Source: Haloferax mucosum ATCC BAA-1512
GTDB taxonomy: Archaea > Halobacteriota > Halobacteria > Halobacteriales > Haloferacaceae
Reading direction: 5' to 3'
DNA length: 64,000 nucleotides
Assembly: GCF_000337815.1 (NCBI RefSeq)
Contig: NZ_AOLN01000004.1
Coordinates: 62,001 to 126,000 of the forward strand
Below, piece after piece: positions 1-64,000 of this stretch. The notes under the pieces are model-generated. The model was not told where the DNA came from and did not search any database. It saw only the letters and a program-made list of their open reading frames with translations. Made by a program: the position numbers and the translations under genes. The stretch's first letter is position 1; each line of letters opens with the position of its first letter.

Positions 1-206
1 GGCTCGTTGAGGAAATAGAACGACGACCTGACCCCGAGGTCGCGTTCGAGCGCCATGATGTCCTCGAACTGCCAGTAGGGGTTTTCGCGGCCGAGGAGCG
101 TCCGAAGGTGGTAGCCCGGATTCGACTGCAACGCGTAGAACAGCCCTTGATAGGTCTTGTACGGGCGGTCCACGTCGTGGGTCAGGCAGAGTGCGAACTC
201 ACTCAT
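1..206 (-). CDS. Polysaccharide deacetylase-like protein, N-terminal part
   Basis: Only the first 68 residues lie in the window; the gene runs off the left edge. The start MSEFALCLTHDVDRPYKTYQ has the HDVDRP signature seen at the N-terminus of NodB-like carbohydrate esterases, where the first Asp acts in catalysis and the second helps bind metal. The region ending FYFLNE also fits that fold (hydrophobic strand before the metal-binding His motif). Codon use is the GC-rich haloarchaeal type. It lies 32 nt downstream of the 2-epimerase on the same strand, so it probably belongs to the same operon and acts on the same glycan. The family is inferred from a short stretch, so substrate is unknown. 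Confidence 0.55.
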   Translation of the reverse strand, partial: MSEFALCLTHDVDRPYKTYQGLFYALQSNPGYHLRTLLGRENPYWQFEDIMALERDLGVRSSFYFLNE

Positions 207-238
207 CGTCGCCCCCGAACCCGTCTGTCGTGACCCAC

Positions 239-1330
239 TCACGCATCAGCGACTTCGACCTCCGAGAGCACGTCGGCGATTCGCTCCGCCGCGGTTCCCT
301 CGCCGTAGAGAGACGGTTTCGACGGGAGCGGGTCGGTCGCGTGCAGTGCGGTTCGAATCGCGTCTCGGTCCGCGCCGACGAGGACGTTCCATCCGGAATC
401 GACGGTCTCGGTCCACTCGGTTTCGTCGCGGAGCGTGACACAGCGCGTGTCGAGGTAGAACGCCTCTTTTTGCACGCCGCCGGAATCGGTGACGACGCGT
501 TCTGCGCCGTCGAGAAGTCTGACGAAGTCGAGATAGCCGACTGGCTCGACGAGGCGAACAGTTTCGTCCTCGGCGAGGCGCGACCAGAGACCGCTGTCGC
601 GGAGCGCCTGCTCAGTTCGAGGGTGGACGGGGAAGACGACTGGTTTCGGCGCGTCAACGAGTCCATCGACGATTGCACTGAGTCGTGACCGGTCGTCGGT
701 GTTCGCGGCCCGGTGAACCGTCGCTAAGACGAACTCGCCGTCGCTGAGGTCGTGGGCTTCGAGGACCGTCGAGCGCTCGCCGGCGGCCGACCGGACCCGA
801 AGTACGGCGTCGTACTGCACATCGCCAGTCACGTAGACGCCGTCGTGAATCCCTTCGGACGCTAACGTCGTCGCGGCAGATTCCGAGGGGGCGAACAGGA
901 GGTCCGCGCAGTGGTCGGTGAGAATCCGGTTTATCTCCTCGGGCATCGCCCGGTTGTAGCTTCGTAGCCCCGCCTCGACGTGCGCCAAACGCGGCGTGCG
1001 CTTCGAGGCGACGAGCGCCGCCGCGAGCGTCGAGTTCGTGTCGCCGTAGACGAGCACCACGTCGGGGGCTTCGTCGGCGACGACCGCGTCGAGTAGTTCC
1101 ATCATCTCGGCGGTCTGAGCGGCGTGCGGTCCCGACCCGACACCGAGGTTGTAATCGGGTTCCGGGATGTCGAGTTCGTCGAAGAACACGCCGGACAGCG
1201 ACTCGTCGTAGTGTTGTCCGGTGTGGACGAGCACTTCGTCGTGGTCGCGCCGAAGCGCGTCTGAGACCGGGAACGCCTTGATGAACTGCGGCCGCGCGCC
1301 GACGACAGAGAGTATCTTCAGCCCGCTCAT
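239..1330 (-). CDS. wecB: UDP-N-acetylglucosamine 2-epimerase family (WecB/WbpI type)
   Basis: A 363-residue non-hydrolysing 2-epimerase of GT-B fold. Motifs seen are SVVGARPQFIK (residues 8-18), HTGQHYD (about 36), YGDTNS (about 95), HVEAGLRS (about 115), EEINRI (about 130) and DSGGVQKEA near 275. The start is the ATG at 1330, which overlaps the stop of the upstream dehydrogenase by 4 nt; the open frame continues upstream only as low-complexity Arg-rich shadow. Alone it would be called WecB (UDP-GlcNAc to UDP-ManNAc). Because it closes an operon with WbpA/B/E/D-like genes, the better guess is a WbpI-type enzyme converting UDP-GlcNAc3NAcA to UDP-ManNAc3NAcA; the sequence alone cannot decide. 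Confidence 0.9.
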   Translation of the reverse strand: MSGLKILSVVGARPQFIKAFPVSDALRRDHDEVLVHTGQHYDESLSGVFFDELDIPEPDYNLGVGSGPHAAQTAEMMELLDAVVADEAPDVVLVYGDTNSTLAAALVASKRTPRLAHVEAGLRSYNRAMPEEINRILTDHCADLLFAPSESAATTLASEGIHDGVYVTGDVQYDAVLRVRSAAGERSTVLEAHDLSDGEFVLATVHRAANTDDRSRLSAIVDGLVDAPKPVVFPVHPRTEQALRDSGLWSRLAEDETVRLVEPVGYLDFVRLLDGAERVVTDSGGVQKEAFYLDTRCVTLRDETEWTETVDSGWNVLVGADRDAIRTALHATDPLPSKPSLYGEGTAAERIADVLSEVEVADA

Positions 1331-2766
1331 CGGCGGGGGCCTCCGTCTGTCTCTGTCGCTTGCGGGACCTGTTCGGAGCCGACAGTGTCGGGTGTGGTTC
1401 CTCGCGGCCCGCCGCCGATTTGGTACACGCGATGGCCGATGTCGCCGAGCGTGCCGCGGCCGTCGATGACGACGAGGTCGTCGAAGGCGGCCCAGTCGAT
1501 ATCGTCGAACTCCTCGTGCGGTGTGACGACCACGACGGCGTCGAGTTCGCGCTCGGCTAGAGCCGAAAGCGAGACTGGCGTCGCGCCGAACGAGGCGATA
1601 CTGTCGGCGTCGAGCATCGGGTCCGCGGCGACGACGGTCGCGCCGAGGTCGCACAGACGGTCGATGACGCCGGCGGCGGGTGTCGCGCGAGTCTCTGCGA
1701 CACCGGGTCGATAGGTAACACCGAGCACCGCGACGGTCGAGTCGGCGATATCTCGCCCCGTCGCGGCCAGTTCGTCGCGGAGCGTGTCGGCGGTGAACGT
1801 CGGCATGCTGTCGTTGACTGCCCGCGCGGTGTGGAGAAGCGGGGTCTCGGTCTCGACTCGACTCGTGATAAAGTACGGATACCACGGGATGCAGTGGCCG
1901 CCGACGCCCGGTCCGGGCGCGTGGATGTTGCAGTACGGTTGCGTGTTCGCCGCCTCGATAGCCGCTGTCACGTCGATACCGAGGTCGTCGCGCACGCGAG
2001 CGAGTTCGTTTGCGAGCGCGATGTTGACGTCGCGGTAGACGCCTTCGAACAGTTTCACGGCTTCCGCGGTCGTCGCATCGCACACCGGGATGACCTCGTT
2101 CGAGGTTATCTCGCCGTACAGTAGCGCGGCGACGCGGGTGCTCTCAGAATCGACGCCGCCGACGACTTTCGGATGCGACGCGGTGATATCCCGTAGCGCC
2201 CGCCCCGACGAGGTTCGTTCGGGACAGAACGCGACGCCGAACTCGTCGCGCGAGACGCCGCTTTTCGATTCGAGATACGGAACGACGAGGTCAGCGCTCG
2301 TCCCCGGCGGGACTGTACATTCCACGATAACGGTGTCTCCGAGCGCGAGTCCGTCGGCGATGCTGTCGAGAACCGCCTCGAACGCCGCGAGGTCGGGTTC
2401 GCGGTCTTCGGTCAGCGGTGTCGGAACGATGACGACGTGTACCGCCGCCGACCGCGCCGCGGCAACGCTGTCGGTCGTCGCGCGAAACGCGCCGCATTCA
2501 ACCTGCTCGGCGACGAGTTCCGGCAGTCCCGGCTCTTTTGCGACGTGACACCCGCCGTCGTTCACCGTCTGCACCACGTCGGCGTCGATATCGACGCCCA
2601 CGACGTTCCCCGTCACGTCGGCGTAGACGGCCGCGAGCGGGAGTCCCATCTTCCCGAGACCGTAGACCGCGACCGGGACCGCACCGTCTCTGAACGCCCG
2701 TCGCTGGTCGTCCGGCGCGAGCGCGGAGCCGTAGAGACCGGTTCGGGTTTGGCGGTTGCTGTTCAT
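1327..2766 (-). CDS. UDP-sugar 6-dehydrogenase (WecC/WbpA-like)
   Basis: A 479-residue NAD-dependent nucleotide-sugar dehydrogenase that oxidises C6 of a UDP-HexNAc to the uronic acid in two steps. The Rossmann motif is GLGKMG at residues 36-41; the central helix has TAEAVKLFEGVYRDVNIALANE with catalytic Lys238; the active-site loop is GPGVGGHCIP with nucleophilic Cys292; a C-terminal UDP-binding domain follows. An N-terminal tail of about 28 residues precedes the Rossmann fold. It overlaps both neighbours by 4 nt (ATGA-type junctions), which indicates translational coupling. In this operon it most likely supplies UDP-GlcNAcA, the substrate of the adjacent 3-dehydrogenase. If the epimerase acts first it would instead be a UDP-ManNAc dehydrogenase. 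Confidence 0.9.
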   Translation of the reverse strand: MNSNRQTRTGLYGSALAPDDQRRAFRDGAVPVAVYGLGKMGLPLAAVYADVTGNVVGVDIDADVVQTVNDGGCHVAKEPGLPELVAEQVECGAFRATTDSVAAARSAAVHVVIVPTPLTEDREPDLAAFEAVLDSIADGLALGDTVIVECTVPPGTSADLVVPYLESKSGVSRDEFGVAFCPERTSSGRALRDITASHPKVVGGVDSESTRVAALLYGEITSNEVIPVCDATTAEAVKLFEGVYRDVNIALANELARVRDDLGIDVTAAIEAANTQPYCNIHAPGPGVGGHCIPWYPYFITSRVETETPLLHTARAVNDSMPTFTADTLRDELAATGRDIADSTVAVLGVTYRPGVAETRATPAAGVIDRLCDLGATVVAADPMLDADSIASFGATPVSLSALAERELDAVVVVTPHEEFDDIDWAAFDDLVVIDGRGTLGDIGHRVYQIGGGPRGTTPDTVGSEQVPQATETDGGPRR

Positions 2767-3755
2767 CGGTGACTCTCCGCCGGTTCGACGCGTTCTGCTG
2801 TGGCGTCGGCGCTGGCTTCGATTCGGTGGGCGACGTCGATAGCGCGAAGCCCGTCAGTTGCCGAGACGAGGACCGGCCCGTCCTGTGTGGCGGCGTCGAT
2901 AAACGACTGAAGCTCGTATTTCAGTGGCTCACCGGTCTCTATCATCGGTTGTTCGATGACGACCTCGTGACGGTAGCGGATGTTCCCCTTGTCGCGGAGG
3001 TAGTCCGGACGCGACTGGCGGAATATCTGCACCGACTGGTTCAGGTAGTCCACGCGGATGAGGCGGTCGCGGGTCGTGATGTCGAGCGTCCGCGTCTTCT
3101 GTTGGGTAAGCCGACTTGCCGTCAGCGAGCCGATGACGCCGTTGTCGAAGGTTAGCTGTGCTGTCGCGTACTGTTCGTCAGGCGTGCTCGTCGCCGCGAC
3201 GGTCTGGACCTCGGCGTCAACCAGCGAGAGGATGACGTCGATGTCGTGGATCATGAGGTCCATGATGACGCCGTCGCCCATCTCGCGGGTTAGGGGCGGT
3301 CCCAATCGGTTTGCAGTGATGGCGATGGGTTCGACGTCTTCGAGGAGACCATCGAGGGCGCGCACGGCGGGATTGAATCGCTCGATGTGGCCGACTTGGA
3401 GCGTCACGCCGTGCCACGTTGCGAGCGCCGACAGGTCCTCGCCGACCGAGACGTCGTCAACGAACGGCTTTTCGACGAGGACGTGGACGCCCGCTTCGAG
3501 ACACTGCCGAGTCACGTCGGCGTGGTACGGCGTCGGCACCGCAACCGAAACCACGTCAACTCGGGTGAGCAGTTCGTCGATGGTGTACGCGCCCGTCTCG
3601 AAGTCGTCCGCGACGGCTCCGGCCCGGTCGAGGTCCGCGTCGGCGACACCGACGAGTTCGACACCGCGAAGCTCCGAGTAGACTCGCGCGTGATTCGACC
3701 CCATCGACCCGACGCCGATGACGCCCGCCGCGACGAGCGCGTCGTCGCGGCTCAC
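2763..3755 (-). CDS. Gfo/Idh/MocA oxidoreductase, probable UDP-GlcNAcA 3-dehydrogenase (WbpB-like)
   Basis: A 330-residue two-domain dehydrogenase. GVGSMG at residues 14-19 is the NAD-binding motif, EKP at 95-97 carries the catalytic Lys, GHIERFNPA at about 122-130 is typical of the sugar-nucleotide branch, and MIHDIDVI at about 168 holds the active-site His and Asp. The family oxidises a ring hydroxyl to a keto group. Lying between a C6 dehydrogenase and a PLP aminotransferase, it most probably makes the 3-keto intermediate of UDP-GlcNAcA. Start and stop overlap the neighbours by 4 nt. Family assignment is firm; exact substrate is inferred from the operon. Confidence 0.88.
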   Translation of the reverse strand: MSRDDALVAAGVIGVGSMGSNHARVYSELRGVELVGVADADLDRAGAVADDFETGAYTIDELLTRVDVVSVAVPTPYHADVTRQCLEAGVHVLVEKPFVDDVSVGEDLSALATWHGVTLQVGHIERFNPAVRALDGLLEDVEPIAITANRLGPPLTREMGDGVIMDLMIHDIDVILSLVDAEVQTVAATSTPDEQYATAQLTFDNGVIGSLTASRLTQQKTRTLDITTRDRLIRVDYLNQSVQIFRQSRPDYLRDKGNIRYRHEVVIEQPMIETGEPLKYELQSFIDAATQDGPVLVSATDGLRAIDVAHRIEASADATAERVEPAESHR

Positions 3756-4855
3756 GTCACCACCCCCGCGTAGTCGGCGACCGCTCGACCGATACGCTCG
3801 ATATCCGAGTCACTCAGTGCCGGATGAACCGGGAGCGAGAGAACACGTCTTGCGGCGTTCTCGGCGACCGGCGCGGACACAGACAGGTGCTCGTAGGCCG
3901 CCTGTTTGTGGACCGGCTTCGGGTAGTACACGCCCGTTGCGATGCCTTTGCCGTCGAGGTACGATTTGAGTGCGTCGCGCTCGACGCCGTCGCACTCGAC
4001 GGTGTACTGGTGGAAGACGTGGGTTCGGTCCGGCGGCGTGTCGGGCGTCGTCACCGGCGCGTCTTCGAGATAGTCGGTGAGGGCGGCGGCGTTAGCCTGT
4101 CGCGCGCGGGTAAAACCGGGAAGTCGCCCGAGCTGGATGCGTCCGATGGCGGCCGCGATGCTCGTCATGCGGAAGTTGTGACCGACTTCGGCGTGTTCGT
4201 AGCCGGAGACGCGGCCGTGGTCTACGAACCGGGCGGCGCGTTCGGCCACGTCCGCGCTGTTCGTGGTAATCATCCCACCCTCGCTCGTGGTCATGTTCTT
4301 GGTCGGGTAAAACGAGAAACAGGCCGCGTCGCCGAACGAGCCGACCCGCTTTCCTTCGACTGCTGCACCGTGGGCTTGGGCGGCGTCTTCGACGAGCGCG
4401 AAGTCGTAGGTTTCTGCGAGTTCGCCCAGTCGCGTCATATCGGCCGGCAGGCCGTACAGATGGACCGCGATGACCGCATCGACCTGTTCGCCGGCGCGGA
4501 GACGCGCTTCGAGCGCATCGGGGTCGAGGTTGTACGTTCGCGGGTCGATATCGACGAAGCCCACGTCCGCGCCGGTGAAGGTGACGGCGTTGGCGGTTGC
4601 GATGAACGTAAACGGCGTCGTGAGTACGCGGTCGCCGGGACCGATATCGAGCGCGTGGAGCGCGGCGTGGAGCGCGGTCGTTCCGTTCGACGTGGCGACA
4701 CCGTGGTCGGCACCGCAGTAGTCGGCGAATTCGCGTTCGAAGCCCCTCACTTCTGGCCCGTCGGCGATGATGCCGCTTTCGATGACGTCGCCGATTCTGT
4801 CCCGTTCTTCGTCGCCGAGTTGCGGCGACGCAATCGAGATGTAGTCGTCGCTCAT
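3752..4855 (-). CDS. DegT/DnrJ/EryC1/StrS aminotransferase (WbpE-like)
   Basis: A 367-residue fold-type I PLP enzyme of the sugar-aminotransferase family. SNGTTAL (56-62) binds the cofactor phosphate, VEDAAQAHGA holds the PLP-contacting Asp157, and FYPTKNMTTSEGGM carries the Schiff-base Lys186. The length is normal. It would transfer an amino group, usually from glutamate, to the 3-keto sugar made by the preceding dehydrogenase, giving the 3-amino sugar that the next gene acetylates. It overlaps both flanking genes by 4 nt. Cytoplasmic; no membrane segment. Confidence in family is high, in position of amination moderate. Confidence 0.92.
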   Translation of the reverse strand: MSDDYISIASPQLGDEERDRIGDVIESGIIADGPEVRGFEREFADYCGADHGVATSNGTTALHAALHALDIGPGDRVLTTPFTFIATANAVTFTGADVGFVDIDPRTYNLDPDALEARLRAGEQVDAVIAVHLYGLPADMTRLGELAETYDFALVEDAAQAHGAAVEGKRVGSFGDAACFSFYPTKNMTTSEGGMITTNSADVAERAARFVDHGRVSGYEHAEVGHNFRMTSIAAAIGRIQLGRLPGFTRARQANAAALTDYLEDAPVTTPDTPPDRTHVFHQYTVECDGVERDALKSYLDGKGIATGVYYPKPVHKQAAYEHLSVSAPVAENAARRVLSLPVHPALSDSDIERIGRAVADYAGVVT

Positions 4856-5427
4856 CGTCGAATCGCGTTCTCCCCCTGCAGTTGTGCCGGCAGTTCGCGG
4901 TGGACGGCAGGAGCGCCCACGGCGAGCGTTCCGGGCGGCACGTCGTCAACGACCACTGCACCGGCGGCGACGAACGCGCCTTCGCCGATTGTCACACCCG
5001 GAAGGAGCGTCGCGTTCGCGCCGATAGAGACGTGATTTTCGATGGTCGGCCCGACGAGTTCGGCCTCGGTGCGGACCGGATACGGGTCGTTCGTCATCAC
5101 GACGCCGGGACCGACGAACACGTCGTCGCCGATGTGCGTGTTCGTCGGGATGTAGACGTTTGTCTGGATGCTCACCCGAGAGCCGATGGTCGTGGTGCCG
5201 TCTACGACGGTCTCGGTGCCGAGGAGTACCTCATCGCCGATTTCGGTCCGTTCTCTGACGAGGACGTTGTGACCCGTGACGAAATCGTCGCCGATAGTCA
5301 CGTCCGCGTAGATGATGCTTCCGGCGCGGATTCTGGCTCTGTCACCAATAACTGGTTCGGTGCCGTCGCCATAGCCGATGGTCACGTCGTCGTCGATTGT
5401 TGATTCGACACCCAACTCCGCACTCAT
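4852..5427 (-). CDS. Left-handed beta-helix N-acetyltransferase (WbpD-like)
   Basis: A 191-residue hexapeptide-repeat acyltransferase. Repeats of the [IV]G-x4 type run through the protein (for example SIGANATLLPGVTIG and EGAFVAAGAVVVDD), the loop NDPYPVRTEAE is typical of the WbpD/PglD branch, and length matches the family. It would use acetyl-CoA to N-acetylate the 3-amino group produced by the aminotransferase. It is the first gene of the five-gene minus-strand operon, so the operon promoter should lie between 5428 and about 5600. The Asn-rich turns are normal for this fold. Confidence 0.88.
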   Translation of the reverse strand: MSAELGVESTIDDDVTIGYGDGTEPVIGDRARIRAGSIIYADVTIGDDFVTGHNVLVRERTEIGDEVLLGTETVVDGTTTIGSRVSIQTNVYIPTNTHIGDDVFVGPGVVMTNDPYPVRTEAELVGPTIENHVSIGANATLLPGVTIGEGAFVAAGAVVVDDVPPGTLAVGAPAVHRELPAQLQGENAIRR

Positions 5428-5569
5428 CGGTGTGGACCTCCCGATGGTCGTCCTGTTTCGTCTGGCTGTGTCGCCTCGGCGTCGGGCCGAGTCGAGGGGA
5501 AAATTGTGACGGTCATAGTATGTCGGCGGGAGTCTGCCTGCCTTAGCGAAATTCAGTCCCGGTGAGGGC

Positions 5570-5577
5570 TTTGTTAT
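5570..5577 (-). promoter_or_regulatory. ATAACAAA element upstream of the nucleotide-sugar operon
   Basis: On the minus strand this reads ATAACAAA, an AT-rich island in GC-rich DNA, 142 nt before the first gene of the operon that starts at 5427. The same octamer or a close variant lies upstream of several other genes here (6358, 13571, 13861, 41882). At 13861 and 41882 it is 29-35 nt before the ATG, the place of a TATA box. Here the distance would imply a long 5' leader, so the role is uncertain. Confidence 0.3.
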
Positions 5578-5607
5578 GGAGTGGTTGCCGCCCGAGTTTG
5601 CCCGTTC

Positions 5608-6195
5608 TCACTTCACGATGCTCCGCCGAATTCCGGTCACGGAGCGCTTTAGGAGTCCGACACCAGGTGCACCGTCTTTGAGCCACAGTCGGACGGCGCT
5701 TCCGACCAACAGCACTTCGAAGACCACGAGTCCCCACGCCTCGGGCCGACGGAGATAGACGACGAACCGGCGCACGTAGAACCACGTCTGTTCGAACAGC
5801 CCGCCGGCCGCCGATTCGCTCCCGTGGGAAAGTGGCCACAGGAACGCCCGAATCACCCCGTAGTTGCCGAAGAAAAAGCCGTTGTACAGCAGGTCCGCGG
5901 GGATGTGTGAGAGATAGCCGACGGCGAACGCGACGCCGACCGTCGTCACCTTGTAGCGCCGCGCGACCAACACGACGACGGCGGACACGGGTACCGAGAC
6001 GAGAATCGAGTGCGCGAGCGAGACACCGCTCGGAAGCACGTCGAACGACCACGCGAGCGGTTTGTCCACGAGGTCGGGAAACTGCGTTCCGAAGAGCACC
6101 GCCAGCACGGCCCAGCCGTCGAGTTTTCTGTCTGTCACCCGCGACCACAACGAGACGAGAATGTAGCCGACTGCGGCGTGTTCCCACGGAAACAT
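5608..6195 (-). CDS. YdjM-type integral membrane metal-dependent hydrolase family protein
   Basis: A 195-residue membrane protein with about four or five hydrophobic segments. Conserved polar residues sit where the LexA-binding/YdjM-like putative hydrolases have them: His6 in MFPWEHAAVGY, FPDLVDKPLAW near 39-49, LAHS near 60-63, and SHIPADLL near 92. The start is the ATG at 6195, which puts the His-containing helix at the N-terminus as in the family; an upstream start would add 30 unrelated residues. A paralogue lies at 40231-40743. The natural substrate of these proteins is unknown; the genes may ride along with the polysaccharide locus. Confidence 0.75.
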   Translation of the reverse strand: MFPWEHAAVGYILVSLWSRVTDRKLDGWAVLAVLFGTQFPDLVDKPLAWSFDVLPSGVSLAHSILVSVPVSAVVVLVARRYKVTTVGVAFAVGYLSHIPADLLYNGFFFGNYGVIRAFLWPLSHGSESAAGGLFEQTWFYVRRFVVYLRRPEAWGLVVFEVLLVGSAVRLWLKDGAPGVGLLKRSVTGIRRSIVK

Positions 6196-6357
6196 CAGGT
6201 GGTGTCTCCGTCGCGGCTGGCTCCATCGCGGCCGATTCGAATTCGGTGAATGTGAGTCATTGATATCTGCGTGGTGGCGCGTCACAGCGTGGCGGTTTCG
6301 TGCGAGAACGCGTCGAAGCGCGCTCCCCTACCACGGCAACGAAAGCCCGTCGATAAT

Positions 6358-6365
6358 TTTGTTAT
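6358..6365 (-). promoter_or_regulatory. ATAACAAA element in the divergent spacer 6196-6485
   Basis: The 290-nt spacer between the membrane hydrolase (minus) and the DUF354 gene (plus) holds no gene. It contains a minus-strand ATAACAAA embedded in an AT-rich patch, and on the plus strand a related GAATAACTACTC around 6444, roughly 40 nt before the ATG at 6486. Both could be basal promoter elements. No terminator or other repeat is visible. Confidence 0.3.
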
Positions 6366-6485
6366 TGCACCCGTAACGGTCGAGTCAGCGTCGTCGTCGC
6401 GGTATCGGGTTCCTGACGCTTCGGCTGACACTGAGTAGACGCTGAATAACTACTCGCGCCGAGTGCGTCACCCCTCGCAGAGAGT

Positions 6486-7565
6486 ATGCGATACCTGTTC
6501 TTCACCAACACGCCGGCGCACGTCCACCTGTACAAATACGCCGCCAGAGAGCTTCAAAAGTTGGGTCACGACGTGCTCGTACTCGGACGGAACTACGGAT
6601 GTACGACCGACCTCCTCGAATACTACGACCTTCCGCACGAAATCTACGGCTCCTGCGGGACGACGAAATACTCCTTGTTTCGGTCCCTCCCGTTCCACTA
6701 CGCGAACATCTTCCGCGCGGTCCGACGATTCGATCCCGACCTCATCTTCGGGATGGGCGGCTACGCGGCGCATGCCGGTGCCGTCTCCCGAACACCGGTC
6801 GTCCTTCTCCTCGACTCCGAACCGACCTCGCTCGACCACGTCGTCTCGCGCCCCTTCGCCAAGGCGATTTTGACGCCGCACACGTTCGGAAAGGACCTCG
6901 CCGAGAATCACTACCAGTTCCGCGGGTTCAAAGAGACGGCGTACCTGCACCCCGACGTGTACGAACCCTCGGTGGACATCCGCGCCGAACTCGGTTTGGA
7001 ACCGGACGAGAAGTACGCCGTCGTCCGATTCAACGCCTTCGGCTCGCACCACGATGTCGGTCATCGCGGGTTCACGCCCGAGCGCCGCCGCGAACTCATC
7101 GAGATGCTCCGCGAACACGGTCCCGTGTTCGTCCTCGACGAGAGCGAAGAACGCCGTGACGGCGACCTCGACACCCGCCCGTTCGATTTCCACCCTGCGC
7201 TCGTCCACGACGTACTCGCCGAGGCGAGCCTGCTGGTCGCCGACACGCAGACGATGGTGACGGAGGCGGCGCTTCTCGGCACGCCCGCGATTCGTTCGAA
7301 CTCATTCGTCGGCGAAAACGACATGGGAAACTTCGTCGAACTCGAACGACAGGGACTCATCTCGAATCTCAAGTCGTTCGACGACGTGATGGCCCGCGCC
7401 GAAGCACTGCTCACCGACGACGGGACCACACAGCGGTGGGCCGACCGGCGCGACGAATTCTTGGCGGACAAAGTCAACCTGACCGAGGTCATCGTGCAGG
7501 TCGCACTGAACTACGGGGCGGTCGAATCCGTCGAATCGCTGTCTCGACACACCGTCCCGGCGTAG
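6486..7565 (+). CDS. DUF354 family protein, GT-B-like glycosyltransferase
   Basis: A 359-residue protein of the archaeal DUF354 family, related to MGT/GT-B glycosyltransferases and UDP-GlcNAc epimerases. Features are the N-terminal RYLFFTNTPAHVHLYKYAARELQ, the LIFGMGGYAAHAGAVSRTP segment near residue 80-100, and the C-terminal VADTQTMVTEAALLGTPAIRSNSF segment near 250, the part that in GT-B folds grips the donor sugar nucleotide. No membrane segment is predicted. The gene stands divergent from the membrane hydrolase and 217 nt before a GT4 gene. Its acceptor is unknown; role in glycan assembly is inferred from location. Confidence 0.8.
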   Translation: MRYLFFTNTPAHVHLYKYAARELQKLGHDVLVLGRNYGCTTDLLEYYDLPHEIYGSCGTTKYSLFRSLPFHYANIFRAVRRFDPDLIFGMGGYAAHAGAVSRTPVVLLLDSEPTSLDHVVSRPFAKAILTPHTFGKDLAENHYQFRGFKETAYLHPDVYEPSVDIRAELGLEPDEKYAVVRFNAFGSHHDVGHRGFTPERRRELIEMLREHGPVFVLDESEERRDGDLDTRPFDFHPALVHDVLAEASLLVADTQTMVTEAALLGTPAIRSNSFVGENDMGNFVELERQGLISNLKSFDDVMARAEALLTDDGTTQRWADRRDEFLADKVNLTEVIVQVALNYGAVESVESLSRHTVPA

Positions 7566-7782
7566 TTCACGCCCGTTTCGAGTGATTTCACCGTCCACCC
7601 CGGCGGAGCGCCCTCCCGACCGGTCGCCGTCGATTCGGGCAGTCAGAACCGGCTAACCCCCTCGCTTTGACAGTCAACCGACCCATAACTAACCACCTCT
7701 CGGGCCAATGTGGGGTACCGAGTGGCACAGTATCGACCGCCGCGACGCGCGTTCGCCGCGACCGACCACAGCCGATTGCAAC

Positions 7783-8841
7783 ATGAACGACACGAACACG
7801 CTCCTCATCGTCGGTCCGAAAGGGACCGGCGGAATCGACCGATACATCACCGAACAGCGGCGGTATCTCGCAGATCGGATGCCCGTCCGGCTCTACACGC
7901 GGTACACCGCGCCGAAGGGCGATGGGCTCGAACGAGCCACTCGGATGGTCCTGTCCTCGCTGTACGCGGTCCTCCTCTTTCCGTTTCAGCCCCGTCCGGA
8001 CATCGTCCACGTTCACTCCTCGCACACGTACTCGTTCTACCGCTCGGCATTTTTCGTCCTCTTTTCGGCGTACGTCTGGCGCGTGCCCGTGGTCCTCCAC
8101 ATCCACGGCTCCTCGTTCGACGAGTTCCTTGCGACGGACTCGCGTCTGGTCCGATTGCTCCAGTCTGTCGTCTTCGACACCGTTGACGACGTAATCGTCC
8201 TCTCGGAGTACTGGCGCACCCTTGTCTCCGAACTCGCCGGCGAGGAGAAAGTACACGTCATGGCGAACGCAGTTGACCCGACCGACTACGACCCGACGTA
8301 CCCGACCGACCCGGTTCACCTCGTCTTCGTCTCCAACCTCATCGAGCGGAAGGGCATCAGCGAATTCCTCGACGCCGTCGAGGCGCTCGCGGACAGACCC
8401 GACCTCTCGTTCGAGGTGAGTATCGGCGGTCGCGGCCCCTTCAGCGACCGCGCCGAGTCCGTCGCGGCGACGCACGACAACGTGTCCTATCTCGGGTTCA
8501 TCTCAGAGACCGAAAAACAAGCCCTCATCAGCCGTGGCACGGTGTTCGTCCTCCCGACGTACGCCGAAGGACTCCCGATTGCGATGCTCGAAGGGATGGC
8601 TGGCGGCAACGCCATCGTCTCGACACCCGTCGGAAGCATCCCCGAGGTCATCACCGACGACCGCGGGGTTCTCGTCACACCCGGTGACGCGGACGAACTG
8701 ACGGGCGCACTGGCCCGTCTCGTTTCCGCCCCCGACGAAGCGGTCGAACTGGGCCGAACGAACAGAGCGCTCATCGAAGACCGCTACTCGTGGCAGTCGA
8801 ACGCCGACAACCTCGTGGCGATGTACGCGGACGCCAAGTGA
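7783..8841 (+). CDS. Glycosyltransferase family 4
   Basis: A 352-residue GT-B enzyme. The N-terminal domain opens with LLIVGPKGTGGIDRYI (a glycine-rich acceptor loop), HVHSSHTYSF and LHIHGSSFDEF follow; the donor domain shows VSNLIERKGISEFLDAV, GGRGPFSDR and the GT4 signature PTYAEGLPIAMLEGMAGG, whose first Glu contacts the nucleotide sugar. I chose ATG 7783; an in-frame ATG at 7708 would add 25 residues with no family similarity. It transfers a sugar with retention of configuration, probably to a lipid-linked intermediate at the inner face of the membrane. Acceptor and sugar are unknown. Confidence 0.88.
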   Translation: MNDTNTLLIVGPKGTGGIDRYITEQRRYLADRMPVRLYTRYTAPKGDGLERATRMVLSSLYAVLLFPFQPRPDIVHVHSSHTYSFYRSAFFVLFSAYVWRVPVVLHIHGSSFDEFLATDSRLVRLLQSVVFDTVDDVIVLSEYWRTLVSELAGEEKVHVMANAVDPTDYDPTYPTDPVHLVFVSNLIERKGISEFLDAVEALADRPDLSFEVSIGGRGPFSDRAESVAATHDNVSYLGFISETEKQALISRGTVFVLPTYAEGLPIAMLEGMAGGNAIVSTPVGSIPEVITDDRGVLVTPGDADELTGALARLVSAPDEAVELGRTNRALIEDRYSWQSNADNLVAMYADAK

Positions 8842-8872
8842 GCTAGCTACACGGACCGTTCTACAACTCGTT

Positions 8873-8930
8873 CTCCGTCAACTGACGTTGTAGCCTCCGC
8901 CAACTGATGCTGTAGCCTCCGTCAACTGAC
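8873..8930. repeat. Degenerate 22-nt tandem repeat in an intergenic spacer
   Basis: The 323-nt gap between the GT4 gene and the LolA-like gene holds no gene. It opens with about 2.7 copies of a 22-nt unit beginning CTCCGTCAACTGAC; units start at 8873, 8895 and 8917, with a few substitutions. The rest of the gap is pyrimidine-rich with looser repeats of the type TCTGTTCTCC. No repeat is long or even enough for CRISPR. Confidence 0.7.
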
Positions 8931-9164
8931 ACCCACGCTCGTTTTTGCACTACTCTCGTATTCCCATCTGTTCTCCTCACCCGCTTTTGTAACCCGCGTC
9001 TGTTCTCCCTATCACCCCTGTAACCCTCATCTGCTTACCCTCGTTTCCTCTTACAATCGCTCGATTTGAGTTCGACGCGGCCGAGCCGTTTGCTTCGGAC
9101 TAGCAGTGTTTAACTTGTGTCGGTGTCTCGAACGAGTTGAAACGCCACTTACGCCCTCGCTCGT

Positions 9165-10364
9165 ATGACAAATCGCTCCCTCCCACTCGACCGACGAACG
9201 CTCGTTGTCCTCTTCGTTCTCGGAGCCGCGGTACCAGCTTTGCTCCTTGCGACGGGGACAGTTGTAACCGACAGCGGCCCGGCAGTCGATGCGAACGTGA
9301 GCGAGCGCTACCGCTCGACCGACGCGCTCAACGCGACGCAAACGGTCACGATACGCCACAACGGAACGACGATGTCTCGGAACGTCGCCGACGTGACGCT
9401 CGCCCCGGGAACCGACAAAAAACGGGTTCGGTTCCACGAGGGGACGACGCGACGCTACAAACTACAGGTCTCGAACGGTTCGATGGTCTGGCTCCACGAC
9501 GCCGACCAGCGCTCCGTCACGGCTATCGACCTGACTCGCCCACCGAACGGGTCCGCATCCGGGTCGGCGATGGCCGGGCGGCTCCAACGACTCGTCACGG
9601 CGGCAGGTCTGACGGATGGGGACGGGCGACCACAGGCCCCGGACGTGGCACCGCTCCCGGTCGTTCCGCGACGCGGTGGTCCCTCTCCTGGAGCCGACGT
9701 TGACGGCGGATACGTCGTCGAGTACGTCGAGACCGATTCTGTCGGTGCCCGAGAGGCGTACGTGCTCGACGTTCGTCCCGCGACGAATCAAACCGAAGAC
9801 GGGTACCGACAGCGCCTCTGGCTCGATTCGGAGCGGTTCTACCCGCTTCGCAAACAGACCACGTGGACCCAAGACGGAACCCGACGGTCGATAACGACGA
9901 CGTACACGAACGTGACGTTCAATCCAGAGGTTCCGGCGGACACGTTCCGACCCGAAATCGGTCCTGAGACGACGGTCCAGCGCCCGGAGATCGCTGAGAC
10001 TCGGTGGTACCGGAGCACCGATTCGCTCGCGTCGCAGACATCGATTACGGTGCCGAGACCGACGCTCCCCCCCGAATTCGAATTGACCTACGCTACGCGG
10101 ACGACGGGACGAATCAGTAGCGTTGGACTTCGCTATGCGACTGCGGGGAAACAGCTCACGCTCTCGAAGTACAACAGGACCTACGCCACCGACCCCGAAG
10201 ACCGCGACCTGACTATCAATGACCGTCCAGCGACGCTCGACTACGGACCGACGACGTCGCTCTCGTGGACGTGTGAGGACTATCGGTACACGGTCCGCGG
10301 AACCGGCGTCGAGACCGAGCGGCTCGTCGAAGTCGGTCGGTCTCTCGGCTGTTCTGCCTCGTAA
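9165..10364 (+). CDS. Secreted LolA/MucB-like domain protein
   Basis: A 399-residue protein with one N-terminal membrane segment (LVVLFVLGAAVPALLLATG, about residues 14-32) and a long extracytoplasmic part rich in Thr and acidic residues. Stretches such as WLHDADQRSVTAIDL, QRLWLDSERFYPLRKQTTW and YTNVTFNPEVPADTF look like the half-barrel of outer-membrane lipoprotein carrier LolA and MucB/RseB, a fold also common on haloarchaeal surfaces. No lipobox Cys follows the segment, so it is probably a membrane-anchored surface protein. Function in haloarchaea is not established; several N-x-[ST] sites could be glycosylated. Confidence 0.65.
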   Translation: MTNRSLPLDRRTLVVLFVLGAAVPALLLATGTVVTDSGPAVDANVSERYRSTDALNATQTVTIRHNGTTMSRNVADVTLAPGTDKKRVRFHEGTTRRYKLQVSNGSMVWLHDADQRSVTAIDLTRPPNGSASGSAMAGRLQRLVTAAGLTDGDGRPQAPDVAPLPVVPRRGGPSPGADVDGGYVVEYVETDSVGAREAYVLDVRPATNQTEDGYRQRLWLDSERFYPLRKQTTWTQDGTRRSITTTYTNVTFNPEVPADTFRPEIGPETTVQRPEIAETRWYRSTDSLASQTSITVPRPTLPPEFELTYATRTTGRISSVGLRYATAGKQLTLSKYNRTYATDPEDRDLTINDRPATLDYGPTTSLSWTCEDYRYTVRGTGVETERLVEVGRSLGCSAS

Positions 10365-10671
10365 TCGAGGGCTGTTTCTGACTCGGAAACTCCGCCTACC
10401 CTTATATTATCCAACGGGTTCTCAGTCGAATTGCGATGGATGTCCACGGAGTAAACAGGTTGCTCGCCCGCACCTGTCGCCTCAACTCCTGTCCGTCGCC
10501 GATATCACGGGACTCATCGCGGTCTCCACTGACGTGTCATCAGCCCCTCCAAACACTCACCTCACTGCCGAACGATGCTATCTCCACTCCGCTTTCGGCT
10601 CCCCGCCACCGAATTACTGGCCCGGAAATGAGTCAGGCTTTTTATTCGGCTCGCGGTCGTCCAGTCGAAGC

Positions 10672-11043
10672 GTGAGTGAGGAACCGGAGCTGAGTGACAT
10701 TCTCGACATACTCAGCGATGAGTACGCCCGGGACATCCTCGCAGCAACAAGTGTCAAACCTATGTCCGCGCAACAACTCGCCAACCGGTGTGAGATGTCG
10801 AAGCCGACTGTGTACCGGCGGGTCGAACAATTGCAGGAGCACGATCTCATAGAGGAACAGACGAAGGTTCAAACGAGCGGTAACCACTACAAGGTCTACG
10901 CGGCCACGCTGTCCGGATTCTCACTCGAACTCGACGAGGGACGTTTCGAAGTCTCTGTGAGCCGAAGTCACGCCGAATCCTTCCCGGGGCAAGACGAGAG
11001 CGACACCGCAGACCGGTTCAAGAAGATGTGGGAGCACCTCTGA
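10672..11043 (+). CDS. Winged helix-turn-helix regulator paired with DUF7521
   Basis: A 123-residue ArsR-like winged-helix protein. LSDEYARDILAAT (helix 1-2), QLANRCEMSKPTVYRRVEQLQEHDLI (recognition helix) and EEQTKVQTSGNHYKVYAATL (wing) are clear. I chose the GTG at 10672, which gives VSEEPELSDILDIL; the upstream open frame is long but carries no family sequence. The next gene begins one base after the stop. In haloarchaea such regulators are often found beside DUF7521 membrane proteins; the signal sensed is not known. Confidence 0.8.
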   Translation: MSEEPELSDILDILSDEYARDILAATSVKPMSAQQLANRCEMSKPTVYRRVEQLQEHDLIEEQTKVQTSGNHYKVYAATLSGFSLELDEGRFEVSVSRSHAESFPGQDESDTADRFKKMWEHL

Positions 11044-11044
11044 G

Positions 11045-11356
11045 ATGGTCGGACTCTCCGCGCTTGTCGATTGGCTCATCATCGCGCTTGCCTTCGGCTC
11101 GACGCTCGTCGGCGGCTACGTCGGCTACCAGGCGTACCGCGGCTACCGCCGCCACGACAGCAGAACCATGCGAGCGCTGTCGCTCGGGTTATTCCTCCTA
11201 ACGACAATCGCGTTCAGCGTCGCCTTCGTCGGTTCACTGCTCCTCCGAGAGGGCTACATCGGACTGCGCTATCAGCGTCCGTTGACACTTGTTACCCGGA
11301 TGTTCCAGTTCTCGGGCGTCCTTCTCATCGCGTACTCGCTCCACTCACGGAAGTAA
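11045..11356 (+). CDS. DUF7521 family small membrane protein
   Basis: A 103-residue protein with three hydrophobic segments (about residues 7-29, 42-64 and 80-100) separated by the basic loop GYRRHDSRTMRA and the motif LLREGYIGLRY. It starts directly after the stop of the winged-helix gene, so the pair is transcriptionally and probably translationally coupled. The recurrent pairing suggests a membrane partner that modulates or reports to the regulator. This is inference; no function is known for the family. Confidence 0.75.
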   Translation: MVGLSALVDWLIIALAFGSTLVGGYVGYQAYRGYRRHDSRTMRALSLGLFLLTTIAFSVAFVGSLLLREGYIGLRYQRPLTLVTRMFQFSGVLLIAYSLHSRK

Positions 11357-11590
11357 GCCGCTCCCGCGAACACCTCGTTCTGGCACGTCGGTTCCGAATT
11401 TTGTCGAACTCCGCCGCCACCGCGGCTGTCGGTGTCACTGCGATTGCGATTGCTACTGCCGTCCTGTCACTGCGGTTGCCACTGCCGGCGCGACTGCAAC
11501 TACCACCACTGCCGCTGTCACGGTCACTATCACTACCACCACCCCCGCTGTCCAGATGCTCACTTTCGAAACGGTGGTAGCGCGCCGGAG

Positions 11591-13483
11591 TCAGTCAGCG
11601 GTCTGGGTGGCGTCTTCGGCTGGATGCGACACGGCGTCGTCGGTAGCTTCTGTTTTTCTCTGTCTCTCCTCGCGGTCGATGTACTTTCGAACCCATAGTT
11701 CGCCGGTGATAATCCCCGAGATGGCGCTCATATGCTCGCCTTCGCCGGTCAGTTGTTCGCGTTGGAGACGGCGGACCTCGTCGGCATCGAAGTACGGTCG
11801 CTCGCACGCGGAGTCGAGCAGGTCGTCGATGCGCTCGCGGAGCGCGCGGTTCTGGCGGTACCACTCTCCGACCATCGACCGGCCGCCGTAGGTGTGCACG
11901 TCGCCGACGACGCGCTCGCGGAGGCGGTCGATGGAGGTTCCGAGGACGAACCCGGCGGCGTGTTGCCACATCGGACGCGCCGGTGGGACCTTGGTCCGTT
12001 CGTAGGGGATGTCAGACAGTCGGTCGTCGAGTCGTCGCATCAGTTCGACTTTCGGGAAGGCGGTCCCCGCCGGAATCTTCCCGTTCGTGAACGGAATCGA
12101 GCCGACGCGATGCGAAAGCGGCATTCGGGTGACCGCTCTGAGGAACGCGGTGTCGCTGAAGGGGACGCGCGTCCCGGCTTGGCTCTCGGCGATGGGGTTG
12201 CTCGCAAAGTCGCATCGCGGGAAGTAGTTGCGGTAGTAACAGTCCATCGCGGTGCTGTAGAGGTCCGGTTGGTTGCTTTTCAGCACTTCCTCGCGGTAGG
12301 TCGTCATCGGATCGAACTCCGTTCGGAGGAGTGTGCGCGCTTCGTCCACGTCGATTCGGTGTTTCGCGCGGTAGAGCGCCGCCTCGGGTGAGTCGCTCAT
12401 TTCGACGGCGGCCCGCCCGATGCCGTCGCCCATCATCCCACCCTGCCCGCATCCCTCGATAATGATGTCGGGGACGTCGGGGATGTTGAACACCGCCGAG
12501 AGGTTGACGAACGTGGACAGACCGACCATCCCGCTCGTCAGCTGAACCGATTCGTCGAGTGCGTCCACGAGACGGTTCGAATCTAACACGACGCGTTCGT
12601 TTTCGATGCCGAGCACGTCCGAGACGCGGGCGGCAAGTTCGAGGTTGCTCCCGTTTGCGGGGTTCGAATCGTAGGTGTAGGTCGTGATATCGTGGTAGTG
12701 ACTGAGTTCTGCCGCCATCGATCGACTGTCGAGACCGCCGGAGAGCCACAGCCCGATATCGCCGTCTACGGTGTCGGCCATGTCGGCGATGACAGCCCGG
12801 TACGCGTCGGTCAGGTCGTCGAGATAGGAGTCGTCGGCGCTCTGTTCGAACGTATGGTCCCAGTACGACTCGATTTCGTAGCCTGAGCCGGACTCGTATT
12901 CGAGGACCGACCCGGACGGGAGGAAGTTGACACCCTGTACGAGCGTCTTTTCGCCCCAGACGTGGCCGATCATCAGGAGGTCACTGACGGCGCGCTCGTC
13001 AACCTGCGGGTCGTCGAAAAGCGAGGTGAGCGCGCCGACTTCGGTTCCGAACGCGAACGGAACGGCGGAGTCGCCGGGTTCGTCGCCGCCGGAATCGACG
13101 TAGAAACACTGTCGCGTTCCGAGTTTGTCGCTGGCGACGACGACGCGGTCGGCGTCACCGTCGATGGCGACGATGAGGAACGTGCCGTCGAGGTCGGCCA
13201 AAAGCGCGTGTGGGTCGTCAAGCAGGCGCTCGAACAGCCTCTTGGTATCGAGTCCGCGTTCGTCGCGGTTCGTGACCACGCCGTAGATGGCTCCGACGCG
13301 TGAGCCGTCTTCGTCCTCCCAAATCGTACAGCCGTTGGGGTCTTTCGCCCCGTGGTGGAGAATTGAAATGCCGAAGCCGTCGGTCGAGAGCGTCGCCGAT
13401 TCGTACCACGCTTCGCGGTGGAGTTCGGCGGCGCACAGTTCGAGGTCGGTGCCGTCGAGTTCGCCGCCGACGAACCCAGTCAT
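11591..13483 (-). CDS. Asparagine synthase-related protein lacking the catalytic Cys
   Basis: A 630-residue relative of glutamine-dependent asparagine synthetase. The N-terminal half (about 1-210) resembles the class II glutaminase domain but begins MTGFVGG, so Cys2, the glutaminase nucleophile, is replaced by Thr. The synthetase domain is well formed with LWLSGGLDSRSM (ATP-pyrophosphatase loop SGGLDS at 248-253). Relatives in polysaccharide clusters amidate uronic acids or modify glycans. With uronic-acid genes near, conversion of a carboxylate to a carboxamide is plausible. Ammonia might come from solution, or the N-terminal Thr might serve as nucleophile as in other Ntn hydrolases. The gene is convergent with DUF7521 and divergent from the large membrane protein. 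Confidence 0.82.
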   Translation of the reverse strand: MTGFVGGELDGTDLELCAAELHREAWYESATLSTDGFGISILHHGAKDPNGCTIWEDEDGSRVGAIYGVVTNRDERGLDTKRLFERLLDDPHALLADLDGTFLIVAIDGDADRVVVASDKLGTRQCFYVDSGGDEPGDSAVPFAFGTEVGALTSLFDDPQVDERAVSDLLMIGHVWGEKTLVQGVNFLPSGSVLEYESGSGYEIESYWDHTFEQSADDSYLDDLTDAYRAVIADMADTVDGDIGLWLSGGLDSRSMAAELSHYHDITTYTYDSNPANGSNLELAARVSDVLGIENERVVLDSNRLVDALDESVQLTSGMVGLSTFVNLSAVFNIPDVPDIIIEGCGQGGMMGDGIGRAAVEMSDSPEAALYRAKHRIDVDEARTLLRTEFDPMTTYREEVLKSNQPDLYSTAMDCYYRNYFPRCDFASNPIAESQAGTRVPFSDTAFLRAVTRMPLSHRVGSIPFTNGKIPAGTAFPKVELMRRLDDRLSDIPYERTKVPPARPMWQHAAGFVLGTSIDRLRERVVGDVHTYGGRSMVGEWYRQNRALRERIDDLLDSACERPYFDADEVRRLQREQLTGEGEHMSAISGIITGELWVRKYIDREERQRKTEATDDAVSHPAEDATQTAD

Positions 13484-13570
13484 GAGTGACGCCCGCCGTG
13501 GGTTCGTTCACCGGGGCGCGCTGTGACTACTGTGAGTGACATCGGTACCGAGTATCCGCTTGCGTCGGGT

Positions 13571-13578
13571 TTTGTTAT
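13571..13578 (-). promoter_or_regulatory. ATAACAAA element upstream of the asparagine-synthase-like gene
   Basis: The minus strand reads GTGATAACAAAACCCG here, 88 nt before the ATG at 13483. It matches the octamer at 5570, 6358 and 13861. Position is further upstream than a leaderless TATA box would be, so either a leader of about 60 nt or a regulator site is possible. Confidence 0.28.
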
Positions 13579-13662
13579 CACGCGACTATACCCGCCGACG
13601 CGGCTGAGACCGACCGTAGAACACGTTTTCGTGACCTCCAGTCGATTTCGTAGTCTCTTCAT

Positions 13663-13733
13663 TCTCGCAGTCTCTCACCACTCTCGTGGCCTCCAACCAC
13701 TCTCGCAGTCTCTCGCCACTCTCGTAGCCCCGT
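13663..13733. repeat. Degenerate 38-nt tandem repeat
   Basis: Two adjoining copies of a 38-nt unit starting TCTCGCAGTCTCTC lie at 13663 and 13701, with a weaker partial copy before them. The 411-nt spacer 13484-13894 between the divergent asparagine-synthase-like and membrane-protein genes otherwise holds only the promoter-like octamers. The unit differs from those at 8873, 27733 and 45258. Confidence 0.6.
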
Positions 13734-13860
13734 TCCGCGAGTTCGGCCAGCTGAAACGAATCTGTTCGATGGTCGGTGTCTTCGAACTCCAATTTTTCAA
13801 TCGTCGGCTCCGACGCGGCGTCACCTCCGTTTCTCACCCTTCGAACTGATTACATTCTCA

Positions 13861-13868
13861 ATAACAAA
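13861..13868 (+). promoter_or_regulatory. ATAACAAA promoter-like element before the membrane protein gene
   Basis: CTCAATAACAAACTACGCTA begins at 13857, placing the AT core 27-34 nt before the ATG at 13895. This is the spacing of a TATA element feeding a leaderless or nearly leaderless transcript. A close copy (CTCAATAACAACACGCTAG, minus strand) precedes the DUF1616 gene with almost the same spacing. Confidence 0.45.
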
Positions 13869-13894
13869 CTACGCTACTCGCCTTCTCTCACCAG

Positions 13895-15685
13895 ATGAAG
13901 CAACGTGATTCGCGGCTCGTGAGGTCGCTCCTCCTCGTTGGGTTCCTCGCGGTCGCCGTCGGTATCCTCGTCGCACGCGCGTCGCCAGCGAATCGCTACG
14001 AGGTTTCGCTGTACCAATCGACGCCGCTCGTTTTCTGGGTCGGCGTGAGTATTGCGATACTGGCGTCGCTCGTCGTCGTCGTCTTCGCGTTGAAGAGCCG
14101 GTTCGCACTCGCCGGGGTGGCACTCGCCGGGCTTAGTATCGCGTCGGTCTCGGCGCTTCCGCTCGTCCGCCGGTACTATTTCTACGGCTTCAACGACTCG
14201 CTGACGCATCTCGGGTGGGCGAAGTCGCTCGTCGCCGGGACGCTGACGCCGTTCGAAATCGTCTATCCGAGCGGCCACATCACCGCCGGAATGTTCAGTT
14301 CGGTCCTTGGTCTCGACGTCGCCACGTCGATGATGCTCGTCGTCTTTTTCCTCTCGCTCGTCTACCTCGTGTTCGTTCCGCTCACCGTCTCGCTCGTGGT
14401 TCCGAACCGAAAAGCCGTCATCATCGCGGCCTTCTCCGGCCTGCTGTTTCTCCCGGTGAACCTCAACGGCTTCAAACTCATGTTCTTTCCCTACTCGCTC
14501 GCGTCGTTTCTCGGCGTGGTGCTCCTCTATCTCTTCTTCAAACACCAGTTCTCGGCGACTGACGAAATCGCGTCGCGGTGGCGACGACACGTCACTCCGA
14601 TCTCCGTGCTGTTCGTCGTCGGTACGATTGCGATGGTTTCCTACCACCTCCAGGTCGCCGTCAACTTCCTCATCCTGTTCGTCGTCGCCGCCGTCATTCA
14701 GTTCGTCCAGCGCCGACGCAAGGCACCCGACGTTTCGGCACAACGCCCCGTCTATGGACTGACGTTCGTGTTCGCCGTGGCGTTCGTCTACTGGTTTACG
14801 CAGTACACGGTCGGCGTTTCGACCGGCGGGCTGTTCATCGACGGCGTGATTGGTATCCTCTCCGGCGAGTCAGCGGCGGGGTCGGCCATCACCCAACGCA
14901 CCGGTTCGGTGACCGCCGTCGGCGGCGGGATTCTCGACGTGTTCGTCAAACTCTTCCTCGTGAACGCGATTTACGTTGCGGTGACGTTCGCCGTCTTCCT
15001 CGGCGTCCTCCTCGGGTGGTTCCGCGACCTGCCCCCGCGCGGGCGGACTATCCTTCGGACGCTGACGTTCAGCCTCGTCGTGTTGGTGCCGTACTTCTTC
15101 GCGCACCTGCTCGGCGACATCTCGGAGACGAATTTCTTCTTCCGGCACGTCGGGTTTGCGATGATTCTGGCGACGATTGTCGGCAGTGTGGGGCTGTTCT
15201 ACGCGTTCGAACGGCTCGCCGACAGCGAGTACCGGACGCCACTCAGGAACGGCGCGCCCCTCGCGGCGGCGCTCGTCATCGGGCTTTCGCTGATGGTCAT
15301 GTTCCCGTCGCCCTACATCTACCTCCCGTCGAATCACGTGCCGCAACAGCAGATGCAGGCGTACGACAGCGCGTTCGAGCTGTCAGACGAAGATATCCGG
15401 TTTGTCGGCATCCGCGGGAATCCCGACCGATATGCCGAGGCGCTTCCAGACAGACCGACGCCCGCGCTCGGCTTTACGACCCCCGACGAGACGCTTTCGG
15501 ACTTGCCGAGTTACTACGACGGACCGCGGTATCTGATGGTATCTGAGACGGACCACGAACGAGAAGTCGTCGCCTACAGAGAACTGCGGTATTCGGAGCG
15601 GAACCTCACCGCCGTTCGAGACCAACCGAACGTCAACCGAATCATGTCGAACGGTGCGTCCGACCTCTACTACGTGGTCGGGTGA
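13895..15685 (+). CDS. Large polytopic membrane protein, candidate GT-C enzyme or polymerase
   Basis: A 596-residue protein with about 12 to 14 membrane segments spread over residues 8-480, then a soluble C-terminal domain of roughly 115 residues. The first large external loop contains YYFYGFNDSLTHLGWAKSL, an aromatic-acidic loop such as GT-C glycosyltransferases use to bind lipid-phosphate sugars. It stands 219 nt before a Wzx flippase, as Wzy polymerases or ligases often do. I cannot name a precise family. A second protein of the same general design is at 24339-26585. Glycosyl transfer or polymerisation on the outer face of the membrane is inference from topology and context. Confidence 0.7.
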   Translation: MKQRDSRLVRSLLLVGFLAVAVGILVARASPANRYEVSLYQSTPLVFWVGVSIAILASLVVVVFALKSRFALAGVALAGLSIASVSALPLVRRYYFYGFNDSLTHLGWAKSLVAGTLTPFEIVYPSGHITAGMFSSVLGLDVATSMMLVVFFLSLVYLVFVPLTVSLVVPNRKAVIIAAFSGLLFLPVNLNGFKLMFFPYSLASFLGVVLLYLFFKHQFSATDEIASRWRRHVTPISVLFVVGTIAMVSYHLQVAVNFLILFVVAAVIQFVQRRRKAPDVSAQRPVYGLTFVFAVAFVYWFTQYTVGVSTGGLFIDGVIGILSGESAAGSAITQRTGSVTAVGGGILDVFVKLFLVNAIYVAVTFAVFLGVLLGWFRDLPPRGRTILRTLTFSLVVLVPYFFAHLLGDISETNFFFRHVGFAMILATIVGSVGLFYAFERLADSEYRTPLRNGAPLAAALVIGLSLMVMFPSPYIYLPSNHVPQQQMQAYDSAFELSDEDIRFVGIRGNPDRYAEALPDRPTPALGFTTPDETLSDLPSYYDGPRYLMVSETDHEREVVAYRELRYSERNLTAVRDQPNVNRIMSNGASDLYYVVG

Positions 15686-15904
15686 GCTGTGACGACTGAC
15701 GAACCACGAGCAGAGAGACGACCACTTTCCGGGGCGAGACGCAACTGGTGACGTCACTCACAAAACCCGCAACGCGACTCTTCAGAGTGCTCGCACTCGG
15801 TAGCCGGTCAATAATTAATCACCTCGTGAGCGGATGTGTAGCCGACGTGGTACAGTGGGTGAACGCGCAACACCGCCTCGACGGCGGCCCAACGGAGGTC
15901 TCAC

Positions 15905-17419
15905 ATGATTGATAAACTTCGGTCGTTGATTCGAACGCTCAAGCGCCGTCTCGTTCCCAGTGACGGCGACCTCACGGAGCGAACGGTCAAAAGCGGCATG
16001 TGGGTCTCGGCGATGAACGTCCTCGACCGTGTGCTGAAAGTGGTCATGTTCATCGTCCTCGCCCGGTTGCTTGGTCCCGAAGCCATCGGTCTGATGGGTA
16101 TCGCGCTTCTCACGATTTCGGCGCTTCTGAGCCTTACGAACCTCGGCATCGACGCCGCACTCATCCAGCGACTCGACGACGACGTCGACGAGTACCTGAA
16201 CACGATGTTCTCCTTGGAGATTCTTCGCGGGCTATTGATGAGCTCGGTTCTCTATCTGTCCGCGCCCTCGCTCGCCTCGCTGTTCGGCGAACCCGCGGCC
16301 CGAGACCTGATTCGCGCCATCGCGTTGGTTCCCATCTTCCTCGGCCTGCGGAATCCGGCGATGGTCTACTTCAAAAAGGAACTCGAATTCCACAAGGAGT
16401 TCACCTATCGAGTCAGCGGGACGACGGCCTACGTCGTTGTCGCGCTCGGTTACGCCGCCATCAGTCCGACCGTGTGGGCGCTCATCTTCGGCTATCTGGC
16501 CGACGCCAGCGTCCGCGCGCTGAGTACCTATGCGCTTCACTCGTACCGTCCGTGGCCATCTCTGAACCGCGAGTACGCCGCAGAACTCATCGGCTACGGA
16601 AAGTGGATAACTGGCTCGTCTATCGTCGAGTTCCTCTACGGACAAGGTGACGACGCGGTCGTCGGATGGCTCTTGACGGCGACCTCGCTCGGTTACTACC
16701 AACTCGCGTATCGCATCTCGAACGCGCCAGCGACTGAAATCGCCGTCGTCGTGTCGAGCGTGATGTTCTCGACGTACTCGAAACTACAAGAGGAACAACG
16801 CGCCCTCAGAGAGGCGTTTTTCAGCGCGTTCCGACTGACTGCCTTCGTCGCCTTGCCGATGTCCGTCGGCATCTACCTCGTCGCGCCGTCGTTCGTCGGC
16901 GCGTTCCTCGGGTCGGCGTGGCTCCCGATGGTGGCAACGATGCAGATACTCGTCGCTTACGGACTGTTCCGAACGCTCTTTGCGACGTTCAACCCCGTCT
17001 GGAGAGCCGTCGGCCGCCCCGATATACAGACCAAACTCGGCGGTCTCAGAGTCGCGCTCTTGGCGATTATCGTGATTCCGATGACTCTCTCTTTCGGCAT
17101 CGAGGGGACCGCCCTCGCCGTCACCGGCATTCTGGCGTTCCCGATGCTCCCGCTCTACGCGCGCGAGATGAAGAAGACGCTCGGAACGTCCTACGCCCGG
17201 TTCTTCCGCGAACTCTCGTATCCCACGTTGGCGACGGGTGTGATGGCGATCGCGGTGCTCGCAGTCCAAAACCGGGTCGGCTCACCGCTCGCCGAGTTCG
17301 GACTGCTGGTTGCGACGGGCGTCGTCGCCTACGTCGTCAGCGCGGCGTCGTTGATGAGGCTGTTCGACTGGCGGGTCAAACAGAACCTCCGGGAACTCGT
17401 CTCGGTCATGTCGAAGTAG
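15905..17419 (+). CDS. Wzx-type oligosaccharide flippase (MOP superfamily)
   Basis: A 504-residue polytopic protein of the polysaccharide transporter branch of the MOP exporters, with about 14 helices. Typical stretches are TVKSGMWVSAMNVLDRVLKVVMFIVLARLLGP at the N-terminus, NLGIDAALIQR, GYGKWITGSSIVEFLYGQGDD near the middle and LPMSVGIYLVAPSFVGAFLG. It would move lipid-linked sugar units across the cytoplasmic membrane. A GAGGT sequence about 6 nt before the ATG could serve as a ribosome-binding site. A second flippase on the other strand lies at 27776-29212; the two are only distantly alike, suggesting different substrates. Confidence 0.88.
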   Translation: MIDKLRSLIRTLKRRLVPSDGDLTERTVKSGMWVSAMNVLDRVLKVVMFIVLARLLGPEAIGLMGIALLTISALLSLTNLGIDAALIQRLDDDVDEYLNTMFSLEILRGLLMSSVLYLSAPSLASLFGEPAARDLIRAIALVPIFLGLRNPAMVYFKKELEFHKEFTYRVSGTTAYVVVALGYAAISPTVWALIFGYLADASVRALSTYALHSYRPWPSLNREYAAELIGYGKWITGSSIVEFLYGQGDDAVVGWLLTATSLGYYQLAYRISNAPATEIAVVVSSVMFSTYSKLQEEQRALREAFFSAFRLTAFVALPMSVGIYLVAPSFVGAFLGSAWLPMVATMQILVAYGLFRTLFATFNPVWRAVGRPDIQTKLGGLRVALLAIIVIPMTLSFGIEGTALAVTGILAFPMLPLYAREMKKTLGTSYARFFRELSYPTLATGVMAIAVLAVQNRVGSPLAEFGLLVATGVVAYVVSAASLMRLFDWRVKQNLRELVSVMSK

Positions 17420-17867
17420 TCTCATTTTGGGTTCACCACCGAGAGAACTCGCTTGATTCGAGTGACCATCATTGATAACTGAACATTTTTGCTGAATAAA
17501 ATATAGTATCTCTCCTTCGTTAATGTTGATGTTCTGAAACGAATCTTCCCGCAAGGTTCGGTGGAGGATTAATTACCATTTCACGAGTAGATTATTTCCA
17601 CCGCTCGGCTCACTCTAAATCGGAAACTAACCCGTTAGAGTCGCTCGATTTTTCGGTTCAGTGTGGATTAAGATGTTATTTTAGCGCACCGAGAGAGCCA
17701 GCTATTCATATTTAGTTTATATTTGATCTGAAGAAAACAAGGTGTGGTTTTGGTACACAACTGGTATGTAACTGGCCGCTATCCGAACCAATCCCGTAGG
17801 TAATCGAATCTAATTTGCGTATACCTCGCAATAATGATTATCTTGTTAACGAGGGCTTTTCTCCAAC
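17420..17867. other. AT-rich intergenic spacer
   Basis: This 448-nt stretch has no gene-like reading frame and is clearly richer in A and T than its surroundings (for example TTAGTTTATATTTGATC near 17720). It lies directly before the beta-helix gene and should hold that gene's promoter. Similar AT-rich spacers precede the large GH16 gene (39764-40230) and flank the exported-protein genes, so they may mark insertion points or silenced, strongly regulated promoters. Confidence 0.5.
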
Positions 17868-20660
17868 ATGGTACGACTAAACGGTGGAGACGACAACGAA
17901 TCTGCCGAGGATTCGGACTCCATCCTCGAAGCGCAACTCAACAGACGGAACTACCTCAAGATTGGTGCGATGGCCGCATCGACCGCCCTCTCCGCCGGCG
18001 TCGCGTCGGCGGCGTCTGGTCCCGAGGAGCGCTTTGGAATCCAATGGGACCGCGTTGTCAACGCGGTGGACGACCTTGGAATGGACCCCAACGGAAACGA
18101 ACCGATAGACAACAAACTTGACGCCGCGTACGGAAGTGGGACGCTCATCGAATTCCCTCCGGGTGAGTATCTCGCCACCAACACGCAGTATTGGAATCAA
18201 AACGTCTCTCGTTTCGGTATGGTCGGGACCGGTAGCTCGCACAAAGACGTGCAGTTCGTCTTCCCCTCCGGCAACAACGGCGAAAAGTTCCGTTTCCTCG
18301 AAATCACGAGCGGGAGTCACCACGTCCTGAAGAACTTCTCGATTCAGCAGACCGACGACCGGACGACGACCGCCGACATCTGGCTCGTCAACGACGACGG
18401 CGCGCTCATCGAGGACGTCGAATGGCTCGGTCGCACGCCGACCGACAACGACGCCCGCCGCCAACTGCTCGCCTACGACTGTTCGTCGGTCGACGGCGTC
18501 AACGTCGCCCGTCGCGTCTACATGCGCGAGGGTGCCGAACTCCCCGGCTACCCCGACGGAGTCGCCGGAATTCGCGTGCAGGGCGGCTCTGTCGGCGAGA
18601 TTCGACTCGTCGATTGTCACATCGAACAGCGCGGCTCGTCGTCGTTCCGCGCCACACACACTCGCGGCGTCCTCCGCGTCGAAGGCGGTCTCTTCAAGAA
18701 CAACGACAACACGAACATGCGTATTTCGGCGGGCGACCACCCCTCGAAGACCTCGTGGATTAAGGGTGCGACCGTCATCATGGACGCCGACAACCTCAAC
18801 GAGCACGCACACGACGGCGACAGCCTCGACAGCCCCGAGGGGCTTCGCATCGACTCCACGGGCAACGGCTACGCCGACGTTCTCATCGAGGACTGTGACT
18901 TCATCTTCAAGTCCTGTCCGACCTCGCGCGGTATCGTCTCGTCGCCGACGTGGGCCGGACACGGCGGCTTTACGCTCCGCAACTGCCGGATTCAGAACGA
19001 CACCGACGTCCAGACGATTCACGCCGACTCCGTCGATACCGGCACCGCAGACAAGCCGTGGGGACTGAACCTCGAAAACGTCTCGATTACGGGTAACGCC
19101 ACGTCGCAACCGGCCGGTGCCGCCGTCTGCATCGACAGTGACCGAAACGGTTCGACGGTCAAGAACAGTTGTATCCACTTCCCGAACGGCAACGTGGACG
19201 GCGTCCTCGTCAACGACGCGAACGACTGTGAGATTACGGACACCAACATCAACGTTTCCGGGCAAGCGACCGTGTTCAGCGGAGCCGACGTGAACACGAA
19301 CAACATCACGAGTAGCGAGTCGTGTCCGCTCCCCAACCCGGACGACGGCACGAGCGGTGGCTCCTCCGGCGGGGACTCGTCCGACGGCGACACTTCGACT
19401 GACTCCGACGGCTCCGATTCGTCCGGCCCGACCGAACCGCTTCCGAACGACCTTCGCCTCGTCGGCACGGGAACGACGACGCAGTACGAATTCACCGTCA
19501 CCGACTCGCTCCAGACGGCCGACGGCTCCATCGAAGAGTGGGACGACGTTTCCAGCGACTCCGCAACCGGCTGGATTACAACCGACGGCTCCGAGGACGC
19601 GTACACCTTCTCCGGCGACGTCGATTCGTTTTCGTTCCTCGAAGGCGAGGCCGAAATCTACGTCAACGGCGAGCAGGTCACACCCAGTACCATCACGGAC
19701 GCGACGAGCGACGACGGCTCGTCCGGCGATGGTAGCTCGGGGGGTTCGTCGAGCGGCGATTCTGGCGGGTCGTCCGGTGGCTCTTCCGATGGTTCGTCCG
19801 ACGGCTCCTCGTCTGACTCGTCGCACGAACTGCGCATCGTGGGGACGGGCGTTCAAACCCAATACGAGTTCGCAGTCAGCGACTCGCTCGAAGGCTCCGG
19901 CGATACCATCGAAGAGTGGGACAGTCTCACCAGCACGTCCGCCGCTGGCTGGATTACGACGCAGGGCGCAGAAGACGCGTTCACCTTCACCGGCGACGTG
20001 ACGTCCTTCTCGTTCGTCGAGGGCGAGGCAGACCTCTACGTCGATGGCGAGCAGGTCACGCCAAGCACCATCACGGACGCGACGAGCGACGACGGCTCGT
20101 CCGGTGGCGACTCCGAAGACGGCGGCTCGTCGGGCGACGGCGGTTCGTCTGGCGGCGACTCGACCACCGAAAACGAACTGCGCATCGTAGGCATGGGCAC
20201 GGAGACGCAGTACGAAGTCGCAGTCAACGGCTCTCTGCAGGCCGGCGACTCCATCGAAGAGTGGGACGACGTTTCCGACGCCTCGGCCACCGGCTGGATT
20301 ACGACCGACGGCTCGGAGGACGTGTACACGTTCACCGGCGAAATTACGTCGTTCTCGTTCCTTCAGGGCGAGGCGGAGGTCTACGTCAACGGCTCGGCGG
20401 TTGACCCCGCCGTGTTCGCGCTTCCGAACCGCCTCACGGTCACCGGCGACGGCACGGAGACGCAGTACGACTTCACCGTCACCGGCGAAATCATGAACGA
20501 CCCGCTCGTCGGCGCGACCGAAAGCGCCGACTCCGTCAGCTCCGGCACGGCGAAAGGCTCCGTCACCGACGACAGCGACGCCTTCCGCTTCTCGGGCGAC
20601 ATCACGAAGATGAACCTGACCGGCGACGCGGCGCTGACGTTCGAAGACAACGACGGCTAA
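17868..20660 (+). CDS. Tat-exported right-handed beta-helix protein with four C-terminal repeat modules
   Basis: A 930-residue exported protein. The leader contains RRNYLKIGAMAAS, a twin-arginine signal without lipobox. Residues about 50-490 form a parallel beta-helix rich in short turns (for example SVDGVNVARRVYMREGAEL, GVLRVEGGLFKNNDNTNMRI), the fold of polysaccharide lyases and hydrolases. Then come Ser/Gly/Asp linkers and four modules starting near residues 527, 653, 769 and 854, each beginning LR[IL]VG-like and ending in a strand such as EIYVNGEQV. It lacks a membrane anchor, so it is probably released or bound to the glycan. A lipoprotein paralogue lies at 43791. Polysaccharide cleavage or remodelling is inferred from fold and location; catalytic residues are not identifiable by eye. 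Confidence 0.8.
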   Translation: MVRLNGGDDNESAEDSDSILEAQLNRRNYLKIGAMAASTALSAGVASAASGPEERFGIQWDRVVNAVDDLGMDPNGNEPIDNKLDAAYGSGTLIEFPPGEYLATNTQYWNQNVSRFGMVGTGSSHKDVQFVFPSGNNGEKFRFLEITSGSHHVLKNFSIQQTDDRTTTADIWLVNDDGALIEDVEWLGRTPTDNDARRQLLAYDCSSVDGVNVARRVYMREGAELPGYPDGVAGIRVQGGSVGEIRLVDCHIEQRGSSSFRATHTRGVLRVEGGLFKNNDNTNMRISAGDHPSKTSWIKGATVIMDADNLNEHAHDGDSLDSPEGLRIDSTGNGYADVLIEDCDFIFKSCPTSRGIVSSPTWAGHGGFTLRNCRIQNDTDVQTIHADSVDTGTADKPWGLNLENVSITGNATSQPAGAAVCIDSDRNGSTVKNSCIHFPNGNVDGVLVNDANDCEITDTNINVSGQATVFSGADVNTNNITSSESCPLPNPDDGTSGGSSGGDSSDGDTSTDSDGSDSSGPTEPLPNDLRLVGTGTTTQYEFTVTDSLQTADGSIEEWDDVSSDSATGWITTDGSEDAYTFSGDVDSFSFLEGEAEIYVNGEQVTPSTITDATSDDGSSGDGSSGGSSSGDSGGSSGGSSDGSSDGSSSDSSHELRIVGTGVQTQYEFAVSDSLEGSGDTIEEWDSLTSTSAAGWITTQGAEDAFTFTGDVTSFSFVEGEADLYVDGEQVTPSTITDATSDDGSSGGDSEDGGSSGDGGSSGGDSTTENELRIVGMGTETQYEVAVNGSLQAGDSIEEWDDVSDASATGWITTDGSEDVYTFTGEITSFSFLQGEAEVYVNGSAVDPAVFALPNRLTVTGDGTETQYDFTVTGEIMNDPLVGATESADSVSSGTAKGSVTDDSDAFRFSGDITKMNLTGDAALTFEDNDG
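18615..18742 (+). repeat. 128-nt block identical to 44508-44635
   Basis: This stretch of the beta-helix gene is identical base for base, third codon positions included, to positions 44508-44635 in the lipoprotein paralogue (constant offset 25893). Flanking sequence continues similar but with scattered differences (first mismatch at 18743). It encodes the CHIEQRGSSSFRATHTRGV part of the helix. Such a sharp identical patch inside diverged copies suggests gene conversion or a very strong local constraint. Confidence 0.85.
19446..20657 (+). repeat. Four tandem C-terminal protein modules in the beta-helix protein
   Basis: Modules of about 75-85 residues begin at nucleotides 19446, 19824, 20172 and 20427. 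The first three share IEEWD, GWIT, the aromatic TF[ST]G[DE] and SFSF strands and a closing VYVNG-like strand; the fourth is more divergent and ends the protein. The linkers are Ser/Gly/Asp repeats. Related modules make up the C-terminal part of the GH16 protein at 37610-39763, so this is probably a surface-binding or glycan-binding domain. Confidence 0.8.
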
Positions 20661-21881
20661 GCTGACTCACAGATACCCAAACGTGGGTATCTCGTCCGAC
20701 TGCGGCGCCATCTTTTGCGACGAGTTCGCCTGCCGGGAAGTCGTCGCTCTTTCCGTTTCGACGTACGAGCACCGACTGTTCGTCTCGACGTGGGTCTCGT
20801 GCAGACTCGGCGATTTTAGGCGGCGGTTTCAGGTGCTGTCCTTGCGCTGTATGCACACTATTAAATCCAGTCTGTAGTTCATACTGTGAAACTGTTAATA
20901 ATAGATTGGATATCTGGTTCTATCTGCGAACCGCTCTTGGTCAGAAACCTTTCATTCGTTTGACAACGTCGGTCTTACCACGATTCTCGCCTCTGAATTC
21001 ATGATTTTCGTAATATGACAATTTAAAAGGGTTTCAACAGAGCCGAGGGAGTAAAATGACTAGAAAGACACCAACAAAACGATATAGGAACTCGTCGCTG
21101 GCGGACTATTCAGAAAATATGCCTCGATTTGGTGGCCAACGATGTATCTTCGAGGAGCACCACAGAACTGTCTAGGTTAGAAATCCCTTGACTGGCGTCG
21201 TCCATCGAGCGCTCGGTGCGGTCGCCGAACTGTATAGTATTGCAAAAACAACGTGAACTATCTGTGGGAACTCGCGTGAGTTCCCTCCCAGAACCCATGA
21301 ACGCTGACGACTCGAATTTTGAGGGCGTGAACCATCTTCCGATGCGGTTTTGTTCGGCGTAGTCGAGTCACCCGATCAGCTTAATCGAGAGATTGTCGTC
21401 TCATTTCTATTGATATTACTGCGAAACACATCGTCTGTGGGGTTGAATTTTCCGCGAGTCGATGGAGAAACGTAGCAATCGAACCGGTCCTCTGTCATCC
21501 AGAAAATTCGACGTTAAGAACCAGCCGTGTTTTGGTGTCTATTGTGGTATATAACCAAGATTATTCGTCATCAGTCTTAACAGCGGCTTTGTTGACTGTA
21601 CTCCTCCGGTTTCGTCTCAGACGGGTTGTAACCGTTCCCACCAGCTGATGTACCCAATTGTTTCTATTTGGGTTGGTTTCGGGGTTCTCGTCGGCAGAAA
21701 CTCAATAACTATGTTCGGAATCCTTTGGCCCCCTTTTTGATTGGTGATGGACTACTTCTCCCTCGTCTGGTGGCACTACCGGTAACAAGTCCGCTCAGAA
21801 GCTAGTCCCAACGTAGATTAGGAGTGACCGACTTGGACGCTCTATTCAGCAGGTTCGGCAAGGTATCTGTGGCTGAGGGTG
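20661..21881. other. Gene-poor, lower-GC spacer with decayed sequence
   Basis: About 1.2 kb without a convincing gene. Codon use in the open frames is not haloarchaeal and most frames are broken by stops. The word ACTGTCTAG at 21167-21175 matches the terminal repeat of the IS6-type remnants at 57263 and 59332, so a truncated insertion sequence may have been here. A 39-codon ORF at 21056 is listed separately. Confidence 0.5.
21056..21175 (+). CDS. Possible 39-residue basic peptide or truncated gene start
   Basis: ATG at 21056 opens MTRKTPTKRYRNSSLADY and closes at the TAG within an IS6-like ACTGTCTAG word. A purine-rich GAGGGA stands 5 nt before the ATG and an AATTTAAAA patch about 30 nt before it, so the expression signals look real. 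The product resembles nothing I recognise. It may be the 5' end of a gene cut by a lost insertion sequence. Confidence 0.25.
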   Translation: MTRKTPTKRYRNSSLADYSENMPRFGGQRCIFEEHHRTV

Positions 21882-22178
21882 TCAAGAGCCGCCACCACCT
21901 CCGCCGATTGTGCCGTGTTTCGCCTTTACTTCTCTCTCGCGCCGTTCGCGTTGTTTCGTCGCGTCGTCTTTCTGCGTCTCTCGGCCACGTTGGTTTTCTT
22001 CCTGTCTCCGTGTCCGACGCATCGCCCATCTCAAGATGAAGCGGGCTGTGACGAACGAGATGAGAGCGTGAATCGCATACGACGCACCCCCAATTACAAG
22101 AAATAGCACTGCAAGCGCGGTGCAGAACCCGACTGCGTACCCGAATTTGTTGGGTCGTTTTGGAGAACCGTCTGCCAT
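21882..22178 (-). CDS. Small membrane protein with charged C-terminal tail
   Basis: A 98-residue protein. Residues about 12-45 form two adjacent hydrophobic segments (YAVGFCTALAVLFLVIGGAS and a second one through FVTARFILRW), followed by a strongly charged Arg/Glu/Lys tail of about 40 residues and a terminal Gly run. The gene is preceded on the same strand by a 57-residue membrane protein gene, forming a likely two-gene unit. It is unlike the neighbouring polysaccharide genes in codon use and may have come with a mobile element. No family is recognised. Confidence 0.5.
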   Translation of the reverse strand: MADGSPKRPNKFGYAVGFCTALAVLFLVIGGASYAIHALISFVTARFILRWAMRRTRRQEENQRGRETQKDDATKQRERREREVKAKHGTIGGGGGGS

Positions 22179-22289
22179 ACCAAGAAGTAAACTCCCGATG
22201 AAAATGAATGTACGTGAACTGTCTAGTCACGCCAACTTGAGAAGTAGTCAAGTCGGTGAATTACTCAGGTAGTATACTCACCGACTGTC

Positions 22290-22463
22290 TCAGCCGTCGA
22301 AATAGGTCCATATCATCGTCGAAGAACCTACCAAGGAGAGTACACCACCTACCAACAGTACCAGAGCCTGAATTGGAACTGTGGCTCTAGTCCCCGAAAC
22401 AACTGGATTCAAAAATATCAGCAAACCGCCACAGGCGAGGGTTGCAAGCGTTCTATTATTCAT
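22290..22463 (-). CDS. 57-residue two-helix membrane protein
   Basis: Reading the minus strand from the ATG at 22463 gives MNNRTLATLACGGLLIFLNP, a polar turn, and IQALVLLVGGVLSLVGSSTM, ending WTYFDG then TGA at 22290. Two transmembrane helices are evident in 57 residues. It lies 111 nt upstream of the 98-residue membrane protein gene on the same strand, so the two are probably one transcript. Such paired tiny membrane proteins are common in haloarchaeal accessory DNA but have no assigned role. Confidence 0.55.
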   Translation of the reverse strand: MNNRTLATLACGGLLIFLNPVVSGTRATVPIQALVLLVGGVLSLVGSSTMIWTYFDG

Positions 22464-22594
22464 CTACTGAACAATTGTTTATAGAATGGTAAACATTTGC
22501 TCTCGACAGTGACTGCGACACCTGTACGTGGCGAAAAGCAAGTAGATGTTGTGACCGATACGCGCCCTGTATTCAGCACGACCGCAGAGGCCTT

Positions 22595-22612
22595 CCCTCC
22601 CCTCCCCTCCCC
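22595..22612 (-). promoter_or_regulatory. G-quadruplex motif immediately after the epimerase stop
   Basis: The minus strand carries GGGGAGGGGAGGGGAGGG, four G-runs with one-base loops, starting 5 nt after the TAG of the epimerase gene (22618). Such a sequence should fold into a very stable parallel quadruplex in the mRNA 3' end or in the non-template strand. It may stop transcription or protect the 3' end. Confidence 0.6.
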
Positions 22613-22617
22613 TCTCT

Positions 22618-23559
22618 CTACGCCGACGACGTCTCGGTCGTATCGCTCGCCAGCAATCGCTCGATTCCGTCGGACAACGAGACTTCGGACCTGTATCCGA
22701 GGTCCGACCGCGCCGCGGACGTCTCCGCACACGAATGCTCGATTGCCGCAGGCCGCGGGTCTCGGTGTACGATTCGGGAGTCGCTGTCCGTGGCGTCTCG
22801 AATCATCTCGGCGAGCGTTCGAATCGAGACGCGTTCGCCCGTCCCGACGTTGTACGCTCGGCCGACGTTACTGGTCGTCGCGGCGCATAGATTCGCTTCG
22901 ACCACGTCGTCAACGAAGACGAAATCCCGAGTTTGGGTGCCGTCGCCTTCCACCGTAATCGGCGTGCCGCTTCGGGCCTGGTCCACGAAAATTCGTATCA
23001 CACCGCTGTAATCACCGCCGGACTGCCGCGGGCCGTAGACGTTAAAATATCGCAGTGCGACCGTCTCCACGCCGTAGAGGTCGTGATACAGTTGCGCGTA
23101 CCTGTCGAGGGTGAGTTTCTGTACGCCGTACGGGGTCGTCGGCGCGGGCGGTTCGTCTTCGGGAATCGGGACGGTTTCCGGCGGCCCGTAGATGGCCGCG
23201 CTCGAAGCGAGGACGACCCGCGCGTCCTCGCGCCGAGCCGTCTGAAGGAGTCTGAGCGTCGCCGTCGAGTTCACTTCGTGGCTCCTGACCGGTTTTTCGA
23301 CCGACCGGCGGACGCTCACCAACGCCGCTTGATGAAACACCAAGTCGACGTCGGCCATCGCCTCGGCCACGAGCCGTTCGTCCCGGATATCGCCGTCGAA
23401 GAGCGTCACGGCATCTGGAAGTCTCGTTCGAACGCCCGTCGAGAGGTTATCGAGAACGCGAACCTCGTTGTCGGGAACCAGCGCATCGACGATGTGGCTT
23501 CCGATGAACCCAGCACCACCGGTCACGAGGACCGTTCGCCCCTCGATATCTGTGACCAT
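22618..23559 (-). CDS. NAD-dependent epimerase/dehydratase (UDP-glucose 4-epimerase-like SDR)
   Basis: A 313-residue extended SDR enzyme. VLVTGGAGFIGSHIVDAL is the nucleotide-binding start (about residues 9-26), DGDIRD follows, the catalytic triad includes Ser in VLASSAAIYG and the pair YGVQK near residue 148-152, and RYFNVYGPRQ is the substrate loop. I start at ATG 23559; a start 18 codons upstream would add a basic tail before the Rossmann fold. The enzyme likely epimerises C4 of a UDP-sugar (glucose/galactose or uronic acid) for this locus. The minus-strand gene is monocistronic and ends at a G-rich motif. Confidence 0.88.
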   Translation of the reverse strand: MVTDIEGRTVLVTGGAGFIGSHIVDALVPDNEVRVLDNLSTGVRTRLPDAVTLFDGDIRDERLVAEAMADVDLVFHQAALVSVRRSVEKPVRSHEVNSTATLRLLQTARREDARVVLASSAAIYGPPETVPIPEDEPPAPTTPYGVQKLTLDRYAQLYHDLYGVETVALRYFNVYGPRQSGGDYSGVIRIFVDQARSGTPITVEGDGTQTRDFVFVDDVVEANLCAATTSNVGRAYNVGTGERVSIRTLAEMIRDATDSDSRIVHRDPRPAAIEHSCAETSAARSDLGYRSEVSLSDGIERLLASDTTETSSA

Positions 23560-24338
23560 GCCTCCCTTGTGGCGACGTCGGAGTAATGTTACTTTGCGGT
23601 TTAACCGGCACAATCGGGGCTAAAGCGGTCACAAGACGTGTTTTTGCGCGGTACTTCGATTTGACTTCCGCGCAGTCACCGTTTGAACCCGTTCGTTTTG
23701 AAATCCGCTCGTCGGCCTACTGCGACCGCCGCGAGTTTGCACGACGCTCCTTCTCGATGGCTATTCGTGAGGAATCATCTCGATGTTCACGCGGCGTTCT
23801 GTTTGGACGGGTCGGACACGCTCGTAACGTTCCAGGTAGACGCCATCGGTTATCACGAAAATAAACGACTTCTGGTGTCTTTTCCATTACAGCCGTATCT
23901 GTGTAATCTTTCGATGGGTGCGTACAGTTCGCACACAAACCCGTTCCTAACGGTTCTCTACGGCTCTTTCACCCGTATTAGGGCTATTCGTTCCCGCGCG
24001 AGACCGATTTCCGGCACGGTTACCCACTTCCTGAACTCTCACGGTCGGTGATTGTCTTTCGGACCGTATTTATTCGATTCGAGACACATATCGCGGCCCG
24101 AAACGACAGCATCGAATTGTCGCCGTGTCTCGGCGGTAAACCCAGTCCTCGCATCTCAGTTCGAGTCGATATCGGCGTCTCGACCGGCTATTGGCCCGTC
24201 TCGTCTCCTGTCTTTGGTCAGCCAGTTTTCGCCTGAAACGAGTTCGTGTTCGATTCCCTGAGTTTCACACCTGTCTCAACTAGTACTATGTGGTAGAAGA
24301 GTGATATTTCCAGTGGTACTCCCCTGGGAGGCACAACC
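23560..24338. other. Intergenic spacer without recognised gene
   Basis: This 779-nt divergent spacer separates the epimerase from the large membrane protein at 24339. Reading frames are short and none shows family sequence; a 73-codon minus frame beginning MCANCTHPSK was considered and set aside. GC is a little below that of the genes. The ribosome-binding-like GGGAGG lies 9 nt before the ATG at 24339. Confidence 0.4.
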
Positions 24339-26585
24339 ATGTCTTCGAAATTAAATAGGATGACACTACCGTCGTTGTCACAGACCACCTCGTTGCAACT
24401 CTCACTCGTGGTGTTGCTCTCGGTGTTTTGGATAAGTCTCGGACTAGATTCGGGTGGTGCGTTTGCGGCGGCACTCCGCGTGAGTAGTGGGCTTGTTCTC
24501 CTTCTTTTCGTGCCCGGGACGCTCCTCGCTCGCCTCGTGCGACTCGAAACGGACCGAGTAAGTACGTTCTTACTCTACGCGGTCGGGTTGAGTTTCGTGT
24601 TCCTCTCGGTGCTCGTCGTCGTCGTGGGCCTCACGCTCCCGCTTTTGAACGTGTCTGAACCCTTCTCGTTGCGCCCGCTCGCGCTCTCGTTGACTATCGG
24701 GTTGCTCGTGTTAGCGACGTTGTTGGGGCGCGGAGAGCGACCGCAGTTACGTTTCCGGTCTTGGACGCCGGAGCCAGCGACGGTCGGTTTGCTGGTGCTT
24801 CCTATCGCCGCGGTCGTCGCCGCCACCATGATGAACGAATTTGGAGACTCTTCGTTCATGTTCGTCCTCGTGGCGCTCGTCGTCGCGGCCGTCCTGCTGA
24901 TTTCGACGCAGTATCTCTCTTCGAGTCAGTATCCGGCGGCAATTTTTCTCGTCGCGCTCGCAACGTTTCTTCACCGGAGTCTGCTCACGAGCGGCGTCGT
25001 CGGCGCGGATATCCAGTATCAGTATTTCCTCGCACAGCGCGTCCACGATGTCGGTCTCTGGTCGCCGGTCGCCGGCAGTGCTATCATGTCGCTCCCGCTT
25101 GTGACGGCGGTTCCCGCGAGTATTTCGGTTCTCGTCGGGATTCCCGTCGCCGCCGTGTTCAAAGCCGTCTACGTCGCCGCATTTTCGCTCGTTCCGGTCG
25201 GCATCTACTACGTTGCGACCGAAGTCCTCGGGCGACGCGAAGCCCTCTTCGGGAGTCTCTTTTTCGTCTTCTACCACGGGTCGTTTTACTTTACGCCCGG
25301 CAAGCAGTTGTTCTCCGAGCTATTCGTTGTGCTCCTGTTACTGTCGTTTTTTGGCGACGGTCTCTCGAAGCGAGGCTTGTACGCCGTCGGACTGCTGTTG
25401 ACCCTCGGAATCGCCCACTCACACTACGGGTCGGCGTATCTACTCGGCGGTTCGTTGCTCCTCGGGTTCGTCCTCCTCGCGGTCGCCGGACGGTTCGTGG
25501 GTGACTTCGACCACCGACTTTCTATCGTCTATCCGGTCGTGGTACTCACCGTGGCGACCGCGTGGTACGCGGCGACGTCTCTCGAATTACTTCTTTTGAT
25601 TGCAGACCTTCCGCTCCGTCTCGTTGGCCAGTTGGTTGCACTGGTCTCGGGGACGGTCGTCGGAAGTGGAGCGAGCTATATCCAACAGGAGACGAGCCTG
25701 CTCGGGCAACTCAACGTCGGCGTCTACCTGCTCTTGACGGGGCTTCTCGCCGTCGGACTCGCGTGGCGTACCGGACGGCAACTGCGCCAAATCCGGCGCG
25801 GAGAGCCGCCGCGGAACGTGGAGTACACCGCGCTCGCTATCCCGATGTTCGTGTTCCTCGCGTCTTCGTTCCTCGTTATCGCAAACCTCTGGGCCGACAG
25901 AGCGTACCAACTCGTCTTAGTCGTGCTCGCGCCGCTCGCGCCGGTCGGATTTCGATTCCTGTTTGTCGTCGGCCACCGGCTCCGTGAGCAAGTCGGGCGC
26001 CTCGGCGATATTCGTGGACGGAAGCCTCGCCGTTGGTCCGTCGGTGCTCGGCCCCGGTGGGCCGTTTTGGCGGTGCTACTGAGCGTCCTCTTTCTCTTCA
26101 ACTCGGGGGCCGCGTTCGCGGCGACCGGCGACGCGGGGACTGCAACGTTCGATTCGACTGCGAACGATTTCGCGTTTAGCGAGGACGAACGCGCCGGTGC
26201 GCACTGGCTCAAACAACACGCTGGGTTCTCCGACGCCGGGACGTATCGCTCGCAGACCGCCCGGTTGGCGTCCGACGAGACGGTGACCATCTACACGGAT
26301 TCGGTGACGTACCAACTGTTCAGATCGACGATTCCCGAGAACTACTACGACGCCCGTATCGTCAGGCTTCGAAGTCAGTGGAACCCCGACTTCGACCGTT
26401 CTCGACTCGACGGCGGGTACGTCTTCGTTCGCAAGCGGAGCGTCGTCGAAAATGCCGGCTCGGAACCACTTCCGATCTCGTTGCTTTCGGGTTCTGACGT
26501 CGCGGCTATCGTCGATTCCGGGGACGTCGTCTTCGAGAACGAAGACGTGCTCATCGTCGAACTCGACGACCCACCCACCACGTAG
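24339..26585 (+). CDS. Large polytopic membrane protein with soluble C-terminal domain
   Basis: A 748-residue protein with about 14 to 16 hydrophobic segments in residues 15-590 and an extracytoplasmic C-terminal domain of about 150 residues (from FAFSEDERAGAHWLKQHAGF on). The loop GVVGADIQYQYFLAQRVHD near residue 225 has an acidic residue in the place where GT-C glycosyltransferases carry their catalytic Asp or Glu, and IAHSHYGSAYLL occurs later. Architecture resembles the 596-residue protein at 13895, though sequence similarity is weak. It is followed 94 nt later by a GT2 gene. It may be a polymerase, ligase or mannosyltransferase-like enzyme; I cannot name the family. DUF2206-type proteins are one possibility. 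Confidence 0.68.
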   Translation: MSSKLNRMTLPSLSQTTSLQLSLVVLLSVFWISLGLDSGGAFAAALRVSSGLVLLLFVPGTLLARLVRLETDRVSTFLLYAVGLSFVFLSVLVVVVGLTLPLLNVSEPFSLRPLALSLTIGLLVLATLLGRGERPQLRFRSWTPEPATVGLLVLPIAAVVAATMMNEFGDSSFMFVLVALVVAAVLLISTQYLSSSQYPAAIFLVALATFLHRSLLTSGVVGADIQYQYFLAQRVHDVGLWSPVAGSAIMSLPLVTAVPASISVLVGIPVAAVFKAVYVAAFSLVPVGIYYVATEVLGRREALFGSLFFVFYHGSFYFTPGKQLFSELFVVLLLLSFFGDGLSKRGLYAVGLLLTLGIAHSHYGSAYLLGGSLLLGFVLLAVAGRFVGDFDHRLSIVYPVVVLTVATAWYAATSLELLLLIADLPLRLVGQLVALVSGTVVGSGASYIQQETSLLGQLNVGVYLLLTGLLAVGLAWRTGRQLRQIRRGEPPRNVEYTALAIPMFVFLASSFLVIANLWADRAYQLVLVVLAPLAPVGFRFLFVVGHRLREQVGRLGDIRGRKPRRWSVGARPRWAVLAVLLSVLFLFNSGAAFAATGDAGTATFDSTANDFAFSEDERAGAHWLKQHAGFSDAGTYRSQTARLASDETVTIYTDSVTYQLFRSTIPENYYDARIVRLRSQWNPDFDRSRLDGGYVFVRKRSVVENAGSEPLPISLLSGSDVAAIVDSGDVVFENEDVLIVELDDPPTT

Positions 26586-26679
26586 CAGTTCGGCCGTGTC
26601 CCCCGCGTTTTCTCACGAATTCGTGAATCTCCCGGTGGCTTTTCGTCGGTTGGCAGTGTTTGTCGTGGTGGGAGGAACC

Positions 26680-27675
26680 GTGACATCGCTAACAGCCAAT
26701 CCACGCGTTTCGTACGTCGTTGCGACGTACAACCGGCCGGACGACCTGTCGGACGCCATCGATTCGATTCTCGAACAGGAGTACGACCCGCTCGAAATCG
26801 TCGTCATCAGCAACTCGACTGACGAGACGGGGACGCTCTTCGCCGACGGAGGCCGATTCGACCGCGAGTGCATTCACTACCACGAGTTTCCGGGGCGAAT
26901 GGGCGTCCCGGAGGCGCGAAACGTCGGCTTCGAGCACGCATCTGGCGACATTCTCGTCACCATCGACGACGACGCAGTGCTCGAAGACCCCGGCGCGACC
27001 GACGAAATCGTCGCCCAGTTTCGGGCGCATTCCGACGTCGGAATTCTCGCGTTCCAGTCTCGGAACTACTACACCGACGAGGTGATTCCCAAAGAGATAC
27101 CCGACCCGCCGAACGTCGGCATGGACGGCACGGACGAGTTCCGCGCGGCGTATTTCATCGGCGTGGGCAACGCGATTCGACGCTCGGCGCTGGTCTCGGC
27201 AGGCGGCTATCCGGCCAGTTTCGTCTACGGGTTCGAGGAGATGGACCTCTCGTTTCGCGTCCTCGACGCGGGCTACGACATCCTGTATACGCCAGCTATC
27301 GTCGTCTCCCACAAGCAATCGCCCGCCGGTCGGAGACCGGACAGAGAGACCCAAGAACGTCTGGCAGGGAACCGAATCAAACTCGCGTTCCGAAATCTGC
27401 CGTGGCGTTACGTCGTTTTTACGACGCTCATCTGGTCTGTCTACGCCGTCGTTCTGACGAGACGACCCGGGTCGCTTCTGCGGATATTTCGCAGGCTCTT
27501 CACCGATAGAGACGAGTTACTCGGCGACCGACGGGTCATCCACCCGGCGACGATTCGACGCATCAAATCCCGGAAGACGATGCTATTTTGCTGGTGGTAC
27601 GGTCCCCACCCCGGGCGGTTCATCGGGCCGAACGGCGACCCGCGGCGACTGCTCTGGGAAGCAAAGGGGACCTGA
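26680..27675 (+). CDS. Glycosyltransferase family 2
   Basis: A 331-residue GT-A enzyme. VSYVVATYNRPDDLSDAID opens the fold, VTIDDDAVLEDPG holds the metal-binding acidic motif, and GFEEMDLSFRVLDAGYDILY carries the catalytic Glu-Asp region of inverting GT2 enzymes. A hydrophobic segment VVFTTLIWSVYAVVLT near the C-terminus suggests attachment to the membrane. I chose the GTG at 26680 because GGAGG stands 4 nt before it and the fold begins 10 residues later; the open frame upstream overlaps the previous gene. It probably adds one sugar to the repeat unit. Confidence 0.85.
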   Translation: MTSLTANPRVSYVVATYNRPDDLSDAIDSILEQEYDPLEIVVISNSTDETGTLFADGGRFDRECIHYHEFPGRMGVPEARNVGFEHASGDILVTIDDDAVLEDPGATDEIVAQFRAHSDVGILAFQSRNYYTDEVIPKEIPDPPNVGMDGTDEFRAAYFIGVGNAIRRSALVSAGGYPASFVYGFEEMDLSFRVLDAGYDILYTPAIVVSHKQSPAGRRPDRETQERLAGNRIKLAFRNLPWRYVVFTTLIWSVYAVVLTRRPGSLLRIFRRLFTDRDELLGDRRVIHPATIRRIKSRKTMLFCWWYGPHPGRFIGPNGDPRRLLWEAKGT

Positions 27676-27732
27676 AGTCCGCGACCGCCCGAACCCGTGC
27701 GTTCTCGCACCCTACAGACTTTTCGCACCCCG

Positions 27733-27782
27733 TATTCACGCCTCACGCCTCGTGCTCACGACTCATATTCACGTCTCACGCC
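27733..27782. repeat. 33-nt direct repeat at the flippase 3' end
   Basis: TATTCACGCCTCACGCC at 27733 recurs as TATTCACGTCTCACGCC at 27766, a 33-nt period with related sequence between. The second copy runs a few bases into the 3' end of the minus-strand flippase gene. It lies in the 100-nt gap between convergent genes and is one of four unlike intergenic tandem repeats in this locus. Confidence 0.55.
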
Positions 27783-29212
27783 AACTTTCCGACGCTGACG
27801 CTGAGTCTGGACACGACGGGTGAGACAATCTGCTTTCGCACGTCGGGGACGACCACCGAGACCACCCCGTAGAGGAGCGCACCCACCGTGATTTGGACGA
27901 CCAATATCCAGAGGCTGGTAACCGGGAACGCGGCTTTGACCGCGAGCAGGACGGCACCCATCACCAGCGAGCCGAACAGGTACCAGCCGAAAAGCCGAGT
28001 CGGAAACTCGAACGAGACGAACCGCGCGAGATAGCGGGTGTGGAGCACGGTGTTCACGAGCCACGACACGCCGGTTGCGATGGCGGCCCCGACGAAGCCG
28101 ACAGAGACGATGAGTATCGGACTCAGGAGTAGGTTCAGTCCCACCGAGATGACGGTCGCTTTGGCCGCCAAGTCGGGCCGGTTGATCGCTCGAACGGAGA
28201 TACCGACGATATCGTTGACCGATTGCACCAACTTCTCGAACATCAGAATGACGAGGACGAGCGAGGCGATCACGTACTCCGGCCCGAACACGTACGCCAG
28301 TATTTCCGTCGAGTAAATCATCGCCCCGACCAACGCGGGAATCGCGGTGAACACCGAAAACGCCAGTGCAGTCGAAATCGTCGCCCCGATTTGGTCGTCC
28401 GACGAGGTCGTACTCCAGCGGCTAATCTGCGGGAATATCGTGAGCGAAATCGACTTGCTCAACATCAACACGAGGAGCGTGACCTGCCACGCCACTTCGT
28501 ACGCGCCGACGAACTGCTGTGCGAGGAAAAAGCCGATGATGGCGGTGTCCATCCACTGGTAGATTCGCCCTCCGACCGAAGTCACGATGTCGTACTTCGA
28601 AAAGGAAATGAGCGATTTCACCTGCTCGAACGAGGGGCGCGCGGGTTCGATACCGCACTTGGCGTAGGCCCAGACCAGTGCCACGACGGACCCCGAGATG
28701 AGTCCGTAGACGATGCCGTGAACGCCAAACCCTTGCGAGACGAGAATCGACCCGACGGCGACCCACACGAACCGGCGTCCGAACTCGATTGGCGCGGTTT
28801 CCGCGACGCGGAGTTCGCCGCGGACCGCCTGAATGTAGAGCATCGACAGTTCGCGGAGGATGACGGCCACCACGAGCAACAACGCGAGGTCGGCCCCGAT
28901 GTAGCTGTCGAGCCACCCACGGGAGAGGACGATACCGACCGAAACGAGACCGAGCAAGACCAGTTTGAACGCGAGCGCCGAACCGAGCTTTTCGCCGTGG
29001 TTCTCACCTTCGCTCAGTCGCTTTTCGAGCGCGCCCCGCATCCCCATATCCGCCGGAATCGACAGCAACCCCTGCGCGGCGAAAAACAGAAAGAACGTCC
29101 CCAACTGGGCCGACCCGAGTTCCCGGGCGAAGTACGTAATCCCCGCGAACATGAGCACCGCCTTGCCGATTTTTGCGAGGAATAACCTGATAGTCGATGC
29201 TCCAAGGTCCAT
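27776..29212 (-). CDS. Wzx-type oligosaccharide flippase, second copy
   Basis: A 478-residue MOP-superfamily exporter with about 12 to 14 helices. It starts MDLGASTIRLFLAKIGKAVL, contains ADMGMRGALEKRLSEGE (the family's first cytoplasmic loop), FSKYDIVTSVGGRIYQWMDT and LLSPILIVSVGFVGAAIATG. Function is transfer of a lipid-linked glycan to the outer face. It is convergent with the GT2 gene and lies upstream-adjacent to an ATP-grasp gene on the same strand (66 nt apart), so these two may be one unit. It is only distantly similar to the flippase at 15905. Confidence 0.87.
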   Translation of the reverse strand: MDLGASTIRLFLAKIGKAVLMFAGITYFARELGSAQLGTFFLFFAAQGLLSIPADMGMRGALEKRLSEGENHGEKLGSALAFKLVLLGLVSVGIVLSRGWLDSYIGADLALLLVVAVILRELSMLYIQAVRGELRVAETAPIEFGRRFVWVAVGSILVSQGFGVHGIVYGLISGSVVALVWAYAKCGIEPARPSFEQVKSLISFSKYDIVTSVGGRIYQWMDTAIIGFFLAQQFVGAYEVAWQVTLLVLMLSKSISLTIFPQISRWSTTSSDDQIGATISTALAFSVFTAIPALVGAMIYSTEILAYVFGPEYVIASLVLVILMFEKLVQSVNDIVGISVRAINRPDLAAKATVISVGLNLLLSPILIVSVGFVGAAIATGVSWLVNTVLHTRYLARFVSFEFPTRLFGWYLFGSLVMGAVLLAVKAAFPVTSLWILVVQITVGALLYGVVSVVVPDVRKQIVSPVVSRLSVSVGKLA

Positions 29213-29278
29213 ACCGTCTCAACAACGACGAAGGACAAAATACCTGCGCACGACCGTCCAAGCGGGCACGAAGCCGAT

Positions 29279-30505
29279 TTACCTCGACGACAGCAGTCGG
29301 TTGACGACGCTCCAGAGGAACGGAACCGGGTCGTCGATGCTGACGAGGTCGAAGTTCGGATGGCGGTAGATAGACGCGAGCACCGCCGCGAGTGCGGTCG
29401 GAAACGACGGTCGCTCGACGTTCGGGAAATCGTCTCGAAGGACGCTTATGAGGTAGTCGAGTTCGCCGTGGGCGAGGTGGCTCGCCGTGCCGACCGCGTA
29501 CCCCGATTCGATGCGGTCTGACTCCCCGGCGGTCATGAGCCAGTAGTTGTAAGGGTAGTCAGCGCCACCGCGGATATCCAGCATGACCGACGCCCATATC
29601 CGGGGGTTGATTTCGAGTAGTTTGAACTCGCCCGTCTCCCGGTCTTTCATGAACTGGACCGTTGCGAGTCCGTGCCAGTCGAGATGGTCGAGCAACCGCT
29701 CGCCGAGCGCTTCGACTCGTGGGTCGTGGGTTAGCTCTCTGAACACGCTCGCGCCGCCAGCGTAGGTATCCCCTCGCACCTGCCGCCGAAGGCTCGTTGC
29801 GACCGCCTCGCCGTCTTCGTACAGCGCCCTGAACGAATACTCTTCGCCGGTGACGCACTCTTGGACGATGGGAACCTGTCCGAGCATCGCGTCGATGAGT
29901 TCGTCTACGTCCGGTTCGACGTTGGTCGGGAGGTAGACCGGCTTTTGACCGCCGCCTTCGCACTCGCTGGGCGCGAGGAAATCGACGTACTCCGAGGTGA
30001 GAATGGCGTAGCGTTGCTTGACGATGAGTTCGCGGTTCCAGTCGTCAACGTCGGTGAGCAGTTGAGTCTTCGGCACCGGCACTCCCGCTTCGGCGGCGGC
30101 CATCGCCAGCGCGTACCCGTCCTGTACGACTTTCAGCGACTCGAACGACGGCCACCCGACGCTGACGTGTCTTTCGAATTCGTCACTGTACTTCGAGAGG
30201 ACGTACGTGTCTTCTTCTTGATTGGGGATAACCGTCTGGACGTCCCGGCGCGCGGCGAGGGACAACAGCGCGTCTTTGTAGGCGGTCAAATCCTCGTACG
30301 GTGATGGAACGTGTCTCACTTCGCCCCGATACCGAGAGCGCGCCGCCGGCGTGTGTTTCTGATCTGCCGCGACGATGGTGTGGATACCCTTCGGTCCTAA
30401 AGAGCGAACACACCCGAGCGCGTGGACTGAAAAACCGGTCGGGACGACGACAGAGCCGTGTGTACTCTCTCCGACAACACGGTAGGTACTCATGTGGGTG
30501 GTCAT
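29279..30505 (-). CDS. ATP-grasp carboxylate-amine ligase
   Basis: A 408-residue protein with the ATP-grasp layout: an N-terminal Rossmann-like domain (VVVPTGFSVHALGCVRSLG), a central ATP domain with PIVQECVTGEEYSFRALYEDGEAV, and the metal-binding end TVQFMKDRETGEFKLLEINPRIWAS with the Glu and Asn-x-Arg that bind magnesium and phosphate. The family joins a carboxylate to an amine with ATP. In a locus making acetamido-uronic acids, a natural hypothesis is amide linkage of an amino acid to the uronate carboxyl, but this is inference. A paralogue lies at 45362. Start codons at 30505 and 30493 are both possible. Confidence 0.82.
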   Translation of the reverse strand: MTTHMSTYRVVGESTHGSVVVPTGFSVHALGCVRSLGPKGIHTIVAADQKHTPAARSRYRGEVRHVPSPYEDLTAYKDALLSLAARRDVQTVIPNQEEDTYVLSKYSDEFERHVSVGWPSFESLKVVQDGYALAMAAAEAGVPVPKTQLLTDVDDWNRELIVKQRYAILTSEYVDFLAPSECEGGGQKPVYLPTNVEPDVDELIDAMLGQVPIVQECVTGEEYSFRALYEDGEAVATSLRRQVRGDTYAGGASVFRELTHDPRVEALGERLLDHLDWHGLATVQFMKDRETGEFKLLEINPRIWASVMLDIRGGADYPYNYWLMTAGESDRIESGYAVGTASHLAHGELDYLISVLRDDFPNVERPSFPTALAAVLASIYRHPNFDLVSIDDPVPFLWSVVNRLLSSR

Positions 30506-30760
30506 AATATCACGCTGTTAAATCATAAATGATAGCTGTGGCTGGACAGACACTCATTGATGACTGACAGTCACGGCGTAGAGATAGCCGCGTGAGTCGC
30601 CGCCGACAGGGGTATTGCAAACGACAGGGAAGCCGTAGACGACAGAGAAGTCACAAACGACGGCTGAATCACCCCTACTCGAACGACAGCGCTCGCTCGC
30701 GTGTGCACTGACGCGCAACCGCTACCATACTTATTGCTACCACTCGTACGAAAGACACGC
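30506..30760. other. Divergent spacer with faint repeats
   Basis: A 255-nt spacer between divergent genes. Minus-strand promoter-like sequence CATTTATGATTTAA is near 30520. The centre has loosely repeated AACGACAGG/AGACGACAG words between about 30610 and 30690. No gene was found. Confidence 0.35.
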
Positions 30761-31585
30761 ATGTCGCTTGTCGATACCGTCGGAGATATCCTCTGGGGGA
30801 CGCGAGCCTACGACTACGGCAGTCGAATCTTCAAGTCGGCGGTGGGCGCGTACACCCGAATCGAACCGTCAGAGACGATAACCGTCGGCGATGTGTCCGC
30901 GACGTTTCGCCCGTCGTCGTTCGTCGAGTGGAGCAACGTCCACACGCGAATCTGGCACGAGAGGCGCGTTCTCGAACACCTCCTCGCCGATGTCCGAACC
31001 GACGACGTGTTCTTCGATATCGGCGCGAACATCGGTATCTACAGCTGTCTCGTCGGGCGTCTTCTCGACGGCGGAGCGGTCGTCCCGTTCGAACCGTACC
31101 CGCCAAACGTGCGGCGACTTCGCGTCAACCTCGCCGCGAACGGGCTTTCGCCGACAATCATCGAGCGCCCGCTCGCGGCGACGGCCGGTGACGCAACGCT
31201 CAGCGTTCACGACACCGTCGGTCCCGGCGCACAACACGCCACGCTCGGTCGGGGATACCACACCAGCCCAATCGAAGCGCGGCTCGATGTCGAGTCCGTC
31301 ACCGGTGACGCTCTCGTCGCCGACGGAGAGATTCCCGGCCCGACAATCGTAAAAATCGACGTGCAGGGGACCGAAGACGACGTTCTCTCGGGACTCGAAC
31401 GCGCCCTCGGGAGCGACGCGTGCCGCCGCGTCTACGTCGAAACGCACGACAACCTCGACGATATCGCGCGGCGACTCGGGACGATGGGGTTTGCGGTCGA
31501 GACGATTCCGGTTGACCGGCCGGGGAAAGACCCGACAGTCGTCGGGCACGCCAAGCGTGGCGGACACAACGCAACCGCCTCGTGA
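30761..31585 (+). CDS. FkbM family SAM-dependent methyltransferase
   Basis: A 274-residue methyltransferase. VFFDIGANIGIYSCLVGRLL is the SAM-binding motif I, VPFEPYPPNVRRLRVNLAANG is motif II, and VKIDVQGTEDDVLSGLERAL is the FkbM signature near residue 205. Start ATG 30761 is chosen because it lies about 30 nt after an AT-rich ATACTTATTG patch and the upstream extension is unrelated. FkbM enzymes O-methylate sugars or other hydroxyls. In Haloferax volcanii the N-glycan uronic acid is methyl-esterified by a different enzyme (AglP), so methylation of a glycan here is reasonable but unproven. Confidence 0.87.
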   Translation: MSLVDTVGDILWGTRAYDYGSRIFKSAVGAYTRIEPSETITVGDVSATFRPSSFVEWSNVHTRIWHERRVLEHLLADVRTDDVFFDIGANIGIYSCLVGRLLDGGAVVPFEPYPPNVRRLRVNLAANGLSPTIIERPLAATAGDATLSVHDTVGPGAQHATLGRGYHTSPIEARLDVESVTGDALVADGEIPGPTIVKIDVQGTEDDVLSGLERALGSDACRRVYVETHDNLDDIARRLGTMGFAVETIPVDRPGKDPTVVGHAKRGGHNATAS

Positions 31586-31826
31586 CCGTGTTTGTCACAC
31601 GGATATTATATTCAGAGAAACCGCACAAAAAATATAATAATCACGTTAACGACTTTCAATCTGCCAACTGAACAGTCGAACCGTTGAGACGCTTCAGCGC
31701 GCGAGTATCGCCGCTGGCACGCACGGGGGCGACCACAGGTATGCCGGCATCCGTTGGCCCATCATGGTACTTGAACCACTCAGGGAGACGGAGACACCCC
31801 GAACAAAAGCGAGGTAATCGTTCACG

Positions 31827-33194
31827 ATGTCACGGTCAACACGAGCGCCGAACGCCACGCCGACAATCGGCTTCGTAGCGACTGCCGACAATCTCGGCGC
31901 ACTGGCACGAAACGTCACGCGGGCCACCGACCGCGGGTTCGACGTGCTGGTCGCCGTCGATTCGTCGGTCGGTGAACACGAGGTCGCGTTCATCGAACTG
32001 TTGGCCCCCGACCGCGTGTCGCTCGTGACGGTCGAAGCCGACGTTCATCCCTTTGTCGCCCTCTCTGATGCCGCGTCGGTGGCCGAGTCGCGGTTGCTCG
32101 TCTATCAGCCCACAGAGAGTCTGCTCGACGGTCTCGACGAGGTCCCGTCTGCGGACCGCAACGGTTCGGCCGCGGGTGTTGCACCCCCGCGGCCTATCGA
32201 GCCTCGACAGTCCGTGGCCGAAGAGCACCCGCCGTCAGAGCTGACCACTTCCGACGAACCACCGGAACAGCTGTCTCTCGCGGCGATACCGGCGTACAAC
32301 GAGGCGAACACCATCGACGAAGTTGTCCGTGGCGTCTCGCAGTACGTAGACGAGGTCCTCGTCGTCGATGACGGGAGCACGGACGACACTGCCGCAGTCG
32401 CACGCGCCGCCGGCGCGACGGTCGTCGAACACGGCCGAAATCGCGGCTACGGCGGCGCGTTGAACACTGCTTTCGCGCAGGCGCGGGACTGCGACGCGAC
32501 GACGCTCGTCACGCTGGACGCCGACGGCCAACACCGCGCGGCCGACGTTCCAGCCTTGGTTCAGTGTCAAGAACAGACCGACGCACCGGTCGTCGTCGGC
32601 AGTCGATTCGTGGAGGGTGCGACCTGTAACGCGCCGCTGTACCGCCGATTCGGTATCGGCGTCGTCAACGTCCTCACGAATCTGAGCATGGGCGTCGTCC
32701 GGCGGGACTCGTGGGTCACAGACACCCAAAGCGGCTTCCGCGCGTACGACCGCCGCGCCATCGAATCGCTCGCGGCCGACGATGCAATCGGCGACGCGAT
32801 GAGCGCGAGCACCGACATCCTTCACCACGCACACCACTACAACTACGACATCGAGGAGACGCCAATCGACGTCGAATACGACGTCGAAGACGCGAGTAGC
32901 ATCAACCCGATTTCGCACGGCTGGACGCTCGTCTCGAACATCTTACAGACTGTAGAGCGCGAACGTCCGATGACCGTTCTCGGCCTGCCGGGGCTGTTCG
33001 GCGCGACGGTCGGTCTCATGCTCGGGTACCTCTTGCTCGTACGGTTTCTGACGAGCGGACAGCTTCCGGTCGGACTCGCGGTGTTGTCCGTCTCTTTCAC
33101 GCTATCGGGGCTGTTCGCCTGTCTCACCGGTATCGTTCTCCACTCACTAAACAGTCTCCTCGCCCCCGTCCGAGACGACCTCGACCGACAATGA
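31827..33194 (+). CDS. Glycosyltransferase family 2 with N-terminal extra domain and two C-terminal membrane helices
   Basis: A 455-residue protein. The catalytic GT2 domain starts near residue 150 (LAAIPAYNEANTIDEVVRGV), with VVDDGSTDDTAAVARAAG, TLDADGQHRAADVPAL (metal site) and TDTQSGFRAYDRRA, as in dolichyl-phosphate sugar synthases. Two hydrophobic segments end the protein (about 385-440). Residues 10-105 form an additional Rossmann-like stretch (TPTIGFVATADNLGALARNV to LLVYQPTESLLDGL) that looks like a worn-down second nucleotide domain, followed by an acidic linker. It probably makes a dolichyl-phosphate-linked sugar or transfers one. Confidence 0.85.
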   Translation: MSRSTRAPNATPTIGFVATADNLGALARNVTRATDRGFDVLVAVDSSVGEHEVAFIELLAPDRVSLVTVEADVHPFVALSDAASVAESRLLVYQPTESLLDGLDEVPSADRNGSAAGVAPPRPIEPRQSVAEEHPPSELTTSDEPPEQLSLAAIPAYNEANTIDEVVRGVSQYVDEVLVVDDGSTDDTAAVARAAGATVVEHGRNRGYGGALNTAFAQARDCDATTLVTLDADGQHRAADVPALVQCQEQTDAPVVVGSRFVEGATCNAPLYRRFGIGVVNVLTNLSMGVVRRDSWVTDTQSGFRAYDRRAIESLAADDAIGDAMSASTDILHHAHHYNYDIEETPIDVEYDVEDASSINPISHGWTLVSNILQTVERERPMTVLGLPGLFGATVGLMLGYLLLVRFLTSGQLPVGLAVLSVSFTLSGLFACLTGIVLHSLNSLLAPVRDDLDRQ

Positions 33195-33264
33195 CCCCCG
33201 TCTTCCCGCCCGAGCACAAGCCACGACAGCCCGCCCGAGTCACCGACACCCCTCACCACCAATC

Positions 33265-34299
33265 ATGAGTCTGACGACGCACCGCGCAACCACGAACGGC
33301 CACGCATACACCCCCGCGACGAACGCGCTGAGCTTCGACCTCGAACACTGGTACTCGGCGACGCTCGTCGCGGACGCGGTTTCGAACCCCGACGACCACA
33401 TCGAACAGTCGGTGGACCTCGTCCTCGACCTGCTCGCCGACCACGGCGTCTCAGCGACGTTCTTCGTCGTCGGCGAGGTCGCAATCGAATATCCGGACCT
33501 CGTTCGAAGACTCGTCCGAGAGGGCCACGAGGTCGGGTCCCACGGACACACCCACACACCGCTGTTCGAACTCACGCCGGAGGCGTTCGAACGAGAACTC
33601 TCGGAGTCGGCCGACGCGATTCGGTCGGCGGCCGGTGTCGAACCGCTCGGCTTCCGCGCTCCGAACTTTTCGGTGACGCGCGAGACCGCGTGGGCGTTCG
33701 ACGTACTCGAAGCGAGTCAGTACCGATACGATTCGAGCGTCTTCCCGGTCAGAACCCCGATGTACGGGGTTTCAGACGCACCAACGACGCCGTATCTCGT
33801 CACGTCGCCGACGCGGCCGTTCGAGGCGTCGGCAGGAAACTGTACTGCGGGCGGCACGGACCGGCTGGCGTCCGGCGTAGCGGAATTCCCGATCTCGGTC
33901 GTCGAGACGCCGCTCGAATCGCTGAGTTCGCGCGGTATCCCGACCAGAATCCCCTTTGCGGGCGGATTCTACGCCCGGGCGCTTCCGACGTGGTTGTTGC
34001 GACGTCTCGTCAGGCGACAGAACGCCCGCGGGTGTCCGGTCAACCTCTACTTCCATCCGTGGGAGTTCAACGAGCGAGTTCGCGTCGCTGGTCTCCCGGC
34101 GCACAAACGCTTCGTGAGCTATTATGGATTGGACACGACCGCGCGAAAACTCGACCGACTGCTCTCGGAGTTCGACTTCGGGACGGTTCGTTCGGCCCTC
34201 GCATCCGGTCTCGACGGGACGGGGACCGACACCACTTCGAACGCGACCGACCGACTGCGGCGACACACCGACCACGAGCGACACGACTACCGACTATGA
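33265..34299 (+). CDS. Polysaccharide deacetylase (NodB domain, DUF3473-type C-terminus)
   Basis: A 344-residue carbohydrate esterase of family 4 type. ALSFDLEHWYSATL carries the catalytic Asp; VSATFFVVGEVA, EVGSHGHTHTPL (metal-binding His pair) and GFRAPNFSVT follow; the C-terminal part VNLYFHPWEFN contains the His-Pro-Trp motif of the exopolysaccharide-linked subgroup with DUF3473. It would remove N-acetyl groups from amino sugars in the glycan. No signal peptide, so it may act on cytoplasmic lipid-linked intermediates. The gene overlaps the next by 4 nt. Confidence 0.87.
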   Translation: MSLTTHRATTNGHAYTPATNALSFDLEHWYSATLVADAVSNPDDHIEQSVDLVLDLLADHGVSATFFVVGEVAIEYPDLVRRLVREGHEVGSHGHTHTPLFELTPEAFERELSESADAIRSAAGVEPLGFRAPNFSVTRETAWAFDVLEASQYRYDSSVFPVRTPMYGVSDAPTTPYLVTSPTRPFEASAGNCTAGGTDRLASGVAEFPISVVETPLESLSSRGIPTRIPFAGGFYARALPTWLLRRLVRRQNARGCPVNLYFHPWEFNERVRVAGLPAHKRFVSYYGLDTTARKLDRLLSEFDFGTVRSALASGLDGTGTDTTSNATDRLRRHTDHERHDYRL

Positions 34300-35387
34300 G
34301 TGAAACACACAGGTTGCAGACGCGCGTCACTGTCGAGCGATGTGACGACCCGATTGCGTGGAACAGGTTCGTAACTGAGCACCGTGGCACTCCCTACGCC
34401 CTGTGGGGATGGGGAGACGCGAGCGAGCAGTACGGACACGATAGACACTACCTCGTCGCCCGCGAGGGTGGTCGAAACAAAGCGGGAGCGGACGGCGAAA
34501 TAGCCGGTGTACTCCCGCTCGTTCACATCCGAAGCCGGCTGTTCGGGTCGAAACTCGTTTCCCCGCCCTACGCCGAGCGAGGGTCGATTCTCACCCGGTC
34601 GGGCGCTGACCCGGCGGTCAGAGACGCGCTTTTGGACCGAACGCGGGAACTCGCCGACGCGCTCGACGTCGAGTTCGTCAGTCTCCGTGGTGCCGACCTC
34701 GGTACTCGTCCTGAATTCGACCACGAGCGCCGGTTCGTGACGTTTCACATCCCGCTCGATGGGGGTTCAGATGCGGTCTGGAGCCGGATGGACGACAGCC
34801 GTCAACGCGGCATTCGGCAGGCACAGGATGCGGAAATCGAATACGACGTGGCCGACTCGCTTTCGGACCTCCGCGAGTTCTACTGTCTCAACCTCGAAAC
34901 CATGCGCGGTCACGGAACGCCGCCGCACTCCTTCGCGTTTTACCGGACGATTTGGGACTGCTTTTTCGAGCGTGGTCACCTCCAACTCCGACTGATTCGC
35001 AAGGACGGCGACGTGATAAACGGACTGCTGGACTTCTGTCTTGGCGACACGGTCTACCAATGGGGCGTCGTCTCGGACTACGAACACCGGTCGCTCAATG
35101 GCGGCGGACTCCTCCACTGGAAGTCGATGGAGTGGGCGGCCGACCACGGCTACCGCACGTACGAACTCGGTCGGACGCGCGAGGGGACCGGCGTGTACAT
35201 GTTCAAAAAGCGGTTCGGCGGTAGAAAGGTCTGGTACGACGATTACCACTACTTCCCGAACGGCCGCGCCGAGTTACCGGACCCCGACGACGACAGGTAC
35301 GACCGCCTGAAAACCGTCTGGAAACGGCTTCCGCTTTCGGTCACGAGCACCGTCGGACCGACGCTCAGAAAACAAATCAGTCTTTAA
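34296..35387 (+). CDS. FemAB/GNAT-like acyl- or aminoacyl-transferase
   Basis: A 363-residue protein with the FemAB-type double GNAT layout. Features include NRFVTEHRGTPYALWGWGD near the start, SRQRGIRQAQDAEIEYDV near residue 170, and the second-domain sequence LLHWKSMEWAADHGYRTYEL with GRTREGTGVYMFKKRFGG, typical of the exopolysaccharide FemAB subgroup that often accompanies DUF3473 deacetylases. It starts at ATG 34296, overlapping the deacetylase stop, so the two are coupled; together they suggest removal of one N-acyl group and its replacement by another acyl or aminoacyl group. Donor is unknown. Confidence 0.82.
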   Translation: MSETHRLQTRVTVERCDDPIAWNRFVTEHRGTPYALWGWGDASEQYGHDRHYLVAREGGRNKAGADGEIAGVLPLVHIRSRLFGSKLVSPPYAERGSILTRSGADPAVRDALLDRTRELADALDVEFVSLRGADLGTRPEFDHERRFVTFHIPLDGGSDAVWSRMDDSRQRGIRQAQDAEIEYDVADSLSDLREFYCLNLETMRGHGTPPHSFAFYRTIWDCFFERGHLQLRLIRKDGDVINGLLDFCLGDTVYQWGVVSDYEHRSLNGGGLLHWKSMEWAADHGYRTYELGRTREGTGVYMFKKRFGGRKVWYDDYHYFPNGRAELPDPDDDRYDRLKTVWKRLPLSVTSTVGPTLRKQISL

Positions 35388-35389
35388 CA

Positions 35390-36577
35390 ATGCACGTCGT
35401 ATACATCATCGGACAGGATTCGGGCGGCTTGCCCCACTACGCGGCCGAGTTAGCGAACGCGGTTTCGAAACACGCCCACGTGACGGTGTTGAAACCAACC
35501 GACACCTCCGCGGACGAGTTGTTCCGCGACGCTATCGACGTTCGGCCCGTGTTCGAACCGCTGTCGATTTCGATGCCGAAACTTTACACGTTCGGTCTCG
35601 ACCCCCGCGACGTATACCACGGTCTCACCTCCTACAACCGGGTCAAACAGGTCTCCGACCTCGACCCCGATATCGTCCACGACCCGACCGACCTCTTTCC
35701 GCACGTGAAATTTTTCATCAGGCGACACGGTATCGACCGGCAGTTCCCGCTTCTTACGACTCGTCACGAGATTCCGCCGAATCCGTTCTCGCTCGCTCGC
35801 CCCCCGATTTTCGCCGAGAGTCTCGTTGACCTTGCGATTCCCGATGTCCGCGAGCGGCGCGTCGTCGTTCACACGAAGCGCCAACGAGAGGTGTTGTTGA
35901 ACCGCGGGTACGACGAAGAGACGGTCCGAGTCATCCCGCACGGTGCGTACTCGGTGTTCGGAAACAGCGACGACGTTCGCGGCGACCCCGACCCGAACAC
36001 GCTCTTGTTCTTCGGCAACATCGTTCCCCCGAAGGGCCTTCCCACGCTCGTCGAGGCGATTCCGAAGGTCGCACGCGATATCCCCGAGGTGACCCTGATA
36101 ATCGCCGGTGACGGGAAGATTTCGAAGCGGTCGCGCCGCATTATCGACCGACACGAAGCCAACTTTGAGGTCCACAACGAGTTCGTTCCGAACGACCGAG
36201 TGAAGACGCTGTTCTCGCGGGCGACACTCGTCGCCCTGCCGTACCGAAGCCAACAGGGAACGAAAGGTCACAGCGGCGTGCTCGCAACGGCGTTCTCGTT
36301 CGGCAAACCGGTCGTCGCATCGTCCGCAAGCGAGTTCCCCGAACTCGTCGCCGACTCCGGTGCGGGCGTCGTCGTCCCACCGGCGGACCCAGACCGGTTG
36401 GCGACGGCCATCACGTCGGTTCTCTCGGACGACGACGCGAGGGCGACGATGGCCCGGCACAGTCGCGCCATGGCGGACCGACTCTCTTGGGACGCCGTCG
36501 CCGAGCAGTATCTCGACGTGTATGAAACCATCGTCGAAGCGGATCGACTGCCCGGTCACACCCTGTCGACGCCGTGA
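35390..36577 (+). CDS. Glycosyltransferase family 4
   Basis: A 395-residue GT-B enzyme starting 2 nt after the FemAB-like gene. The N-terminal domain has VVYIIGQDSGGLPHYAAELAN; the donor domain has LFFGNIVPPKGLPTLVEAIP, LIIAGDGKISKRS and a C-terminal motif ALPYRSQQGTKGHSGVLATA with SFGKPVVAS. The canonical E-x7-E pair is altered (the EGLP-type glutamate is replaced in the QGTKGHSG region), a variation common in polysaccharide GT4 subgroups. It belongs to the operon deacetylase-FemAB-GT4. Confidence 0.87.
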   Translation: MHVVYIIGQDSGGLPHYAAELANAVSKHAHVTVLKPTDTSADELFRDAIDVRPVFEPLSISMPKLYTFGLDPRDVYHGLTSYNRVKQVSDLDPDIVHDPTDLFPHVKFFIRRHGIDRQFPLLTTRHEIPPNPFSLARPPIFAESLVDLAIPDVRERRVVVHTKRQREVLLNRGYDEETVRVIPHGAYSVFGNSDDVRGDPDPNTLLFFGNIVPPKGLPTLVEAIPKVARDIPEVTLIIAGDGKISKRSRRIIDRHEANFEVHNEFVPNDRVKTLFSRATLVALPYRSQQGTKGHSGVLATAFSFGKPVVASSASEFPELVADSGAGVVVPPADPDRLATAITSVLSDDDARATMARHSRAMADRLSWDAVAEQYLDVYETIVEADRLPGHTLSTP

Positions 36578-36638
36578 CCAATCACCCGTCTCACATCCCA
36601 CTCACTCACGCAGTACCCCTCGACCAAGCAATCCAGAA

Positions 36639-37535
36639 ATGAACCGACGCGAACTCACAAAGCGGGACTTCTTGCGGACGGCCATGGTCGGAACCGCCGT
36701 CTCGGTCACGGGCTGTACGGGACTCTCCCCACAGCGCAACCGCTCTCGTACCAATGGTACCACCCCCGATGGGGCGGACGGACATGCGACCGATTCGAAC
36801 GTGACCGACTCGACCGCGACCAATTCGACCGCAATCAACTCGTCCGCAACCCCGCGATACGACACCATCGACACGGCCGACATGGTGGTGGTGTTCGAAG
36901 ACACGTTCGCCGCCGACGCGCTCGACGAGACCGCGTGGGCGACCGAGTATCCGTGGGGGTCCCGCATCCACAACTACAACGGATACGCCGCGCCGGAGAA
37001 CGTCTACGTCTACCGAAACAGCCTCGTCATCGAAGCCGAGAAGAAACCCCAACACGGAAAGACGTACACGACCGGCGTGGTGACGCCGACCAGAGAGTTC
37101 TCGCCCGGCTACTTCGAGGCCAGCGTGAAGATACCGCCGACAGTCGAGGGGTTCTGGCCGGCGTTTTGGATGACGCCCGTGGACGCGTGGCCGCCAGAAA
37201 TCGACATCTTCGAATTTTTCGGAGCCGACCCGCGAGCGCAGTTGACCTACCACTACTCGGATATGCTCGGCCGCCGACGGAAGGCGAGCGGGACGGCTCC
37301 CGTACCTGACGCGAACACGACCTACCACACCTACGCGGTCGATTGGCGACCCGACGAAATCGTCTGGTACATCGACGGCGTAGCCGTGTTCCAGTTCGGC
37401 GGGTCACACGTCACGTCGCAGGCGATGCGCCTCATATTCAATCTGGGAATCGACGCGCCGTTTCTCGGCACGCCGCGGGACGAGGACCTCCCGGCGGTAC
37501 TGGAAATCGACCACGTTCGCGTCTGGGAACGGTAA
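36639..37535 (+). CDS. GH16 family glycoside hydrolase, Tat lipoprotein
   Basis: A 298-residue exported enzyme. Leader residues RRELTKRDFLRTAMVG and the lipobox VTGC at about 28 mark a Tat-exported lipoprotein; a Ser/Thr/Asn-rich spacer follows. The GH16 jelly-roll covers about residues 75-298, with the catalytic motif EIDIFEF (nucleophile and acid/base Glu), plus WPAFWMTP before it and EIDHVRVWER at the end. GH16 enzymes cut beta-1,3/1,4 glucans or galactans, or act as transglycosylases. Anchored to the outer face of the membrane, it may trim the polymer made here. It converges with a larger GH16 gene only 74 nt away. Confidence 0.88.
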   Translation: MNRRELTKRDFLRTAMVGTAVSVTGCTGLSPQRNRSRTNGTTPDGADGHATDSNVTDSTATNSTAINSSATPRYDTIDTADMVVVFEDTFAADALDETAWATEYPWGSRIHNYNGYAAPENVYVYRNSLVIEAEKKPQHGKTYTTGVVTPTREFSPGYFEASVKIPPTVEGFWPAFWMTPVDAWPPEIDIFEFFGADPRAQLTYHYSDMLGRRRKASGTAPVPDANTTYHTYAVDWRPDEIVWYIDGVAVFQFGGSHVTSQAMRLIFNLGIDAPFLGTPRDEDLPAVLEIDHVRVWER

Positions 37536-37609
37536 CGCAGGCCCGTCAGCCGCGCCGCTCATGGGCACTGAAATATGAAAAATGATGGCACGACTGGTGT
37601 TGTCGTCGG

Positions 37610-39763
37610 TTAGTTGGTGAAGTCCATCGTTTCGCCGTCGAGCGCCGTGACGACACGCCCGCCGAACGTCGAAACGTCGAGTACGTCGCCGCCGATGAGC
37701 CAGTACGCGTCGGCGTCCGTGCCGACAGTCCCGAACAGTTTGCCGTCTTTTCTTTCGTCCGCCGAATCGACGGTCGCCCCCGGCACGTCGGCGGGGAGCA
37801 ACTCGCCGTCGGTTTCGACGATGTAGGTGACGGTACCGCTACTGTCGGGTGCGCGCTCGATGCTGAACAGGTCCAGCGGCGTCCCGTTGATTGAGATGTC
37901 GGCGTCGCCGTCGAGACCGAGCGATTCGACGCGGCCGGTGAATCGGTACTGGTCTTGTCCGGATTCGACAGACCCCGTCGCGGTCGTTCCGTCGATTTCG
38001 TCGCCGCTGTTGAGCGAGTCGGTCGATTGGAGCGCGTCGCTCACTGAGAGCGTGTAGGACGCAGAACCGTCGGACGCGCTTCCGTCGATGGTGATGACGT
38101 TCGGAAGCGGCTCGGGTTCGGCGTTCGGATTCTCCGGGCCGGTTCGTCCCGCATCGACGAGGTTCTCGGTATCGACGGGTTCGTCATCGACGTACACCTG
38201 GAGCGGGCCGGTGTACTGGAGGTCGATGATTTCGCCGCGGAACCAGAAGCCGTCGCCGTTGAGAGAGCCACCGCTGACGCTCCCGCCTGCGATGGTCCCG
38301 TCGGCGGAGACCCACTCGTCGGACTCGCCGCTTCCGACTTCGTTCGGGTCGATGGAGATGTCGCCACCGCTCGTCTCGAAGGCGTAGGTGGCTTCGTCGC
38401 CGTCGGCCGAGCGAACCCACACGTAGTGTTCCTCGCTTGTGTCGCTTCCCGATGTCGAGCCGTCGGAGGTATCGTCTGTGGAGTCGTCCGACGAGTCGTT
38501 CGTCTGCGTTCCGGTCACGAGCGAGTCGGCCTCGACTAACTGGTCGTCGATGTAGACTTCGAGCGGGCCGGTGTACGCGAGGTCGTTCACTTCGCCGTGG
38601 AAGTAAAAGCCGTCACCGTTGAGAGAGCCACCGCTGACGCTCCCACCGGCGGCGGTCCCGTCGGCGGAGACCCACTCGTCGGACTCGCCGCTTCCGACTT
38701 CGTTCGAGTCGATTCGAATCTCGCCGCCCGTCGTGTGGAACTCGTAGGTGGCTTCGTCGCCGTTGGACGAGCGCACCCAGATGTAGTGTTCCGTGTCGTC
38801 GATGTTCGAGGTGTCGCTCGAACTGTCCGAATCGTCTGTGCTTCCGGAGCCACTCGACGTACCGCTGTCGGGGGCGTACTCCCAGACGCGGACCCAATCG
38901 ACGACCATCGACTCGCCCCACGATTCGGAACGGTCGGTCCGTCCGATGCGGTCGATGTGGATGTTGAGCATCATGTAGAACGGCGCACCGCCGTTCAGCG
39001 ACGCCATGATGGTGTTGTCTGCCGTCTCCGCGACTTTCACGCCGTCGACGTAGTGTACCACGCGGTCTTCCTGCCACTCACACCCGTAGATGTGGAAGTC
39101 TTTCGAGAGATCGACGCCCGCGTCGTACGACGCCGGTTCGTCCTCGTGGGTCGATGAGTCTCCTTTGATACCGGAACTGGAGTAGTGGATGTGGTGGTGC
39201 GACGTGTGCGTGTCGCCGTAGTCGTCGCCGGTCTGGAATAGTTCGACGAAGTCGATTTCCGGCGGCCACGACTCGTCGTTCGGCTTCGCCCAGAACGCGG
39301 GGAGGAACCCGGTGCGGTCGGGCATCTTGATTTTCGCTTCCCAGTAGCTTCCGGGACCGAAGTAGACGTTCCCGCGTGAGTGGATGGACCCGGCTTTGAT
39401 ATCGTCGCCGTCGTGGGTTCCAGTGAGGTGGAGTTTTCCGTCGCGGAGTTCGACGTTCTCATCGACGATACGTTCCGGAGAGCCGGTCGTTTCGCGTCCC
39501 CACCCGAATCCGATTCCCCAGCTATCAGTATCCAGAGAGCCGGAATCGAACGTGTCTTCGAATGCGAGGGCCCAATCGGCTTGGTTCTGCGGACCTCCTT
39601 CAGAGACGGCCGCGGAGCCAGGCACACCGAAACTTGCGGCACCGAGAGCGGTCAACGCACCGACGCCCGAAACCTTGAGCAGGTTCCGTCGTCCGAGTTG
39701 GAGGGAGTCACCGTCCGTTTCTTCGTCCGGAGCGTCCGGACAATCGTCGCCTGTCATTGTCAC
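37610..39763 (-). CDS. Tat-exported GH16 glycoside hydrolase with four C-terminal modules
   Basis: A 717-residue exported enzyme. LGRRNLLKVSGVGALTALG (about 23-41) is the Tat signal, with no lipobox Cys. The catalytic domain (about 60-300) contains GFLPAFWAKPNDESWPPEID and the active-site motif EIDFVELF. After an acidic Ser-rich linker come two nearly identical modules (HYIWVRSSNGDEATYEF, HYVWVRSADGDEATYAF) and two related ones (from NVITIDGSASDGSASY and from GTVTYIVETDGEL). These modules resemble those of the beta-helix protein at 17868. The enzyme probably binds and cuts the locus polysaccharide outside the cell. Confidence 0.88.
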   Translation of the reverse strand: MTMTGDDCPDAPDEETDGDSLQLGRRNLLKVSGVGALTALGAASFGVPGSAAVSEGGPQNQADWALAFEDTFDSGSLDTDSWGIGFGWGRETTGSPERIVDENVELRDGKLHLTGTHDGDDIKAGSIHSRGNVYFGPGSYWEAKIKMPDRTGFLPAFWAKPNDESWPPEIDFVELFQTGDDYGDTHTSHHHIHYSSSGIKGDSSTHEDEPASYDAGVDLSKDFHIYGCEWQEDRVVHYVDGVKVAETADNTIMASLNGGAPFYMMLNIHIDRIGRTDRSESWGESMVVDWVRVWEYAPDSGTSSGSGSTDDSDSSSDTSNIDDTEHYIWVRSSNGDEATYEFHTTGGEIRIDSNEVGSGESDEWVSADGTAAGGSVSGGSLNGDGFYFHGEVNDLAYTGPLEVYIDDQLVEADSLVTGTQTNDSSDDSTDDTSDGSTSGSDTSEEHYVWVRSADGDEATYAFETSGGDISIDPNEVGSGESDEWVSADGTIAGGSVSGGSLNGDGFWFRGEIIDLQYTGPLQVYVDDEPVDTENLVDAGRTGPENPNAEPEPLPNVITIDGSASDGSASYTLSVSDALQSTDSLNSGDEIDGTTATGSVESGQDQYRFTGRVESLGLDGDADISINGTPLDLFSIERAPDSSGTVTYIVETDGELLPADVPGATVDSADERKDGKLFGTVGTDADAYWLIGGDVLDVSTFGGRVVTALDGETMDFTN
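38161..38430 (-). repeat. 360-nt tandem direct repeat in the GH16 gene, copy B
   Basis: Bases 38161-38430 repeat 38521-38790 at a constant 360-nt offset, with stretches such as 38299-38355 almost unchanged. Each copy encodes one C-terminal module. The near identity at synonymous sites points to recent tandem duplication or concerted evolution. Confidence 0.8.
38521..38790 (-). repeat. 360-nt tandem direct repeat in the GH16 gene, copy A
   Basis: Partner of the repeat at 38161-38430. On the coding strand this is the first of the two modules (HYIWVRSSNG type). Module number could change by recombination between the copies. Confidence 0.8.
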
Positions 39764-40230
39764 AGGTTCCTGAATGAAGGACCATCATATAGGTCTTTTT
39801 TGAATGACTTTGTAGATAATGGGGTATTAATTGAACAATCTTTGCATGTCTAGGATAAAACCAAGTCTAAATTTTGAACTATAAGGTCACTATTTTATAA
39901 AAATTCAAATCATAGATATGGTTCGGTTAAAATGAAACTCAGTATAATATATGATTGAGCTATCGAGTCGCACGAGTCGGCGTCTCACGCCCGAGAAAAT
40001 GCGTGCAGTCTCACGGTTCTCCCGACCGGGTCGTCGTTCCCGGCACCATGTATATTCTATTTTGATAGTCTCAGCTTCCAGAACGGGTCTCGATGCGGCG
40101 TTTTAAATTTAACAGTAATTCCGAGGAATCTCTCGCTTAAGACGCTGTTAACGACATCTCTGTATTGTGATATAATCGCTGAGTGTATCCTATTGTTGAA
40201 TGTTATCATATGGCATGTTTGAACTCACTG
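39764..40230. other. AT-rich spacer with GH16 promoter
   Basis: This 467-nt stretch has no gene and is markedly AT-rich, with many A/T runs between 39820 and 39960. On the minus strand CTATATGA at 39785-39793 lies about 25-30 nt before the GH16 start, a good TATA box for a leaderless mRNA. The right part (40100-40230) also lacks a gene. Confidence 0.5.
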
Positions 40231-40743
40231 TCAGCCGTGTTCAGCCCGTGAGCGCGCGTACCACCAGAGGACTACGACGACAGCGACGGCCATCTGTGCA
40301 ACCACCGACGGCGTCAGTTCGAGCGCGCGGAAACGGGCTATCGCTCCTATCTCTGGGCCGTAATCGACGGCGGGGACGAGCGGCCAGAAGACGAACACCG
40401 CCTCGTCGAGGTCGCCCGCGACCACGACGGGGAGCACGTCGCCGACGATGTGTGTCCCGTATCCGGCGAGAAACGCGACCGCCTCCTCGCTTCGGGGGCC
40501 GTCCTTTGTGGCTCGATATAACACGACGGCGACGAGCGCGAACGTGAGCATCGAGTGTGCAAGCGACCGACCGGTGGGCAGTAGTCCGAGGTTCCACGCG
40601 AGCGGTTTGTCCACGAGGTCTGGAAACTGCGTTCCAATAGCCAGCGACACTCCGACGGCGACCCGCGCGATACCCAACTCCCGGATGCGACGATAGACGA
40701 CGTACACGACTGCGCCGAACACGAGGTGTCCCCACGGCCACAT
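40231..40743 (-). CDS. YdjM-type membrane metal-dependent hydrolase family protein, paralogue
   Basis: A 170-residue membrane protein matching the one at 5608 in its signature parts: MWPWGHLVFGAVVY (His6), TQFPDLVDKPLAWN near 38-51, SLAHSML near 60, and GYGTHIVGDVLP near 95. Five hydrophobic segments. The conserved His/Asp residues are those proposed to bind metal in this family of putative hydrolases. TATA-like GTATAGCTTAA (minus strand) occurs about 25-35 nt upstream of the start. Substrate unknown. Confidence 0.75.
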   Translation of the reverse strand: MWPWGHLVFGAVVYVVYRRIRELGIARVAVGVSLAIGTQFPDLVDKPLAWNLGLLPTGRSLAHSMLTFALVAVVLYRATKDGPRSEEAVAFLAGYGTHIVGDVLPVVVAGDLDEAVFVFWPLVPAVDYGPEIGAIARFRALELTPSVVAQMAVAVVVVLWWYARSRAEHG

Positions 40744-40803
40744 GACTGTATGGTCTTCAGGGAGCGGGTTAAGCTATACACCCGCTACCCGAGCCGCGTC
40801 GTT

Positions 40804-41853
40804 CTACGCCGTCGTTTCGTCGCCCGACTCGGCCGATTCGTCAGCGCCGTCGGTCACCGTCACCCAGATGTATGCCGACCGATAGGCCGTCTCGGTGCTC
40901 GGCTCTGTGGGTGCTGACCCCTCGTACAGGAAGTACGTGAGCCGTAGGTTCTCGCCGGTGAGTTCCGGCGCAAAGCTGTGTCTCGTTCGCCACGTCTCGC
41001 CGTCCGCGACCGTCTGCGTCTGCTGGCCGAGTGGCTGTCGTTCGACGACGGCCGTTTCTCCACCCGACTGCTCGACGCGCTGGAGTTCGGCGACGAGCGT
41101 GTAACTCGTCTCCTCGCCTTCGAAGTTGCTGACGCTGACGTACAGTTCGCTTTGCTCGTCGATGGTCAACGACGAGGGGTAGTCGGCGGCGACGAACCCG
41201 CCCGACGCGTCCTCGGTGAGAAGCGAGAGGCTCGAATACGCCTCGCCGCCGCTCGTATCGACGAGCGCGAACCCGAGACTTGCGACCGCGAGCACGATTG
41301 CGACCGCGAGCGCGACGTTCAGTGCCGAGTCGATTCGGTCCGGTCGGTCGAACGCGTCCGTAATCTCGGCGTGCCACTGCCGAACCGGTATGTGAAATTG
41401 TCGTGCCGGTCGCAGTCGTTGGCGTCGAACCTCGCCGACGGTGAGTCCCGCGAGGATGACAAGCGAGAGCGCGGTGAGCACGACGTACAGATTCAGTCCG
41501 AGTCCAAGCCAAAGAACGACCAGTCCGACGACTGGAAGCAGTGCGACACTCATCCCGAACGAGAGCGCGAGGCGTTCGGCGAGGCTCAGACTCGCGTTCC
41601 ACTCGAACGGTTCGAACACCGGTCCGTGCATCTCCGGGTCTAACTCCTTTCCCGGGAACAATGCGAGAAGCAGTGCGTATCCCGGTAGAAACAGGAGAAT
41701 CGGTAGTCCGAAGAGTGCCTGTACGGTCGGCACGACGTGAAGCAACGCGCCGATGTAGCCTAATACGACGACCGCCAGCGAAATGGGTATGTCGAGAGAT
41801 AGCTCACCGAGCGCTCGGTTGACCCTCCCTTTGCTGTGTGATGTTGACCCCAT
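40804..41853 (-). CDS. DUF1616 membrane protein
   Basis: A 349-residue protein of the archaeal DUF1616 family. Four membrane segments lie in about residues 20-160 (VLGYIGALLHVVPTVQALF, PILLFLPGYALLLALFPG, LSFGMSVALLPVVGLVVLWL, and another), one more near 190, then an extracellular domain (from SSLSLLTEDASGGFVAADYP) with beta-strand character up to the C-terminus. Haloarchaeal DUF1616 genes are often found with glycosylation and polysaccharide genes, but no activity is known. The next minus-strand gene upstream is a GT2, 75 nt away. Confidence 0.82.
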   Translation of the reverse strand: MGSTSHSKGRVNRALGELSLDIPISLAVVVLGYIGALLHVVPTVQALFGLPILLFLPGYALLLALFPGKELDPEMHGPVFEPFEWNASLSLAERLALSFGMSVALLPVVGLVVLWLGLGLNLYVVLTALSLVILAGLTVGEVRRQRLRPARQFHIPVRQWHAEITDAFDRPDRIDSALNVALAVAIVLAVASLGFALVDTSGGEAYSSLSLLTEDASGGFVAADYPSSLTIDEQSELYVSVSNFEGEETSYTLVAELQRVEQSGGETAVVERQPLGQQTQTVADGETWRTRHSFAPELTGENLRLTYFLYEGSAPTEPSTETAYRSAYIWVTVTDGADESAESGDETTA

Positions 41854-41881
41854 TAGATAGATAGATGTCCGGTCTAGCGTG

Positions 41882-41888
41882 TTGTTAT
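41882..41888 (-). promoter_or_regulatory. CAATAACAA promoter-like element of the DUF1616 gene
   Basis: On the minus strand CTCAATAACAACACGCTAG lies with its AT core 29-35 nt before the ATG at 41853. It matches the element before the membrane-protein gene at 13895 in both sequence and spacing, supporting a shared basal promoter type. Confidence 0.45.
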
Positions 41889-41928
41889 TGAGCGCCTCAC
41901 TTGCCTCCGTGACGCCGGTAGACGGGAG

Positions 41929-43077
41929 TTAACGGTCTTCTCTTCCGGGTCGGTTCTCTCTGTTGAGTCGGTCTCTTCGCCGGGGATGTGCCTCGCCATC
42001 CGCGTTCGGCGACTCCCGAGTCTCCAGTGCCTCCCGCGACTCCCGTGACGCCGACGAGTCTGTCGAGTCCGCTGGCTCGCCCGCCAGTCGCACTTTCAGT
42101 CGCTCGTTCTCGCGTCTATCGAGGAGCATCGCACCCGCGAGTGAGGTGAGACCACCGGCGACACCGGCGACTTCTCGACGCTCCGGTTTGGTCCGCGAAA
42201 CGAGTCTGCGGCCCAGTCGGAGCGTTCCGGCGACAACTCCCACGACGCCGAGTACGTACAACACGATGACCGGGTGGACCACCGTCGAGCCGTACCGAAC
42301 GCGCAACCGCCAGAGGAAGTCTCTGAGCAGGAGAAACGACAGTCCTGGAACGAACGTGGTGTACTCGATACCGCTTTCTTCGTCGCCGTAGCGGGCGTTC
42401 ATCGGGACGGTTGCGACGCGCTTTTCGGCGACGTTCAGATGCACGAGCAGGTCGTTCAAAAAGCCGTACCGGTCGTACAGTCGGTCGCGGTCGAGGTCGG
42501 AGAGGGCGGCCGCCGAGAGGACCGTGTAGCCGTTTTGCGGGTCGCGGATGTGCCAGTAGCCGCTGGCGATTCGGGTCAGTCCCGAAAGGACGAGGTTTCC
42601 GAAGAGTCGCCACACCGGCATTCCCCGCCAATGAGTCGGCCCGGCTAATCTGTCGCCGACGGCGTAGTCTGCCGTTCCGTCGGCGACGGGGTCGATAAGA
42701 GACGTCATGATTTCGGGGTCCATCTGTCCGTCGCCGTCCATCACGACGATGATGTCCATCTCGTCTGCGAGCGCGCGCTCGTAGCCGGTTTTCACCGCGG
42801 CACCGCGTCCTCGGTTGACCGGATGTCGAATCGGAATCACACGATGGTCGGCTTGTTCCCCGCCGTCGGGTGCCAGCGGCGTCTCCGGTTCGTTTCGGTC
42901 GTGTTTGTTCGCGCGCGTCGCATAACTCCGAATCACGTCCCACGTCCGGTCGGTCGAGCGGTCATCGACGGCGTAGATTCGATCGACGAACGATGGAACC
43001 GTGTCGATGACTTCGCCGACGAACCGCTCTTCGTTGTACGCCGGTACGACGACGCCGACGGTGTTACCGCGGTACAT
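41929..43077 (-). CDS. Glycosyltransferase family 2, dolichyl-phosphate sugar synthase-like
   Basis: A 382-residue GT-A enzyme. VGVVVPAYNEERFVGEVID, AVDDRSTDRTWDVIRSY, HPVNRGRGAAVKTGYERAL and VMDGDGQMDPEIM (metal site) are the hallmarks; QNGYTVLSAAAL and YGFLNDLLVHLNVAEKRV follow as in polyprenyl-phosphate glycosyltransferases. Two membrane segments (about 265-320) anchor it, followed by an unusual 60-residue tail rich in Arg, Glu and Ser. It probably charges dolichyl phosphate with a sugar for use by the GT-C-like enzymes outside. Confidence 0.87.
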   Translation of the reverse strand: MYRGNTVGVVVPAYNEERFVGEVIDTVPSFVDRIYAVDDRSTDRTWDVIRSYATRANKHDRNEPETPLAPDGGEQADHRVIPIRHPVNRGRGAAVKTGYERALADEMDIIVVMDGDGQMDPEIMTSLIDPVADGTADYAVGDRLAGPTHWRGMPVWRLFGNLVLSGLTRIASGYWHIRDPQNGYTVLSAAALSDLDRDRLYDRYGFLNDLLVHLNVAEKRVATVPMNARYGDEESGIEYTTFVPGLSFLLLRDFLWRLRVRYGSTVVHPVIVLYVLGVVGVVAGTLRLGRRLVSRTKPERREVAGVAGGLTSLAGAMLLDRRENERLKVRLAGEPADSTDSSASRESREALETRESPNADGEAHPRRRDRLNRENRPGREDR

Positions 43078-43790
43078 CGCGGTTCTCCGTTCGACCCGGG
43101 TTCGTGCGTCGGGTGGCGTCTGGGCGAACGCCGACTTTCCGTCGTCCTAGTGGAGGCGACCCGCGGTGCAGTGTACGTAGGAACATCGATACTTCGACTG
43201 GCTGATTGTGCTGTTGGTCGCTTTGTTAGTCGTAAGCAACACGAAATGAAAGCTGAAATTCAGTGATTTAGGACGGTTTATGCATCCGTCTACCGCAACC
43301 AAGGCGACTGACTTATCAGTTATATATTCAATTTACTGCGATAGTATTCTGATATGATGTGTCTGTGAGTGTGTGGTGCAGATGCCGTCTCTCACCCGGG
43401 TGCTCAATCGTTGTTTCGGCCGGGTCGTGCTGACTGCACTGGTTGGCCCACGAACCGGCCACGTTGGCTGGTTGGTCACGCACCGACTGTCTCGGCTCTC
43501 GCAATTGCTCTCAGTTCGACTCGGCGGCCCCACGCTTACGCCCGCCCCGGGAACGTGGTCGATTTGGCCCGCCGTGTCTTTTTCTTCTGTCGGGCGTAGT
43601 GACCGACTACCATCCGGATTCGACGCTGTTCGGTGGTTACAGACCATTTACCAATCACCTCCTGCTCCTAATTGACGAAGCGAATGTCCCTTCGACGCTG
43701 GTCCCTTCCGCCTTCTCTTGGTTCGCGCCCGGCGCTTCCGATTCGTTCGAACAGTCAACGACCGCCGCGGTCGAACTCGGGTATCGACTC
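43078..43790. other. Intergenic spacer before the beta-helix lipoprotein
   Basis: This 713-nt divergent spacer holds no supported gene. Several short open frames exist on both strands, but none has family sequence or a start signal. AT-rich patches near 43250-43350 probably hold promoters. The reading frame of the downstream lipoprotein stays open back to 43443, yet the Tat leader fixes its start at 43791. Confidence 0.4.
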
Positions 43791-45239
43791 GTGAAGCGTC
43801 GAGCCTTCCTCCGGACGCTCGGCACGGTCGGCGTCTGTACGGCGATTGCCGGGTGTACGACGAGGTCGAACGAAGAGCCGACTCCGACACCCACACCGAA
43901 CCCGGGCGATGAAGCTGTCTCCCCCGACCCTTCGCCGCAACTGAGCGTCCTGAACGCGGTCGAAGACCTCGGCATGGACCCGACGGGCCAAGAGGCAATC
44001 GACGACATACTCGACGACGCCTACGAGGACGACACGGTCGTCGAGTTTCCGCCCGGTGACTACCTCGTCACCCGCGAGCACGACTGGGACCGCGGCGTCT
44101 CTAACTTCCAACTCGTCGGACTCGGTAAATCGCACAAAGACGTGCAGTTCGTCTTTCCGACGAACGGCTCCGGAGAACAGTTCCGGATGCTTCGCATCAC
44201 GAGCGGCGATTCGCACGTCCTGAAGAACTTCTCGATTCAGCAGACCGACGACGACACGACGAGTGCCGATATTTGGCTGGCAAACGACGACGGCGCGCTC
44301 ATCGAGGACGTCGAATGGCTCGGTCGCACGCCCTCCGATAGTCACGCCCGCGACCAACTGCTCCTTTTCGACTGCACGTCGGTCGACGGCGTCAACGTCG
44401 CCCGTCGCGTCTACATGCGCGAGGGTGCCGAACTCCCCGGCTATCCCAACGGCGTCGCCGGTATCCGAATCACCGAACGCTCCGTGGGCGAAGTGAAGAT
44501 GATCGACTGTCACATCGAACAGCGCGGCTCGTCGTCGTTCCGCGCCACACACACTCGCGGCGTCCTCCGCGTCGAAGGCGGTCTCTTCAAGAACAACGAC
44601 AACACGAACATGCGTATTTCGGCGGGCGACCACCCTTCGAAGACCTCGTGGATTAAGGGTGCGACCGTCGTCGTTGACGCCGACAACCTCAACGAGCACG
44701 CACACGACGGGGATAAACTCGACAGTCCCGAGGGACTTCGCATCGACTCCACGGGCCACGGCTATACCGGCGTCCTCATCGAAGATTGTGACTTCATATT
44801 CCGGTCGAGTCCGTTTTCACCCGGCATCATCACCGCGCCGACCTACGGGAGCCACGGCGGGTTCACGCTCCGGAATTGTCGAATCATAAACGACACGTCG
44901 GTCCAGACGATTCACGCAGGCCCGGTCGATACCGCGATTGCGGACGAGCCATGGGGGATGGTCCTTGACAACGTGACGATTACCGGGTCGTGCACGCGGC
45001 AACCCTACGGCTCTGCGGTCGTCATCGGCAACAACCGAAACCGATCGAGAATCATCGACAGTTGCATCCACCTCCCGGACGGCCGCGTCGGCGGCGTTCT
45101 CGTCGATACCGCGGACGACTGTTCGATAGAAAACACCAGTATCAACGTCAGCGGTCCGCCGACCCGAACGCGCGGGACGACGACGCTCTCGCTTCAGAAC
45201 GTCTCGCACACCGAGACCTGTGCGTTTAGAGACCGCTAA
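43791..45239 (+). CDS. Right-handed beta-helix Tat lipoprotein
   Basis: A 482-residue protein. The GTG start gives VKRRAFLRTLGTVGVCTAIA followed by lipobox GC, a clean Tat lipoprotein signal; no other start yields one. A Thr/Pro/Glu spacer precedes a parallel beta-helix covering almost all the rest. It is closely similar to the helix of the 930-residue protein (17868), with long identical stretches, but lacks the C-terminal modules. So one paralogue is lipid-anchored and one is free with binding modules. Beta-helix enzymes of this sort are usually polysaccharide lyases, hydrolases or epimerases; the exact activity is unknown. Confidence 0.82.
   Translation: MKRRAFLRTLGTVGVCTAIAGCTTRSNEEPTPTPTPNPGDEAVSPDPSPQLSVLNAVEDLGMDPTGQEAIDDILDDAYEDDTVVEFPPGDYLVTREHDWDRGVSNFQLVGLGKSHKDVQFVFPTNGSGEQFRMLRITSGDSHVLKNFSIQQTDDDTTSADIWLANDDGALIEDVEWLGRTPSDSHARDQLLLFDCTSVDGVNVARRVYMREGAELPGYPNGVAGIRITERSVGEVKMIDCHIEQRGSSSFRATHTRGVLRVEGGLFKNNDNTNMRISAGDHPSKTSWIKGATVVVDADNLNEHAHDGDKLDSPEGLRIDSTGHGYTGVLIEDCDFIFRSSPFSPGIITAPTYGSHGGFTLRNCRIINDTSVQTIHAGPVDTAIADEPWGMVLDNVTITGSCTRQPYGSAVVIGNNRNRSRIIDSCIHLPDGRVGGVLVDTADDCSIENTSINVSGPPTRTRGTTTLSLQNVSHTETCAFRDR
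44508..44635 (+). repeat. 128-nt block identical to 18615-18742
   Basis: Partner of the block in the 930-residue beta-helix gene. The two copies are identical at all positions including synonymous sites, while adjoining sequence is diverged, for example the three codons following the GCGACCGTC that ends the similar stretch. Confidence 0.85.
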
Positions 45240-45257
45240 CCCGTGTAAAACCGGAGG

Positions 45258-45347
45258 TTGACCGCTGACGGAAACGGGGTGGGGTTCCGACGCAAACGAG
45301 AGTGAACGCTGACGGAAACGACGACCGATGCCGACGCAAGCGAGATG
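45258..45347. repeat. Degenerate 44-nt tandem repeat
   Basis: Two copies of a 44-nt unit lie between the convergent lipoprotein and ATP-grasp genes: GCTGACGGAAACG occurs at 45264 and 45308, and CCGACGCAA at 45287 and 45331. The unit is unrelated to the 22-, 33- and 38-nt units elsewhere in the locus. Confidence 0.65.
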
Positions 45348-45361
45348 GGTTTCGGCGTCGA

Positions 45362-46648
45362 TTACCGCCCTCTGAGGCTCAACCCCGGTGTCAGCGTGAT
45401 GCCCGTCGCGGGGTCTTCCGCCGCCGTTTCTCCGTCGGCACCCGGACCTCCTTCGTTCCTCTCTTTCCGGCCGAAGAGCGCGTGCCACACGTATTTAGCG
45501 AACGGAATCGGGTCGTCGAGGTGAGCGAGGTCGAACCGGGGTTCGTCGTAGATAGACGAGAGGACTTCCCAGACAGTCTTCGGGAGCGACGGCCGCTCGA
45601 CGAGCGGTGATTCGTCGGTTCGGACGCTCGTGATGTAGCCGAGTTCGCCCCAGAGATAGTGTGTCCCGACGCCGAGTTCGTAGCCCGGTTCGATCTGTCG
45701 TTTCTGGCCCGTCGCAAGCAACCAGTAATCGTACGGGAAGTCGGCACCGGCGTAGACCGTCGAGGGAAGCGACTGCCACATGCGGGGGTTGATTTCGATG
45801 GGTTTGAACTCGCCCGTCTCCGCGTCTTTGAGGTATTCGATACACGCGAGTCCGTGCCAGTCGAGGTGGTCGAGAAGCGCCCGCGCGACGGATTCGAGTT
45901 CCGGAATGTACACCGATTTCCGATAGACGCCGCCGCCGCCCGTGTACGAGTTGCCACGAATCTGGAGATGCTGAAAGGTCTCGACCGCCTCGCCGTGGTC
46001 GTACAGCGCCGCGAACATGTACTTGCCGTCGCCCGGGACGTAATCTTGAACGATTGGGTCGTGGTTCATCTCGGCGTAAATCTCGTCCGGGTCCGGGGTG
46101 TCGCCGGGTCTGAGGTGTCTCACGCTCTTGATGATATCGTAGTCGTTCGGGTCGTACTCCGCGACGTACTCGCGGGCGATAACGTTGTACCGCGGCTTGA
46201 CGATGGCCGGTTTGTCGAGCACTTCGACGTCGCTGAAAAGTCGGGTTCGAGGCATGGGGACGCCCGCCTCTTGTGCCGCCTCGTACAGCAATATCCTGTC
46301 GTGAACTCGGCGAATAGTGTCGAACTCCGGGACGACGAGAGTCACGTACTGCTCGAATTCGTCTTTGTACTTCGAGAACACGTAGCCGTCTTCGGGGCGC
46401 GTCGGGACGATGGTCTTGACGTCCGGTCTGGCGGCGATGCCGAGGAGCGCATCTTTGTAGGCGACGAGACCGTCTGGCGGGCCGGGAATCCGAACGAGTT
46501 CGTCGCAGAACCGAGATGAGGCCGCAGGGGTACCGTCGTGTTCCGAGGCCAGAATCGTGTGGATACCACGCTCTCCGAGCGACCGCATACACGTGTAGTT
46601 ACCCGATGGGATGAGCACCGAGTGCCGGTCGCGCCCTCTGTTGTCCAT
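45362..46648 (-). CDS. ATP-grasp carboxylate-amine ligase, second copy
   Basis: A 428-residue ATP-grasp protein. SVLIPSGNYTCMRSLGERGI opens the N-terminal domain; KPAIVKPRYNVIAREYV and DPIVQDYVPGDGKYMFAALYD form the ATP site; CIEYLKDAETGEFKPIEINPRMWQS gives the metal-binding Glu and Asn-x-Arg. I start at ATG 46648 because the paralogue at 29279 aligns from about this point; the open frame continues 51 codons further up. It is homologous throughout to the ligase at 29279 but clearly diverged, suggesting a different amine or carboxylate. Cytoplasmic. Confidence 0.82.
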   Translation of the reverse strand: MDNRGRDRHSVLIPSGNYTCMRSLGERGIHTILASEHDGTPAASSRFCDELVRIPGPPDGLVAYKDALLGIAARPDVKTIVPTRPEDGYVFSKYKDEFEQYVTLVVPEFDTIRRVHDRILLYEAAQEAGVPMPRTRLFSDVEVLDKPAIVKPRYNVIAREYVAEYDPNDYDIIKSVRHLRPGDTPDPDEIYAEMNHDPIVQDYVPGDGKYMFAALYDHGEAVETFQHLQIRGNSYTGGGGVYRKSVYIPELESVARALLDHLDWHGLACIEYLKDAETGEFKPIEINPRMWQSLPSTVYAGADFPYDYWLLATGQKRQIEPGYELGVGTHYLWGELGYITSVRTDESPLVERPSLPKTVWEVLSSIYDEPRFDLAHLDDPIPFAKYVWHALFGRKERNEGGPGADGETAAEDPATGITLTPGLSLRGR

Positions 46649-47221
46649 ACGTGAACCGTCGTTCGATGAGGGAATTAGTATGGGTCGGCTAACCCCCGTG
46701 ACGCGACCGTCGGCTTCTGATTTCGGGTTGTCGGTGGCTCGCCGTCGACAATCAGTTCCGACGACGCAGTCGCGCGACCGGCCTGACTCGACCGGCGTCA
46801 TCGGCTCGCAACTGATTTGATTTCTGCTGTCGGGTCTCCGCTCCGTCTAAAGCCGCCGATTCTTGTATCGGGAGACGCCCGCAGAGTCCGTCTACGTGAC
46901 TGCGAGTCCCAACGGGAACTCGTCGGTCGCGCTCCACGACCAACCGGCGCGTGGTGAACACGCTATCGTGGCCGCCAGCGTCTCCGGTACGCACGACAAC
47001 GACAGCTACTGGTTGGTAACGGGCGTCGAGAACCCTGCCCGAGCGAGATACTCGACCGCGACCGCGAGAGTGTCTGTCGAATCGAATCCTGATCGGACCT
47101 CCCGACGAAAAAGCGGTCGCTCGCACTCGGTCGAAGAGATATCGGAGTCGGGTTCGGGGTCGATTGAACCGGAAGTCGAGCGGGCAAGTCGAGACGCCGA
47201 ACAGAGGTGTGACGCCGCGTC
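46649..47221. other. Spacer with a possible gene remnant
   Basis: A 573-nt region with no confident gene. On the plus strand a frame opening with TTG at 46863 has haloarchaeal-like codon use over about 75 codons (AESVYVTASPNGNSSVALHD and on), but it has no good start and runs on into antisense of the DUF7120 gene. It could be a fragment of a secreted protein gene. Confidence 0.3.
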
Positions 47222-47461
47222 TCAGAGCACGTCGTCGTCGAGTCCGCCGGGGTCGCCAGCGGTGTCGAACAGGTTGTTCTGGGCGCTCTGGACGAAGTCG
47301 GACTGGACTGCGTCTTCCTCATCGACGGGCGCACCGTAGGCGTCCATACCCATCGAGAGGAGTTCTTCGACGGCCTGTTCTTCGCTCAGGAACTCTTCAT
47401 CGACCAACTGCTCGAACTCGACGAGGAGTTCGTCCGGGAGATTGACTTCTACGACTGGCAT
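47222..47461 (-). CDS. DUF7120 family small DNA-binding-like protein
   Basis: A 79-residue acidic protein beginning MPVVEVNLPDELLVEFEQLV, then DEEFLSEEQAVEELLSMGMD, a ribbon-helix-helix-like arrangement of a beta strand and two helices typical of the haloarchaeal DUF7120 family. I use ATG 47461; the longer frame upstream is not conserved-looking. A perfect palindrome, CAAAAGTG-6-CACTTTTG, lies 140 nt upstream and may be its own operator. Role as a regulator is inferred from fold. Confidence 0.75.
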   Translation of the reverse strand: MPVVEVNLPDELLVEFEQLVDEEFLSEEQAVEELLSMGMDAYGAPVDEEDAVQSDFVQSAQNNLFDTAGDPGGLDDDVL

Positions 47462-47569
47462 GGAAACTGCTTCGTGCTCGATATACTTGAGCGACCGGGT
47501 GTGGGTATTCTGTGCGTCGATGAACGTCGCCGCCGCCTCGAAACTATCAATGTACGGATACAGCGAACT

Positions 47570-47622
47570 CAAAAGTGATCGCAGTCGCGGCTTTGGCGCA
47601 CAAAAGTGATACGACACTTTTG
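47570..47622. promoter_or_regulatory. Candidate operator: perfect palindrome plus half-site
   Basis: CAAAAGTG and CACTTTTG flank a 6-nt spacer at 47601-47622, a perfect inverted repeat with 8-bp arms. A further direct half-site CAAAAGTGAT sits at 47570, 31 nt (three helical turns) away. The block lies in the 328-nt divergent spacer between the DUF7120 gene and the gene at 47790, so it could control both. Binding by the DUF7120 protein is a hypothesis. Confidence 0.55.
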
Positions 47623-47789
47623 AAACCATATTGATTGTTCTGGCTAAACAGACACCCATCGCTCGACGAGCCTCATCCGGCGACGACAGTCGCAATCGCG
47701 TGTATTATACCCGCCGGGGCGGACGGTCAACGCAACGCGGACGACTGCGCCGTGTTCGCGGCGCACGACATCAAAACGAGGACCACGAC

Positions 47790-48407
47790 GTGACACGCAA
47801 CACAGACGAAGCGGGAGACGAGACTACGGGTCCGCCAGCGACGCCCGAACTCGGTTGGCTTCCGGAGCGAGTCGAGTTGCCGAGCGACGAGTGGGTCATC
47901 TACCCGCCGGGAGAGCCTCGTCCGGCGAATTTCGCCCTGCGATTCGAAAAGACCACGCCAGCGGTTCTCGTCGGAACCGAATCGGGCGACGCTCCCGGCG
48001 TCCACGTCCTGCCGCACCCCGGCGGACTCTCCGTGTCCGCCCGCTTCGGGGGTATCGTCGATGGTTCGGTCCGCGAGTTCGACGCACCACGGTCAGCCGA
48101 CGAACGGACGAGCGTCGTCGCGTGGGTCAGAGAGTTAGTTTCACGAATCGACGTACGCACGGAAAAAGCGCGCATCGAGGCCGCGTGCGCGCCGGTTCCG
48201 AACGCCGGCGACCGCGCGGCGGCGGTGCTGTACGAACATTTCGGCAGTGCCGACCGGGTCGCCGCCGCAATCGTCGAACGGGACACCGCCGCGCTCCGCA
48301 CGCTCTCGGGAATCGCCGAGCAGACGGCGAGCGAACTCGTCGTCCACTACGGGACCGACGCGGAGTGGGAGTACTATCGCCGAAAACAGCACGATTCGGC
48401 CCCGTGA
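47790..48407 (+). CDS. Uncharacterised protein with a helix-hairpin-helix-like C-terminus
   Basis: A 205-residue protein. The GTG start at 47790 gives VTRNTDEAGDETTGPP, an acidic tail, after which ELGWLPERVELPSDEWVIYP begins the folded part. The C-terminal 60 residues (NAGDRAAAVLYEHFGSADRV, then ALRTLSGIAEQTASELVVHY) resemble the two-helix HhH motif that binds DNA non-specifically, here with a glycine in the hairpin. I do not recognise the family. It is divergent from DUF7120 and shares the operator-bearing spacer. Confidence 0.65.
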   Translation: MTRNTDEAGDETTGPPATPELGWLPERVELPSDEWVIYPPGEPRPANFALRFEKTTPAVLVGTESGDAPGVHVLPHPGGLSVSARFGGIVDGSVREFDAPRSADERTSVVAWVRELVSRIDVRTEKARIEAACAPVPNAGDRAAAVLYEHFGSADRVAAAIVERDTAALRTLSGIAEQTASELVVHYGTDAEWEYYRRKQHDSAP

Positions 48408-48505
48408 ACGGATTGTCCGTCCGCCATTCCAGTCAGCAAAATGACTCAAATCGTAATTTGACTCTCACGTAGGGTTATTCTCCCGGCGGCCAACCGTCCT
48501 CGTGT

Positions 48506-49234
48506 ATGCCTCCAACACGGCGCTCCCTGATTCGTTCGACAGCCCTTCTCTCGCTCGGTCTCGCCGCCGGGTGTCTCGGGGACGGCGGGCCGGGTGGCAC
48601 CGCGAATAGCACCGAACCGACGACCGACACTGACGCGACCGAGACCCAAGAGCCGACAGAGATGGACGACACGAACGAAACCGACGGCGACGGAACCGGA
48701 ACCGAGACCGACGACGCAGACGGAACACAGCCCGCGAACAGTCCACTGCTCGCAGTAGTGGACGCGGACGACGCGCCGGACGTTCCGGTCGAACACGCAG
48801 TCGAAGTCACCGAGGCGACGACGACCGACGAACACCCGCCGCAGATTCGAGTGACGGTAACCAACACGAGCGACAGCGCCGTCCAACTCGGCGACGAACG
48901 AGACGTCTTCTTCCGGTACGTCGCGGACGATTCGGACGAATTGACCTTCCTTCCTCCGGAAGACGACTACCCCGCTGACCCCGGATGTTGGCGTCTCGAA
49001 GACCCACTCATGGTGACGTCTGATTACCGGACGTTCTCCCTCGATGCGGGTGAGTCGCGCTCCAAACGTGTGGACCTCTACGGCGCGGCACCGAAGAAAG
49101 GCGACTCGAAGACGTGTCTCCCCCTCGGGGAGTACCGCTTCGAGACTAACTTCTCGACCGGCGTGGGAGAAAATCAGACGGAACAACAGGCGACGTGGGG
49201 CTTTTCGGTTTCCCTCGAAGCACAGGACGACTAA
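48506..49234 (+). CDS. Tat-exported lipoprotein, unknown function
   Basis: A 242-residue lipoprotein. TRRSLIRSTALLSLGLAAGC is a Tat leader with lipobox; a Thr/Asp/Glu-rich spacer of about 60 residues follows. The folded part contains VEHAVEVTEATTTDEHPPQI, VTVTNTSDSAVQLGDERDVF and SKTCLPLGEYRFETNFSTG, which reads like an immunoglobulin-type beta sandwich with two Cys. A TTATTC patch lies about 30 nt before the ATG. It would sit on the outer face of the membrane; ligand unknown. Confidence 0.75.
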   Translation: MPPTRRSLIRSTALLSLGLAAGCLGDGGPGGTANSTEPTTDTDATETQEPTEMDDTNETDGDGTGTETDDADGTQPANSPLLAVVDADDAPDVPVEHAVEVTEATTTDEHPPQIRVTVTNTSDSAVQLGDERDVFFRYVADDSDELTFLPPEDDYPADPGCWRLEDPLMVTSDYRTFSLDAGESRSKRVDLYGAAPKKGDSKTCLPLGEYRFETNFSTGVGENQTEQQATWGFSVSLEAQDD

Positions 49235-49306
49235 GCCGACCGTCGTGTCAGCCTGTGCAGGCGTGTGACAAACCTCATATCCCCCGCTCGGCGAACTACG
49301 TGGTAT

Positions 49307-49852
49307 ATGGTGACGAATCGTATCACGGTCTCGCTCGACGACGACGCAGAAACTGCTCTCGACAGTCTCACGCGGCGAACCGACAAGCCACAGAGCGAAG
49401 TCGTTCGGAACGCGCTCACGTTTTATGCGGCTAACTTCGAGGCGGCGACGACGGAAGCGAGCGCCAACCTCGAAGCCTACCACCAGATGCTTTCGAGCGG
49501 CGAGCACGTGCTTCTCGACATCGACTTCTTACACTGTTTTCTGGACTCCGTCGAGGACGCCGAGGGCGACCCGGCCCCGGCGTTTGTCGAGGCCGCAGAC
49601 CGCGTCGCTTCGTTTCACGCCCACGAGTACGAAGAGCGGTTCGACTCTCTCGACGAGATACTCGACTGGCTCTCGTTTTGCGGCTTTCTGACCGTTCGTG
49701 CGTCCGACGGTGACGTGTATCACGTTGTCTTCCCCACGGAGTCGGTCAAGTGGTTCATGACGTGGTTTATCGAGCAGAGTACCGAGCGTCTCCCGTTCGA
49801 CCTCGACGTCGAAGAAGGCGTCTCGAAGGCGATTCTCACCGAAGTCCGGTGA
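49307..49852 (+). CDS. Ribbon-helix-helix (CopG-like) transcriptional regulator
   Basis: A 181-residue protein. NRITVSLDDDAETALDSLTR and KPQSEVVRNALTFYAANFEA form a classic ribbon-helix-helix DNA-binding unit in the first 45 residues. The remaining 135 residues (HQMLSSGEHVLLDIDFLHCF and on) form a second domain, a length and arrangement met in haloarchaeal CopG-type regulators. ATG 49307 is preceded by CTCATAT about 30 nt upstream, fitting a leaderless transcript. Target genes are not evident. Confidence 0.82.
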   Translation: MVTNRITVSLDDDAETALDSLTRRTDKPQSEVVRNALTFYAANFEAATTEASANLEAYHQMLSSGEHVLLDIDFLHCFLDSVEDAEGDPAPAFVEAADRVASFHAHEYEERFDSLDEILDWLSFCGFLTVRASDGDVYHVVFPTESVKWFMTWFIEQSTERLPFDLDVEEGVSKAILTEVR

Positions 49853-49956
49853 CGTCTGTCGTTCGCCTTCTCGGACGCGCTTCGCCCGCACGGATTCACA
49901 CGAGTTCATACGTCTTCATACGCGCTCTCCCTTCCATACACGGCGGTCTCAAGCGG

Positions 49957-49965
49957 GTTTTATAT
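49957..49965 (+). promoter_or_regulatory. TATA box of the Nramp-hyuAB operon
   Basis: TTTTATATA at 49957-49965 lies 29-37 nt before the ATG at 49994 in an otherwise GC-rich region. This spacing predicts a start site at or a few bases before the ATG. It supports the choice of 49994 and an operon through 54852. Confidence 0.6.
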
Positions 49966-49993
49966 ACCAAATCGTGATTTGAGAAGACACACC

Positions 49994-51223
49994 ATGGGTG
50001 GAATCATGAACATTACTGACCGGCTGAAATCGGTTGGACCCGGCGCGATGGTCGCCGCCGCGTTCATCGGTCCCGGAACCGTCACGACGGCGAGCGTCAC
50101 CGGCGCTCGCTTCGGGTACGCGCTCATCTGGACGATTGTGTTTTCGATAATCGCAACGATTGTGCTACAGGAGATGAGCGCCCGGCTCGGTCTCGTCTCG
50201 GGCGACGGTCTCGGTGAGGCGCTTCGAGACCAGTTCGACAACCCGGCGGTTTCGCTGGTCAGCGTGGCGCTCGTCGTGAGTGCAATCGGCATCGGTACCG
50301 CCGCTTACGAGACTGGGAATATCCTCGGCGGGGCGGCCGGTCTCGAAGGGCTGACTGGCGTGAGCGCCAACGTATGGGGACCGGTTATGGGCATCTTTGC
50401 CGGCCTGCTACTGTGGACCGGCAAGTACAAACTCATCGAGAAGGCGCTCGTCGGTCTCGTCTCGATAATGGCGGTTTCGTTCCTCATCGACGCCATCATC
50501 ATCGGTCCCGACCTCGGCGCGCTCGCCGGGGGATTCGTGCCGAGCGTCCCTGAGGGGTCGGAGTTCCTCATCACCGGTCTCATCGGAACGACCGTCGTCG
50601 GGTACAACCTCTTTTTACACGCTGGAAGCGTCCAAGAGCGCTGGTCCGGCCCGTCCGAACTGAACGAATCGCGCGCCGACACCGTCCTCTCTATCGTCAT
50701 CGGCGGCCTCATCACTATCGCCATTCTCGTGACCGCCGCCGCGGCGTTCCCGGTCGGCACCGACATCGAGAACGTCAGCACGATGGCCGAACAGATCGAA
50801 CCGCTCGTCGGCACGCACGCGAAAGTACTCTTCGCCGTCGGTCTGTTCGCCGCGGGGTTCACCAGCGCGACGACCGCGCCGCTGGCCGGTGCGTACGCAA
50901 CCGCTGGTGCACTCGGTTGGGAGACCGACCTCTCTTCGACGAAGTTCCGCGCGGTGTGGGGGTCGATTCTCCTCGTCGGCATCGTCTTTTCCGGGCTGGG
51001 ATACAGCCCGGTCGAGGCGATTCTCTTCGCACAGGTCGCAAACGGCGTGTTGCTCCCCATCGTCGCCGTCTTCCTCATCTACATTATGAACGACCGAGAC
51101 ATTCTCGGTAGCTATGTCAACAGCACGACACAGAACATCGTCGGCGGACTCGTCACGCTCATCGTCGTCTGGCTCGGTTTCCGGACCCTCTACACGGTCG
51201 CGGGAAGCGTAGGGGTGTTCTGA
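49994..51223 (+). CDS. Nramp-family transporter lacking the metal-binding DPGN motif
   Basis: A 409-residue membrane protein with 11 helices of the Nramp (SLC11) family: GPGAMVAAAFIGPGTVTTAS in helix 1, ARFGYALIWTIVFSIIATIVLQEMSARLG, and helix 6 VVGYNLFLHAGSVQERW. In metal-transporting Nramps helix 1 has Asp-Pro-Gly-Asn, whose Asp and Asn bind the ion; here residues 26-29 are GPGT. The helix-6 Met-Pro-His motif is also altered. The protein therefore may not carry Mn2+ or Fe2+. It is directly followed by hydantoinase A and B genes without a gap, suggesting import of their substrate. Confidence 0.85.
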   Translation: MGGIMNITDRLKSVGPGAMVAAAFIGPGTVTTASVTGARFGYALIWTIVFSIIATIVLQEMSARLGLVSGDGLGEALRDQFDNPAVSLVSVALVVSAIGIGTAAYETGNILGGAAGLEGLTGVSANVWGPVMGIFAGLLLWTGKYKLIEKALVGLVSIMAVSFLIDAIIIGPDLGALAGGFVPSVPEGSEFLITGLIGTTVVGYNLFLHAGSVQERWSGPSELNESRADTVLSIVIGGLITIAILVTAAAAFPVGTDIENVSTMAEQIEPLVGTHAKVLFAVGLFAAGFTSATTAPLAGAYATAGALGWETDLSSTKFRAVWGSILLVGIVFSGLGYSPVEAILFAQVANGVLLPIVAVFLIYIMNDRDILGSYVNSTTQNIVGGLVTLIVVWLGFRTLYTVAGSVGVF

Positions 51224-53233
51224 ATGGCAGACGAGACACGACTCGGCGTCGATGTCGGTGGCACGTTCACCGACGTTGCCCTGTTGACCCGCGACGACGA
51301 ACTCGTGACCGCGAAAGTCCCGAGCACCGACGACCAGAGCGTCGGCGTCATCGAGGGTATCGAGAAAGCCTGCGCCGAGGCGGGCATCTCCCCGGCCGAC
51401 GTGGACGCGTTCACGCACGCGATGACCGTCTCGGTCAACGCACTGCTCGAAGACGACGGCGCGAAGACGGCGCTCGTCACGACGGCGGGCTTCCGCGACG
51501 TGCTCGAAATCGGCCGCCAAGCCCGCCCGGACCTCTACGACGTGACCGCGACCAAACCCGACCCGCTCGTCCCGCGCCGCCGACGCTTCGAGGTCGAAGA
51601 ACGCGCGACCGTCGATGGTATCCAGCGAGCGGTCGAACCGGACGCGGTGGCAGACCTCGCCGACCGCATCCGCGACTCCGGAGCGGAAAGCGTCGCCGTC
51701 AGTCTCTTACACGCCTATCAGCACCCCGAAAACGAGCGGGTCGTCGCCGAGGTTCTGCGCGACCAACTCGACGTGCCAATCTCGGTTTCGCACGAAGTCC
51801 TCGCCGAGTTCCGGGAGTTCGAGCGCACTTCGACCACCGCGGTCGATGCCTATGTGACGCCCGCAATCGACGCCTATCTCGGCCGACTCGAAGCCCGCGC
51901 CGATTCGCTCGGGGTCCCCGAACCCCGAATTATGCAGGCAAACGGCGGCATCGCCCCGACGAAGACGGTCCGAGAACACGCCGTCACGACGACCATGTCC
52001 GGTCCCGCCGCGGGCGTCGTCGGTGCCGCAGAGACCTCGACGGCCGACGGTCTCGACGGCCTCGTCACCTTCGATATGGGCGGCACGTCGAGCGACGTGA
52101 GCCTCGTCCGCGACGGCGACGTCGAGCGGACGACCGACACCGAAATCAACGGACGACCCATCAAGACGCCGATGGTCGATGTCGAGACTGTCGGCGCGGG
52201 CGGTGGCTCTATCGCGTGGGTCGATGCTGGCAACGCACTCCGCGTCGGCCCGCGGTCTTCGGGCGCACAACCCGGCCCAGCGTGTTACGGTCGCGGCGGC
52301 ACCGAACCGACGGTGACAGACGCCAACGTCGTTCTCGGTTACATCGGCGGTAGTTCCGCGCTCGGCGGCGAACTCTCGCTCGACGCGTCCGCGGCCGACG
52401 ACGCGCTCTCGTCGCTCGCGGCCGACGCCGACCTCGCGGATTCGCTCGAAGCGGCCCGCGGCGTCTACCGCGTCGCCAACGCCAACATGGCGCGGGCGAT
52501 TCGGTCGGTGACGGTCGAACGCGGTCTCGACCCGCGCGGATTCGGTCTCGTTGCGTTCGGCGGTGCCGGTCCGATGCACGCCGCGGCGCTCGCCGAAAGC
52601 CTCGGCATGGAGACCGTCGTCGTGCCCCGGGCTTGCGGCGTCCTCTCGGCCTACGGCCTGCTCGCGGCGGACGAAAAACACGACTCCGTCCGGACGTTCA
52701 GGACGGCGCTCGACTCGCTCGACGCGGCGGCAGTCGAGACAGCCTACGACGACCTCGCGGACGAGGTGCTCGCGGACGTCGCCGCCCCCGAATCGGCCGT
52801 CGTTCGCCGCGCCGCCGACCTCAGATACGTCGGCCAGAGCTTCGAACTGACCGTCCCAGTCGGCGACGCGTTCGACGCGGTGGCGGTCGAACGCCGATTC
52901 CACGAGGCACACGAAAGCGCTTACGGCTACCGGCTATCTGACGCGGTCGAACTCGTCAATATCAGGGCGACAGCAGTCGTCGCGCGCGAGTCGCCGTCGG
53001 TCGCCTTCCGCGGCGGCACCGACGCCCGAACGGGAACCCGCGACGCCTTCTTCGGAACTGGGTTCCACGAGACGCCCGTCTACGACCGCGACCGAATCGA
53101 ACCGGAGACCGACATGTCCGGGCCAGCGATTCTCGAACAGGACGAGAGCACCGTCGTCGTCCCGCCGGGCTGGCACGGGACCGTTCGCGCGGATGGCACG
53201 CTCGTCTTGACCGCCGGGGGTGACGACGAATGA
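51224..53233 (+). CDS. hyuA: Hydantoinase/oxoprolinase family subunit A
   Basis: A 669-residue ATP-dependent ring-opening amidase subunit. RLGVDVGGTFTDVALL (5-20) is the N-terminal ATP-binding beta hairpin; FTHAMTVSVNALLEDDGAKT, FDMGGTSSDVSLVRDGDVE (second phosphate loop), GAGGGSIAWVD and VAFGGAGPMHA follow in the usual order, with the C-terminal domain complete. The family hydrolyses N-methylhydantoins or 5-oxoproline with ATP, or carboxylates acetone. The start lies one base after the transporter stop; the stop overlaps hyuB by 4 nt. Exact substrate is unknown. Confidence 0.93.
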   Translation: MADETRLGVDVGGTFTDVALLTRDDELVTAKVPSTDDQSVGVIEGIEKACAEAGISPADVDAFTHAMTVSVNALLEDDGAKTALVTTAGFRDVLEIGRQARPDLYDVTATKPDPLVPRRRRFEVEERATVDGIQRAVEPDAVADLADRIRDSGAESVAVSLLHAYQHPENERVVAEVLRDQLDVPISVSHEVLAEFREFERTSTTAVDAYVTPAIDAYLGRLEARADSLGVPEPRIMQANGGIAPTKTVREHAVTTTMSGPAAGVVGAAETSTADGLDGLVTFDMGGTSSDVSLVRDGDVERTTDTEINGRPIKTPMVDVETVGAGGGSIAWVDAGNALRVGPRSSGAQPGPACYGRGGTEPTVTDANVVLGYIGGSSALGGELSLDASAADDALSSLAADADLADSLEAARGVYRVANANMARAIRSVTVERGLDPRGFGLVAFGGAGPMHAAALAESLGMETVVVPRACGVLSAYGLLAADEKHDSVRTFRTALDSLDAAAVETAYDDLADEVLADVAAPESAVVRRAADLRYVGQSFELTVPVGDAFDAVAVERRFHEAHESAYGYRLSDAVELVNIRATAVVARESPSVAFRGGTDARTGTRDAFFGTGFHETPVYDRDRIEPETDMSGPAILEQDESTVVVPPGWHGTVRADGTLVLTAGGDDE

Positions 53234-54852
53234 CCGATATCGACGCCATCTCGCTCGAAATCATGCGCAACCAGTTCGAGAGTGTCGCCGAAGAGATGGG
53301 GCAGGTACTCATCACCTCGTCGTACTCGCCGAATATCAAGGAGCGCCGAGACTGTTCGACCGCGCTTTTCGACGCCGACGGGCGACTGCTCGCGCAGGCC
53401 GAACACATCCCGGTCCACCTCGGCGCGATGCCCGAGGCCGTGAATACGGTGCTCGAATACGACCCGAAACCGGGCGACGTGTTCGTGCTCAACGACCCCT
53501 TCGAGGGCGGGACGCACCTGCCGGACGTGACGATGGTGTCGCCGCTGACAGTCGGCGACGACGTACTCGGTTACGCCGTCTCCCGCGCGCACCACGCCGA
53601 CGTCGGCGGCATGACGCCCGGCAGTATGCCCGCCGGTGCCCGTGAAATCTACCAAGAGGGCCTTCGATTGCCGCCGGTCCGACTCGTCACGGGCGGCGAG
53701 GTCAACGACGACGTGATGTCAGTCCTCTTGGCGAACGTCCGAAATCCGACCGAGCGTCGCGCCGACATTCGAGCGCAAATCGCCGCCAACGAACGAGCCG
53801 AGGACCGCCTCACCGACCTCGTCGGTGAACACGGACGCGAGCAGGTCGTCGCCGCGTTCGACGCGGTGATAGACTACTCGCGTGACCGGGTAACCGCCGA
53901 ACTTCGGGACCTCCCGGATGGCGAGTACCACGCCCGCGACGTGCTCGAAGGCGATGGCGTCACTGACGACGACATCCCCATCGAAGTCCGTGTCACCGTC
54001 GCCGGCGAGTCCGTCACCGTCGATTTCGAGGGCACCGCCCCGCAGGTCGCCGGTAACGTGAACGCGCCGTTCGCCGTCGCAAAGAGCGCGGTCTACTTCG
54101 TCGTTCGGTGCGTCACGGACCCCGAAATCCCGCCGAATCAGGGGTGCTACGACCCGATAGACGTGCGCGTTCCCGACGGCTCGCTGTTGAATCCGCGTCC
54201 GCCGGCGGCAGTCGTCGGCGGCAACGTCGAAACCAGCCAGCGCGTGACGGACGTCGTCTTCACGGCCTTTGGGTCTGCGGCACCCGAGCGCGTCCCCGCG
54301 CAGGGCCAAGGTACGATGAATAACCTCACTATCGGCAGTCGCTCCGGGGGCGAAGACGGGTTCACGTACTACGAGACCATCGCCGGCGGCTTCGGCGGCC
54401 GCGCGAGCGGCGACGGCATGGACGGCGTACAGGTCGGTATGACGAACACGCTCAACACGCCAATCGAGTCGCTCGAAGCCGAGTACCCGCTTTTCGTCGA
54501 GCGGTACGGTCTCCGCGAGGACAGCGGCGGACGCGGGATGCACCGCGGCGGTCTCGGCGTCGTTCGGTCGGTCACCGTCGAGGCGGACGCGACCGTCTCG
54601 CTTTTGACCGAGCGTCGTCGAGTCGCTCCGAAAGGCGTCGGCGGCGGCGGCGACGGTGCCGTCGGTCGGAACGTTATCTCCGACCCGGATTCGGACATCT
54701 CAGAGACGGTCCCCGCGAAGGTGACCCGCGACGTCGCCTCGGGAACGACGGTCACCGTCTTCACTCCCGGTGGCGGCGGCTACGGCGACCCTGCCGACCG
54801 CGACTCGGTGGCTGTCGAGCGGGACCGAGCCGACGAAAAAGTCTCGGACTAA
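53230..54852 (+). CDS. hyuB: Hydantoinase/oxoprolinase family subunit B
   Basis: A 540-residue partner of Hyu[86 protein letters not shown] and the C-terminal [12 protein letters not shown] are family landmarks; several His and Asp residues bind metal. The A and B chains form one complex that opens lactam or hydantoin rings at the expense of ATP. The overlap with hyuA ensures equimolar translation. The operon seems to end here. Confidence 0.93.
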
Positions 54853-55064
54853 AATGAAACTATTCTGGTAATTATTTGGAACACTATTTGATACTCTATT
54901 AATGTCGTCGTATTTAATTTCTGTAGTCCTCAAAAAGCTCAGCCTGATATTTTAATCGCCTTCGTTGAATTTCTATCGGCCATACAGTTATATCCTAACA
55001 GGCGTACTAGTTCGTGAAACAGCCGTGAACTCGCGTCCGAACAACCATTCTTCGAGACCCACCG

Positions 55065-57023
55065 ATGAGTCGAGATAGCGCTCGAACCCGCGAACGTCTC
55101 TATGCGACGTTTGCCGACTCCTCGCTCGATTTCGAACAGGTCGTCCAGCGGTCGCTCGAAATCGTGGCCGACTTCATCGGTGTCGAGTACGGGTTTCTCA
55201 CCCGCATCACCGACGGTGAACAACGAATCGAGCAAGCGATTGGTTCGCACGAACTCCTCCAGCCGGGTGAGTCGTGCCCGCTGGAAAACGCCTACTGCCG
55301 CCGGACGATAGCGATGGACGAGGCGCTGAGCGTCCAAGACGCCAGCACGTCGTCGCAAGTCTCGACCCGCGCGTTCGAGACGTTCGACCTCGGGTGTTAT
55401 ATCGGTGCGAAAATCACGGTTGACGGCGAGGTTTACGGCACTGTCTGTTTCGGCGACACGGACTCCCGAGAGGAACCGTTTTCCGAACAAAAATCGGTAC
55501 TCGTCGAACTCCTCGGGCAGTTGCTCTCGCAGGCTCTCGAACGCCGCGCGTACGAAACGAAACTCGAAGACCGAAACCGACGCCTCGACGCTGAACGACA
55601 GCGATTCAAGAGAATCACCGAGACGACGTTCGACATCATCTACCGGATCGACTTGAGCGGCACGTTCACCTACGCGTCCCCGTCGGTGGAACGAATCACC
55701 GGCTATCGGCCCAAGGAGTTGCTCGACACGGAATTCATCGACTACATCCACGAGTCGTCGGTTCCGAAGGTGAGAGACGCGTTCGCGCGCATCTTAGACG
55801 GCCACTACGTCGAACAACTGGAAGTCCAGTTCGATACGAAACACAACGGACCGGTGATGCTGGAAATCAACGCCCGGCCCGTCTACCAAGACGGCGAACT
55901 GTTGTTGGTTCAGGGCGTCGCCCGCGACATCACGAGGCGGGTCGAACAGGACCGCGAACTGCGGATTCAACACCGTGCTATCGAGGACACGCACATCGGT
56001 ATCACGATTGCCGACGCGACGCTTCCGGGATTCCCAGTCGAGTACGTAAACGAAGCGTTCGAGCGACTGACCGGCTACGCGTCCGGTGAACTGGAAGGTC
56101 GGGCGTACTACGCGTTTTTGCCGGACGATATCGACTCCGGCGTTCGGGACGAAATTCAGGACAGTCTCTCTTTGTCACAGTCGATTACATTCGATCTCCT
56201 TATCGCTCGCAGAGACGGCACACCGCTTTGGTGTCGAACCACGATTAGCCCGGTCACCGACGACCACGGGGGCGTGACCCACTTCGTCGGCTTCCACGAA
56301 GATATCACAGAAGAGGAACGAACCGTTCGCCTCATCGAACTGCTCAACCGTGTCTTACGACACAACGTCCGCAACAGCATGAACGTCGTTCTCGGGAACG
56401 CCGAGTTACTGCGCGAGTCGCCAGTTGCCGAAAATATAATCGAACAGATACGTCACAGAGCGGAGGCGCTCGTCCGGCTGAGCGACCGAGCGCGCGAAGT
56501 CGAAGAGTACGCACAGCGAGACCGCAAGCCGACGCGACTCGACCCGTTTACGCTCCTATCCCGCATCGTTAAAACTCACGAACGAGAGTATCCCGACGCT
56601 TCAATTGAGGTGGACGTGAGGACGACCCATGATATCTGTGCGGGGAGTGAACTCGAACGAGCGGTCTCGGAACTCGTGACGAACGCCCTTTCGCACCACC
56701 CCACAGACTCGGCGCAGGTGCGTATCTCGGTGTTCGATTCGGGCGAACAGGTCTGCATCGAAGTGACCGACGACGGCCGGGGTATCTCACCAAGCGAAAC
56801 GGCTTTCGTCGAGGCAGGCCACGAGACGGAGTTAGAACACGGCAGTAGTATGGGGTTGTGGCTGGTCAACTGGATTGTCACTCGCTACGGTGGGTCGTTC
56901 CAAATCGGGTCGCTGGACGATGCGAGTCAAACAGGAACCCGTGCGACGCTCCGTGTTCCGGGCATCGACGAGGAAACGACTGTCGAAGCGGCCGCACAAC
57001 CGCCAACGGCGCTTTTCTGGTGA
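55065..57023 (+). CDS. GAF-PAS-PAS sensor histidine kinase
   Basis: A 652-residue cytoplasmic sensor kinase. Residues about 15-165 are a GAF domain (VVQRSLEIVADFIGVEYGFL to GTVCFGDT); two PAS domains follow near 185-300 and 305-425 (FDIIYRIDLSGTFTYASPSV; HIGITIADATLPGFPVEYVN). The dimerisation/phosphoacceptor helix LLNRVLRHNVRNSMNVVLG bears the His, and the ATPase end has SELVTNALSHHP (N box), VTDDGRGI and GSSMGLWLVNWIV (G boxes). No membrane helix. No response regulator gene is adjacent, so it probably talks to an orphan regulator elsewhere, usual in haloarchaea. Signal unknown. Confidence 0.9.
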   Translation: MSRDSARTRERLYATFADSSLDFEQVVQRSLEIVADFIGVEYGFLTRITDGEQRIEQAIGSHELLQPGESCPLENAYCRRTIAMDEALSVQDASTSSQVSTRAFETFDLGCYIGAKITVDGEVYGTVCFGDTDSREEPFSEQKSVLVELLGQLLSQALERRAYETKLEDRNRRLDAERQRFKRITETTFDIIYRIDLSGTFTYASPSVERITGYRPKELLDTEFIDYIHESSVPKVRDAFARILDGHYVEQLEVQFDTKHNGPVMLEINARPVYQDGELLLVQGVARDITRRVEQDRELRIQHRAIEDTHIGITIADATLPGFPVEYVNEAFERLTGYASGELEGRAYYAFLPDDIDSGVRDEIQDSLSLSQSITFDLLIARRDGTPLWCRTTISPVTDDHGGVTHFVGFHEDITEEERTVRLIELLNRVLRHNVRNSMNVVLGNAELLRESPVAENIIEQIRHRAEALVRLSDRAREVEEYAQRDRKPTRLDPFTLLSRIVKTHEREYPDASIEVDVRTTHDICAGSELERAVSELVTNALSHHPTDSAQVRISVFDSGEQVCIEVTDDGRGISPSETAFVEAGHETELEHGSSMGLWLVNWIVTRYGGSFQIGSLDDASQTGTRATLRVPGIDEETTVEAAAQPPTALFW

Positions 57024-57262
57024 GCGAACGGTTTGGCAGGCTCTCGACTAAACTGTCTCTGTGGTGACGTTCGTGTTTAGCGTCTGTGTGCGACCGCAAG
57101 GCTCGACTCGTAATCCGAACCTGAGTTGTTCGCTACCGGTGGTTCGCGTGGGGTATCCCTCCTACTCCAATTCGCTGGGCTTCTTGGGTTGGTACCGTGT
57201 CTCTGTGGCACAATTGTCAGATTGGGCTTAATCATACAATAGTGATTGTTTGAACAACTGGG

Positions 57263-57392
57263 CACTGTCTAGATAAGGGACGAGCAGGTCGAAGAGTTAG
57301 TGATCTATGCTACCCTCAAACCTGCTCAAAGAGGGTTTAGAGACTGCTACGCTTGAATGTTGGCAGCGAGAGCGGACGGCGACGCCCGTCCG
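57263..57392 (+). mobile_element. Truncated IS6-type element, left end
   Basis: About 130 nt match the left part of the element at 59332: terminal repeat CACTGTCTAG (57263-57272), then the start of the transposase from ATG 57307 (MLPSNLLKEGLETATLECWQ, RERTATPV). Similarity ends at CGTCCG (57392), after which sequence is unrelated. At the break lies a short hairpin, CGGACGG-6-CCGTCCG (57373-57392). The right end is missing. Confidence 0.7.
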
Positions 57393-57780
57393 GTACCGAG
57401 ACTGGCGAGGAGTACACCAGGGGATAGTACGAGCGGGCCACATCGAGATGAGTGGCATGGTCACTACTCAGTTGAAACCTTTGCCCGCCGATATGGACCT
57501 GACAAGACACCACTGAAGCGGCGGGTTCAAGTATTCTGGACACCCAAGCGGCCCAGATCATCTGCTCTGGCGACTACAGAGACATCTCATACGGACCAGA
57601 CTGGTACAGGCAGTGCAAATGTGCGCTGGAATGAGACCACTTTGAGTGCCAGAGTCTGGGCTATACGATTGACCGAAAGACCCACCGCGAACGCTGGGGT
57701 CCCGACCTGAACGTCCATCGTGACTTCCGGGAGACCTTCCACCCAATCAGACTACTGGCCGTATCTGTAATACTTTCTCA
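57393..57780 (+). pseudogene. Decayed coding sequence next to the IS remnant
   Basis: A frame from about 57503 reads TTEAAGSSILDTQAAQIICS, GDYRDISYGPDWYRQCKCAL, then a TGA, and continues in phase as DHFECQSLGYTIDRKTHRER and GPDLNVHRDFRETFHPIRLL. It has several Cys and a conserved look, but no start and an internal stop. It is best taken as a broken gene of unknown family, perhaps carried or cut by the insertion sequence. Confidence 0.4.
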
Positions 57781-57789
57781 ACTCAGACG

Positions 57790-58545
57790 TTATTGTTCTG
57801 GGAGTGAGTCGTTCCCGTAATCAGTGTAAATATTGACTTCTCCCGAATCACCACCATCGAATTTGATTTCAGGGAACGCATTATCAATCTGGATACACCC
57901 AGTTCCTGGAATTAAGGCACACTGCCGGAACTTGTGCTTTTGGACCGACACCAAGTACTCGATTTCCCCCCCAGTGGTCTCATCTTCACGAACTTCATCC
58001 GTGACCTGTTCTACATGCTTCCATCCGGTGTAGGTGTGGGTCGGTGAAGAGTAGCCGCTGACGTTCGAGACAGTCCTCGCCTCCTCGTCGAAATCCCAGT
58101 TTACCACCGATTCGAACGCATACAATCTATTGCCCTGTCTGTTCACGGCGGTTATCGTCGCCTCTTGGTGACCCGGCCAACTATCTTCAGTGAGCCCTTG
58201 TGTTGAAAAACCAGACTCTGTTGAAGAGCTCGATCTACTTTCACCGTGTTTGGTTACTATAACATCCACGGGCTTCAACGCCTCATGCACGGCGTCTCTT
58301 TGCTTCTGGGAGAGGTCTCCCATAAGGCTTCGTGCTTCCTCCTCTGAAATATCTCCAATTGCGTCAACGAATCGGTCAACGTCTCTCTCGTTGTCCGGAT
58401 CAAAGTCTGTAGAGATAGCGCCACTATTCCTGTTACGCTGTCGGGCTGAAGCCATCCCAGCTCCAGAAAGGACCGCTGAAGCGGTACCAATATGCTTGAG
58501 TACGGAGCGGCGCGACGGTTCATAGCTATTATCTTCTTTTTCCAT
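57790..58545 (-). CDS. Tat-exported protein of unknown function
   Basis: A 251-residue exported protein. The leader has SRRSVLKHIGTASAVLSGAG followed by an Ala-x-Ala-like site near MASARQ. The mature part starts with a helical, acidic stretch (ERDVDRFVDAIGDISEEEAR), then beta-like sequence with SSPTHTYTGWKHVEQVTDEV, and ends with two Cys in CALIPGTGCIQIDNAF. ATG 58545 is chosen; it lies 26-34 nt after a TATA box. Codon use is less GC-biased than in the polysaccharide genes, fitting an island acquired by transfer. A 32-residue membrane peptide gene is divergent from it. A small antimicrobial or surface role is conceivable but unsupported. Confidence 0.6.
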   Translation of the reverse strand: MEKEDNSYEPSRRSVLKHIGTASAVLSGAGMASARQRNRNSGAISTDFDPDNERDVDRFVDAIGDISEEEARSLMGDLSQKQRDAVHEALKPVDVIVTKHGESRSSSSTESGFSTQGLTEDSWPGHQEATITAVNRQGNRLYAFESVVNWDFDEEARTVSNVSGYSSPTHTYTGWKHVEQVTDEVREDETTGGEIEYLVSVQKHKFRQCALIPGTGCIQIDNAFPEIKFDGGDSGEVNIYTDYGNDSLPEQ

Positions 58546-58570
58546 CTTCAAACAACAATATAAAATGATG

Positions 58571-58579
58571 TTATATAAG
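58571..58579 (-). promoter_or_regulatory. TATA box for the Tat-exported protein
   Basis: The minus strand reads CTTATATAA here, ending 26 nt before the ATG at 58545, the textbook position for a leaderless haloarchaeal promoter. Confidence 0.55.
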
Positions 58580-58640
58580 AATGCCTATTTGTTGTTGATT
58601 TAATATCTATTGTGGGGTGTCATATTCACGATTGCCCAAA

Positions 58641-58648
58641 TTTTATAC
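58641..58648 (+). promoter_or_regulatory. TATA box for the 32-residue peptide gene
   Basis: TTTTATAC lies 24-31 nt before the ATG at 58672. Together with the opposite-facing TATA at 58571 it makes a compact divergent promoter pair. Confidence 0.5.
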
Positions 58649-58671
58649 CAGTTTGGAATTCATATCTGAGC

Positions 58672-58770
58672 ATGGAGTCAAAAAAATTAGGAAAATATCT
58701 CTTAGGAGTTGTGTTACTTGTAATTACTGCTGGTATAGGACTAACAGTAAGTGGCATGGCCGTATTCTAA
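58672..58770 (+). CDS. 32-residue single-helix membrane peptide
   Basis: ATG 58672 opens MESKKLGKYLLGVVLLVITA followed by GIGLTVSGMAVF and TAA. A charged N-terminus of four residues leads into one transmembrane helix. The TATA box 24-31 nt upstream suggests true expression, and it diverges from the Tat-exported protein gene. Such peptides may be leaders, toxins or small complex subunits; none can be chosen from sequence. Confidence 0.5.
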   Translation: MESKKLGKYLLGVVLLVITAGIGLTVSGMAVF

Positions 58771-59331
58771 ATTCGGAAGGTGGCCACGCCAGTCAGGAAA
58801 CTCAAACTGGGGGGTCTATCCTCCCGAAATGAGATGTACAACCAACTGGAAGAGATAGAATCATCCACAAGTGAATTCTGATCCTTCACAGCCACCCATC
58901 ATTTTCACGTTGCATCTGGCGCAGGTGTAGCACTGCCGAAATACGAACTACGTCACCACTTTTCAGGCGCTCTACGCTACGATTCCGACAGAAGAGGGTA
59001 GAATTCAGACTACAACAGAGTGTGAGTCGTCTCTCCACGTCTCCCGTATCCTCCTGCTACCGCTCTTTTTGACATTTAATTCGGCTAATATCGGGTGGTT
59101 TATCCATCCGTCACGCACATTTTCGTTCTACCATTGCGGTCGTCGTTTCGTCGAGAATATTGTAACGGGGAGGGGATGCGACCGACGTACCTCTCACGCG
59201 ATTTGCGTCGTTTCTAGTTCGATCTCCACTTCGATATTATCCAAGAAGGATAGGGTGCAAACGCCGCTGACTCTTTCCGGCCGAGGGGCCGTCAAGCAAT
59301 GACAGTCTACAGCCAATATACCAGAATTGGG
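58771..59331. other. Spacer with a possible Cys-rich fragment
   Basis: No intact gene in 561 nt. On the minus strand 58862-58945 a 28-codon frame ends QCYTCARCNVKMMGGCEGSE, FTCG, stop, with six Cys in zinc-knuckle spacing, but a TAG lies just upstream and no start exists; it is probably the tail of a broken zinc-ribbon gene. Confidence 0.3.
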
Positions 59332-59375
59332 CACTGTCTAGATAAGGAACAAGCAGGTCGAAGAGTTAGTGATCT

Positions 59376-60165
59376 ATGCTACTCTCAGCCCTGCTCAAAG
59401 AGAGTTTTAGACACTACTACGCTTGAATGTTGACAGCGGGGGCGGACGGCGACGTGACGAGACGCAAAGCGTCTCGTTCGCACACCAGAAATCTTCGATT
59501 TCTGGGGACGTTCACGAGAGCAGTGCTCTCGTGCAGCCCATCAGAACGCAAAGCGTTCTGAGGACGCCCACCTGGGCGTTCGCCGTCCGACTCTATATTG
59601 CCGGTCTTTCAATTAGAGAGATAAATATGATTCTCCGTCTACTCGGTGTGGAACGTTCGATTCAAGCAGTTTTTAGTGGGTACATGCATTGTGTGATAGC
59701 GTCTCAGGCCCGCCGAAGGCGACGCAGAGGCGGACCGCAGTCGACGAGACCGCTGTCAAAATCAACGGCGAGTGGTCTTGGTTGTACGCTGCAATAGACC
59801 TCAACACAAAAGTGATTCTTGACGTTGCGCTGTTCAAGCGTCATGGAACTGACCCGGCGGCTGCATTTCTCCACGGAGTCTGTGAGAAACACGACTGTTC
59901 AGAGACGATGTTTCTGGCTGATGACTTTGGACATCGGACTGCATTCTCTCGATTAGGGTTGAACGGTCCGGTTGACGACACAGACCGAAACCTGATTGAA
60001 AAGTGGTCTCGCACATTCAAAATGAGGGCTAACCGTTTCCACAATTCATGGGTTGGTAGTCGGCTGAGCGTTCGCAAGTAGCTTGCAGTGTTTGTTCATT
60101 ACCATGATTTCCAACGACCGAATCAGTCGCTTGACGGAAGAACACCAGCTCAGGAGGCTAACTAG
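59376..60165 (+). pseudogene. IS6-type transposase pseudogene
   Basis: Comparison with the copy at 57307 shows an extra T near 59404 (frameshift), TGA for TGG near 59430, the hairpin insert at about 59455-59582, a further frameshift near 59700, and TAG where the family has Trp at 60079. Between lesions the DDE fold is readable: VRLYIAGLSIREINMILRLL, VDETAVKINGEWSWLYAAID, HDCSETMFLADDFG, NLIEKWSRTFKMRANRF and, after the TAG, LAVFVHYHDFQRPNQSLDGR. The catalytic Asp, Asp and Glu are all still present. Confidence 0.75.
59443..59589. repeat. Five-hairpin array closed by an outer stem
   Basis: An outer 9-bp stem (CGGACGGCG 59443-59451 with CGCCGTCCG 59581-59589) encloses five perfect hairpins. Four have 9-bp stems and 3-nt loops: 59457-59477 (loop AAA), 59485-59505 (TTC), 59513-59533 (AGT), 59541-59561 (AAA), spaced by exactly 7 nt so the period is 28. 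The fifth, 59564-59579, is shorter. Stem sequences all differ. Compared with the copy at 57373-57392, the array was inserted into the loop of a pre-existing hairpin in the transposase gene. See findings. Confidence 0.9.
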
Positions 60166-60171
60166 ACAGTG

Positions 60172-60246
60172 ACTTGTCCTTCTTTGTCTCTCCCTCAAAT
60201 ATACAAATCATCCGACTATTCAAAAGAATAGTAAAATAAATGACTA
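60172..60246. other. AT-rich flank of the insertion sequence
   Basis: A short AT-rich stretch between the IS right end and the zinc-ribbon ORF. It contains CAAATATACAAATCA and no gene. Confidence 0.3.
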
Positions 60247-60423
60247 TTACACATCGACCCCGAGATGTGTATCAGCTCTGCCGTTCACGAACTGCTTTCG
60301 AACCCATCCGATTCGACTCCCACACTGTTGACACTGAATACAGTCGCCTCTGAGTGATTTGTACCCCTGCGGACGACACCTATTACAGATGTATGAGTGT
60401 AATGGTTTGTGTCGGTAACGCAA
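60247..60423 (-). CDS. 58-residue zinc-ribbon protein
   Basis: The minus strand from TTG 60423 gives MRYRHKPLHSYICNRCRPQG, YKSLRGDCIQCQQCGSRIGW, VRKQFVNGRADTHLGVDV, stop. Cys13-x2-Cys16 and Cys31-x2-Cys34-Gly form a zinc ribbon like the small CPxCG-type zinc-finger proteins that are numerous in haloarchaea; Cys28 is extra. A TGA directly before the TTG fixes the N-terminus. It lies 31 nt after the IclR gene on the same strand and could be co-transcribed. It may be an intact small gene or the end of a larger one. Confidence 0.42.
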   Translation of the reverse strand: MRYRHKPLHSYICNRCRPQGYKSLRGDCIQCQQCGSRIGWVRKQFVNGRADTHLGVDV

Positions 60424-60454
60424 TCACAGCCGGCACAAAGCGGGCGACGCTGGC

Positions 60455-61237
60455 TCACCCGTCGATGGAACTGTACTCGTAGTACTGATTTCGGACCTCG
60501 ATTTCGTTTTTACTGTACCGGAGGATGTTCAGCAGGTCGGCCATGTAGCCGGGCGTAAAGCGGTCCCGCGGACCTGTCACGCCGATAGACGCTTTGACGT
60601 TCTCGTTGCCGTCGAGAATCGGGACAGCGATTCCGCGAATACCGCGCAAGTGTTCTTCGTCGTCCATCGCGTACCCCTGTTGTCGGACCTGACTGAGTTC
60701 CCGCTCGAGGGTCGCAAGTGTGGTGAACGTCTGGTTTGTTCCCTTGGGGAGTCCGTGTCGCTTGACGATTTCTTTCCGCCGTTCCTCCGGGAGATACGCT
60801 AAAACCGCTTTCCCGAGCGACGTCCAGTGCATCTCGGTGTGGTTGCCGATAGGTATCTCGTCGGCGGCCGCCTTTTCACCGGTACTACGGAACAGGATGA
60901 CGCGCTTTCCGTTCTCTTCGACGCCAGCACCGACGATTTCTCCGGTCGTGCTACTGAGTTCTTCGACCTTGTTTCGGAGAAGCCGAGCGATGTCCAGTCG
61001 TTGGCGGACGCTTCCGCCGATCTCTAAAAATCGAAACGACCGGCGGTACTGTCCATCCGTCTTGACAACGAACCCTTGCTCGACGAGCGTATTCAGGTGA
61101 ATGTAAATCGTGCTCGTCGGGATGTCAACCGCCGCGGCGAGGTCGGAGAGTCCAGCCGGTTCTACGTCACCGAGCGCCGAGAGTATCTCGAACGCCGTCT
61201 CGACCGACCGTATCGTTTTCTTGTCACCGGATGGCAT
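60455..61237 (-). CDS. IclR family transcriptional regulator
   Basis: A 260-residue regulator. The N-terminal winged helix covers about residues 8-70 (TIRSVETAFEILSALGDVEP, LSDLAAAVDIPTSTIYIHLN, TLVEQGFVVKTDGQYRRSFR); the C-terminal effector domain includes EMHWTSLGKAVLAYLPEERR and GIRGIAVPILDGNENVKASI, which line the ligand pocket of IclR proteins. It is divergent from the ABC-ATPase/creatininase/substrate-binding genes and probably controls them in response to the transported compound or a product. The ATTTC-10-GAAAT motif at 61291-61310 and the inverted repeat at 61365-61414 are possible operators. Confidence 0.92.
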   Translation of the reverse strand: MPSGDKKTIRSVETAFEILSALGDVEPAGLSDLAAAVDIPTSTIYIHLNTLVEQGFVVKTDGQYRRSFRFLEIGGSVRQRLDIARLLRNKVEELSSTTGEIVGAGVEENGKRVILFRSTGEKAAADEIPIGNHTEMHWTSLGKAVLAYLPEERRKEIVKRHGLPKGTNQTFTTLATLERELSQVRQQGYAMDDEEHLRGIRGIAVPILDGNENVKASIGVTGPRDRFTPGYMADLLNILRYSKNEIEVRNQYYEYSSIDG

Positions 61238-61364
61238 GGGGTGTGTTTTTTCCGCGTCTGTTGAAAAGCTTTCCTCAAATACGCAACTCTATTTCAACGC
61301 TATTGGAAATATGCTCTTGGGTAATCGAGATGGTTTAAACTCAGTTTGCTAACTCGGTAGTTTA

Positions 61365-61414
61365 CAGATTTGATGCGTCTATCTTTCATGGTTATTGTTA
61401 CCTCATCAAATCTG
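61365..61414. promoter_or_regulatory. Inverted repeat in the IclR-transporter spacer
   Basis: CAGATTTGATG (61365-61375) is repeated inverted as CATCAAATCTG (61404-61414), 11 perfect base pairs around a 28-nt spacer, in the 553-nt divergent region that otherwise lacks genes. The arms lie about 130-175 nt before the IclR start. It may be a binding site for the IclR dimer or tetramer. Confidence 0.5.
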
Positions 61415-61790
61415 GTTGGCTGTACTGGTCGCGCTGAATCGTAGATAGATGCCCTTAGACTGGCTCTTGACCCATCCCCGGGAACTCACTGTCTGATTCA
61501 TCATTTTCGACCATGTTGAAATGAGTCTCGACTCGCGGTAGACCAGCGATTGGCGACGGTCTCTATTGGTTCTGCTGTGGATTTGGGTATTGTACCGCTT
61601 GCACGCCAGTGCGCTGTATTTTGCTGTTCTGTCGGCCGACGTGGAAGCGTGGCGGGCTTGCTGGGTCCGAGTGGTTGCGGTCCCGGTCGGCCTTCCTTCC
61701 AGCGAGAGCGTTCAATACCGTTGGTACGACGGTTTTTGCAATCACTACCAACATTTATTATTCAGGATAGTGGAGTATGCGTCATCCTAT

Positions 61791-62888
61791 ATGAGTAAGG
61801 TTAGTCTGTCGAACGTTAGCAAAGTATACGACGATACTATCCTCGCGGTCGAGGAGGTGGACCTCACTGTGGAGGACGGTGAGTTCGTCGTCGTCGTCGG
61901 GCCATCGGGGTGCGGGAAATCGACGACGCTCCGGATGGTCGCGGGGCTTGAGACCGTCTCTGCGGGCGAGATATCTATCGGTGACACCGTCGTCAACGAC
62001 GTCCGTCCGCAGGACCGAAACATCGCCATGGTGTTTCAGTCGTACGCGCTGTACCCGCACATGACCGTGCGCGAGAACATGTCCTTCGGGCTTCGACTCG
62101 CCGGCGAACCCGCCGCCGAAATCGAACCGCGCGTCGAGGACGCCGCGGAGATGTTGGAAATCTCGGAGCTTTTGGACGACCTGCCCAAGCAACTCTCGGG
62201 CGGGCAACAACAGCGCGTCGCGCTCGGCCGCGCCATCGTCCGCGACCCCGAGGTCTTCCTGATGGACGAGCCGCTTTCGAACCTCGACGCCAAGTTGCGG
62301 ACGCAGATGCGCACCGAAATCCAGCGTATCCAAGAGAACCTCGGCGTCACGACCGTCTACGTCACCCACGACCAGACGGAAGCGATGACGATGGCGGACC
62401 GTATCGTCATCCTCAACGACGGCAAACTCCAGCAGGTTGACCCACCCGAGCGGTGCTACGACGAACCCAACAACAAGTTCGTCGCCGGGTTCATCGGGTC
62501 GCCCTCGATGAACTTCTTCGAGGTCACCGTTACCGAGACCAACTCGGGGGCGACGTTCGAATCGCCGAGTTTCGAGTTCACGCTCGACGTAGACATTCCG
62601 TCGGGAGAATACACGCTCGGCGTTCGCCCCGAAGACCTCACCCCCGACCGCGAAAGCGGCTACATCGACACGGTCGTCGATGTGGTCGAGCCGGTTGGCT
62701 CGGACAATTTTCTCTACCTCAAGACGGCTCGCGGGTCGTCTGACGTCGTCGCGCGAGTCGAAAGCGAGTACCGCCCCGAGGTCAGAGACGAGATTACGCT
62801 CGGATTCGAGACCGACGATATGCACCTGTTCGATACCGACGGCGCACGCGTCCCGGTGAACGAGCTACAGATCACGGATTCAGCATAA
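61791..62888 (+). CDS. ABC transporter ATP-binding protein (MalK/UgpC type)
   Basis: A 365-residue ATPase. GPSGCGKST (37-45) is Walker A, QLSGGQQQRVALGRA the signature, VFLMDEPLSNLDAKL Walker B, and VTHDQTEAMTMADRIVILND the His switch. A C-terminal OB-fold (TOBE) regulatory domain begins near 240 (VAGFIGSPSMNFFEVTV). This is the carbohydrate/polyamine-type importer subclass. ATG 61791 is preceded by an ATTTATTATT patch about 30-40 nt upstream. Permease genes are not in the window; they may follow the substrate-binding gene at the right edge. Confidence 0.93.
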   Translation: MSKVSLSNVSKVYDDTILAVEEVDLTVEDGEFVVVVGPSGCGKSTTLRMVAGLETVSAGEISIGDTVVNDVRPQDRNIAMVFQSYALYPHMTVRENMSFGLRLAGEPAAEIEPRVEDAAEMLEISELLDDLPKQLSGGQQQRVALGRAIVRDPEVFLMDEPLSNLDAKLRTQMRTEIQRIQENLGVTTVYVTHDQTEAMTMADRIVILNDGKLQQVDPPERCYDEPNNKFVAGFIGSPSMNFFEVTVTETNSGATFESPSFEFTLDVDIPSGEYTLGVRPEDLTPDRESGYIDTVVDVVEPVGSDNFLYLKTARGSSDVVARVESEYRPEVRDEITLGFETDDMHLFDTDGARVPVNELQITDSA

Positions 62889-62889
62889 C

Positions 62890-63690
62890 ATGATGTACGA
62901 TACTATCGGGCGCGGCGAGCACGAATGGGCGGGAATGACGGCACCCGAAGTCCGAGCTATCGGCTCCGAGCCGGGGTCGATTCTGGTGATTCCTGTCGGG
63001 AGCATCGAGCAACACGGCAACCACCTCCCGGTGGTTACCGACTCGCTTCTCGTCGAGGCGATGGTCGATGCCGCGATGGAACGACTCGACGACGTACCAG
63101 TCGCGGTGTCGCCCACGGTCTGGAGCGGATTTTCGCCTCACCACCTCACGTTCGGCGGGACGCTTTCACTCGATTTCGAGCACTTACGCGCCATCTTGGA
63201 AGACATCGCAACCACTGGTCTCGAAAACGGATTCGACGCCGTCCTGTTCGTCAATGGCCACGGCGGTAACGGCCCGCTCATCGGCTCTGTCGTCAGCACC
63301 GTCGGTGTCGATACCGACGCCGAAGTGCTCGGAACGACGTACTTCGAACTGGCGGCCGACCGAATCGAGGCGCTCCGCGACAGCGAGACCGGCGGGATGG
63401 CCCACGGCGGAGAGTTCGAAACGTCGCTCATGCTTGCGGTCCGCCCTGACCTCGTCGGCGACCCCGACGAGCGCGATGGCGAACCGATGGACGAACAGTA
63501 CAGGTGGGCCGGACAGGACTTACTCGACGGCGGCTCTGTCGGCGTCTATCGGTCCTTCGACGCCTACTCCGAATCCGGCGCAATCGGGTCTCCTGGTGAG
63601 GCCAGCGCCGAGAAGGGGGACAGATTCCGGTCGATTATCGGCGACGAACTCGCATCCCTGTTGGCCGCGATTCACGAGCAGAACGCGTAA
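62890..63690 (+). CDS. Creatininase family amidohydrolase
   Basis: A 266-residue enzyme. IPVGSIEQHGNHLPVVTDSL holds the first metal ligands (Glu, His, Asp), FVNGHGGNGPL and MAHGGEFETSLML the others, the usual pattern for the binuclear metal site. The family hydrolyses creatinine and various cyclic or linear amides such as formamides. It starts one base after the ATPase stop, so it belongs to the transport operon and probably attacks the imported compound. The nature of that compound is unknown. Confidence 0.9.
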   Translation: MMYDTIGRGEHEWAGMTAPEVRAIGSEPGSILVIPVGSIEQHGNHLPVVTDSLLVEAMVDAAMERLDDVPVAVSPTVWSGFSPHHLTFGGTLSLDFEHLRAILEDIATTGLENGFDAVLFVNGHGGNGPLIGSVVSTVGVDTDAEVLGTTYFELAADRIEALRDSETGGMAHGGEFETSLMLAVRPDLVGDPDERDGEPMDEQYRWAGQDLLDGGSVGVYRSFDAYSESGAIGSPGEASAEKGDRFRSIIGDELASLLAAIHEQNA

Positions 63691-63735
63691 CCGACGGCAC
63701 GACAAATGACAAACATAGAATATGAATATAAAAAA

Positions 63736-63744
63736 TTATATACA
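63736..63744 (+). promoter_or_regulatory. TATA-like element before the substrate-binding gene
   Basis: AATTATATA occurs about 20-27 nt before the ATG at 63763, inside a 72-nt AT-rich gap after the creatininase gene. The substrate-binding protein may thus have its own promoter, giving the excess over ATPase that importers often need. Confidence 0.45.
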
Positions 63745-63762
63745 CGGCAGTAAGTGGTAGCA

Positions 63763-64000
63763 ATGATGAGAAAAGATACCAATGGGCAGTCTACTGAACA
63801 GACTCTGGACCGTCGCCGACTTCTACAGGCACTCGGTGCCGGTGGAACGATTGCTATCGCTGGCTGTACCGGCGGTGGGAACGGAAATGGCGGCAACACT
63901 GACACTGGGGACGACGACAGTAGCAGTGGGAGCGATGGCGGCAGTGACGGCGACGGTGGCCGGAGCATCCAACTCCTCACGATGGGCGTTGGCGACAACA
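63763..64000 (+). CDS. ABC transporter substrate-binding lipoprotein, N-terminal part
   Basis: The gene runs off the right edge; 79 residues are visible. LDRRRLLQALGAGGTIAIAG followed by Cys is a Tat lipoprotein signal. A long Gly/Asp/Ser spacer (about residues 40-68) leads to RSIQLLTMGVGDN, the first strand expected of a solute-binding domain. Position after an importer ATPase and a creatininase supports this call. ATG 63763 and 63766 are equally possible. Confidence 0.72.
   Translation, partial: MMRKDTNGQSTEQTLDRRRLLQALGAGGTIAIAGCTGGGNGNGGNTDTGDDDSSSGSDGGSDGDGGRSIQLLTMGVGDN

Follow-up and report, generated by a model that had tools for sequence, protein, structure and literature searches.

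A hairpin array in a decayed IS6-type element

The window, by which we mean the whole 64,000-nucleotide stretch of Haloferax mucosum DNA that was analysed, carries a decayed IS6-type insertion sequence (Table 1). Its transposase remnant matches Pfam PF13610 (DDE_Tnp_IS240), and L316, a relative that is empty at the site described below, has a 226-codon frame. Within the transposase gene lie four hairpins with perfect 9-bp stems and 3-nt loops, set apart by 7-nt spacers in a 28-nt rhythm from 59457 to 59561, just as the first-pass annotation of this DNA had described and placed them, and no further 9-bp/3-nt hairpin occurs anywhere else in the 64-kb window. Compared with shuffled sequences, the array region folds with z = -8.9 as DNA and z = -10.1 as RNA. 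Double hairpins numbered 0 in a 380-kb control from another genome (G026, 68% GC) and 0 in all shuffles, and the comparison with shuffled sequence that the annotation had proposed found the array geometry to be far commoner than in shuffles. The array is real rather than a product of chance folding, though not the only one of its kind.

The array is made of two tandem double-hairpin modules, A and B, which are side-by-side insertions with the CG at 59509-59510 common to both, and it is no designed object. Module A has the usual CGTT tag minus one T. Where the four units had been taken for unrelated sequences that agree in geometry only, alignment identifies units 1/2 and 3/4 as homologous modules, with ACGAG and CAGAA outer stems, a GC(A/C)CA spacer and CG tags in common. 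The stems looked unrelated because the two hairpins of each module differ and because A and B have diverged; on this alignment, all four hairpins obey one grammar.

Both the fifth, shorter hairpin and the stem that encloses the whole are present, but neither belongs to the array: they are the IS6 element's own coding palindrome (RTATPVRAFAVR), and the fifth-hairpin stretch is found in empty IS6 copies as CGCCCGTCAGGGCG. As the annotation had anticipated, there are related copies without the insert, which read GGACGGCGACG/CCCGTCAGGGCGTTCGCCGTCC and encode RTATPVRAFAVR, in 35 of the 148 genomes of the family (14 genera); in several of these copies the transposase frame is intact, at about 226-228 codons. 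Measured against them, the array did not take the place of a smaller hairpin's loop; it entered one arm of the palindrome behind GGCGACG, with no loss of sequence. The 112-bp insert shifts the transposase frame and brings an immediate stop (ACG TGA), and the window copy is inactivated and dead. An exact search of GTDB contigs with the left junction gave no match beyond the genome itself. The 7-bp hairpin at 57373-57392, which had been offered as the state before insertion, arose by the loss of 15 bp between the CGTC repeats of the coding palindrome. It lies in the remnant of a second IS6-type element (57261-57420) of the same subfamily as the host.

Table 1. Features of the array and its host element, in window positions
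Feature	Position	Strand	Sequence	Basis or comparison
Decayed IS6-type insertion sequence (host)	59330..60172	+	ends GGCACTGTCTAG / CTAGACAGTG	sequence
IS6 coding palindrome, left arm ('enclosing stem')	59443..59452	+		empty copies
Module A	59453..59510	+	CG-TG-(ACGAGACGC AAA GCGTCTCGT)-TCGCACA-(CCAGAAATC TTC GATTTCTGG)-GGA-CG	covariance model R1, 77.1 bits; alignment A1
Net 112-bp insertion	59455..59566	+	GGCGACG/CCC in empty copies	empty copies L314, L316, L320
Module A, hairpin 1	59457..59477	+		
Module A, hairpin 2	59485..59505	+		
Module B	59509..59566	+	CG-TT-(CACGAGAGC AGT GCTCTCGTG)-CAGCCCA-(TCAGAACGC AAA GCGTTCTGA)-GGA-CG	covariance model R1, 71.5 bits; alignment A1
Module B, hairpin 1	59513..59533	+		
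Module B, hairpin 2	59541..59561	+		
'Fifth hairpin'	59564..59579	+	ACGCCC-ACCT-GGGCGT	inner IS6 coding palindrome, no module
IS6 coding palindrome, right arm	59580..59589	+		empty copies

A double-hairpin family of the Halobacteriales

Among 22 aligned double hairpins, the consensus of the first half is CG-TT(N)-[ACGAGnnnC NNN GnnnCTCGT], followed by a spacer with GC(A/C)CA, and that of the second half is [(C/T)CAGAAnnC NNN GnnTTCTG(G/A)]-GGA-CG; by this agreement the 22 are members of one homologous family. The general plan, CG/TY-hairpin-(4-8 nt)-hairpin-RA/CG, fits into 56-60 bases, its stems measuring about 9 bp and its 3-nt loops being closed by C-G pairs. The exact 28-nt period is local to the window; across the family, spacers are mostly 4-8 nt long with a peak at 6-7 nt, and stems mostly 7-10 bp, the mode being 9 bp and the full range 7-11.

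Pairing is kept in 96.6% of the cells of the 22-member alignment. Two-sided changes number 32, and none of 500 shuffles did as well. Among 245 distinct double hairpins, the C-G closing pair is found in 99% (against 51% of control hairpins) and GNA or TNC loops in 61% (against 12%), counts that are not fully independent since the copies are kin by descent. GNA triloops closed by G-C, such as GCGAAGC, form extraordinarily stable DNA mini-hairpins (PMC4686876), so that the bias in loops and closing pairs favours folding as DNA rather than RNA. Together with the compensatory stem changes, the GNA/TNC loops point to a selected single-stranded DNA fold. On a given strand the GNA and TNC loops are about equally frequent, which is a poor fit to a strict one-strand substrate.

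At all loci of type A modules, the 3-nt loops change far faster than their 90-98% identical flanks. The loop pairs TTT/AAA and GCA/TGC suggest occasional inversion and otherwise exchange between copies; simple inversion was rejected as the route of loop change, with reverse-complement loops barely in excess (26 of 184 compared with an expected 10%). Hybrids of two type-1 hairpins, in either order, were observed at the IS605 site in L041, L055, L226 and L227, as if half-modules recombine.

Copying, which the first-pass annotation had held unable to explain the units, does explain the array, because the units are copies of modules common across the order: blastn found close relatives in 118 of the 148 family genomes and 25 of the 28 genera, most of them double hairpins rather than arrays. 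When a covariance model was run over 295 genomes of the phylum, 55 matched, nearly all of them Halobacteriales, where nearly every sampled genome has the family; almost none matched outside that order, with a few weak matches in two other families. The exact module pattern recovered 96 stretches from GTDB contigs, all haloarchaeal among the matches listed and from about 24 genera, and modules were found on 70 plasmids (27 named genera, again all haloarchaeal among the matches listed). Carriage by viruses was rejected, as neither phage records nor IMG/VR gave a match. No module was found in Haloquadratum plasmid PL47. Modules occur in both orientations, within coding genes and in many unrelated places. 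One genome (G272, L080-L093) has very long mixed arrays in which the hairpins are alike in geometry and come in many stem sequences, with five plus nine consecutive hairpins in L092.

Insertion sites and stepwise growth

IS605/TnpB and IS6 elements host many of the modules, and the CG sites that these occupy recur. The flanks of type A modules, from many genera, fall into a few recurrent sites. One is in the left part of IS200/IS605 elements, where the module of L308, an annotated plasmid, stands about 110 nt upstream of tnpA; the others are the tnpB 3' region (L055), a palindrome close to tnpB genes and the palindrome of IS6. Among copies of the IS605 site, 9 are empty, 33 have a 57-nt type A insert, 4 have other modules of 52-55 nt and 3 have two modules. 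In all compared cases the empty site has one CG and the occupied site a CG on both sides; this may reflect either a 2-bp duplication or insertion beside the CG, both of which fit the sequences.

The IS6 site offers a graded series. It is empty, with the frame intact, in L314, L316 and L320; it holds A alone in L013, L015, L016, L018 and L025, B alone in L012 and L014, A.B in the window and in the Haloferax larsenii plasmid L257, and A.C.B, with C inverted, in Haloferax mediterranei pHME132 (L256). In L011, A carries a nested second kind of double hairpin (D), and C.B is present as well. The series is direct evidence of arrays growing through successive insertions. The 57-nt module in the IS6 copy L025 keeps the frame.

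The nested double hairpin of L011 (1370-1420) has the form TCT-CGCAGAATC...CGGAAACCA...-AGA and is inserted within module A's spacer rather than at a CG; it is perhaps a second family with other ends. A second array in the H. mucosum genome (L005, C10:60464-60600) consists of C inverted, then A, then a truncated B that ends after CACGAGAGC and is fused to the 3' part of a transposase gene, which places a deletion endpoint within the hairpin.

The cleanest case of insertion is a prolyl-oligopeptidase-like gene of G002 (L123, 420-478), which reads TRLIRCD-VHESRSDSLASQNAERSGD-AADADWERTF. The insert of 57 bp, or 19 codons, follows GACG in frame, and congeners have TRVLRCDAAGPDWERTF or TRILECDAAAADWERTF at the same point with no insert. 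Empty matches spanning the site came from six other species of the genus, and two of them were translated and checked.

Insertion sites in palindromes include those in IS6, L057, L120, L122, L124 and L125. These examples suggested a general preference for palindromic targets, which was not supported for short inverted repeats, as 52 distinct contexts had no excess of them (4.38 vs 4.31 bp, p = 0.61). At L124, L127, L129, L131 and at numerous points in G002 and G030 there is an intergenic multi-copy palindromic repeat (CGCGGCCGGC...GCCGGCCGCG, with a GGGGAGGGGTGGGG side), and this repeat is itself hit by modules.

Mobility, alternative readings and related repeats

We think it likely that the array consists of two adjacent copies of a non-autonomous mobile palindromic element, each with two DNA hairpins. 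At the sequence level, the comparisons above establish that the homologous family is dispersed, that its paired stems are under selection and show compensatory changes, that modules insert precisely at CG when set against empty sites, and that arrays grow step by step at one site, in tandem and by nesting. The evidence favours a dispersed, mobile hairpin family with conserved structure, and the earlier suggestions of a 'self-propagating palindrome family' or a 'folded single-stranded recombination or integration substrate' came near to this. The folded single strand of a module would be recognised, as is suggested by the conservation of the outer stem halves and CGTY tags, the covariation of the inner pairs and the stable 3-nt DNA turns of the loops. 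The module would then insert at 5'-CG-3', mostly G[GA]CG, leaving the target DNA undeleted and a CG flanking both ends. Because every insertion supplies another CG, the next module could insert alongside and the array would grow. In the window, a first module would have entered the coding palindrome of the IS6 transposase and a second would have followed, both now carried by the inactivated element. We infer a single-stranded DNA intermediate and a trans-acting enzyme that cuts at CG, possibly an HUH/Y1-like nuclease. In the transposition of IS200/IS605 and REP elements, hairpins are recognised and insertion follows short motifs with no duplication, a logic that the modules would appear to resemble.

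The search for an enzyme that mobilises the modules yielded no candidate. A Y1 transposase was rejected as a dedicated mobiliser, given no link between Y1 presence and modules and no autonomous form. G364 and G016 lack a Y1 transposase and still carry at least 16 modules, modules near Y1 genes occupy the same insertion sites as elsewhere, and none of 80 loci holds an autonomous version, with a gene between hairpins or hairpins at both ends of a gene. We are doubtful of the bolder proposal that the order harbours purely structural mobile DNA, in which interchangeable double-hairpin triloop cassettes insert at CG and stack, their stems diversifying while the geometry is kept, through a kind of enzyme not yet known to mobilise repeats.

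Alternatively, the modules could be old insertions in a few IS605 and IS6 lineages that ride on these transposons, with recombination swapping modules and loops and no self-movement now. About 33 of the copies at the IS605 left-end site are of the same type and orientation, type A copies from many genera sit at a few transposon sites, A.B with the same lost T occurs in two IS6 subfamilies (the window and L257), and loops differ despite 90-98% identical flanks, all of which speaks for passive carriage. Part of the spread is indeed carriage by host insertion sequences rather than module movement, because many copies stand at a few old transposon sites. As an account of the whole, it is possible if somewhat unlikely, since it sits badly with the insertion in the single-copy-like G002 gene whose congeners are empty, the G002 modules that adjoin unrelated intergenic palindromes, the inverted C between A and B, and the nested D.

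It is also improbable that the modules are transposon inactivators made or tolerated by the host and kept since they interrupt IS605 and IS6 elements, as was proposed for SMR-A in Haloquadratum (PMC3119063). Their concentration in IS605/TnpB and IS6 elements and the inactivated element of the window agree with that idea, but the IS605-site module lies outside tnpA (in L308, upstream of it), 57-nt modules can preserve the frame of IS6 (L025) and of a host gene (L123), and a general preference for palindromic targets was not supported in the 52 contexts. A function at the RNA level, with the array as a structured RNA, terminator, processing signal or regulator, would account for the very stable RNA fold and the compensatory pairs. 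We regard it as very improbable given that Rfam returned no match at E<=1 in a 4-kb region, that modules stand in both orientations, in coding genes and in many unrelated places, and that the loops are DNA-type GNA/TNC triloops on either strand.

Viewed as mobile elements, the modules seem comparable to bacterial CGTC-tagged REP dimers, Rickettsia RPEs and Haloquadratum SMR-A. RPEs are palindromic repeats that stand in protein genes with the reading frame kept; in-frame palindromic insertion is alike in both, whereas the sequence, the two hairpins and the archaeal host differ. RPE-4/6 have been equated with CGTC REPs (PMC3733652), which are nearest to the modules in architecture and have no associated transposase (Di Nocera 2013, PMC3733652). 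Both have a CGTC-type tag outside an 8-9 bp stem, head-to-head dimers, heterodimers, intragenic copies and no transposase gene attached, with the module tag agreeing in part (CGTCC in antisense at hairpin 2, CGTT at hairpin 1). However, CGTC REPs are bacterial with loops of 4-5 nt, while the modules are archaeal with 3-nt loops and one CGTT half, and form arrays that are common in some genomes. Because of the 4-5 nt loops we do not claim membership of the CGTC REPs, of which no archaeal family is reported in PMC3733652. REPINs, mobilised by RAYT transposases (Bertels and Rainey 2011, PMC3116915), are likewise two-hairpin non-autonomous elements and are mobile as dimers, but they have a GTAG tag and a linked RAYT, where the modules have neither, carry CGTT/CGTC tags and combine two hairpins of different sequence.

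Nearest in the same organisms is SMR-A, the small mobile repeats described from Haloquadratum walsbyi, with a mobilisation that was called enigmatic (Dyall-Smith 2011, PMC3119063); apart from this paper and a generic survey (PMC12306157), the searched literature contained no haloarchaeal REP or hairpin repeats. SMR-A and the modules are both haloarchaeal, short, multi-copy, without transposase and found in IS605-type elements, with no target duplication (a 2-nt CG duplication being possible for the modules), unexplained mobilisation, and families that have common features but no sequence similarity. By its description SMR-A may be distinct, with about 110 bp, prominent inverted ends and reports only from Haloquadratum, against about 57 bp and two hairpins in the modules. 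SMR-A also inserts in near-terminal palindromes, a preference that several module sites suggest and that the short inverted repeats of the 52 contexts do not support as general. PATEs and terminal-only IS605 derivatives (PMC3119063) are similarly short, with two palindromes and no duplication. The long GC-rich palindromes at the ends of the host IS605 elements are different from the module hairpins.

REP-like palindromes are a textbook feature of bacteria. No defined archaeal family of them was found in the searched literature; the modules form one that occurs almost throughout an order of archaea, some of whose members (Haloferax, Halorubrum) are genetically tractable. What moves them is a question common to CGTC REPs and SMRs, and it can be tested with the listed empty and occupied sites. 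Modules change transposases and give host genes additional in-frame peptides, and their presence across the order accounts for many odd hairpin-rich stretches of haloarchaeal DNA.
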